The notes under the pieces were generated by a model that had not been told where the DNA came from, ran no database searches, and was given only the letters and a program-made list of their open reading frames with translations. Below are positions 1 to 32,612 of a stretch of DNA of 32,612 bases, piece after piece; the stretch's first letter is position 1, and each line of letters begins with the position of its first letter. This DNA comes from Oscillospiraceae bacterium (GTDB lineage Bacteria; Bacillota; Clostridia; Oscillospirales; Oscillospiraceae), in contig CACYXC010000037.1 in the NCBI GenBank assembly GCA_902778285.1, positions 1 through 32,612 on the forward strand. The letters are read 5' to 3'. Both the position numbers and the translations under genes were made by a program.

Positions 1-7
1 ATTCCAT
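1..7 (-). CDS. Start of a leftward gene cut by the window edge
   Basis: On the minus strand an ATG lies at positions 7-5, eight bases after a good Shine-Dalgarno (AGAGGTGG), which is preceded by an extended -10 box. Only two codons are inside the window, so the product cannot be read. In many Clostridia prfB (release factor 2) follows secA on the same strand, which would fit this position, but that is inference from gene order only. Confidence 0.4.
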
Positions 8-35
8 TTCGCGCACCACCTCTAATTGGATGGCT

Positions 36-44
36 ATATTATAC
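36..44 (-). promoter_or_regulatory. Extended -10 promoter for the leftward gene at the edge
   Basis: The minus strand reads TGGTATAAT, an extended -10 element (TGn plus the consensus hexamer), about 30 bases upstream of the ATG at position 7. The -35 region is weak. It suggests the gene left of secA has its own start of transcription. Confidence 0.45.
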
Positions 45-101
45 CAGTTTTAATCCATACGGGGAAGATTTAGCCTCACTTTTGACACAATCTCCCCCTC
101 C

Positions 102-134
102 GCCCCTTTGGGGCACCTCCCCTTACAGGGGAGG
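102..134. repeat. Two short GC-rich hairpins after secA
   Basis: GCCCC-TTT-GGGGC is followed by CCTCCCCT-TAC-AGGGGAGG. There is no T-run in the secA direction, so these are weak candidates for a terminator. They resemble the palindromic CTCCCC/GGGGAG units found elsewhere in this window (3071-3093, 7361-7381). Confidence 0.4.
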
Positions 135-136
135 CT

Positions 137-2908
137 TTACTCGTTTCTCCCGCAGCACTCTTTGTATTTGAGCCTGCGGCTGCCGTCGGCCTTCATCTTG
201 CCGCAGGGGCAGGGGTCGTTGCGGCCGGGCTTGGGGGCCTTCTTGACCGGCTTTTTCTTCACCGGCTCGCCGCCCACGTTCGCCGCCGCGTTCTTCGCGA
301 CCGCCTTGCGCTCGATGGGCTGCTCGCGCCGGATCTGCACCGTGAACAGGCGGCGCACGGTCTCCTCGCGGATGCCGTGGACCATGGCCTCGAACATGTC
401 GAAGCCCTCCTGCTTGTAGGCGTCGATGGGCTTGACGTTGCCGTAGCCGCGCAGGCCGATACCGCGCTTGAGCTCGCTCATGGCGTCGATGTGGTCCATC
501 CAGTATTCGTCCACCACGCGCAGCATGATGACCCGCTCGAGCTCGCGCATGAGCGGCATGTCGTTCGGACCGGTGCCGAAGGCGGCCTCGCGCTGCGCGT
601 AGACCTGCTCGGCGACGGCATCCACCGCTTTGCTTACCTTTTCACTGTCCACGCGGCCCTTGAAATCCGAGAACTTCACGCTGCCGCGGGGCAGGAAGAG
701 CTTTTCGAAGGGCTGCAGCGCCGCGTCGAGCTGCTGCTGGTCCTCGGCGGGCGTGCCGCCCAGCCCGTCGGCCACGGTGCTCGAGACGAACTCGGAGATC
801 ATGCCCATGATCTGCTCGCGCAGGTTTTCGCCGTCGAGCACCTTGCGGCGCTCGCCGTAGATGATGTTGCGCTGCTGGTTCATGACGTCGTCAAACTCCA
901 GCACGCTCTTGCGGGTCTGGAAGTTGCGGCTCTCGACGGTCTTCTGGGCCTGCTCGATGGCGCCGGAGAGGAGCTTGGCGTCGAGCGGCATGTCCTCCTC
1001 CAGCTTGAGCGTCTCCATCATGTTCATGACGCGCTCGGAGCCGAACAGGCGCATGATGTCGTCGGTCATGGCGAGATAGAAGCGGCTCTCGCCCGGGTCG
1101 CCCTGGCGGCCGGCGCGGCCGCGCAGCTGGTTGTCGATGCGGCGGCTTTCGTGCCGCTCGGTGCCCAGGATGAAGAGACCGCCCGCGGCGCGGACCTTTT
1201 CGGCCTCCGCGCCCGTGACCTTCTTATGCTCCGCCATGCGCTCGGCAAAGAGCTTTCTGGCGGCGAGGATGTCCTCATTTTCGGTGTCGGCGAAGCCGGT
1301 GGCCTCGGCAATGACCAGCTCGTCAAAGCCGGCCCTGCGCAGGTCCTCGCGGGCCAGGAACTCGGCGTTGCCGCCGAGCATGATGTCGGTGCCGCGGCCG
1401 GCCATGTTGGTGGCGATGGTGACGGCGCCGAGCTTGCCCGCCTGGGCGACGATCTCGGCTTCCTTCTCGTGGTACTTGGCGTTGAGCACCGTGTGGGGGA
1501 TGCCGCGGGCCTTCAGCAGCTTCGACAGATACTCGCTCTTCTCGATGCTCACGGTGCCCACCAGCACGGGCTGGCCCTTCTCGTGGCAGTCGACGATCTG
1601 CTGGATGATGGCGCGGTTCTTGCCGTTTTCGTTCTTGTAGACCACATCCGGGTCGTCAATGCGGATGACGGGCCTGTTGGTCGGGATCTCAATGATATCG
1701 AGCTGGTAGATGGCGCCGAATTCCTCCGCCTCGGTGACGGCGGTGCCGGTCATGCCGGAGAGCTTTCCGTAGAGGCGGAAATAGTTCTGGAAGGTGATGG
1801 TGGCGAGGGTCTTGTTCTCCTTCTGGACGTCCACATGCTCCTTGGCCTCGATGGCCTGGTGCAGGCCCTCGGAGTAGCGGCGGCCCAGCATCAGGCGGCC
1901 GGTGAATTCATCGACGATGATGATCTCGCCGTCCTTGACGATGTAGTCGATGTCCCGCTTCATGATGCCGTGGGCCTTGAGCGCCTGGTTGATGTGGTGG
2001 GAGAGGGTGGCGTTCTCCATGTCGGCCAGGTTTTCCAGACCGAAGGCGCGCTCGGCCTTGGCGATGCCGCGGGCGGTGAGGGTGGCGGTGCGGGCCTTCT
2101 CGTCGACCACGTAGTCGGCGTCGAGATCCTCGCTCTCCTCCTGCTTTTCGTCGATGGAGGCGTAGACGAGCTTCTTGAGCCGGCTGACGAAATCGTCCGC
2201 CTGGCGGTAGAGATCGGTGCTCTCGTCGCCCTGCCCGGAGATGATGAGCGGCGTTCTGGCCTCGTCGATGAGGATGGAGTCCACCTCGTCGACGATGGCG
2301 AAGGCGTGCCCGCGCTGCACCATCTGCTCCTTGTAGAGCGCCATGTTGTCGCGCAGGTAGTCGAAGCCCATCTCGTTGTTGGTGCCGTAGGTGATATCGC
2401 AGTTGTAGGCGGCGCGGCGCTCGTCCCCGTCCAGTCCGTGGACGATCAGGCCGACGGACAGGCCCATGAAGCGGTGCACCTTGCCCATCCACTCGCTGTC
2501 GCGGCGGGCGAGGTAGTCGTTGACGGTGACGATGTGCACGCCCTCGCCGGTGAGGGCGTTGAGATAGGCGGGCAGCACGGCCACAAGGGTCTTGCCCTCG
2601 CCGGTCTTCATCTCGGCGATGCGGCCCTGATGCAGCACCACGCCGCCGATGAGCTGCACGCGGAAGGGCTTGAGCCCCAGCACGCGCCATGCGGCCTCGC
2701 GCACGGCGGCATAGGCCTCGGGCAGGATATCGTCCAGCGTCTGGCCGTTCGCGAGCCGCTCCCTGAATTCCTCCGTTTTCGCGCGCAGCTGCGCGTCGCT
2801 GAGGGCCTGCATCGCAGGCTCCAGCTTTTCGATCTTATCTGCGATCGGATAGATCTTTTTCAGCTCCCGGTCGGAATAGCTGCCGAAGAGCCTGTTCAAA
2901 AAACCCAT
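137..2908 (-). CDS. secA: Preprotein translocase ATPase SecA
   Basis: SecA is the ATP-driven motor that pushes preproteins through the SecYEG channel at the inner face of the membrane. The 923-residue product has the family layout: Walker A MKTGEGKT at residues 100-107, the [19 protein letters not shown] helicase-type segment near residue 210, [10 protein letters not shown] and the RGRAGRQGD motif in the second nucleotide-binding fold. It ends in a zinc-binding SEC-C tail (CPCG followed by CC about 15 residues later) that contacts SecB-like partners or phospholipid. The open frame begins 54 bases further upstream, but the ATG at 2908 is preferred because GAGGAA lies six bases upstream and MGFLNRLFG is the usual SecA N-terminus. 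Length is normal. It is preceded by its own promoter and is not obviously in an operon. Confidence 0.98.
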
Positions 2909-2973
2909 AGTCAATTCCTCTGCCTGATCGGTGATTCTTTGCTGCGGAGGGGATGCCTCCATAGTAATATGTT

Positions 2974-2982
2974 AGTATAGCA
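2974..2982 (-). promoter_or_regulatory. Extended -10 promoter of secA
   Basis: The minus strand reads TGCTATACT, a TGn-extended -10, about 65 bases upstream of the secA ATG. The -35 is only a T-rich stretch. It would give a leader of about 60 nt that carries a small GGAGG/CCTCC hairpin. Confidence 0.45.
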
Positions 2983-3070
2983 TATCTTTATGAAGAAAAA
3001 AAGTCTGTCCGTGGCAAAAAATGCGCCCGGAGGGCAGAATGGCTTGTCTCAAAAGTCCGTCAGTGAATAC

Positions 3071-3278
3071 AGGGGAGGCTGTCAGCCTCCCCTCAGACTG
3101 TAGACAAACCTATACAGAGCAAGTCGGACTTGCATGGGGAGAGCGCGAGAGGGGATTGGTTATTCCCTCTCGCGTTTGATATTCTCAAAAATGAGAACTT
3201 TTTCGAAAGTTCTCATTTTTGATTCTCAAGGTGTCGACACTTTGTCGACACCTTGAGGGGAGGCTGTCAGCCTCCCCT
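3071..3278 (+). repeat. Modular hairpin repeat, copy A, between two identical 23-bp hairpins
   Basis: A 162-bp core (3094-3255) begins CAGACTGTAGACAAACC. It carries three stems: CGCGAGAGGG/CCCTCTCGCG (3144-3174), a 15-bp stem closed by a TTCG loop (3187-3220), and AAGGTGTCGACA-CTT-TGTCGACACCTT (3228-3254). The core lies exactly between two perfect copies of a 23-bp palindromic unit (stem AGGGGAGGCT, loop gtc) at 3071-3093 and 3256-3278. Related cores are at 7571, 7731 and 10284. No reading frame is evident. Confidence 0.85.
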
Positions 3279-3298
3279 GCGGCACGATTTCTATGGAT

Positions 3299-3347
3299 AA
3301 AAAGGTTTGGCAAATTCGTACACAATGCGATTTTGCCAAACCTTTTT
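3299..3347. repeat. 16-bp inverted repeat with A/T-rich ends
   Basis: AAAAAGGTTTGGCAAA at 3299-3314 is matched by TTTGCCAAACCTTTTT at 3332-3347, leaving a 17-base loop. With T5 at its right end and A5 at its left end it could act as a terminator in either direction, for the leftward gene that ends at 3443 or for anything reading rightward. Confidence 0.5.
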
Positions 3348-3368
3348 GCCAATATCGTGGTTTTTCAA

Positions 3369-3394
3369 CGGGCGGCTGACCGTCGCCCCTACGG
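3369..3394. repeat. GTAGGGGCG-type palindromic unit
   Basis: A GGGCGGCTGACCGTCGCCC hairpin followed by CTACGG. This is one member of a dispersed short palindrome family in the window (others at 7386-7509 and 18282-18422). Confidence 0.5.
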
Positions 3395-3442
3395 TCCTGT
3401 CTGCGTTTTGAGACAGCTCCTTCTGTTCCCGGCGCGGCCGCC

Positions 3443-5602
3443 TCAGCCGAAGCTGAAGAGCAGCGCGCCGTCCTCGTCGAAGCGGCAGAGCCTGCCCCGG
3501 CCGTCCCGCTCGACCTGGTGCCAGCCGCTCAGGGTGTAGCCGTTGTCGTCGAAGTAGTACTCCTTCCCGTCGATGCTCACCCAGCCGGTGGCCAGCGCGC
3601 CGTCCGCGCCGAAATAGTACGTCCGCCCGTCCACGGTCTGCCAGCCGGTCTGCATCACGCCGTTTTCGTCAAAGCAGCGCACGGCGCCGTCCGCCTCCGC
3701 CAGGCCGCTCAGCAGCATGCCGTCCTCGCCGAAGCCGTAGGTGACGCCGTCGATCTCATGAAGGCCGATGCTCACACGGCCGTCCTGGCGCAGGTAGCAG
3801 CGCCGCGCGCCGCCGGGGCCGGGGATCTCCTGCCAGCCGGTGAGCATGGCGCCGCTGCGGTCGAAGCAGTACCACTCCCCGCCGAGCTCCGTCCAGCCGA
3901 CGCAGGCACGCCCGTCCTCCGCGAAATAGTAGCGCGTGCCGTCGATCTCCTGCCAGCCGAAGGCCTGGCTGCCGTCGTCGAAGAAGTAGCTGCGGCCGTC
4001 CGCCTGATCGAGCCAGCCGGTCACGCGGCTGCCGTATTTCTGCTCCTCGGGGCTCTCGGCGCGGAAATAATAGCTCTTGCCGTCCAGCTCCAGCGAGCCG
4101 TTGACCAGCAGCCCGTCCCCGTCGAAGTAGTACAGATTGTCCTGATCCTCCACCCAGCCCTTCACCGGCTCGCCTTCCACGAAATACATCCAGTCGCCGG
4201 CGGTATGGTAATTCTTGGGGTAGTCGGTCTGCCAGAAGGCCCAGCCGTCGGGCGGCACGGCCTCGAAGCTGCAGGCGGCCATGTCGCCGAAGCTCATGCT
4301 GTAGCGGCTGCCCGTGAAGGTGGAGAGGCTGATCCCCTCGTCGCACAGGCGGGCGACGATGCCCCTCCCGGTGGGATAGAGCTCGTAAAACTCGGTGCCG
4401 TATCTGCCCGCGGCATAATACCGCGCGCAGGTATAGGCCCCGCTGACGGCAACCTTTTTCGGGTCGTCGTGCCCGGTGGAGATGCAGTAGGCCGGCTGCA
4501 GCGCGTCGAGGGTCTCCCTGGCGTTGGAATAGTAGCGCGCGCCGTGGTGCGCGGCCTTGAGCAGGTCCACGGTCCCCAGATCGTCCCGGATCGCCCCGGC
4601 GATCTTCTGCTCGGTCCGAAACTCCACATTGATGTCCGAGAGGAAGGCGGCCCTGTTGACGCCGTCGTCCAGCACGGCGACGATGGAGTTGACGTTCTCG
4701 TTCTTTACGGTCTCACGCGGCAGGAGGTTGTAGAGCCGGATGCGGCTCTCGCCCAGACTGAAGGCGATATAGTCGTCGTACAGGTCCTCCCCGTCCCCCG
4801 CGGAGTACTCGCAGCCTGACAGATTGCTCAGCTTTTCCACGCGCGCCATCAGCGTCTCATAGCGCTCGGGACGGCCGGGCGCGCCGGGCTTTGCGCCCGT
4901 GGACACGTCCACCGTGACGCAGCCGCGCTCCCGCATGGCCTTGAGCGCCTGATAATAGAAGGCCTGATTGTGCCAGGAGGTGATGACCGCGGTGTCGTCG
5001 CCGCGCGCAAGCTCCGCCGTGCGCAGGATCTTCTCCGTCTCGCTCAGCTGTGCGCCGTCCTCCTGCTCGGGCAGCTCCGGGCCGGGCAGGTCGTCCTCGT
5101 ACTCGTTGATGTGGTAATACTGCTTGAAGAAGTAGACCGTCCTCTCATCCACGAGATACTGCTGCCCGTTCTCCGCCCAGAAGCGGTAATTGGCGATGGC
5201 GGGCAGGCCGCCGATGTGGTCGGAGTGGGAGTGGGTCGCAAGGATGAAGTCCAGATGCCGCACGCCGAGGGACTCCACCATGTAGCGGGCCAGATCCTCT
5301 CCGAATTTGCCCGCCGCCTGGCAGGAGAGCGTGTCGCGGTAGGTACAGGGATAGGTCGTGCCGTCGGCGTCCTGGATCGCGGTCTGCGCGCGGTGCCCGC
5401 CGTCGATCAGGCCCCAGTGCCCGTCCGCCTCGATGAGGATGCACTCGCCGCTGAGCCTGTTGGTGGAGACGTTGAGGAAGTAGACATTGGCGCGCACGCG
5501 CATCTCCTCTTCCTCCGCCTCCGCCCTCGCGGCGGCGGGAGACAACAGCGAAAACAGCATCGCCGCCGCCAGGAACAGGAGCATCCCGCGTCTATACTTC
5601 AT
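3443..5602 (-). CDS. Secreted metallo-beta-lactamase-fold protein with cell-wall-binding repeats
   Basis: Starting at the ATG at 5602 the product is 719 residues, beginning MKYRRGMLLFLAAAMLF, a clear signal peptide with an AxA-type cleavage region near residue 26; a purine-rich site (GGTGAG) lies upstream. Residues about 40-380 form a ComEC/Rec2-like metallo-beta-lactamase domain: LDGG-type strand WGLIDGGH, the metal-binding HSHSDH at residues 124-129, FLSDIN and LKAAHHGA. The C-terminal third has eleven tandem roughly 20-residue repeats of the W-x-x-x-D-G-x-x-Y-Y-F-x-x-D-G type, as in choline/glucan-binding proteins. I infer an exported hydrolase held on the cell surface. The substrate is unknown; the ComEC-like fold suggests a phosphodiester or nucleic-acid-like target, without proof. 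It ends next to repeat copy A and is monocistronic. Confidence 0.85.
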   Translation of the reverse strand: MKYRRGMLLFLAAAMLFSLLSPAAARAEAEEEEMRVRANVYFLNVSTNRLSGECILIEADGHWGLIDGGHRAQTAIQDADGTTYPCTYRDTLSCQAAGKFGEDLARYMVESLGVRHLDFILATHSHSDHIGGLPAIANYRFWAENGQQYLVDERTVYFFKQYYHINEYEDDLPGPELPEQEDGAQLSETEKILRTAELARGDDTAVITSWHNQAFYYQALKAMRERGCVTVDVSTGAKPGAPGRPERYETLMARVEKLSNLSGCEYSAGDGEDLYDDYIAFSLGESRIRLYNLLPRETVKNENVNSIVAVLDDGVNRAAFLSDINVEFRTEQKIAGAIRDDLGTVDLLKAAHHGARYYSNARETLDALQPAYCISTGHDDPKKVAVSGAYTCARYYAAGRYGTEFYELYPTGRGIVARLCDEGISLSTFTGSRYSMSFGDMAACSFEAVPPDGWAFWQTDYPKNYHTAGDWMYFVEGEPVKGWVEDQDNLYYFDGDGLLVNGSLELDGKSYYFRAESPEEQKYGSRVTGWLDQADGRSYFFDDGSQAFGWQEIDGTRYYFAEDGRACVGWTELGGEWYCFDRSGAMLTGWQEIPGPGGARRCYLRQDGRVSIGLHEIDGVTYGFGEDGMLLSGLAEADGAVRCFDENGVMQTGWQTVDGRTYYFGADGALATGWVSIDGKEYYFDDNGYTLSGWHQVERDGRGRLCRFDEDGALLFSFG

Positions 5603-5715
5603 AGCATCTCTCACCCCCGCGTGTTTTCGTGTCTTTTCTTCTTTTATTTTTACCACAGAGCGAGGCGGTTTGGCAACGGGCAATCCGCGTTTTTGTTTTG
5701 TCTCCGCTTTGTTTC

Positions 5716-5744
5716 TTGTCCTGCCCGCGCTTGTGTGCTAAAAT
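5716..5744 (+). promoter_or_regulatory. Promoter of the DUF1846 gene
   Basis: TTGTCC, 17 bases, then TAAAAT, about 37 bases upstream of the ATG pair at 5781/5784. A short TTCTCC/GGAGAA hairpin lies in the leader. Confidence 0.6.
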
Positions 5745-5780
5745 ATTCTCCTGTGGAGAAACAGAGACAGCGAGGGACGC

Positions 5781-7268
5781 ATGATGAACAGACAGGGTTT
5801 CGACAACGAAAAATATGTGAAGCTGCAGTCTCAGAACATCCGGGACCGCATCGCCAAATTCGGCGGCAAGCTGTACCTGGAGTTCGGCGGCAAGCTCTTC
5901 GACGATTTCCACGCCTCCCGCGTGCTCCCGGGCTTCGCGCCGGACAGCAAGGTGAAGATGCTGCTGGAGATGAAGGACGAGGCGGAGATCGTTATCGCCA
6001 TCTCGGCCGACGATATCGAGCGCAGCAAGCGCCGGGGCGATCTGGGCATCACCTATGACGACGACACCCTGCGCCTGATCGACGCCTTCCGCGGCATCGG
6101 GCTCTATGTGGGCAGCGTGGTCATCACGCACTACCGCGGCCAGCCCATCGCCGACAAGTTCATGGCGCGCCTGGCCGCGCTGGGCATCAAGACCTATAAG
6201 CACTACATCATCCCCGACTACCCGGCCAACGTCCCCCTGATCGTGTCGGAGGACGGCTTCGGCCGCAACGAATATATCGAGACCGAGCGGAGCCTTGTGG
6301 TGGTCACGGCCCCCGGCCCCGGCAGCGGCAAGATGGCCACCTGCCTCAGCCAGCTCTATCATGAGCACAGGCGCGGGGTGAACGCGGGCTACGCCAAATT
6401 CGAGACCTTCCCGATCTGGAACCTGCCGCTCAAGCACCCGGTGAACCTGGCCTACGAGGCCGCCACCGCGGACCTCGACGACGTGAACATGATCGACCCC
6501 TTCCACCTGGAGGCCTACGGCGTCACGACGGTCAACTACAACCGGGACGTGGAGATCTACCCGGTGCTGGCGGCCATGTTCAAGCAGATCTACGGCGGCT
6601 GTCCCTACAAGAGCCCGACGGATATGGGCGTCAACATGGCGGGCTACTGCATCGTGGACGACGAGGCCTGCCGCGAGGCGAGCAGGCAGGAGATCATCCG
6701 CCGCTGGTACGCCGCGGCCGTGTCCGTCCGCCAGGGGCTGAGCGAGCCGGCAGAGCTCCGCAAGATCGAGCTCATCATGAACTCGATGGACATCGGGCCG
6801 CAGGACCGCCCGGTGGTCGCCGCGGCGCTCGCGCGCGCGGAGGAGACCGGCGCGCCCGCCGTCGCCATCGAGCTGCCGGACGGCAGCATCGTCACCGGCA
6901 AGACAAGCTCCCTGCTGGGCGCCGCCTCCGCCTGCCTCTTAAACGCGCTCAAGAAGCTCGCCGGGATCGACAAGAAGCTGCTGCTGATCGCCCCGGGCGT
7001 GATCCAGCCGATCCAGCATCTGAAGGTCGAGCATCTGGGCAACCACAACCCCCGCCTGCACACCGACGAGCTGCTGATCGCCCTTTCGATCTGCGCGGTC
7101 ACGAACCCGATGGCGGCCTACGCCATCGACCAGCTCGACAAGCTGCGCGGCTGCGAGGCGCATTCCAGCGTGATCCTCTCCCACGTGGACGAGGAGCTGT
7201 TCAAGAAGATCGGCGTCAACATCTCCTTCGAGCCGAAGTATCAGGCCAAGAAGCTGTTCCATCGCTGA
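5781..7268 (+). CDS. DUF1846 (UPF0371) family protein
   Basis: The 495-residue product is a full-length member of the DUF1846 family, found in many Firmicutes and of unsettled biochemical role. Typical stretches are visible: an N-terminal QGFDNEKY segment, DITYDDDTLRLID-like and GPGSGKMATCLSQLYHE; the last resembles a nucleotide-binding loop and is strongly conserved in the family. No signal peptide or membrane segment is seen, so it is cytosolic. Two ATGs are in tandem: GAGGGA lies three bases before 5781 and six bases before 5784, so 5784 may be the real start. It has its own promoter and a very strong terminator, so it is monocistronic. Confidence 0.92.
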   Translation: MMNRQGFDNEKYVKLQSQNIRDRIAKFGGKLYLEFGGKLFDDFHASRVLPGFAPDSKVKMLLEMKDEAEIVIAISADDIERSKRRGDLGITYDDDTLRLIDAFRGIGLYVGSVVITHYRGQPIADKFMARLAALGIKTYKHYIIPDYPANVPLIVSEDGFGRNEYIETERSLVVVTAPGPGSGKMATCLSQLYHEHRRGVNAGYAKFETFPIWNLPLKHPVNLAYEAATADLDDVNMIDPFHLEAYGVTTVNYNRDVEIYPVLAAMFKQIYGGCPYKSPTDMGVNMAGYCIVDDEACREASRQEIIRRWYAAAVSVRQGLSEPAELRKIELIMNSMDIGPQDRPVVAAALARAEETGAPAVAIELPDGSIVTGKTSSLLGAASACLLNALKKLAGIDKKLLLIAPGVIQPIQHLKVEHLGNHNPRLHTDELLIALSICAVTNPMAAYAIDQLDKLRGCEAHSSVILSHVDEELFKKIGVNISFEPKYQAKKLFHR

Positions 7269-7272
7269 AAGG

Positions 7273-7314
7273 AAGCCCCCGGAAAATGCATGGCATTTTC
7301 CGGGGGCTTTTTCT
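7273..7314 (+). terminator. Strong rho-independent terminator after the DUF1846 gene
   Basis: A perfect 17-bp stem (7273-7289 with 7293-7309, ATG loop) whose GC core is GCCCCCGG, followed by a T-run, five bases after the stop codon. Confidence 0.95.
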
Positions 7315-7360
7315 GCGCTTTGTTCTGTTTTCCGACGACCCCTCAGTCGCTTCGTGACAG

Positions 7361-7509
7361 CTCCCCTTGCACAGGGGAGCCTTTCCTGCGGGCGCTTCGT
7401 GAAGCGCCCCTACGGAGAAATCGGCCGTTTCTCCTCGTAGGGGCGGCTATCAGCCGCCCGCAGACGTCGTGCGGAAGCAATAGGCGGGCGAGCGATGCTC
7501 GCCCCTGCG
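7361..7509. repeat. Cluster of short palindromic units
   Basis: Four GC-rich palindromes stand in a row: CTCCCC-ttgcaca-GGGGAG near 7361, GGGCGCTTC-gt-GAAGCGCCC near 7389 followed by CTACGG, GGGCGGCTatcAGCCGCCC near 7440 preceded by GTAG, and GGCGAGCgatGCTCGCC near 7485. Several carry the CTACGG or CGTAGG edge, so this looks like a dispersed repeat family. The stretch 7310-7847 contains no convincing gene. Confidence 0.6.
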
Positions 7510-7544
7510 GCAAAACGTGGATTATTCTATTCCGTAATCTACAG

Positions 7545-7730
7545 AGGGCTGCGGCAAACGCCGCAGCCCTCAGACTGAAGACAAACCCATACAGAACAGG
7601 TCGGACTCGCATGGGGAGAGCGCGAGAGGGGATTGGTTATTCCCTCTCGTGTTTGATATACGCAAAAATGGGAACTTTTTCGAAAGTTCCCATTTTTGCC
7701 GCTCAAGCTGTCGACACTTTGTCGACAGCT
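7545..7730 (+). repeat. Modular hairpin repeat, copy B
   Basis: The 11-bp hairpin AGGGCTGCGGC-AAAC-GCCGCAGCCCT (7545-7570) is followed by a core (7571-7730) that begins CAGACTGAAGACAAACCC. It has the same three stems as copy A: the CGCGAGAGGG stem, a 17-bp stem with TTCG loop (7662-7699), and AGCTGTCGACA-CTT-TGTCGACAGCT (7706-7730). Relative to copy A, stem 2 has A:T replaced by G:C and stem 3 has G:C replaced by C:G, both with pairing kept. Confidence 0.85.
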
Positions 7731-7842
7731 CAGACTGTAGACAAACCCATGCTGCCGAAGTATGACACGCATGGGGAGAGCGCGAGAGGGGATTGGTTAT
7801 TCCCTCTCGCGATTGATATACTCAAAAAGCCGCAGCCCTCAG
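7731..7842 (+). repeat. Modular hairpin repeat, copy C (shortened), in tandem with copy B
   Basis: A second core begins CAGACTGTAGACAAACCC directly after the last hairpin of copy B. It keeps the head and the first stem but ends after CTCAAAAA. It is then followed by GCCGCAGCCCTCAG, the right half of the hairpin that precedes copy B plus its CAG edge. The B+C pair therefore lies between a full and a half copy of one locus-specific hairpin. Confidence 0.8.
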
Positions 7843-7847
7843 CATTC

Positions 7848-8717
7848 TCAGTCCTCGATCTTGAAGCCCTCGCCGTGGACCTCGGTGGAGTCCGTGACGA
7901 AGGTGAAGGCCGCGGGGTCCGTCTGCTTGATGAGGCGCAGGGTCTGGACCAGGACGTTGCGGCGCGTGACGGTGATGATCATCTGCTTGTCCCTGCCGGT
8001 GTAGCCGCCCCTCGCGGCGATCACCGTGGTGCCGCGGTCCATGCGCTCGTTGATCACGCGCGAGACCTCGTCCCCGCGATCGGTGATGATATAGATCACC
8101 TTGGCGTAATCCACGCCCTGCGCCAGCGCATCGATGACCTTGGAGGAGATGTAGATCGTGATGGAGGAGTTCAGCGCCACCTCGATGTCCCGGAACACGA
8201 GCACCGCGATCGCCACGACCGTCGCGTCGACGGCGAGGAGCATGATCCCGTTGGGCACGTTGGGGAAGGGCTTTTTCAGCAGCAGCGCCGCGAGGTCCGT
8301 GCCGCCGGTGCTGATCCCGCGCAAAAACAGGATCCCCACGCCGAGACCGGTCAGCACGCCGCCCGCCACCGCGGCCAGCAGGGCGTTATTCGAATAGCCG
8401 GGCAGGACCGCGCCGAAGAAGTCGATAAAAAACGAGAGCAGCACCGTGGCGAGCAGGGTCATGACCAGCGGCCGCGGTCCCAGCAGCCGCCAGGCCGCCA
8501 GCAGCAGGGGGACGTTGAGCATCAGCGCCCAGACGCCGACGCTGATCGGCGTGAGGTAGGCCAGCGCCGTCGCCAGGCCGGACACGCCGCCCGGCGCGAT
8601 GTCGTTCGGCACCGTGAAGACCGCGACGCCCAGCGCGACCAGCGCGCTGCCCAGCACGGAATAGACGATGTCCAGCACAAAACCCCTGACGCCCTGCGGC
8701 CCCATGATCTCTTTCAT
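7848..8717 (-). CDS. YitT family membrane protein (DUF161 plus DUF2179)
   Basis: The 289-residue protein has five to six hydrophobic segments in its first 180 residues (for example IVYSVLGSALVALGVAVF and ALLAAVAGGVLTGLGVGILF) with the family signatures APGGVSG and RGISTGGTDLAA. A soluble C-terminal DUF2179 domain follows (IYIITDRGDEVSRVI, RGTTVIAARGGYTG). YitT-type proteins are common in Firmicutes and their transport or regulatory role is not settled. The ATG at 8717 is chosen because AGGAG lies six bases upstream. It is downstream of spmA-spmB on the same strand with a 65-base gap and may be read from the same transcript. It ends beside repeat copy C, without a clear terminator. Confidence 0.93.
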   Translation of the reverse strand: MKEIMGPQGVRGFVLDIVYSVLGSALVALGVAVFTVPNDIAPGGVSGLATALAYLTPISVGVWALMLNVPLLLAAWRLLGPRPLVMTLLATVLLSFFIDFFGAVLPGYSNNALLAAVAGGVLTGLGVGILFLRGISTGGTDLAALLLKKPFPNVPNGIMLLAVDATVVAIAVLVFRDIEVALNSSITIYISSKVIDALAQGVDYAKVIYIITDRGDEVSRVINERMDRGTTVIAARGGYTGRDKQMIITVTRRNVLVQTLRLIKQTDPAAFTFVTDSTEVHGEGFKIED

Positions 8718-8782
8718 AAAGCGCTCCTTATTTCTTTTGTCGGATTCGATTGATATAGTATATCACTTTTTGAGCGCTTTGA

Positions 8783-9310
8783 CTACCCCCAGAACAGGCG
8801 GCAGAGCCAGGCCGAGGAGAGAAAGCAGGCCAGATCCGCGCACAGCGCCGCCGGGATCGCCCAGCGGCTGTTTTTTACCCCCGCCGCGGAGAAGTACACC
8901 GCAGCCACGTAGAAGGTCGTCTCGCTCGAGCCGAGCATGACCGCCGCCGTCCGGCCGATCAGCGAATCCGCGCCGCAGCGCTCGATCAGGCCGGCGGCCG
9001 CGGCCATCGCGCCGCTGCCCGTCAGCGGCCGCAGCAGCAGGAGCGTCACGGTCTCCGGCGGCACGCCCAGCCGCGAGAAGAGCGGCGCGAGCAGGCGGGC
9101 GATATACGCGCTCAGCCCCGAGACGGACAGCAGCCGCAGCAGCGGGAAGAGCACCAGCAGCGGCGGCAGGATCTCCCGGCACACGCGCAGGCCCTTCCGC
9201 GCCCCCGCCGTCAGCGCGTCGAACACGTCCAGCCCCCGCAGCGCGCCCGCCAGCATCAGGCCTCCGAGCAGCAGCGCGGGCAGCAGGGCCGACAGAGCGC
9301 TCAGCGCCAC
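8783..9310 (-). CDS. spmB: Spore maturation protein B
   Basis: SpmB and its partner SpmA are membrane proteins needed for normal dehydration of the spore core. The 175-residue product is almost wholly hydrophobic, with a nucleoside-recognition (Gate) domain: RLLAPLFSRLGVPPE, RPLTGSGAMAAAAGLI and MLGSSETTFYVAAVYFSAAGV, all typical of SpmB. It starts with GTG at 9310 and overlaps the end of spmA by 10 bases, which indicates translational coupling; no strong ribosome site of its own is seen. Length matches the family. Confidence 0.93.
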   Translation of the reverse strand: MALSALSALLPALLLGGLMLAGALRGLDVFDALTAGARKGLRVCREILPPLLVLFPLLRLLSVSGLSAYIARLLAPLFSRLGVPPETVTLLLLRPLTGSGAMAAAAGLIERCGADSLIGRTAAVMLGSSETTFYVAAVYFSAAGVKNSRWAIPAALCADLACFLSSAWLCRLFWG

Positions 9311-9870
9311 AGCCTGCGCAGCAGGCCCGCCGCCAGCAGCCCCGCCGTCACCGAGAGGGCGGAGCTTATAAGCACGGCGGGCAGGATGTCAAAGGGCGCG
9401 GCCGCTCCCGCCGCGGCGCGCACGGAGGCGATCGTTACCGGCAGAAGCTGGAGCGACGCGGTGTTGAGCACCACGAAGAGGCACAGCTCGTCCGCCGCCG
9501 GCGCGCCCAGCGTCCCCATCCGCTTCACGGCGCGTATGCCCGCGGGCGTGGCGGCGTTGCCGAGGCCGAGAAGGTTCGCGCTCAGGTTCTCCGTCAGCGC
9601 GGCCATAGCCTCCCCGTCCCGGGCGGACACGGGGAACAGCCGCGCCAGCGCCGGGCGCAGCAGCTTTTCCAGCCGCGCCGCGCCGCCGAGCCGCTCGAGC
9701 AGCTCCAGCATCCCGCTCCAGAGACAGAGCGCCGGGGCCATCGACAACAGAAGGCGGATCGCCTCGCCCCCGCCGGAGAGCAGGGCTGCGCTCGCCTCCG
9801 CGGCGCGGCCCCCCGCCAGCGCCGTCAGGATCCCCGCAAGGCACAGCGCCGTCAGCATAATCGATAACAT
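9301..9870 (-). CDS. spmA: Spore maturation protein A
   Basis: The 189-residue hydrophobic protein carries the SpmA signatures: LWSGMLELLERLGG, LRPALARLFP, ENLSANLLGLGNAATPAGIRAV and ELCLFVVLNTASLQLLPVTI. It acts with SpmB in the mother-cell-derived membranes during spore maturation. The open frame extends 84 codons upstream into the abrB promoter, but the ATG at 9870 gives the normal family length and follows GTGAGG at nine bases. It is divergent from the abrB-like gene. It shows that the host sporulates, in agreement with sigG at 16.2 kb. Confidence 0.93.
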   Translation of the reverse strand: MLSIMLTALCLAGILTALAGGRAAEASAALLSGGGEAIRLLLSMAPALCLWSGMLELLERLGGAARLEKLLRPALARLFPVSARDGEAMAALTENLSANLLGLGNAATPAGIRAVKRMGTLGAPAADELCLFVVLNTASLQLLPVTIASVRAAAGAAAPFDILPAVLISSALSVTAGLLAAGLLRRLWR

Positions 9871-9907
9871 GGGAAGGAACCTCACGTGAAAAAAGTTAAA
9901 AAAATGG

Positions 9908-9935
9908 TTGCAGTCTTTGTCGGATATGGTATAAT
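9908..9935 (+). promoter_or_regulatory. Promoter of the AbrB-like gene
   Basis: TTGCAG, 16 bases, then a consensus TATAAT preceded by TGG, about 48 bases upstream of the ATG at 9983. The hairpin-like TTACATCATACGAGCGTGATT lies between the -10 and the start codon. Confidence 0.7.
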
Positions 9936-9982
9936 ACTTTACATCATACGAGCGTGATTTTTTTCGGTTGAGGAGGATAAGA

Positions 9983-10228
9983 ATGAAATCTACCGGTATC
10001 GTCCGCAAAGTCGACGAATTGGGACGTATCGTTTTGCCGATTGAGCTGCGCCGCACGATGGACATTGCGGAAAAGGATGCGTTGGAAATATATGTTGAGG
10101 GAGAGAACATTATTCTGCGCAAGTACCAGGCGGCCTGCGTGTTCTGCGGCAGCGTGAAGAACCTTGTGAGCTACAAGGGCCGCAACGTCTGCGCCGACTG
10201 CGTCGCCACGCTGCAGGACAAGCTGTGA
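9983..10228 (+). CDS. AbrB/SpoVT-family transition-state regulator
   Basis: The 81-residue protein begins MKSTGIVRKVDELGRIVLPIELRR, the swapped-hairpin DNA-binding domain of AbrB/Abh/SpoVT, followed by the dimerising IAEKDALEIYVEGENIILRKY. The C-terminal part contains two CxxC pairs (CVFC and CADC), a short zinc-ribbon-like tail seen in many clostridial AbrB homologues. It probably represses stationary-phase or sporulation genes. The frame can be opened at a TTG at 9968, but that overlaps the AGGAGG at 9971-9976; the ATG at 9983 has ideal six-base spacing. It is followed at once by a strong hairpin terminator. Confidence 0.95.
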   Translation: MKSTGIVRKVDELGRIVLPIELRRTMDIAEKDALEIYVEGENIILRKYQAACVFCGSVKNLVSYKGRNVCADCVATLQDKL

Positions 10229-10247
10229 CCCCCTTCCCCGCAACAGA

Positions 10248-10283
10248 AAAGCTCCCCGCCTCTTGTAAGAGGCGGGGAGCTTT
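10248..10283 (+). terminator. Terminator hairpin after the AbrB-like gene, left copy
   Basis: A perfect 17-bp stem, AAAGCTCCCCGCCTCTT with its complement, starting 20 bases after the stop. It is followed by TTTCTGACTG, so its T-run is cut short by repeat copy D. An identical 36-bp copy lies at 10433-10468. Confidence 0.85.
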
Positions 10284-10432
10284 CTGACTGTAGACAAACC
10301 CATACAGAACAAGTCGGACTCGCATGGGGAGAGCGCGAGAGGGGACGGTAATCCCCTTTCGCAGTACAATCTGTGCAAAAAGGAAGTTCCCATTTTTGCC
10401 GCTCAAGCTGTCGACACTTTGTCGACAGCTTG
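10284..10432 (+). repeat. Modular hairpin repeat, copy D, between two identical 36-bp terminator hairpins
   Basis: The core begins CTGACTGTAGACAAACCCAT and keeps the first stem (GCGAGAGGGGA with TCCCCTTTCGC) and the AGCTGTCGACA stem at its right end. The middle TTCG stem has lost its left arm. Both sides are bounded by the same 36-bp terminator palindrome (10248-10283 and 10433-10468) with the core starting and ending at the hairpin edges. Confidence 0.85.
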
Positions 10433-10473
10433 AAAGCTCCCCGCCTCTTGTAAGAGGCGGGGAGCTTTTTGCC
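10433..10473. terminator. Terminator hairpin, right copy (bidirectional)
   Basis: The same 17-bp stem as at 10248-10283, here followed by TTTTTG. It can end rightward transcripts from the AbrB-like gene and leftward transcripts of the lactate operon, whose last gene stops at 10485. Confidence 0.85.
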
Positions 10474-10484
10474 TGCTTTTTTGC

Positions 10485-11063
10485 TCAGATCTCGATCTTC
10501 GCGCCCATGAGTTTGGCAAACTCGCGCACGATCGCCGTGTCGCCGGGCCACGCGGGCGCCGTGACCAGATTGCGGTCGACCACCGCGTCGGTCGCGGGGA
10601 CGGGCACGAATTCGCCGCCGGCCAGGGTCACGTCGGGTCCGACCGCGGGGTAGGCCGTGGCCCTGTAACCCTTCAGGACGCCCGCCGCCGCCAGGACCTG
10701 CGGGCCGTGGCAGATGGCCGCGACCGGCTTGCCGGCCGCAAAGAACTCCCGGGCGATTTCCAGCACGCGCGCGTTGAGGCGGATGTACTCCGGGGCGCGG
10801 CCGCCCGTGATGAAGAGGCCCTCGTAGTCCCCGGTCTTCACCGCGTCAAAGTCCGCCGTCAGGGCGAAGTTGTGGCCGCGCAGCTCCGTGTAGGTCTGCT
10901 CGCCGAGGAAGTCGTGCACGGCGGTGGCGACCGTCTCGCCCGCCTTCTTGTCCGGGCAGACGGCGTCCACCTGGTAGCCCAGGACGCCCAGCGCCTGGAA
11001 CGGCACCATGGTCTCGTAGTCCTCTGTGAAATCGCCGCAGAGGAGCAGCACTTTCTTGCTCAT
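10485..11063 (-). CDS. DJ-1/PfpI family protein
   Basis: The 192-residue protein has the DJ-1/PfpI fold: [23 protein letters not shown] and the nucleophile elbow [13 protein letters not shown], whose cysteine is the reactive residue in this superfamily. Members act as glyoxalases/deglycases, proteases or redox-stress proteins, and the sequence does not decide among them. AAGGAGGG sits six bases before the ATG at 11063. It is 58 bases after etfA on the same strand with no strong terminator between, so it is likely the last gene of the lactate operon; a role in removing reactive carbonyls such as methylglyoxal would fit but is inference. Confidence 0.9.
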
Positions 11064-11121
11064 GATGAGCCCTCCTTTTTGAAATGGTATGATTGAGCCG
11101 GCGTCTGCCGGTGCAGTCCGT

Positions 11122-12123
11122 TTACCTGCGCGCCTGCAGCTGCGCGATCAGCTCGTCGCAGACCTCGTCCATGTCGCCCACGATGCCGTAGTCGCAGTAG
11201 TTGAAGATCTGGGCCTCGGGGTTTTTGTCGACCGCCACGAAAACATCCGCGTCCACGCCCGCGGTGTGGTTGACCGCGCCGGAGACGCCGAAGCTGAGGT
11301 AGAGCTTCGTCTTTACCATCACGCCCGACTGGCCGATCTGCAGCTTGTAGGGCAGGATGCCGCGGTCGTAGAGCGGCCGGGTGCAGCCGAGCTTGCCGCC
11401 GAGGAGCTTTGCCAGCGTCCGGTAGCGCTCGAGATGCTCGGAGTCCTTCAGGCCGTTGCCGACGCAGACGATGCAGTCGGCGTTCGCGATGTCCATCTCC
11501 GGGTCGTTTTCATCGGGGATGAAGTCGATGTGCCGGCAGCGGATGGCCTCGGGGTCGAAGCTGATCTCCTCCTCAATCTCCTCGATCTGCGCCTTTCTGC
11601 CCGTGGGGGCGTAGGGGAAGGTGCCGGGGCGGATGGTGCCGATCTGTGGGCGCAGCGCCGGCACGGTGATGACCGCCATGATCTTGCCGCCGACCGCCGG
11701 CTCGATGAACTGGATGTCACCGGTCTCGCTGTCCCAGTCCAGCTCCATCGCGTCGGAGGTGCAGCCGGTGTCCAGCTGCACGGCGAAGCGCGGCGCGAAG
11801 TCGCGCCCGTTGACGGTGCCGCCGACGAAAATGGCCGAGGGATTGTATTTGCGGGAGAGCACGGTGAAGGCGTTGGCCCAGGCGTCGGTGTTGAAATACG
11901 CATAGCCGCTGCCGTGTACGCGGATCAGCCCGTCGACGCCGCAGTCCTTCACCTTCTCCTCTTCTGCCCCGGGGAGCCTGTCGAGGATGACGGCATAGAG
12001 CCGGTCTCCGGTCCGGTCGCAGAGCTTCCGCAGCTCGCAGCAGAGCTCCAGGCCGACGGGCGCGGCCGTCTTTCCGTCGTGCTCGATATAGACCCACATG
12101 TTCCTGTAATCGGATTTCTGCAT
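11122..12123 (-). CDS. etfA: Electron transfer flavoprotein subunit alpha of the lactate dehydrogenase complex
   Basis: EtfA binds FAD and passes electrons between EtfB and its partner dehydrogenase. The 333-residue product has the N-terminal ETF fold ([37 protein letters not shown]) and the C-terminal FAD-binding domain ([57 protein letters not shown]). The ferredoxin-like [4Fe-4S] N-terminal extension present in some bifurcating LctC proteins is absent. The frame opens at GTG 12132, inside the AAGGAGGTG site; the ATG at 12123 is preferred (eight-base spacing). Order etfB-etfA behind lctD equals the lctBCD unit of Acetobacterium woodii, apart from gene order. Confidence 0.95.
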
Positions 12124-12136
12124 GGCCCCCACCTCC

Positions 12137-12931
12137 TTAAAGCGCGCCTTTTTCCGCCAGCAGCTCCAGAAGCCTGCCGACGTCCGACCGGGCGCTGCCA
12201 GTGCGGATGATCTGCCCGGGCTCGGGCAGCTCGGGCGGGTAGATCTTCGGCACGATGGTGCCGGAGCCGGGCACGCCGATCTTCTGCAGGTCGAGGCCCT
12301 CGATTTCGTTTTCCGTGTAGACGGTGATCTCCGCCTTCTTCGCGGCGAGATAGGCCTCCAGGTTCGGCAGCCGCCCGAAGAACCTGTCCTTCTCGACGGT
12401 GATCAGGCAGGGCAGCGTCGCCTCGACGATCTCTCTGCCGGTCTCCAGCGCGCGGGTGGCCCGGATCTTCCCGTCCCCGACCGCGTCGACGCTCAGGCAG
12501 CAGGAGATCTGCGCGGCGTCGAAGCGCTCGGCCAGCTGCGAGGCCATCTGGCCCGTCGCGCCGTCCATCGACTCCTTGCCGCAGAAAATGAGGTCGAATT
12601 TCCCCCGCATCGCGGCCGCCATGACGATGGAATAGCTGGTGGAGAGCGTGTCGGCCCCGCCGAAGGGGCGGCCGCTGATCAGCACCGCCTCGTCCCCGCC
12701 GACGGCCAGGCACTCGCGCAGGGTGCTCTCGGCCATGGGCGGCCCCATGGTGATCAGCGTGATTTTGCCGCCGTAGCGCTCCTTGACCTGCACGGCCGCC
12801 TCCAGCGCGTTCAGGTCCAGGGGGTTGGTGAGCGTCGGCACGCCGGCGCGGACCAGATTGCCGGTCTCCGGGTCCATCTTCACGAGGTCGATATCCGGGA
12901 TCTGCTTGACGCAGACAAGTATGTTCAGCAT
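12137..12931 (-). CDS. etfB: Electron transfer flavoprotein subunit beta of the lactate dehydrogenase complex
   Basis: The 264-residue protein starts MLNILVCVKQIPD, the canonical EtfB opening, and carries NPLDLNALEAAVQVKE and IFCGKESMDGATGQMASQLAERF, the segment that binds the second flavin or AMP. In electron-confurcating systems this flavin accepts electrons from NADH/ferredoxin reactions, so lactate oxidation by NAD+ can be driven by reduced ferredoxin. GGGGAGG is seven bases before the ATG. It lies 14 bases after lctD and 13 bases before etfA, clearly one operon. Confidence 0.95.
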   Translation of the reverse strand: MLNILVCVKQIPDIDLVKMDPETGNLVRAGVPTLTNPLDLNALEAAVQVKERYGGKITLITMGPPMAESTLRECLAVGGDEAVLISGRPFGGADTLSTSYSIVMAAAMRGKFDLIFCGKESMDGATGQMASQLAERFDAAQISCCLSVDAVGDGKIRATRALETGREIVEATLPCLITVEKDRFFGRLPNLEAYLAAKKAEITVYTENEIEGLDLQKIGVPGSGTIVPKIYPPELPEPGQIIRTGSARSDVGRLLELLAEKGAL

Positions 12932-12945
12932 GGCTTAGCCTCCCC

Positions 12946-14382
12946 TCATGCTCTCTCGGCCAGCGTGCTGTCGCAGACCTTGCCGGGATTGAGGATGCCG
13001 TCGGGATCGAAGACCGCCTTGATCTGCCGCATCAGCTCGAACACATCCTCGCCCACGGACTCGCGCAGGTAGACCATTTTCGCGTGGCCGATGGAGTGCT
13101 CGCCGGAGACCTGCCCCTCCAGCTCGGCGCACTTGGTATAGGCCCTGTCCATGATGATCTTGACCCGGCGCTTGAACTCTTCCTCCTCCAGCTCGTTGGA
13201 GCAGCAGTAGATATGCAGGTTGCCGTCGCCCGCGTGGCCGAAGTTGCGGATGCGGATGCCGAGCTCGTCGCCCAGGGCGCGGATGTAGATCAGGAAGGCC
13301 GGGATCTTGTCCACCGGCACCACCACGTCCATCTCGTCGATGAGCTTCGTGTCGGCCTCGATGGCGGTGAGGAAGCTCGAACGCGCCGCCCAGGCGGATT
13401 TCTTGTTGGAGGAGGTCGCGACCACCAGCACGTCCAGCGCGTCGGCCTCCTTCGCGATCTCGCCGAGCTTGATCATCTTCTGGTCCAGCTCGTCCTCGTC
13501 GTAGCCGGTGAAGGTGACGAGCACCGAGGCCCCCACGTCCTCATTGCGCACGCGCTCCGGGAAGATGGGGTTGCCGGTAAAGGCGGCCGAGGAGGTCACG
13601 ATGTCCGCGTCCATGAACTCGATGGACTGGGGGTCGAGATTGGCCAGCTTGATCTTCGGCACGGAGCGGATGCAGGACTCGACGTCCCGGAAGGGGACCA
13701 GACAGGACACGTCGCAGATGGGGCTCGGGATGAGCTTCAGGGTCATCTCCGTGATGATGCCGAGCGTACCCTCCGAGCCGATCATCAGGTGCAGCAGGCT
13801 GTAGCCGGAGCTGGTCTTGCAGACGGATTTGCCCAGCTCGATGATCCGCCCGTCGGCCAGCACCACCGTCAGCGCCAGCACGTAGTCGCGGGTGACGCCG
13901 TACTTGACCGCGCGCATGCCGCCGGCGTTGGTGGAGATGTTGCCGCCCACGGTGGCGGTCTTCTCGCCGGGGTCGGGCGGGTACATCAGGCCGCGGCTCT
14001 GCGCGTCCGCCGCCAGATCCTTCAGCAGCACGCCCGGCTGCAGGCGCACGACAAGGTTGTCCATGTCGTACTCGAGGATTTTGTTCATGCGCCGGGTGCA
14101 GAGCACCAGCCCGCCCGCCAGCGGCACGCAGCCGCCGACGAGGCCCGTGCCCGCGCCGCGGCAGGTGACGGGGATTTTGTTGGCCGCGCAGATCTTCATG
14201 ACCGCGGAGACCTCCTCCGTGGTCTCTGCATCCACCGCCGCCTCGGGCATGTATTTGCCGTAGATCGGCATCTCGTCGTGGGAGTAGTTCGGGTCGACCT
14301 CGCCCCCGACGTAGAACCGCTTCCCGACGACCGCGCGAAGCTGCTCTGCGATCTCGGGCGTGATCTTGCTGTAGGCTGCCAT
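12946..14382 (-). CDS. lctD: FAD-dependent D-lactate dehydrogenase (LctD/GlcD type)
   Basis: The 478-residue protein belongs to the vanillyl-alcohol oxidase flavoprotein family. Visible are the PCMH FAD-binding domain (PVTCRGAGTGLVGGCVPLAGG, YPPDPGEKTATVGGNISTNAGG, IGSEGTLGIITEMTLKL) and the C-terminal oxidase domain with FGHAGDGNLHIYC and the GEHSIGHAK motif. Alone this family includes glycolate oxidase GlcD, but direct linkage to etfB-etfA and to a lactate racemase makes Etf-coupled D-lactate oxidation to pyruvate much the best call. Its ATG is four bases from the larA stop, and its AGGAGG is encoded by the last larA codons, so the two are translationally coupled. Cytosolic; no signal peptide. 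Confidence 0.93.
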   Translation of the reverse strand: MAAYSKITPEIAEQLRAVVGKRFYVGGEVDPNYSHDEMPIYGKYMPEAAVDAETTEEVSAVMKICAANKIPVTCRGAGTGLVGGCVPLAGGLVLCTRRMNKILEYDMDNLVVRLQPGVLLKDLAADAQSRGLMYPPDPGEKTATVGGNISTNAGGMRAVKYGVTRDYVLALTVVLADGRIIELGKSVCKTSSGYSLLHLMIGSEGTLGIITEMTLKLIPSPICDVSCLVPFRDVESCIRSVPKIKLANLDPQSIEFMDADIVTSSAAFTGNPIFPERVRNEDVGASVLVTFTGYDEDELDQKMIKLGEIAKEADALDVLVVATSSNKKSAWAARSSFLTAIEADTKLIDEMDVVVPVDKIPAFLIYIRALGDELGIRIRNFGHAGDGNLHIYCCSNELEEEEFKRRVKIIMDRAYTKCAELEGQVSGEHSIGHAKMVYLRESVGEDVFELMRQIKAVFDPDGILNPGKVCDSTLAERA

Positions 14383-14386
14383 GGCA

Positions 14387-15655
14387 TCACCCTCCTTTTT
14401 CTTCTCTTACGATGACCGAGATCCCGTTGGGGATCACGGTCACAGATTCCTTGCCCATGGCCCGCGCCATGGCCAGCGCCTCCTGAAGCGAGGGGGCGTA
14501 GCGCATCTTCATCTCCTCGACCATGGTTTTCAGGGCCGGGCGCGTGACCACGATCACCGTGTGCTTTTTCAGGATGCGCGCCAGGATCTGGCTCTCCCAC
14601 TGGTCGGCGATGGTCTCCTCCTGCGGGGTCGCCATGAACTGCGCGTACAGCGCCTGCGCGCTCTCGCAGTCCCGCAGAGACTCGTAGAAGGCCTGCCCGC
14701 CGTGGCCGTCGGCGCACTCGGCGCACTCGATGATCACGCCGCCGGGATTGCAGCTCGCCTCCGCGGCGGTCATGCTCTTGACGCACTGGTAGAGGTTCTG
14801 ATCCAGCGGCGCGCCGCCGTTGGAGGTGATCACGACGTCGGCATATACGGGGCTGACCTTTGCGTAGCCGAGCAGGAAATCGCAGCCCGCCCGGTGCGCG
14901 GTGACGGGGTTGCCGGCGAAGGCGGCGACCGTCCTCTTGTCCTCGTCGATGACGACGTTGACGATGTAGGCGAGCTTCGCAAGCTTTGCGGCGGCCAGCA
15001 TGTCCTCGTGCATGGGGTTGCCGTCGAGGACGCCGGTGCGGGCGTATTCGCTGTCGATGAAGCGGCTGCAGTGGTTGCCCATGACCGTGACCTGATCGCA
15101 GACGCCCGGCAGCACGCTCTTGCGCCCGCCGGAAAAGCCCGCGAAGAAGTGCGGCTCGATAAAGCCCTCGGCGATCAGCAGCTCCGCCTCCGCGGCGCTG
15201 CGGTCGATCACGCAGGGCGCGCCGGAGGGCAGCACGCCGATCTGCACGTTGGCCTCTCTGTCCCGGCAGTCGTGGATGACGATGCGCGACTGCTCATAGA
15301 TCTCGTCGCCGAGCTTTGCGCGCAGCTCCTCCTCGCCGCTGGGACGGTGGAAGCCGGTGGCGACCAGCAGCGTGATGTCGATCTCCGGGCTGCCCTCACG
15401 CAGCTCGCGGAACATATTCGGCAGGATGTCCCGGCTCGGGACCGGGCGCGTGTGGTCGGAGATGATGATGACGCAGTTTTTCTTCCCGCGGGCAAGCTCT
15501 GACAGCCGGGGGCTGTCGATGGGCTTTTCCATCGCCGCTCTGACGATGGCAAGGCCCTCGCCCCCGGCCTTCAGCTCCCCGATCCGGGAAGTCAGGACCG
15601 CGGCGCCGCCCTCTTCAAACGCCAGGCTGGTTTTTCCGTACGGGATCTTGAGCAT
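14387..15655 (-). CDS. larA: Nickel-pincer lactate racemase LarA
   Basis: LarA interconverts L- and D-lactate with a nickel-pincer nucleotide covalently bound to a lysine. In the 422-residue product SDHTRP (residues 66-71) is the nucleotide-binding motif. His103, His169, Lys179 and His195 occur with exactly the spacing of His108, His174, Lys184 and His200 of Lactiplantibacillus plantarum LarA, so all catalytic ligands are present. The start at 15655 (MLKIPYGK) is chosen over the longer frame from 15700, which begins inside a structured leader. It feeds D-lactate to LctD, so the operon can use both isomers. The cofactor-making genes larB, larC and larE are not in the window, and neither is a lactate permease. 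Confidence 0.93.
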   Translation of the reverse strand: MLKIPYGKTSLAFEEGGAAVLTSRIGELKAGGEGLAIVRAAMEKPIDSPRLSELARGKKNCVIIISDHTRPVPSRDILPNMFRELREGSPEIDITLLVATGFHRPSGEEELRAKLGDEIYEQSRIVIHDCRDREANVQIGVLPSGAPCVIDRSAAEAELLIAEGFIEPHFFAGFSGGRKSVLPGVCDQVTVMGNHCSRFIDSEYARTGVLDGNPMHEDMLAAAKLAKLAYIVNVVIDEDKRTVAAFAGNPVTAHRAGCDFLLGYAKVSPVYADVVITSNGGAPLDQNLYQCVKSMTAAEASCNPGGVIIECAECADGHGGQAFYESLRDCESAQALYAQFMATPQEETIADQWESQILARILKKHTVIVVTRPALKTMVEEMKMRYAPSLQEALAMARAMGKESVTVIPNGISVIVREEKGG

Positions 15656-15667
15656 ATGCCTTCCCCT

Positions 15668-15673
15668 CTCCTT
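15668..15673 (-). promoter_or_regulatory. Ribosome binding site of larA, abutting a closing stem
   Basis: AAGGAG is followed by GGGGAAGG closer to the ATG at 15655. The first base of the 17-bp closing inverted repeat of the leader (15674) is immediately adjacent, so folding of the leader could affect access to this site. Confidence 0.6.
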
Positions 15674-15877
15674 ATAATGATTATCGGATAGCGAAATCAA
15701 TCGAATCTTTGATTGATTTCGCTGCCAAACTTGTTGTTTGGCAGCGAATGATTCTATGAATCATTCGCCCGATGCTCATTGCAATGAATATATGGCAAAA
15801 CAGCGCTGCTGTTTTGCTGCGCCGCAAAGCGGCGCGGCGAAAAGCTTTTTGGCTTTTCGCCATCCTATAGTCATTAT
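15674..15877 (-). repeat. Array of end-to-end hairpins enclosed by a 17-bp inverted repeat, in the lar operon leader
   Basis: The ends 15674-15690 and 15861-15877 are inverted repeats (14 of 17 match; ATAATGA...GGAT). Inside are, with almost no spacer: a 12-bp stem (15691-15722), a 10-bp stem (15721-15745), a 10-bp stem (15744-15768), the small palindrome TCATTGCAATGA (15776-15787), a 10-bp stem (15795-15817), a 7-bp GC stem (15819-15835) and a 10-bp stem (15836-15861). All stems are perfect with loops of 3-8 bases. The stems differ in sequence, so this is not one repeat copied. It may be a MITE-like insertion or a structured 5' leader. Confidence 0.85.
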
Positions 15878-15888
15878 GTTCTGCGTTC

Positions 15889-15917
15889 AGAATAGCATAT
15901 CGCCCTGCCATTATCAA
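15889..15917 (-). promoter_or_regulatory. Predicted promoter of the lar-lct operon
   Basis: On the minus strand TTGATA, 17 bases, TATTCT, with the start of transcription expected near 15882. This would put the whole hairpin array (15674-15877) into the transcribed leader of about 225 nt. Confidence 0.6.
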
Positions 15918-15986
15918 CCAAAATCTTGCCCGCGCGTTTTCCGAATTTGTAAAATTTGCCGAGGGCCTGTCGAAAGGCCGCACAAA

Positions 15987-16012
15987 AAACCGCGGGGCGG
16001 AGGCCCTGCGGT
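15987..16012. repeat. Diverged terminator-like hairpin, left side of repeat remnant E
   Basis: AACCGCGGGG...CCCTGCGGTT forms an imperfect hairpin. Its arms match those of the hairpin at 16167-16194 (AAACCGCAGG/CCTGCGGTTT), so the stretch between them looks like another locus where a repeat sits between two versions of one local hairpin. Confidence 0.5.
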
Positions 16013-16052
16013 TTCAATGTGCAGACAATGCCTGCGCTATCACCAACACTAC

Positions 16053-16142
16053 TGTCATTCTGAGGAACGGAGTGACGAAGAATCTCTTTTTCCTCGCAGA
16101 CAACTGAGCTTTCCGAGATTCTTCGCTTCGCTCAGAATGACA
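16053..16142. repeat. TGTCATTCTGAG inverted-repeat element
   Basis: TGTCATTCTGAGGAACGGAG...GAAGAATCTC is followed about 30 bases later by GAGATTCTTCGCTTCGCTCAGAATGACA. The arms pair over most of about 28 bases. This palindrome type is widespread in intergenic DNA of gut anaerobes; here it fills the middle of repeat remnant E. Confidence 0.75.
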
Positions 16143-16150
16143 AAAACGGG

Positions 16151-16166
16151 GGTTGTCTACAGTCTG
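16151..16166 (-). repeat. Reversed head of the modular hairpin repeat (remnant E)
   Basis: GGTTGTCTACAGTCTG is the exact reverse complement of CAGACTGTAGACAACC, the head shared by copies A, C and D apart from one A. It abuts a hairpin, as the other copies do, but the rest of the core has been lost. Confidence 0.65.
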
Positions 16167-16194
16167 AAACCGCAGGACGGCAGTCCTGCGGTTT
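16167..16194. terminator. Hairpin after sigG
   Basis: AAACCGCAGGAC-GGCA-GTCCTGCGGTTT, a perfect 12-bp stem, 15 bases after the sigG stop. It can act as a terminator for sigG, with a short T-run on the minus strand. Confidence 0.75.
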
Positions 16195-16208
16195 TCCCTG
16201 GCCCGTGT

Positions 16209-16985
16209 TCATGCCGTGATATTCTTTTTGATCTGCCGGATGGCGTTTTTCTCGAGACGGGAGACCTGCGCCTGCGACACGCCGACGGCCTTGGCGACCT
16301 CCATCTGCGTGCGCCCGTCGTAAAAACGCAGGGCCAGGATGCGCCGCTCGCGCTCCGTCAGGCGGCGCATGGCCTCCTCCAGCGCGATCTGCTCCAGCCA
16401 GTGCTCATCGGTGCAGCGCGGGTCGCCGATCTGGTCCATGACCGTGGCGCTCTCGCCCGCGTCGCTGTAGACCGGGTCGTAGAGGCTGACCGGGTCGCAG
16501 ATGGCCTCCATCGCGAAGCCGACCTCCTGCCGCGGGATGCCCAGCGCGGCGGCGATGGTTTCGACGTCGGGCTCGCGCCCGGTCTCGGCCTGCAGCTTCT
16601 CGCGCGCCTGCAGCACACGGTAGGCCGTGTCCCGCATCGAGCGGGAGACGCGCACCGCGCTCCGGTCGCGCAGGAAGCGCCGCAGCTCCCCGGCGATCAT
16701 CGGCACCCCGTAGGTGGAAAACTGCACGTTCTGGTTCAGGTCGAAGGCGTCGACGGCCTTGATCAGGCCGATCACGCCGACCTGAAACAGATCGTCCATG
16801 CTCTCGCCCCGGTTCGAGAAGCGCTGCACCACGCTCAGCACCAGACGCAGATTGCCGGAGATCAGCTTGTCCCGGGCGGCGGCGTCTCCGGCGCGGCTTT
16901 TGCGCAGCAGTTCGCGCGTTTCCGCGGCCCTGAGCACCGGCAGCTCCGCCGTGTTGACCCCGCAGATCTCGACCTTTCCCTGCAT
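16209..16985 (-). CDS. sigG: RNA polymerase sporulation sigma factor SigG
   Basis: SigG directs late gene expression in the forespore. The 258-residue product opens with KVEICGVNTAELPVL, the N-terminal signature of SigG that binds anti-sigma factors. It then has region 2 (NLRLVLSVVQRFSNRGESMDDLFQVGVIGLIKAVDAFD, FSTYGVPMIAGELRRFLRD), region 3 (REPDVETIAAALG) and region 4 with a helix-turn-helix (RTQMEVAKAVGVSQAQVSRLEK). The frame opens at GTG 16991, but the ATG at 16985 lies seven bases after GGAGG and is preferred. In Bacillus sigG follows spoIIGA-sigE; here it stands alone, divergent from rplJ. Confidence 0.96.
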   Translation of the reverse strand: MQGKVEICGVNTAELPVLRAAETRELLRKSRAGDAAARDKLISGNLRLVLSVVQRFSNRGESMDDLFQVGVIGLIKAVDAFDLNQNVQFSTYGVPMIAGELRRFLRDRSAVRVSRSMRDTAYRVLQAREKLQAETGREPDVETIAAALGIPRQEVGFAMEAICDPVSLYDPVYSDAGESATVMDQIGDPRCTDEHWLEQIALEEAMRRLTERERRILALRFYDGRTQMEVAKAVGVSQAQVSRLEKNAIRQIKKNITA

Positions 16986-17013
16986 GACCACACCTCCGTC
17001 TTTCGTGTGGCCT

Positions 17014-17043
17014 TAGTATTTCCCGCCGCGGGAAATCTGATAC
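17014..17043 (-). promoter_or_regulatory. Possible SigF/SigG-type promoter of sigG
   Basis: The minus strand reads GTATC, 18 bases, AATACTA, close to the published SigG/SigF consensus (GHATR-N18-CATnHTA), with one mismatch in each box. It lies about 30 bases upstream of the sigG ATG and would fit the known SigF-dependent and autoregulated expression of sigG. Confidence 0.45.
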
Positions 17044-17078
17044 CTCCGAAAAAGCGGCAAAAACCGCGCAAAAAAGGC

Positions 17079-17107
17079 TTGACAAGGGCGGTGTTGTGGT
17101 ATATATT
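17079..17107 (+). promoter_or_regulatory. Strong vegetative promoter of rplJL
   Basis: Consensus TTGACA, 17 bases, TATATT. The start of transcription should fall near 17114, leaving a leader of about 150 nt before rplJ. Confidence 0.85.
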
Positions 17108-17113
17108 GTTTGA

Positions 17114-17226
17114 GCGCTCCGAAGACAGCAGGTGGGCCCCGGCCCGTAAATCCTGCCGAGGACATCAACAAGCTTTGATTGTTTTTGTGCCTTTGCGTCT
17201 TTTTCGGATGCAGAGGTTTTCTTTTT
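17114..17226 (+). promoter_or_regulatory. Ribosomal protein L10 leader with an attenuator
   Basis: The stretch GAAGACAGCAGGTGGGCCCC...CCTGCCGAGG (17121-17160) has the L10-binding leader layout: an outer GCAGG/CCTGC stem around a GGGCC/GGCCC stem. Downstream, CCTTTGCGTC (17190-17199) pairs with GATGCAGAGG (17207-17216, two G-U pairs), followed by TTTTCTTTTT, a terminator. The L10(L12)4 complex is known to bind such leaders and reduce rplJL expression; that the terminator is the switch here is inference. Confidence 0.75.
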
Positions 17227-17265
17227 GGGCGCGACTGATATCTCGTGTGGAGGTGAAAAACACAC

Positions 17266-17799
17266 ATGCCGAACGCAAAGGTTCTCAGCGAAAAGCAGGC
17301 GATCGTCGAAGCCCTCGCCGAGCGCATCAAGAACGCGGGCGCCGGCGTCCTCGTCGACTACAAGGGAATCACCGTGGCCGAGGATACCGCACTGCGCACC
17401 GAGCTGCGCAAGGACGGAGTGGAATACACCGTCGTCAAGAACACCCTGACCAGAAAGGCTCTGGACAAGCTGGGGATGAGTGATCTCGATCACGTCCTCA
17501 ACGGCACCACCTCTCTGGCTACCGCCGAGCATGATCCCATTGCCCCCTTCCGCATCATCAACGACTACAGCAAGAAGCTGGGTGAGCGCTTCAACATCAA
17601 GGCCGCCTTCATGGAGGGCAAGGTGCTGAGCGAGTCCGAGATCGCGGAGATGGCAGAGCTGCCCAGCAAGGACGCTCTGTACGCCAAGGTCCTGGGTACC
17701 ATGATCGCTCCCATCACCGGTCTGGCCGTCTGCCTGGGTCAGATCCTCGAGCAGAAGGGCGGCTCCCTGGAGTCCGCCGAGGCAGAAGCTGCCGAATAA
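17266..17799 (+). CDS. rplJ: 50S ribosomal protein L10
   Basis: L10 is the base of the ribosomal stalk that anchors L7/L12 dimers. The 177-residue protein shows the family pattern: an N-terminal KQAIVEALAERIKNAGAGVLVDYKGITV segment, LRKDGVEYTVVKNTLTRKAL, and a C-terminal helix (APITGLAVCLGQILEQKGG) that binds L12 dimers. GGAGGTG lies 10 bases before the ATG. Here rplJ has its own promoter and leader and is divergent from sigG; the usual upstream rplK-rplA pair is not adjacent. Confidence 0.98.
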   Translation: MPNAKVLSEKQAIVEALAERIKNAGAGVLVDYKGITVAEDTALRTELRKDGVEYTVVKNTLTRKALDKLGMSDLDHVLNGTTSLATAEHDPIAPFRIINDYSKKLGERFNIKAAFMEGKVLSESEIAEMAELPSKDALYAKVLGTMIAPITGLAVCLGQILEQKGGSLESAEAEAAE

Positions 17800-17835
17800 T
17801 CCGGCACACAAAACTATTTAATGGAGGATTTTATC

Positions 17836-18207
17836 ATGTCTGAAAAGATCACTGCCATGATCGAAGAGATCAAGGGCCTTTCCGTTCTCGAGCTGGCTGA
17901 GCTCGTCCACGCCCTGGAGGACACCTTCGGTGTCTCCGCCGCCGCTGTCGCCGCTGGCCCCGCCGCCGGCGCCGCTGCCGCTCCCGTTGAGGAGAAGACC
18001 GAGTTCGACGTTGTCATGACCAGCTTCGGTGCTGAGAAGATCAAGGTCATCAAGGAAGTCCGCGCCATCACCGGTCTGGGCCTGGCCGACGCCAAGGCTC
18101 TGGTCGAGGGCGTGCCCGCCAAGATCAAGGAAGCCGTCTCCAAGGAAGATGCCGAGGCCCTCAAGGCCCAGCTCGAAGGCGTCGGCGCCACTGTCGAGCT
18201 CAAGTAA
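17836..18207 (+). CDS. rplL: 50S ribosomal protein L7/L12
   Basis: The 123-residue acidic protein has the N-terminal dimerisation region ([33 protein letters not shown]), an Ala/Gly-rich hinge and the C-terminal factor-binding domain ([27 protein letters not shown]). It recruits GTPase translation factors. The frame can be opened at 17821, but that ATG is part of the ATGGAGG ribosome site; the ATG at 17836 is right. It is followed by a terminator rather than by rpoB. Confidence 0.98.
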
Positions 18208-18223
18208 TCCGAGTTCACACATC

Positions 18224-18256
18224 AAAAACCGCTCTCCGTTCGGAGAGCGGTTTTTT
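18224..18256 (+). terminator. Terminator of rplJL
   Basis: A perfect 15-bp stem (AAAAACCGCTCTCCG with its complement, TT loop) followed by T6, 17 bases after the rplL stop. Confidence 0.95.
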
Positions 18257-18281
18257 CGTATAATCAGCAATATCTCAATCG

Positions 18282-18446
18282 CGGCCGTAGGGGCCGACGT
18301 CCTCGGCGGTCCGCGCGGGATAGCATTCTCTCGTAGGGCCGATCATCGATCGGCCGCGCGCGGGCCTTGGAAACGGCCGGGCAATGCCCGGCCCTACGGT
18401 ACGCGGCGGGCGGCTGATAGCCGGAACTACGACGCAGACAAGCGGT
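18282..18446. repeat. Cluster of GTAGGGCCG-type palindromic units
   Basis: Several palindromes with GTAGGGCC/GGCCCTACGG edges follow each other: GCCGATCATCGATCGGC near 18336, GGCCGGGCAATGCCCGGCC near 18377 followed by CTACGG, and GGCGGGCGGCTGATAGCC near 18407. At 18441 AGCGGTTTTTTCACCGCT forms one more hairpin. No gene is seen in 18257-18564. Confidence 0.55.
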
Positions 18447-18470
18447 TTTTTCACCGCTGCAAGCGTTTAC

Positions 18471-18499
18471 TTGACAGGCAATCCAGATGGTTTATAATG
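18471..18499 (+). promoter_or_regulatory. Fully consensus promoter of the channel operon
   Basis: TTGACA, exactly 17 bases, TATAAT: a perfect match to the vegetative consensus. It lies about 65 bases before the ATG at 18565. Confidence 0.9.
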
Positions 18500-18564
18500 A
18501 TTGCATGGCGGCGAAAGGCCGCGAGGTGAAGGATATTGAACGCCCGAAGAAAGGGAGGCCCCTT

Positions 18565-19407
18565 ATGCCGACGCGCAAGAGAATCTTTGAGATCATCGAG
18601 GTCGCAGACGAGAACGACCGGCTGTCGGCGCTCTACGACAGCTTCATGATCCTCTGCATCGTGCTGAGCCTGCTGCCGCTGGTCTTCAAGGAGACCACGC
18701 CCTTCCTCTACTGGCTCGACAAGGCCTGCGTGGTGGTCTTCATCGCCGACTACCTCCTGCGCTGGGCCACGGCGGACTACAAGTACGACAGGCGCACCGC
18801 GCTCCCCTTTGTCCGCTACCCCTTCTCCTTCATGGCCCTCGTGGACCTGCTGTCGATCCTGCCGTCGCTGACGGTGCTCAACGGCGGCTTCAAGGTCCTG
18901 CGCGTGCTGCGCATGATCCGCGCGCTGCGCGTGTTCCGCGTGCTCAAAGCCCTGCGCTATTCCCGCAGCATCCGCATCATCAGCCGTGTGCTGCGCCGCT
19001 CACGGGAGTCCCTGCTCGCGGTGGGGACCCTGGCCCTGGGCTACATCCTGGTCTCGGCGCTCATCATCTTCAACGCCGAGCCCGATTCCTTCCACAACTT
19101 CTTCGAGGCGGTCTACTGGTCCACCGTGCTGCTGACCACCGTCGGCTTCGGCGACATCACGCCCGTCACCACCATCGGGCGCAGCATCGCGATCGTCTCC
19201 TCCCTCTTCGGCATCGCCATCGTCGCCCTGCCCTCCGGCATCATCACCGCCGGCTACATGAAGGAGCTGGAGGAGCAGCGGGCCGAGGAGGAGCGGGAGC
19301 GCCGCGAGAGCGCGCAGCCCGCGCCGCACTATCTCAACCGCTTCCGCCTGCACCAGATGAAAACGGAGCAGCGGGAGACCAATGTATCCGAAGCATCCAA
19401 AGAATAA
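18565..19407 (+). CDS. Voltage-gated-type potassium channel (six transmembrane segments)
   Basis: The 280-residue protein has S1 to S3 at about residues 23-41, 47-67 and 86-103, and an arginine-rich S4 at 110-131 (VLRVLRMIRALRVFRVLKALR) with basic residues every third position, as in voltage sensors. S5 is at 150-170 and the pore helix and filter TVGFGD at 192-197, with S6 after it. The filter has Phe in place of the usual Tyr. A charged cytosolic tail (EEQRAEEERERRES) ends the protein. The start at 18565 follows GGGAGG at six bases; the upstream frame would put the start inside the promoter. It heads a cluster in which the next gene starts 12 bases after its stop. Confidence 0.93.
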   Translation: MPTRKRIFEIIEVADENDRLSALYDSFMILCIVLSLLPLVFKETTPFLYWLDKACVVVFIADYLLRWATADYKYDRRTALPFVRYPFSFMALVDLLSILPSLTVLNGGFKVLRVLRMIRALRVFRVLKALRYSRSIRIISRVLRRSRESLLAVGTLALGYILVSALIIFNAEPDSFHNFFEAVYWSTVLLTTVGFGDITPVTTIGRSIAIVSSLFGIAIVALPSGIITAGYMKELEEQRAEEERERRESAQPAPHYLNRFRLHQMKTEQRETNVSEASKE

Positions 19408-19419
19408 GGAGGCCGTACC

Positions 19420-20721
19420 ATGGCACGCGACACCGACATCAAGCTGCAGAATCAGGTCATCTACTCCGTCTATCTCCGCGCCCACACCGAGGAGGGGAGC
19501 TTCCGCGCCCTGATCCCCGATCTGGACCGCATCAAGGCGCTCGGCACAGACATCCTCTGGCTCATGCCCATCCACCCCATCGGCGTCAAGGGCAGGAAGG
19601 GGAGCCTCGGCTGCCCCTACGCCAACCGCGACTACCGCGCGACGAACCCCGCCTACGGCACGATGGAGGACTTCAGGGCTCTCGCCGACGAGATCCACAG
19701 CCGCGGCATGAAGCTGATGATCGACGTGGTCTACAACCATACCTCGCCCGACTCCGTGCTGCTTGAGCAGCACCCGGACTTCTTCTGGCGCGACGAGAAC
19801 GGGAACGTGGGCAACAAGATCGGCGACTGGGCCGACGTCATCGACCTCGACTACAGCAATCCCGGCCTCTGGGACTATCAGATCGAGTCGCTGACCATGT
19901 GGGCAAAGTACGTTGACGGCTTTCGCTGCGACGTGGCCTCCTTCGTCAACATCGAGTTCTGGAAGATGGCCCGGGCGATGGTCAAACGCGTGCGCCCCGG
20001 CTGCGTGTGGCTCGCCGAGACCGTGCACCGGGATTTCGGCAACTTCACCCGCCGCGCGGGCTTCTATTCCTGCCGCGACACCGAGGCCTTCGACGCCTTC
20101 GACATGGAGTACGAGTACGACGTGCGCGAGGCCTTCGAGCGCTATGTGCGCGGCGAGACGCCGCTGAGCGTCTGGCTGGACCAGCTCAACTTCCAGGAGT
20201 CGGTCTATCCCGTCAACTACAACAAGCTGCGCTTCCTCGAAAACCACGACCAGCCGCGCTTTGCCTCGCTGCTGGCGTCCGAGTCCGACCGGGACAGCTT
20301 CACGGCGCTGCTGTTTTTCCTCAAGGGCACGACGCTGCTCTATGCCGGGCAGGAATTCTCCTGCACGCATACGCCCAGCCTCTTTGAGCGCGAAGTCTTC
20401 CCGCGCACGGGGCGGGACATCAGCGATCGGCTCCGGCAGCTTTCCGTCATCAAGCACACGGTCCTCGGCGCGGACGACGATTTCTGGGCCAGGGCGGACG
20501 ACGCAAACGACATCGCCATCCTCGGCCGCGAGAACGCAGAGAGCCGCAAGCTCGGCGTCTTCCCGCTCAAGTCGAAGAGCGCCTCCGTGCCCGTGGAGGC
20601 CCCGGACGGCGTGTACGAGAACCTGCTGGACGGCAGCTCCGTCACGGTCGAGGACGGGAAGCTCCTCTGCGAGGGCCGGCCCATCGTCTTCGTGCTGCCG
20701 AAGCGCGCGGTGAAAGCATGA
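19420..20721 (+). CDS. GH13 alpha-amylase family glycosidase
   Basis: The 433-residue protein is a (beta/alpha)8 GH13 enzyme with all four conserved regions: DVVYNH (residues 102-107), GFRCDVAS with the nucleophile Asp171, LAET with the acid/base Glu200, and FLENHD with the transition-state Asp277. No signal peptide is present, so it acts in the cytosol on internal or imported alpha-glucosides. It is shorter than typical alpha-glucosidases and has a small C-terminal beta domain. Substrate (maltodextrin, sucrose, trehalose or their phosphates) cannot be told from sequence. AGGAGG is seven bases before the ATG. Its stop overlaps the next gene's start (ATGA). Confidence 0.93.
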   Translation: MARDTDIKLQNQVIYSVYLRAHTEEGSFRALIPDLDRIKALGTDILWLMPIHPIGVKGRKGSLGCPYANRDYRATNPAYGTMEDFRALADEIHSRGMKLMIDVVYNHTSPDSVLLEQHPDFFWRDENGNVGNKIGDWADVIDLDYSNPGLWDYQIESLTMWAKYVDGFRCDVASFVNIEFWKMARAMVKRVRPGCVWLAETVHRDFGNFTRRAGFYSCRDTEAFDAFDMEYEYDVREAFERYVRGETPLSVWLDQLNFQESVYPVNYNKLRFLENHDQPRFASLLASESDRDSFTALLFFLKGTTLLYAGQEFSCTHTPSLFEREVFPRTGRDISDRLRQLSVIKHTVLGADDDFWARADDANDIAILGRENAESRKLGVFPLKSKSASVPVEAPDGVYENLLDGSSVTVEDGKLLCEGRPIVFVLPKRAVKA

Positions 20722-21443
20722 CTCTCCCCTATAAAAACTACATCTTCGATCTCTACGGCACGCTGGCCGATATCCGCACCGACGAGCGCCGCCGCGAGCT
20801 CTGGGTAAAGACCGCGCTGTACTACACAGAACACGGCGCGCCCTATGAGGCGGCGGAGCTGCGGCGGGAATACCTGCGCCTCTGCCGCGCCGAGCAGGGG
20901 CGGCACCGCGCCCCGCTCTACGAGATCGAGCTGCGGAAGGTCTTCCGGGCGCTCTATGCCGCCAAAGGCGTCACGCCCGACCGGCGGCGCGTGGAGGAAA
21001 CGGCGGTGTTCTTCCGCCTTGTTTCACTCAGGAAGCTGCGGCGCTATCCCTGGGTAGCGCCGGTGTTTTCCGCCCTGCGTGAGCGCGGCGCGAGGCTCTT
21101 TCTGCTCTCGAACGCGCAGTCCTGCTTCACCGTGCCGGAGCTGCGGGCCCTCGGCCTGCTCGACGCCTTCGACGGCATCGTCATCTCCTCCGATGCGCAC
21201 ATCAAAAAGCCGAGCCCGAAGATCATGCGGAAGCTGCTCACGCGCTATGATCTCGCAGTCGGCGAGAGCCTGATGATCGGCAACGAACAGGGCTGCGACG
21301 TGGCCGTGGCCCACGCCGCGGGGATGGACGCGCTGTACCTGCAGACCGAGACCTCCGGCGTCTACGACCCCGCCCTGAAGGCAGAATACGAGCTGCTGGA
21401 CGGGGATTTCTCCCGCCTTCCCTCCCTGCTGGGGATCCATTGA
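20718..21443 (+). CDS. HAD-superfamily hydrolase
   Basis: The 241-residue protein has the HAD motifs: I, FDLYGTL with the nucleophile Asp11; II, LLSNAQ (Ser131); III, IKKPSP (Lys); IV, MIGNEQGCDVAVAHAAGM. Tyr13 replaces the second motif I aspartate used by phosphatases as acid/base, as in YjjG-like and haloacid-dehalogenase-like members, so phosphatase activity is likely but not certain. A helical cap lies between motifs I and II. It overlaps the GH13 gene by four bases and is translationally coupled to it; a sugar-phosphate substrate would fit but is inference. Confidence 0.9.
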   Translation: MTLPYKNYIFDLYGTLADIRTDERRRELWVKTALYYTEHGAPYEAAELRREYLRLCRAEQGRHRAPLYEIELRKVFRALYAAKGVTPDRRRVEETAVFFRLVSLRKLRRYPWVAPVFSALRERGARLFLLSNAQSCFTVPELRALGLLDAFDGIVISSDAHIKKPSPKIMRKLLTRYDLAVGESLMIGNEQGCDVAVAHAAGMDALYLQTETSGVYDPALKAEYELLDGDFSRLPSLLGIH

Positions 21444-21458
21444 TACAAGGAGTACGCC

Positions 21459-22556
21459 ATGCCGAATCCTCCCATCCGCAGGCATCGCCGCCGCCGGAGG
21501 CAAAAAGCCCTCTGGCAGGTGATCCTGCTCGATATCCTGACGGCCGCGCTGATCCTCGGGATCTACGCGGTGTTCAAGCTGGCCCTCCCCGCCATGCGGA
21601 AAAGCCCCGCGGCGTCGGTCCCGACGCCCGCACCCGTCGAAGCCGCCGAACCCGCGCCCGCCGTGATCGTCGAGGCCGCGGCTCCGACACCGCCGCCTGC
21701 GGAAGCGACGCCGGTGCCCACGCCCGAGCCCACGCCGGACCCGCGCACGCCCTGGCAGATCAAGTTTGCCGAGCACTTCACCGAGGAGCCTGTGCTGACC
21801 GACCACAGCTACACGAGCCCCGAGGTCTCCATCGACATTCAGAGCTTCAGCATGGAGGAGAACGGCTGGACCTCGGTCTATCATGTGGCGGACATCTATG
21901 TGGCGAGCCTCGACAACTTCAAGACCTACACCGTCAACGGCGAGCTCAAGTACTGGTCCACGGCCGACGTGATGGAGCTCGACCGGGAGTCCAACGCCAT
22001 CCTCGCCATCAGCGGGGACTTCTACAGCTACCAGCAGAGCGGCTTCATCATGCGAAACGCTCAGCTCTACTCCTCCGCCGCGGGCTACGCCGACATCTGC
22101 GTGCTCTTTTCCGACGGCCGCATGGAGACCTACGCCGGCGGGCAGTACGACGTCGATCAGATCCTCGCCGACGGAGCGGTGCAGGTCTGGCAGTTCGGCC
22201 CCGTGCTGCTCGACGCGGAGGGGCACGCCCTGGACTATTTCCCCCGCGCGCAGGGCACGGTCAACCAGCCGAACCCGCGCAGCGCCATCGGCTACTACGA
22301 GCCGGGGCACTACTGCTTCGTGGTGGTGGACGGCCGGCAGGACGAGTACTCCCACGGCCTGCTGCTGCCGGGCCTGTCCAGGGTTTTTGAGCAGCTCGGC
22401 TGCACCTGCGCCTACAACCTCGACGGCGGCGGCTCCGCCGTCATGACCTTCAACCACGAGCGCTTCAGCCGCCAGTCCAACGGCGGCGGCCGGGAGCTCG
22501 GCGACATTCTGCTGATCACCGAGGAGGGCTTCCCCGGGGCGGCACAGGAGGGCTGA
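21459..22556 (+). CDS. Membrane-anchored phosphodiester glycosidase (NAGPA domain)
   Basis: The 365-residue protein begins with a basic stretch (RRHRRRRRQK), then one transmembrane segment at about residues 18-40 and a Pro/Ala/Thr-rich linker to about residue 100. The extracellular domain is of the NAGPA/DUF2233 phosphodiester glycosidase type, seen in AISGDFYSYQQSGFIMRNAQ, PRSAIGYYEPGHYCFVVVDG and the hallmark NLDGGGSAVM, and ends with GGGRELGDILLI. Such enzymes remove sugars linked through a phosphodiester, for instance from teichoic acid or exopolysaccharide (family knowledge); the substrate here is unknown. AAGGAG is six bases before the ATG and the gene follows the HAD gene by 15 bases. 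Confidence 0.92.
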   Translation: MPNPPIRRHRRRRRQKALWQVILLDILTAALILGIYAVFKLALPAMRKSPAASVPTPAPVEAAEPAPAVIVEAAAPTPPPAEATPVPTPEPTPDPRTPWQIKFAEHFTEEPVLTDHSYTSPEVSIDIQSFSMEENGWTSVYHVADIYVASLDNFKTYTVNGELKYWSTADVMELDRESNAILAISGDFYSYQQSGFIMRNAQLYSSAAGYADICVLFSDGRMETYAGGQYDVDQILADGAVQVWQFGPVLLDAEGHALDYFPRAQGTVNQPNPRSAIGYYEPGHYCFVVVDGRQDEYSHGLLLPGLSRVFEQLGCTCAYNLDGGGSAVMTFNHERFSRQSNGGGRELGDILLITEEGFPGAAQEG

Positions 22557-22559
22557 ACC

Positions 22560-22760
22560 ATGCGTTTTTTCCGTGCGATCCTGCCGAATCTGAGCATTGC
22601 GCTGCAGCTGGCGCTGGCCGTGCTGGTGATCCTGGATGTGTTCAACCCCCGGATCGGGCTGCTGTCCGGCCTGCCCTTCGTGATGCTCTTCGCCGCGGCC
22701 TTTGTCTGCGCCGTTGCCACCGCCGTCGTTTTGTATCGGGACTGGCGCGCCGATTCATAA
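22560..22760 (+). CDS. Small membrane protein with two transmembrane segments
   Basis: The 66-residue protein has hydrophobic segments at about residues 9-27 and 34-58, separated by a short NPRIGLLSG loop, and a charged end (YRDWRADS). I do not recognise the family. AGGAGG is in the last codons of the preceding gene, and the start is three bases after its stop, so it is coupled to the phosphodiester glycosidase gene. A terminator follows, so it closes the cluster. Confidence 0.8.
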   Translation: MRFFRAILPNLSIALQLALAVLVILDVFNPRIGLLSGLPFVMLFAAAFVCAVATAVVLYRDWRADS

Positions 22761-22767
22761 AACGCAC

Positions 22768-22798
22768 AAAATCCACCGACAAAAGCCGGTGGATTTTT
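22768..22798 (+). terminator. Terminator after the small membrane protein gene
   Basis: AAAATCCACCG with CGGTGGATTTT (11-bp stem, eight-base loop) followed by one more T, seven bases after the stop. Confidence 0.9.
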
Positions 22799-22822
22799 CA
22801 TACATGCGCAGGTAAAAAAATC

Positions 22823-22851
22823 TTGCTTCATGTCCTTGCCGGGAATATAAT
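22823..22851 (+). promoter_or_regulatory. Promoter of the GMP synthase gene
   Basis: TTGCTT, 17 bases, consensus TATAAT, only about 33 bases before the ATG at 22884. Its close position shows that the gene really begins with the synthetase domain and has not lost a 5' part recently. Confidence 0.8.
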
Positions 22852-22883
22852 AACGGAGAAATAAAAAGTTGGAGGATAAAGCT

Positions 22884-23864
22884 ATGGCAGAAAACAGACG
22901 TCCCGAAAGCATGGAGCGCATCACCACGCCCGCGCTGGCCGCCGCCTTCATCGAAGAACAGCTGGCCGCCCTGCGCGCGCAGATCGGCGGCAAAAAGGTC
23001 CTTCTCGCCCTCTCCGGCGGCGTGGATTCCTCCGTCGTCGCGGCCCTGCTCATCAAGGCCATCGGCAAGCAGCTCACCTGCGTGCACGTGAACCACGGTC
23101 TTCTCCGTAAGGGCGAGCCTGAGCAGGTCATCGAGGTCTTCCGCAATCAGATGGACGCAAACCTCGTCTACGTCGACGCGGTGGACCGTTTTCTGGACAA
23201 GCTGGTCGGCGTCTCCGAGCCCGAGCAGAAGCGCAAGGTCATCGGCGCCGAGTTCATCCGCGTGTTCGAGGAAGAGGCGCGCAAGCTGGACGGGATTGAG
23301 TTCCTCGCCCAGGGCACCATCTACCCTGACATTCTCGAGAGCGGCCCCGTCAAGGCGCACCACAACGTGGGCGGCCTGCCCGAGGACCTGCAGTTCGAGC
23401 TGGTCGAGCCGCTCAAGTTCCTCTATAAGGACGAGGTCCGCGTGGTCGGCTCCGCGCTGGGCCTGCCCGACAGCATGGTCTACCGTCAGCCCTTCCCCGG
23501 CCCCGGCCTGGGCGTGCGCTGCGTCGGCGCCATCACCCGCGACCGGCTGGAGGCCGTGCGCGAGTCCGACGCGATCCTGCGCGAGGAGTTTGCCAAAAAC
23601 GGTCTGGCCGGCAAGGTCTGGCAGTACTTCACCATCGTGCCCGACTTCAAGTCCACCGGCATCACCGACGGCCTGCGCACCTACGACTGGCCCGTGGTCA
23701 TCCGTGCCGTCAACACCGTCGACGCCGTGACCGCCGAGGTAGCGGAGCTGGACTTCGGCATGATGGCGCACATCGTCGAGCGCATCACCCACGAGGTCAA
23801 GGGCGTCAACCGCGTCCTCTGGGATCTGACCCCCAAGCCCACCGGAACAATCGAGTGGGAATAA
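22884..23864 (+). CDS. guaA: GMP synthase, ATP-pyrophosphatase subunit without a glutaminase domain
   Basis: The 326-residue protein has the GMP synthase synthetase half: the PP-loop LSGGVDSSV at about residues 43-51, HVNHGLLRKGE, QGTIYPDILESG, the GLPEDLQFELVEPLK segment, and the C-terminal dimerisation domain with RQPFPGPGLGVR, ending PTGTIEWE. It adenylates XMP and uses ammonia to make GMP. Bacterial GuaA is normally about 510 residues with an N-terminal class I glutaminase; that domain is absent and not encoded next to this gene. The arrangement is as in archaeal two-subunit enzymes. The frame can be opened at TTG 22869, but GGAGG at 22871-22875 favours ATG 22884. The 3' end borders a mobile element. 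Confidence 0.93.
   Translation: MAENRRPESMERITTPALAAAFIEEQLAALRAQIGGKKVLLALSGGVDSSVVAALLIKAIGKQLTCVHVNHGLLRKGEPEQVIEVFRNQMDANLVYVDAVDRFLDKLVGVSEPEQKRKVIGAEFIRVFEEEARKLDGIEFLAQGTIYPDILESGPVKAHHNVGGLPEDLQFELVEPLKFLYKDEVRVVGSALGLPDSMVYRQPFPGPGLGVRCVGAITRDRLEAVRESDAILREEFAKNGLAGKVWQYFTIVPDFKSTGITDGLRTYDWPVVIRAVNTVDAVTAEVAELDFGMMAHIVERITHEVKGVNRVLWDLTPKPTGTIEWE
23845..23864 (+). other. Probable left attachment site at the guaA 3' end
   Basis: Integrative elements in several Firmicutes insert at the conserved 3' end of guaA (established for other genomes). Here the last codons (GAGTGGGAATAA) are followed directly by lower-GC DNA and an integrase module. The matching right site is not in the window, so the exact core cannot be defined. 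Confidence 0.5.
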
Positions 23865-23933
23865 GGAAAAAGTGATTCTTCGAGACCGGAAAGCCTTGAA
23901 AACACTGAACTTTTGAATTCCCCAAACTCCAAG

Positions 23934-23952
23934 TGATAGCAAAATGATAGCA
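23934..23952. repeat. Two TGATAGCA repeats 11 bases apart
   Basis: TGATAGCA at 23934-23941 and 23945-23952, on the same face of the helix, about 75 bases from guaA. Position and spacing suit arm-type binding sites of the integrase or excisionase near the attachment site; this is inference. Confidence 0.4.
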
Positions 23953-24022
23953 CGAGAATCTCACTTTTGTTGAGCGGCAAACACAGGGTTTGCGAGTGCT
24001 ACCACCCATAATCCAATAAACC

Positions 24023-24069
24023 AAAGAGGTCAACCTGACTTTTGCAAGCCGGGTTGACCTCTTTTCTTT
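24023..24069. terminator. Bidirectional terminator between guaA and the repressor gene
   Basis: AAAGAGGTCAACC (24023-24035) pairs with GGTTGACCTCTTT (24052-24064), and the right side continues as T-rich sequence. It can stop the leftward repressor transcript and any readthrough from guaA. Confidence 0.85.
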
Positions 24070-24087
24070 TTGCCGTCTGAACGGTAC

Positions 24088-24606
24088 TTAGCCTTTTTTC
24101 AATTCTTCAATCAGCGCGTCGGACAGAGCTCGCGAGGGCACTTTGGCCCATCGCCCGGATTGATCCATCTCCGGGTACTTGTAGCGCCAGCGATCATACT
24201 CCTCTTTGCTGATCTCTCCGCGCTCCAGCTTGGCGGCTTGTTCCCGCCAGGAACGGAACATATCAAATAGTTGAAGATAGGTCGAACCCTTTGATTTATC
24301 AAGACGAAGGCACAATTCACCTTCGCTCTCTCCAATCTTGAGACCGTAAATATCCTCCAGCGCAAAAAACGTGTGCATCAGCCCAACATAGCTGTCGATC
24401 TCCGGCACATCCAGCGCCTTTGGAGATACATCCAGCACCCTGGCAAGCTCTGCGGTCAGATCGGCTTTCGGTGTCCGAGCGCCGGTTTCATACTGCGCCA
24501 TACGAACATCGGCGGTTTTTTCCGAGAAGCCGACCATCATGCCCAAATACTTCTGTGTCATGCCCCGCAGGGAACGGATGTAATGAATTCTTTCACCAAT
24601 TGCCAT
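24088..24606 (-). CDS. Xre-family repressor of the element
   Basis: The 172-residue protein has an N-terminal helix-turn-helix of the lambda-repressor type at residues 5-60 (IRSLRGMTQKYLGMMVGFSEK, QYETGARTPKADLTAELARVLDVSP). An unassigned C-terminal part (residues 75-172) is rich in charged residues and may serve dimerisation or sensing. AGGAG lies nine bases before the ATG. It is divergent from the xis-int genes, and its own promoter and the rightward promoter share a set of similar operator sequences, so it probably controls both its own gene and excision. Confidence 0.88.
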   Translation of the reverse strand: MAIGERIHYIRSLRGMTQKYLGMMVGFSEKTADVRMAQYETGARTPKADLTAELARVLDVSPKALDVPEIDSYVGLMHTFFALEDIYGLKIGESEGELCLRLDKSKGSTYLQLFDMFRSWREQAAKLERGEISKEEYDRWRYKYPEMDQSGRWAKVPSRALSDALIEELKKG

Positions 24607-24642
24607 AACAGATAACTCCTGTCTTCTGGTAGTGTCAAGAAT

Positions 24643-24671
24643 ATATTAGCAAATATGTTTAGTGTTGTCAA
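24643..24671 (-). promoter_or_regulatory. Promoter of the repressor gene
   Basis: Minus strand TTGACA, 17 bases, TAATAT. One operator copy (24646-24662) covers the spacer and the -10, which fits autorepression. Confidence 0.75.
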
Positions 24672-24762
24672 GGAATAATTAAGCAAACTTGTTTAGTCTC
24701 TCTCCTTGACTTAACTGTATTTGTTTAGTATAATTACCATGAGCTAAACTAATATGCTTAGC
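24646..24762. promoter_or_regulatory. Operator cluster for the Xre repressor
   Basis: Four related, roughly palindromic sites: TTAGCAAATATGTTTAG (24646-24662), TTAAGCAAACTTGTTTAG (24679-24696), a half site TTTGTTTAG (24720-24728), and GCTAAACTAATATGCTTAGC (24743-24762). The shared form is about CTAAGCAAA-N-TTGTTTAG. They overlap or flank both divergent promoters. Confidence 0.65.
24706..24734 (+). promoter_or_regulatory. Rightward promoter of the element
   Basis: TTGACT, 17 bases, consensus TATAAT, with an operator half site in the spacer. It should drive the long leader and the xis-int-mob genes from 25050 on. Confidence 0.8.
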
Positions 24763-25049
24763 AAAACAGAATGACCGTCCGACCAGAGATACACCGCCAC
24801 GATCTTCAAACAGGAAGGGCGCGCGCGTTTATTCCCAATCACACGAAATTCGAGATTTCGTGTAAAAAGGAAGATCAGCGGAGTGAATGAGCTTTCGCGC
24901 TCACACGGAAGCGAGCGATACAAAGCTTGATCCGACGCGACGACACAGCGCCGCGCAGGGTTGCCTGTCAGGAAACTGGAATCGGGTAAAACGGCAACCG
25001 TTTTTCGTAATTAAATAACTGCTGTCACTTTTGAGGGCGGGGAAAGGAG
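24763..25049 (+). other. Untranslated leader before the xis-like gene
   Basis: About 290 bases with no convincing gene. It contains a perfect 9-bp hairpin ACACGAAAT-TCGAG-ATTTCGTGT at 24841-24863. An ATG at 24770 opens only about 40 codons and has no ribosome site. The end is an ideal Shine-Dalgarno, AAAGGAGGTG, at 25043-25052. Confidence 0.5.
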
Positions 25050-25253
25050 GTGATTCATATAGCTGAACAGGTTTTTATGAAGGTGGATGAGGTCGCAGCC
25101 GAGCTTGGAGTTTCAAACTCCTATGCCTATAAGCTGATCCGGGAGCTGAACAAGGAACTCAAGGCAGCCGGCTGCATTGTCATCAATGGTCGTATTGACC
25201 GAAAGTTTTTCCACGAGCACCTGTATGCTACTCAGAAAAAGAAGGAGGATTGA
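25050..25253 (+). CDS. Small winged-helix/excisionase-like protein
   Basis: The roughly 67-residue protein contains MKVDEVAAELGVSNSYAYKLIRELNKELKAAG, a MerR/excisionase-like helix-turn-helix, then a short basic region (NGRIDRKFFHEH). Genes like this stand directly before tyrosine integrases of clostridial mobile elements and probably aid excision. The start is unclear: GTG 25050 overlaps the AAAGGAGGTG site, ATG 25077 is 26 bases from it, and no ATG, GTG or TTG stands at normal spacing; ATA 25059 would be at eight bases. Its stop lies three bases before the integrase ATG. Confidence 0.8.
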   Translation: MIHIAEQVFMKVDEVAAELGVSNSYAYKLIRELNKELKAAGCIVINGRIDRKFFHEHLYATQKKKED

Positions 25254-25255
25254 TC

Positions 25256-26329
25256 ATGGCAGCATTCAAAGACAAGAAAAACGGCACATGGTATGTGCAG
25301 TTCCGCTACACCGACTGGACCGGTGAGCGGCAGCAAAAACTCAAGCGAGGATTCACAACGAAGCGAGAGGCCCAGGAATGGGAACGCGAGTTTCTTCGCA
25401 CCAAACAATCAGATCCGGATATGAGTTTTGAGAGCTTTGTGAAGCTCTATGAGCAGGATATCAAGCCAAAGATCCGGCTGAACACCTGGCTTACCAAAGA
25501 ATCCGTGATCGAGAGCAAAATCCTGCCCTATTTCAAAAAGCGAAAACTGTCAGAGATCACACCGCGAGACGTGCTGACCTGGCAGAATCAAATGTTGAAG
25601 CAGAAGGACAAAACAGGGCAACCTTATTCCCCCACCTATCTGAAAAACATCAACAATCAGCTCAGCGCTATCTTTAATCACGCGGTTCGCTTCTACGAAC
25701 TCCACGAAAACCCGGTACGGCGAGCCGGTGCCATAGGCGAAAAGGAAAGTGACGAGATGTTGTTCTGGACGAAAGAAGAATTCCTGCAATTCATCGATGC
25801 CATGATGGACAAGCCCATGCTTTATTACGCTTTCGAGATTTTGTACTGGTGCGGTATCCGCGAGGGCGAGCTGCTGGCACTGACACCCGCGGATTTCAAT
25901 TTCAAGGAAAAGACGCTGCGGATCAACAAATCGTATCAGCGCATCAAGGGTGAGGATGTGATCACACCGCCAAAAACGAAGAAAAGCATCCGCACGATTA
26001 CGATCCCTGATTTTCTGTGCGATGAGATCCAGGACTATTTCAAGCAGTTTTACAGCCTGCCGGAGGACGCGAGGGTCTTTCCCCTGTCAAAGCATCAGCT
26101 GATAAGAGGCATGGAATACGGCTGCAAGCAAACCGGTGTGAAGAAAATCCGAATCCACGATCTCCGCCACAGCCATGTTTCCCTGCTGATCAACATGGGA
26201 TACTCGGCGGTGGCAATCGGAAATCGAGTCGGCCATGAAAGCGTCGATATCACGTTCCGGTATGCCCATATGTTTCCGACCGTGCAGAAAGAGATGGCAA
26301 CCAAACTGAATGAAGAAAGGAGTGCATGA
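25256..26329 (+). CDS. int: Tyrosine recombinase/integrase
   Basis: The 357-residue integrase has an N-terminal arm-binding domain (WYVQFRYTDWTGERQQKLKRGFTTKREAQEW), a core-binding SAM-like domain at about residues 57-150, and a catalytic domain with Arg202 (CGIREGEL), Lys243, His301 and Arg304 (HDLRHSH), His327 (GHESV) and nucleophile Tyr336. All key residues are present, so it should be active. It would insert and excise the element at the guaA end. The ATG at 25256 follows AAGGAGG at seven bases; the frame also opens at a TTG six bases earlier, which is less likely. Confidence 0.96.
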   Translation: MAAFKDKKNGTWYVQFRYTDWTGERQQKLKRGFTTKREAQEWEREFLRTKQSDPDMSFESFVKLYEQDIKPKIRLNTWLTKESVIESKILPYFKKRKLSEITPRDVLTWQNQMLKQKDKTGQPYSPTYLKNINNQLSAIFNHAVRFYELHENPVRRAGAIGEKESDEMLFWTKEEFLQFIDAMMDKPMLYYAFEILYWCGIREGELLALTPADFNFKEKTLRINKSYQRIKGEDVITPPKTKKSIRTITIPDFLCDEIQDYFKQFYSLPEDARVFPLSKHQLIRGMEYGCKQTGVKKIRIHDLRHSHVSLLINMGYSAVAIGNRVGHESVDITFRYAHMFPTVQKEMATKLNEERSA

Positions 26330-26331
26330 AA

Positions 26332-26658
26332 ATGTCTGCAAAGAATCGTGACGAGCACAACCGTTTTAGAAATATCACCGTAGGGTTCCGAGTATCGCCC
26401 GAGGAAAACGAGCAGATCAACATCGCCGTGGCCCTCTCCGGCTTACCGAAGCAGGAATACTGCTATCGCCGTTGTCTCAACCGCGAGATCGTAGTTCAGG
26501 GAAATCCGAGAGTGTACAAGGCGCTGCGGACTCAGCTTGCCGCCGTTCTCGATGAGCTGAAACGCATTGCGGGCGCCGGGGAAATCCGGGATGAACTGCT
26601 GGACAACATCAAACTGATTACCCGGACCCTTGACGGAATGAAGGAGGAACGACGATGA
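26332..26658 (+). CDS. MobC-like relaxosome accessory protein
   Basis: The 108-residue protein resembles the small ribbon-helix-helix mobilisation proteins: RNITVGFRVSPEENEQINIAVALSGLPKQEYCYRRCLNREI, then a helical C-terminus. It probably binds near oriT and assists the relaxase. Two ATGs are possible: 26326 overlaps the integrase stop and is only three bases from AGGAG, while 26332 has nine-base spacing and is preferred. Its end overlaps the start of the next gene (ATGA). Confidence 0.75.
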   Translation: MSAKNRDEHNRFRNITVGFRVSPEENEQINIAVALSGLPKQEYCYRRCLNREIVVQGNPRVYKALRTQLAAVLDELKRIAGAGEIRDELLDNIKLITRTLDGMKEERR

Positions 26659-27744
26659 CAGAAGAAAAAGAAACGACTGTCCTCAACACATCTGTTGGCG
26701 CAGATGCAGGACAGCCGAATCAAAACCTTTGTGATGACAGTTTAGCAGATTCTCTCGAAGAATACAATAGATATTTTCGCCAGCTGAACGATCCTGTATG
26801 AAACCGCGTATGAGAGCAAGCCGCCGCTGATCGACGGCCTGCTTTTTCCCGGAACCTATCTTCTGGTCGGCGCGCCGAAGCTGGGAAAGAGTTTCCTGAT
26901 CGCACAGCTCGCCTACCATGTCAGTACCGGGACGCCGCTCTGGAATTACCCTGTGAGGCAAGGAACGGTTTTGTATCTGGCGCTGGAGGATGATAACCAG
27001 CGTCTCCAGAGCCGGATGTATCAGATGTTCGATATGGAAATCGCGGATCAGCTCTATTTTGCTACACGAGCGCGACAACTCGGGAAAGGATTGGACGAGC
27101 AGTTGGAGCGTTTTGTCCGGGAGCACCCGGATACCAGGCTCATTATCATCGACACCTTGCAAAAGGTTCGTGAAATCGGCGGAGAGGCGTACAGCTACGC
27201 AAGCGACTACGATATCATTACCCGGCTGAAAAGCTTTGCCGATTGCCGTGGTTTGTGCCTGATCCTGGTGCATCACACACGCAAGCAAAAAGCGGATGAT
27301 GTATTCGATATGATCTCTGGCACAAATGGTTTGCTCGGTGCGGCGGATGGAGCGTTTCTTCTGCAGAAACCCAAGCGCACAGCAAACGAGGCTACGCTGG
27401 ACATCTCCGGCAGGGATCAGCAGGACCAGAGGCTTCATCTTTTTCGGAACGAAGAAAAGCTGTGCTGGGAATTGGAGCGATGTGAAACGGAGCTATGGAA
27501 AACGCCGCCGGAAGCGATTCTGGATGCTGTTGCTACGCTCGTGAACGCGGAAAGGCCGGAATGGTCCGGAAGCCCGACTGAGCTGGTCGAGGCGCTTTCG
27601 GTAGATATGAAAGCAAACGCGCTGACCATGAAGCTGAATGTCAACACAGGACGCTTATATCGAGAACACGGTATCCGCTACTGGAACAGCAGGACGCACG
27701 ATGGGCGAAAGGTCGTTTTACGATATGAGCCGGAGAGCGCGTGA
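26655..27744 (+). pseudogene. Frameshifted RepA-like AAA/RecA-fold ATPase
   Basis: ATG 26655 has AAGGAGG at seven bases and reads 48 codons to a stop at 26799-26801. The same protein continues in the +1 frame from about 26794: LYETAYESKPPLIDGLLFPG, Walker A GAPKLGKS (26869-26892), LALEDDNQRLQ, Walker B TRLIIIDTLQKV, LVHHTRK and ISGRDQQDQR. This is the plasmid-type RepA helicase/ATPase of the RecA fold. One extra C near 26793 (GATCCTG for GATCTG) would explain the break; the joined product would be 362 residues, a normal length. It may be inactive, made by +1 frameshifting, or a sequencing error. Confidence 0.8.
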
Positions 27745-28247
27745 CGATGTGCGACGGTCGTGACGATGTTACCGGCAGCGGGTGCGGTATCAAAAACCCC
27801 GTCACCATCGACACGGATCGTCACAGGGAGCGTAGGAAAGGTCAAGGGGGCATACCTGCGGGTGGAGATTTCCGCAAGGAAATACAACCCGAACCCCTTG
27901 AGCTTTTCTCGCGGAAAACACTCGCGCAGCGGAGGGGAAAGAGATTGCTTTCCCCTCCTGCCCAACGGCGAGTGCCGCGGCTTTTCATGCTTGCAAAATG
28001 AAAGCATTGGCACGATAGGCATGCTTTCAAATTGCAAGCATGGATCGGCACACGGAAGTGCCGATGTTTCGGCGGGGTGCAGGGAGCCCTTAGCTAAGGG
28101 CGCTTCCTGCCGGGGAGCTATCCGCAGATAGCAGGGGCAGCGCCCCTCCGGGAGCATCGGAACGCTGTAGCGAGAAGATGCTTCCGGCCTCCCCCTCGGA
28201 GAGCCCACGGCACTTTGCAGCCCTCCGGGGATGAAAGTGTCATAGTG
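27745..28247. repeat. Hairpin-rich non-coding region upstream of the relaxase gene
   Basis: At least eight hairpins: 11-bp GGAGGGGAAAG stem (27931-27958); CATGCTTGCAA with its complement (27986-28042) enclosing TGAAAGCAT/ATGCTTTCA; ATCGGCAC/GTGCCGAT (28044-28065); GCCCTTAGCTAAGGGC (28086-28101); GCTATC/GATAGC (28117-28132); AGGGGC-AGC-GCCCCT (28133-28147); GGGAGCATC/GATGCTTCC (28150-28185) enclosing CGCTGTAGCG. Open frames here (27741-28131) do not look like genes. The folds may serve in single-stranded DNA during transfer. Confidence 0.7.
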
Positions 28248-28277
28248 GGTTACACACTTTGCAAAAGTTGTGTAACC
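28248..28277. other. Candidate origin of transfer (oriT)
   Basis: An inverted repeat GGTTACACA (28248-28256) with TGTGTAACC (28269-28277), extended inside by ACTTT-GCA-AAAGT, lies about 40 bases upstream of the MOBV relaxase gene. MOBV relaxases nick next to such inverted repeats just upstream of their own gene (family knowledge). The nick site itself cannot be assigned. Confidence 0.55.
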
Positions 28278-28318
28278 GCGCCCTGCTCCACCGTTGCGAG
28301 GAAAGGAAGTGAAAACGT

Positions 28319-29626
28319 ATGAATGATAAAAACTACAGCGTGGCCCGTGTCGAGCAGCACACAAAGGCGAGCATCGGGAAATCCGAGCGCCATATCGAGC
28401 GTAAGAACGAGAGCTACGAAAACATGAATGTTGATCTGTCCCGGACGCCCATGAATGTCCACTATCAAAGCTGTGGAGATCTGACCTATAACGCTCACCT
28501 GGACAAGCTGGTGGAGGATGGCAGTATCTCTCTGCGGGGCTTGAAGAAGGATGCAAAGGTGTTCGATGAAATGATCTTCGATGTGAACACAGCCTATTTC
28601 GAGGAACGCGGCGGCTACGAATATGCCTGTCGGTTTTATGAAGAGGCGTTCCGCTTCGCCCAAAAGGAGTACGGCCCGGAGAACATTGTCTCCGCCGTCA
28701 TGCACGCTGATGAGCTGAACACAGCGCTGACAGAGCAGTTAGGGCATCCGGTCTACCACTACCACATGCACGTTGTCGCACTGCCGGTGGTTGATAAAGA
28801 AGTTCTTTGGACAAAAAGGTGCAAAGACCCGGCACTGGTGGGAACAGTCAAAGAGGTTATCCATCAGATCAGCCACTCCAAGAAATGGGCTTCACCGAAA
28901 ATCACGGACAAGAACGGTCACACGCAGATTATCAAATCCTACAGCCTGCTGCAAGACCGTTTTTTCGAGCATATGCGGGATGCCGGATTTGAAGATTTTG
29001 AGCGTGGGGAACGTGGCAGCACAGCTCAGCATCTCTCCGTCACAGAGTTCAAGGTCAAGAAAGAACGTGAGATGCTGGCGGATATCGAGGAAGTAAAAAA
29101 CGAGATGCTCGATGAGCTGGGCGAGGTTGAGAAACGAACCGAGCAGGCAAAGGAAGAAGCTGAAGCTGCCGAAGCCCGCGCTGCCCAGATCGTCCCAAAG
29201 GTCAAAAAGCTGGACGAGATTGCCAAAGAATACGCGGATGATCCAGAAAAGATATTACCTCAGTCGGATGTATTGGAATCTGCCAGGTCTTACAGGGAGA
29301 AGAAAGCCAAGCCTGCAATCAAGCGTCTCCAGAAGCTGTATCTTGCCCTTTACAACGCTTACTACGATCTCAAACGGGTCTGCGAGAACTTACAGAAGGA
29401 GTTGAACCGTGCGCGAGGGCGGATTGGAACACTGGAAGCCACCATTGATCGCATGATCGAAGAGAGCGCGGAGAAGGCCGTTGTCATTGACAAGTATGAA
29501 ACCTTATGCAGGGGTATCAGCCGCGATCTGATCGAAGATCACGTTCGGGCCATCCGGGAGCATGAAGCCTTTGAAAAGCAGCAACGCAAACAGGCTCACA
29601 GGCGACACGAAATCGGAGCGAGATAA
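28319..29626 (+). CDS. mob: MOBV-family relaxase (Pre/Mob type)
   Basis: The 435-residue protein nicks one strand at oriT and leads it into the recipient. Residues 1-200 form the Mob/Pre catalytic domain: N-terminal basic segment, NVDLSR (37-42), and the metal-binding triad HYHMH (His147, His149, His151) in VYHYHMHVVALP, motif III of MOBV proteins. The rest is a long charged coiled coil (about residues 230-400, KKEREMLADIEEVKNEMLDELGEVEKR). GGAAAGGAAGTG lies just before the ATG. Length is typical. The nearby inverted repeat at 28248 is its likely target. Confidence 0.94.
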   Translation: MNDKNYSVARVEQHTKASIGKSERHIERKNESYENMNVDLSRTPMNVHYQSCGDLTYNAHLDKLVEDGSISLRGLKKDAKVFDEMIFDVNTAYFEERGGYEYACRFYEEAFRFAQKEYGPENIVSAVMHADELNTALTEQLGHPVYHYHMHVVALPVVDKEVLWTKRCKDPALVGTVKEVIHQISHSKKWASPKITDKNGHTQIIKSYSLLQDRFFEHMRDAGFEDFERGERGSTAQHLSVTEFKVKKEREMLADIEEVKNEMLDELGEVEKRTEQAKEEAEAAEARAAQIVPKVKKLDEIAKEYADDPEKILPQSDVLESARSYREKKAKPAIKRLQKLYLALYNAYYDLKRVCENLQKELNRARGRIGTLEATIDRMIEESAEKAVVIDKYETLCRGISRDLIEDHVRAIREHEAFEKQQRKQAHRRHEIGAR

Positions 29627-29686
29627 AAAAGGCCGGTCATTTTTGTCATATTCTCCGGAGAAACCGTCTTGACCTGGCCTTTTTAG
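29625..29686 (+). terminator. Terminator after the relaxase gene
   Basis: AAAAAAGGCCGGTCA near 29625-29639 pairs imperfectly with TGACCTGGCCTTTTT ending at 29684; a small TTCTCCGGAGAA palindrome sits in the loop. Confidence 0.65.
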
Positions 29687-29822
29687 TTTTCATCCAATGG
29701 GAGCATTCAAATCGAACACAGCTTCATTCCGGGTGCTCCCAATCAAAAACAGGGGCATTTTTCCGGCTCTTGAGCCGGAGAAATCTGCCCGAACAACACA
29801 TTTTTTCCAAGAAAGGAGTACT

Positions 29823-30143
29823 ATGATCACAGGACTAACCAAAAAGCAGAAAACCACCAGCATTTTCTTTGATGAACACAGCAGCACCGTCGAGATCCTC
29901 ACCCACAACACGGATTTGAAGAAGCGCCTGGCGAAATATGCGGCCGAGTACCCCGATCTGTGCAGGCAGACTGACGATGACGGCCAGGGCGGACTTGAAT
30001 TTGAAATTGAGAAAGGCCGTTTCAGCATACGTCTAACAGCGCCCTATTCAGAGGAACGGCGGCAGCAGGCAAGTCAGAATGCAAAAGCAAAAGGAATACA
30101 AACAAGAAAGGAAAGCAAGAATCATGCAAAAACACATCTATGA
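29823..30143 (+). CDS. Conserved hypothetical protein of mobile elements
   Basis: The 106-residue product begins MITGLTKKQKTTSIFFDEHSSTVEI and contains THNTDLKKRLAKYAAEYPDLC and EFEIEKGRFSIRLTAPYSEERRQQA. I know this type only as a small gene beside relaxase and tnpV genes in clostridial elements; no function is established. AAAGGAG is four to five bases before the ATG at 29823, which is preferred over the frame from 29697. Its last 20 bases overlap the next gene. Cytosolic and very charged; no membrane segment. Confidence 0.75.
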   Translation: MITGLTKKQKTTSIFFDEHSSTVEILTHNTDLKKRLAKYAAEYPDLCRQTDDDGQGGLEFEIEKGRFSIRLTAPYSEERRQQASQNAKAKGIQTRKESKNHAKTHL

Positions 30144-30501
30144 CGAAAAGAACGGTCTTTGGTACGAACTGCACGGGGACTATTATCTCCCTTGTTTGAC
30201 TGTACTGCCGGAAGAAATGCGGCCTATCGGGGTATGGGGCCAGCGGCATTTGCGTTATATTCGGGAACATCGCAAGGTGTTATACACGGAGTTGCAAATG
30301 ACCGGCAGGCTGAACAGCTATCTAGCTGGCCTAAACGAGCAGGCGGAGGACTTATTTTCCCGGCTGGTTGAACAGATGGCTGCCCGCGAGGGAGTGACCG
30401 AACAGCTCAAAGCCCAGGATCAGTTGCTTTGGGTGCAGAGGATGAACAACATTCGAGACCGGGCAATGGAGGTGGTCAACAACGATTTGATCTACACATA
30501 A
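30124..30501 (+). CDS. tnpV: TnpV family protein
   Basis: The 125-residue protein has the TnpV pattern of clostridial transposons (as in Tn4451): IYDEKNGLWYELHGDYYLPCL, PIGVWGQRHLRYIREHRKVLYTEL, then a helical part ending MEVVNNDLIYT. Its role is unknown; despite its name it is not a transposase. Start at ATG 30124 after GAAAGGAAAG; the open frame begins at 30079, inside the preceding gene. It overlaps that gene by 20 bases, and a GCGGCGGGG/CCCCGCCGC hairpin follows the stop. Confidence 0.85.
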   Translation: MQKHIYDEKNGLWYELHGDYYLPCLTVLPEEMRPIGVWGQRHLRYIREHRKVLYTELQMTGRLNSYLAGLNEQAEDLFSRLVEQMAAREGVTEQLKAQDQLLWVQRMNNIRDRAMEVVNNDLIYT

Positions 30502-30509
30502 GGTCACGG

Positions 30510-30533
30510 CGGCGGGGTGCAATCCCCGCCGCT
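30510..30533 (+). terminator. GC hairpin after tnpV
   Basis: GGCGGCGGGG-TGCAAT-CCCCGCCGC with only TTCT following. It is a plausible but weak terminator just before the IS200-type insertion. Confidence 0.5.
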
Positions 30534-30606
30534 TCTGACTGTCAAAAGCCACTCGCTATGCGAGTGGTACAAGAAGCATATTGCTATACGGAGATATACA
30601 AGAAAA

Positions 30607-30663
30607 GCCTCCTGAGGTAAGATAGGATCGGTCTGCCAACCAAAACTATCGAACAAAGGAGGC
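30607..30663 (+). promoter_or_regulatory. Stem that hides the tnpA ribosome site
   Basis: GCCTCCT (30607-30613) is complementary to AGGAGGC (30657-30663), the ribosome site of tnpA. IS200 transposase is known to be held low by a leader stem that blocks its ribosome site; the same layout is visible here. Confidence 0.6.
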
Positions 30664-30671
30664 GTCCAGGA

Positions 30672-31154
30672 ATGGACAAGGAAAGCCTATCACACACAAG
30701 GGCGAATTGCAAGTACCACATCGTGTTCACACCGAAGTATCGCAGACAGGTAATATATGGGCAACTCAGGAAGGACATAGGAGGAATCTTACAAACCCTA
30801 TGTGAGAGAAAAGGAGTAACGATCATGGAAGCAGCGGCCTGCAAAGATCACATCCACATGTATGTGGAGATACCACCAAAATATTCAGTAGCAGAGGTAA
30901 TGGGGTATTTAAAAGGGAAGAGCAGCCTGATGATCTTCGACAGACATGCGAATCTGAAGTACAAATACGGAAATCGGCATTTCTGGCGCAAGGGGTACTA
31001 TGTAGATACAGTAGGACGGAATGAAAAGAAGATAGCAGAATATGTCCGAAACCAACTGCAAGAGGATCAACTCACAGACCAGATCGGACTGCGGGAATAC
31101 TTTGACCCGTTCACGGGTGAGCCGAATAATAAGAGAAAAAATGAGCCGCTTTAG
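30672..31154 (+). CDS. tnpA: IS200/IS605-family Y1 transposase TnpA
   Basis: The 160-residue HUH-type enzyme cuts and rejoins single-stranded DNA at the IS ends. Visible are KYHIVFTPKYRR near the N-terminus, the metal-binding His60-Ile-His62 in CKDHIHMYVEIPP, FWRKGYYVDTVG, and the nucleophile Tyr124 in IAEYVRNQL. All catalytic parts are intact. AAAGGAGG stands nine bases before the ATG but can pair with an upstream CCTCC stretch. The sequence has a lower GC content than its surroundings, as expected for a separate arrival. Confidence 0.95.
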   Translation: MDKESLSHTRANCKYHIVFTPKYRRQVIYGQLRKDIGGILQTLCERKGVTIMEAAACKDHIHMYVEIPPKYSVAEVMGYLKGKSSLMIFDRHANLKYKYGNRHFWRKGYYVDTVGRNEKKIAEYVRNQLQEDQLTDQIGLREYFDPFTGEPNNKRKNEPL

Positions 31155-31163
31155 CGGCGGCTC
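31143..31163 (+). terminator. Hairpin at the end of tnpA
   Basis: GAGCCGC-TTTAGCG-GCGGCTC overlaps the tnpA stop, with an alternative GCCGC-TTTA-GCGGC fold. No T-run follows, so it may serve the IS end rather than termination. Confidence 0.45.
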
Positions 31164-31290
31164 GTGAATGTATGCGGTTGGCAGACCGTTCAAGGGCCTT
31201 TAGGCTAAGCCAGCCCAAGGCCCTTATAGGGCCTGTGCAAGCCACCCGCATAGTGAATCTGTCAAGGGAAAGTAGACAAGAAAACCACCA

Positions 31291-32088
31291 TCAAGGAAAG
31301 CCCAGTTCGGTCTTGTACTGAACTGGGCTTTTGTAGCCCAAAGCGGCGTGCCGCCGCTGGTTGTTGAAGAAGAAAACATACTGATCCAAAAGGGCAGGAA
31401 CATCCTGAGCATGGTCAAGATCGAAGTCCAGATAGAGTTCTTCCTTCATCCAGCCATTTAAGGCTTCAATAATTGGATTATCTGTAGGAGTTCCCCCTCG
31501 CGACATGGAACGAAGTATGTTATACTGTGTATGGGCTTGGCAAAAAGCCTTGGAAGAGTAGACAGCTCCCTGGTCGGTGTGGAAGACCAGCCGGTTAAGG
31601 ACGGCAAGACAGTCATAGTAGGGTTTATTGCTGCCGGGAACATCGGTGACGCTGTGGGCAAGGATCTCGTTATTGAAGGTATCTAGCAGAATTGTCCATT
31701 CCCAATACTTCTTTCCTACCTTGAACATGGTCATGTCTGAGACGACAATCTCGACGGGTTTCGTTGCGTTCCAACATCCTTGCACTTCGTTGGGGAATAT
31801 TTTGCTTTCCTCGCCAGGCGCAATATATCCTTTTCTGGCCTTTGAGCGAATACCGGCAGACTTACAGCATTTGTGAGCCAAATTGTCTGAAAACACCCAC
31901 CCTGTTTGGTCAAACACTTCTCGGGCTAATCTATGGTACCCATAGGAAGGATGCTTTTTGTGAGCGTCCACTAAGAGCTTTGTAAGCATAAGACGATCCT
32001 TTTCATAGCGATTTAGATAAGCTTTTCGTGCTCTCCACTTGTAGTATCCGGAACGGCTTATGCCCATAAGCCGCAGCAGATCTGTCAC
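31291..32088 (-). CDS. IS3-family transposase, catalytic part (OrfB)
   Basis: The 265-residue protein has the HTH_21 segment (SYGYHRLAREV) and an rve integrase core with Asp118 (VVSDMT), Asp172 (FHTDQGAVYS) and Glu208 (NPIIEALNGWMKEE). The last two are separated by 35 residues, the DD(35)E rule of IS3 elements. It ends NNQRRHAALGYKSPVQYK. The first in-frame start is GTG 32088, but the frame is open far upstream (coding ...YEVVEELRVKYSVTDLLRLM), so it is probably made as an OrfAB fusion by -1 frameshifting. The stop region forms a 12-bp hairpin (31297-31331). Confidence 0.95.
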   Translation of the reverse strand: MTDLLRLMGISRSGYYKWRARKAYLNRYEKDRLMLTKLLVDAHKKHPSYGYHRLAREVFDQTGWVFSDNLAHKCCKSAGIRSKARKGYIAPGEESKIFPNEVQGCWNATKPVEIVVSDMTMFKVGKKYWEWTILLDTFNNEILAHSVTDVPGSNKPYYDCLAVLNRLVFHTDQGAVYSSKAFCQAHTQYNILRSMSRGGTPTDNPIIEALNGWMKEELYLDFDLDHAQDVPALLDQYVFFFNNQRRHAALGYKSPVQYKTELGFP

Positions 32089-32096
32089 AGAATATT

Positions 32097-32504
32097 TTAC
32101 TCGGAGTTCTTCAACGACTTCGTAGTCTCTTCGTAGCCAGTAACGTATTCCTTGTTTGCACCAGCCCCTTTCACCCAGTATCCTTTTTTTAACCTAGCGT
32201 TTTCTATCTCCAATTTCGTTACCATCAAACGTAGCCTGTCTAACTCAGAAAGGTTCTTGCTGGTATGCAAGGCAGCAAATGGATTCCCTGGGTGTCCTTT
32301 ATGTAAGAACGAACTATCTCCTTCTGAAATGTACTTCTTTACCCACTTGCAGATCATGCTGCGATCGGCTTGGTATTCTTTTTCAAGCGTTCTCACGGAA
32401 ACGTGTTCATACAAATGTTTATGTACGATTTCAGATTTTTGTTCTGGTGTCCATGTTCGTCTCTTTTGCCCTTTTTTCAATGGCTTCACCCCCCCATATC
32501 CCAT
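32097..32504 (-). CDS. IS3-family transposase, DNA-binding part (OrfA)
   Basis: The 135-residue protein has two helix-turn-helix-like parts (WTPEQKSEIVHKHLYEHVSVRTLEKEYQADRSMICKWVKKY) and a leucine-zipper-like segment (LDRLRLMVTKLEIENARLKKG) that pairs subunits. It binds the IS ends. The ATG at 32504 has no clear ribosome site; GTG further inside, after GGGGGG, is an alternative. Near its end an A7 run (T7 at 32184-32190 on the plus strand) is a good slip site for -1 frameshifting into the OrfB frame. Confidence 0.9.
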   Translation of the reverse strand: MGYGGVKPLKKGQKRRTWTPEQKSEIVHKHLYEHVSVRTLEKEYQADRSMICKWVKKYISEGDSSFLHKGHPGNPFAALHTSKNLSELDRLRLMVTKLEIENARLKKGYWVKGAGANKEYVTGYEETTKSLKNSE

Positions 32505-32612
32505 TTTAACACAAAGAAAAGACTAACTATTAAAAGTCAAGACCCAAGATAGGGAAAGCTGTGAATTGGTGAACGACGAAAAAAGGGTGCAGAAAACCGA
32601 GCGTCCAGAAGG

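Follow-up and report, generated by a model that had tools for sequence, protein, structure and literature searches.

A repeated core between duplicated terminator hairpins in an Oscillospiraceae genome: a probable non-autonomous IS1182-related element that duplicates its palindromic target

The window, which here denotes the whole analysed stretch of 32,612 nucleotides from an Oscillospiraceae bacterium (contig CACYXC010000037.1 of assembly GCA_902778285.1), contains a putative AbrB-like gene on the forward strand (9983-10228; labelled from the appearance of its ORF), whose terminator forms the site discussed in the following. Downstream of this gene, a 36-bp palindrome, AAAGCTCCCCGCCTCTTGTAAGAGGCGGGGAGCTTT, is present in two identical copies at positions 10248-10283 and 10433-10468, the former with 17-bp arms and a 2-nt loop. 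Between the two copies lies a core of 149 bp (10284-10432, forward strand) that contains no transposase. The first-pass annotation of this DNA had described exactly this arrangement, a terminator perfectly duplicated around a 149-bp core, and had correctly noted that only the right copy keeps its T-run, which reads GAGCTTTTTG, while at the left copy the run is cut short and the sequence passes into the element as GAGCTTTCTGACTG. The head sequence it quoted, CAGACTGTAGACAAACC, is inexact for this copy, which starts with the one-base variant CTGACTGTAGACAAACC; the exact family head is found in the window at positions 3094 and 7731, and a version that is one base off at 7571. Terminal inverted repeats are present but imperfect (head (T)CAGACTGTAGACAAA vs tail TTTGTCGACAGCTTGA), and the arms 10247-10298 and 10418-10469 are 88% complementary if the hairpins are counted in. 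A search with up to three mismatches found the 30-bp inner part of the hairpin only at these two places in the genome. This rules out that the hairpin is a piece of a dispersed repeat and assigns the 36-bp sequence to the site, not to the repeat.

Two further sites occupied by the same family are located in the window. The second copy (3094-3255, forward strand) is flanked by the hairpin AGGGGAGGCTGTCAGCCTCCCCT at 3071-3093 and by an identical hairpin at 3256-3278. The third site (7544-7840) has a composite organization: a left hairpin, GAGGGCTGCGGCAAACGCCGCAGCCCTC (7544-7571), is followed by a complete element with the head GACTGAAGACAAACC (7572-7730, forward strand), by a truncated second element that directly abuts the first (7731-7828, forward strand) and by the remnant GCCGCAGCCCTC of a right hairpin (7829-7840). 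Other features of the window include a ribosomal protein L10 leader (L10_leader, RF00557; 17101-17231, 66.5 bits), the sole Rfam 15 family to exceed its gathering score, and, judged by their translations, a putative IS200-type transposase ORF (30672-31154) and a putative IS3-type ORF pair (31291-32504).

In the genome of origin, the head pattern was recovered at about 148 sites when up to three mismatches were allowed, compared with one site for the reversed pattern that served as a control. A search with the core, in which 40 of 167 candidates were scored, yielded at least 69 matches, many of them secondary. Most copies of the family are about 120-165 bp long. The survey of flanking sequences was based on the 84 distinct sites with an exact, zero-mismatch head. 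Twelve of these are cut by contig ends or N, leaving 72 copies with usable flanks; eight of the 84 stop at contig ends after 92-98 nt of element (L021, L034, L036, L037, L190, L200, L213 and L217). Assembly thus breaks off at this repeat, and more copies may exist than were counted.

At 67 of the 72 usable copies, the element is flanked by an exact direct repeat of 12 bp or more, which reaches at least 16 bp at 62 and at least 20 bp at 59 of them. If the left flank of one copy is paired with the right flank of another, a repeat of at least 12 bp is seen in only 20 of 1424 pairings. In almost every case, the repeated sequence is a palindromic hairpin, which varies between sites around a shared core, and 68 of the 72 copies have a stem of 7 bp or more in their left flank. 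A repeat of this length is lacking at L019, where a single mismatch within an otherwise duplicated hairpin limits the exact match to 11 bp; at L179, whose right hairpin is partly lost; and at L195, a copy that apparently lies inside a reading frame and carries the repeat AGAACT (6 bp) at the middle of a 12-bp palindrome, GGAAGAACTTCC. L207 shows unlike hairpins on its two sides, and the composite site of the window (7572-7840) is the fifth of the five usable copies without a repeat of at least 12 bp. Cores that lack flanking duplicates, which the first-pass annotation had named as evidence against its proposal if they were to predominate, hence amount to just four or five of 72, and a hairpin pair without a core, its other counterexample, was not met at related sites.

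The geometry of the duplication was analysed for the 60 copies in this genome whose repeat spans 20 bp or more. Repeat length ranges from 20 to 42 bp with a median of 27 bp. When the best hairpin was sought within 15 nt of the repeat, it was centred no more than 2 bp from the centre of the repeat in 54 of 60 copies, and in 50-52 of 60 when the search took in up to 100 nt of outer flank. In control windows placed 60 nt away, centring was found in 8 of 60 cases, with a mean stem score of 5.2 vs 12.2. The length of the repeat correlates with that of the hairpin (r = 0.83; 0.49-0.83 with other search windows). When the search window extended 40 nt to either side, the hairpin was centred in only 15 of 60 copies, with r = 0.48, and this low centring is read as a pick-up of the palindromic right end of the element itself. 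The duplicated hairpins resemble intrinsic terminators: the 8 nt to the right of the right copy contain on average 3.9 T and the 8 nt to the left of the left copy 4.15 A, without an orientation bias (21 vs 26). The recurrence of the hairpin at 67 of 72 copies together with its dyad centring identifies the core as a non-autonomous element and the hairpin as its target-site duplication. The element is short, free of a transposase, dispersed in many copies and bounded by terminal inverted repeats and a target-site duplication, as is characteristic of MITEs.

Related cores are present in 13 of 150 genomes of the family, the genome of origin included, and duplicated hairpins are visible in other genomes at L055, L056, L058 and L066. 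The exact head occurs in at least 102 stretches from named genomes, mostly of Firmicutes. Of 101 listed exact-head sites with sufficient flank, 88 possess a stem of at least 6 bp that ends no more than 6 nt from the head, as do 223 of 2020 shuffled flanks. A hairpin repeat of at least 14 bp was detected at 18 of the 37 listed sites with at least 2.5 kb of downstream sequence and in none of 360 swapped pairings; some of the 19 long sites without such a repeat may be chance matches, deletions or rearrangements.

The same head is carried by complete insertion sequences. L107, from an uncultured member of the Firmicutes, encodes a 500-aa transposase that scores 447.2 bits against the IS1182 model NF033551 (cut-off 270) and also contains the DUF772 and DDE_Tnp_1_6 domains. 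Its ends are TCAGACTGTAGACAAACCCC and GGGGTTTGTCTACGGTCTGA and begin with the same head of 17 nt; a 33-bp hairpin is present on both sides. In Dysosmobacter (L123), a transposase with 447 bits for NF033551 and the same head is associated with a 25-bp hairpin repeat around a composite insert. The family head is exact at the ends of both L107 and L123, from which the window copy departs by one base. Among 30 loci with NF033551 matches, taken from 300 genomes of the family, a duplicated hairpin was seen at four (L246, L247, L251 and L252). A relative of the L107 transposase is found in 15 of 102 genomes of the genus, the genome of origin not being among them; of the ten loci read in this set, L296 shows a 41-bp hairpin on both sides and L293 two unlike hairpins.

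A tblastn search retrieved 335 plasmid records, 11 of which were read. In 8 of these 11 named plasmid copies, a complete insertion sequence is enclosed by a duplicated hairpin; the hosts are Enterococcus casseliflavus, Acetoanaerobium noterae, Lactococcus sp., Peribacillus sp. (pB), Sutcliffiella horikoshii, Staphylococcus arlettae, Cytobacillus firmus and the fusobacterium Cetobacterium somerae. The copies of Peribacillus pA and of a P. muralis plasmid have unlike hairpins on their two sides, and that of Arthrobacter citreus is missing a clear left end. Two different flanking hairpins were observed at L244, L255, L276, L283 and L293, as at L207 in the genome of origin. Such pairs go beyond simple duplication and may arise from exchange between copies, assembly error or another route of transposition. 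Exchange between copies found no support at L207, whose right flank matches that of L185 over only about 90 bp.

Plasmids also allowed filled sites to be compared with empty ones. In Lactococcus, the filled plasmid pUCCL626B carries AAAGAACCTCTTGGTTCTTT on each side of the insertion sequence, and p229B, pNZ4000 and pUC77B (L284, L285 and L289), which are three of 35 other records with a matching left flank, have a single uninterrupted palindrome. Of the 32-bp palindrome, the inner 20 bp form the repeat in this case, still centred, so the cut does not always fall at the very foot of the hairpin. Similarly, C. firmus CK19 is filled, with a 35-bp hairpin on each side of the insertion sequence, and C. 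oceanisediminis 2691 and CK22 (L286 and L291) are empty, with one hairpin. In both pairs, one hairpin becomes two with precision and the flanks remain unchanged. The expectation of the first-pass annotation that empty loci would show one terminator and filled loci two was thus borne out on the plasmids of Lactococcus and Cytobacillus. At the locus of the window itself, no strict empty site was found among 19 congeneric loci downstream of the AbrB-like gene. The nearest congeners are 72-84% identical in this gene and have diverged downstream of it, too far to be counted as empty sites. The head, tail and middle motifs of the family, at up to three mismatches, are absent from 18 of the 19 loci, the exception being L234, where a single match resembling the head lies on the opposite strand. 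No empty sites were found either for the copies of E. casseliflavus and S. arlettae, as other plasmids share one flank only.

The right end of the element is itself palindromic and deserves consideration in this context. At 10403-10433, it reads TCAAGCTGTCGACA-CTT-TGTCGACAGCTTGA and consists of the outward end TTTGTCGACAGCTTG and an inverted copy thereof. Of 72 right ends found in the genome, 67 pair over at least 5 bp beyond the core palindrome, and in 11 of these 67 the inner arm pairs over at least 9 bp, into its own target (shuffled mean 3.3, maximum 9, in 1000 shuffles). This match of the inner arm to the target might be explained if the outer arm were copied locally onto the inner one, during gap repair or later. 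The palindrome at the right end may even preserve a trace of past targets, as the pairing of its inner arm with the present one exceeds chance. Because copying between arms seems to occur, these 11 of 67 cases also lend some support to the alternative raised by the first-pass annotation, i.e., that the flanking hairpins were copied outward after insertion, by gene conversion or by template switching at palindromic ends. Complete insertion sequences without a palindromic right end, however, duplicate their hairpins in the same way (L107 and the plasmid copies), and the filled and empty sites differ by the step from one hairpin to two within unchanged flanks. Outward copying was therefore set aside as mostly refuted and is regarded as very unlikely.

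Taken together, hairpin duplication at nearly all usable copies, with a variable length and dyad centring, and the same outcome for complete IS1182-family elements, with a single hairpin at the empty sites, lead to the conclusion that the core belongs, as a MITE-like, non-autonomous element, to one branch of the IS1182 family, is presumably mobilised in trans and duplicates hairpins at palindromes (probability roughly 0.88). The proposal of the first-pass annotation that a mobile element targets and duplicates terminator palindromes is upheld by these data. The element shares its ends with IS1182 and has no transposase of its own; in its genome of origin, at an assembly completeness of 89%, neither an IS1182 transposase (NF033551, PF13751 = DDE_Tnp_1_6) nor a relative of that of L107 was found.

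In the proposed mechanism, an IS1182-type transposase with matching ends would mobilise the core in trans. It would select a palindrome in the DNA, mostly an intrinsic terminator and of any sequence, and would join each element end to one of its strands, the two points of joining lying symmetrically at the stem base or close to it. The stagger between the joins would then be the hairpin itself, and gap repair would leave one copy of it on each side of the element. The target would presumably be recognised as an extruded cruciform or hairpin and not as double-stranded DNA with dyad symmetry. The same outcome could be reached if the transposase recognised double-stranded dyad symmetry or paused transcription and termination complexes, and the prevalence of terminator-like targets (3.9 T and 4.15 A of 8) without orientation bias is in agreement with this. 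The apparent use of the in-frame palindrome at L195 speaks against such recognition, however, and the clean centring over 20-42 bp is more easily reconciled with a footed structure than with a protein of variable span, which makes recognition without a cruciform rather unlikely.

Palindrome targeting as such has precedents. IS1272 as well as TnSha1 and TnSha2, all of the IS1182 family, have been described in terms of “inverted repeat-replacing” or “stem-loop replacing” transposition (PMC5678879, PMC4923244). For IS1272, Wan et al. proposed removal of the stem-loop by pathway a of a cruciform model; their hypothetical pathway b would duplicate the entire stem-loop through joining at the 5' feet of the cruciform (PMC5678879). 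Siguier et al., as quoted in PMC5678879 and PMC4923244, stated without detail that some IS1182 members target palindromic sequences. The element resembles IS1272 and TnSha in its association with an IS1182-family DDE transposase, in targets that are set by palindromy and not by sequence and in the frequent use of terminators. Inverted repeats of any sequence are targeted, as by IS1272, but the hairpin is not deleted: IS1272 removes it wholly or partly without a target duplication, whereas the element studied here duplicates it. Prokaryotic MITEs such as BOX, RUP and SPRITE likewise are short, non-coding, IS-related, intergenic and present in many copies, but are described with AT-rich or other site preferences, and a terminator hairpin as target duplication sets the present element apart from the MITEs in the passages of PMC10969869 consulted. 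In the literature searched (few subscription papers, and ISfinder aside), no report of a whole-hairpin target duplication by an insertion sequence or MITE was found save for the hypothetical pathway in PMC5678879. Within this literature, the IS1182 family and its palindrome targeting are thus already known, and hairpin duplication appears only as that hypothetical pathway. The initial remark that duplication of a whole hairpin is untypical of known insertion sequences was accordingly a fair one, although palindrome targeting by the IS1182 family is established and IS1272 removes the hairpin.

Elements of the IS110/IS1111, IS621 and IS1397 type and similar ones insert into REP or attC palindromes and are tied to the sequence of one repeat family. 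They share with the present element the use of palindromes as targets, but each target hairpin is a different one here, and elements of this type are not known to duplicate the palindrome. Direct repeats tabulated for the IS1182 family vary widely in length (0-60 bp), and if this is so, curators may be aware of such long repeats.

Duplication and removal of a hairpin have both occurred at one site. In C. pseudoceanisediminis BNO1 (L290), a different insertion sequence of the IS1182 family, with the ends GGCTGGGACAAAACC and GTCCCAGCC, resides in the same hairpin as that of C. firmus CK19. The hairpin interior is gone in this case, leaving AAGAAGA on the left and TCTTCTT on the right, and the transposase is about 53% identical to those annotated as ISSau3 and ISSep1. 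In a midpoint-rooted tree of 38 transposases, from which two rows were skipped as too short, a clade of 17 rows with a support of 99/100 unites L290 with 16 loci without a hairpin repeat. All 13 hairpin-duplicating rows fall outside this clade, as do L255 and L276, both with unlike hairpins. The duplicating rows do not constitute a pure group, since five rows without a demonstrated repeat are interspersed among them (L245, L248, L254, L249 and L280), the first three of which have contig ends or short flanks; L244 is probably misplaced owing to a wrong frame. At a single Cytobacillus hairpin, two branches of the IS1182 family have consequently produced both outcomes, duplication and removal, and these opposite results make the IS1272 model of Wan et al. 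testable with natural enzymes.

A more far-reaching interpretation, to which an even chance is given, holds that this IS1182 branch reads the shape of DNA: an extruded hairpin or cruciform of any sequence would be cut symmetrically at or near its feet, so that the target sets the duplication, and a sister branch would delete the hairpin. DDE transposases typically produce staggers of one fixed length; a stagger that follows the palindrome of the target itself suggests that living cells offer DNA structure for recognition. If shape reading holds true, the length of the duplication (20 to 42 bp here) would be fixed by the target and not by the enzyme, the sister branch would attack the other side of the structure, and one family would encompass both outcomes of a structure-guided reaction. 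Moreover, a working terminator on the far side would have allowed the MITE to fill well over 100 terminators of one genome.

Since the near terminator copy is without a U-tract and the far copy retains one, read-through from either side would enter the element and stop at the far copy. The neighbouring gene thus likely stays insulated, and terminators would represent harmless landing sites, which would account for an element occupying them with no damage to adjacent genes. Elements of this kind, which otherwise interrupt assemblies and obscure terminator annotation, can be found by a clear signature, identical hairpins on both sides.

The core also contains hairpins with compensatory changes. 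In an alignment of 11 of 20 distinct cores, which come from different genomes, 15 of 40 predicted pairs in the core hairpins are changed on both sides. Compensatory changes of this kind would be in line with an immobile repeat, i.e., a composite regulatory unit that segmental duplication has dispersed or a structured, two-terminator RNA. Yet the copies share the core but differ in the flanking hairpin, the ends match those of complete transposons, and a search of the core (10284-10432) against Rfam 15 gave no family above the gathering score, so that an immobile unit appears extremely improbable. For the mobile element favoured here, a fold of the core, in DNA or in RNA, may be of importance. 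In three other genera of the family (L057, L061 and L063), the middle of the core, GCGAGAGGGG...CCCCTCTCGCGCTCTCCCCATGC, is located directly downstream of tRNA genes and terminators, without the usual head and tail.
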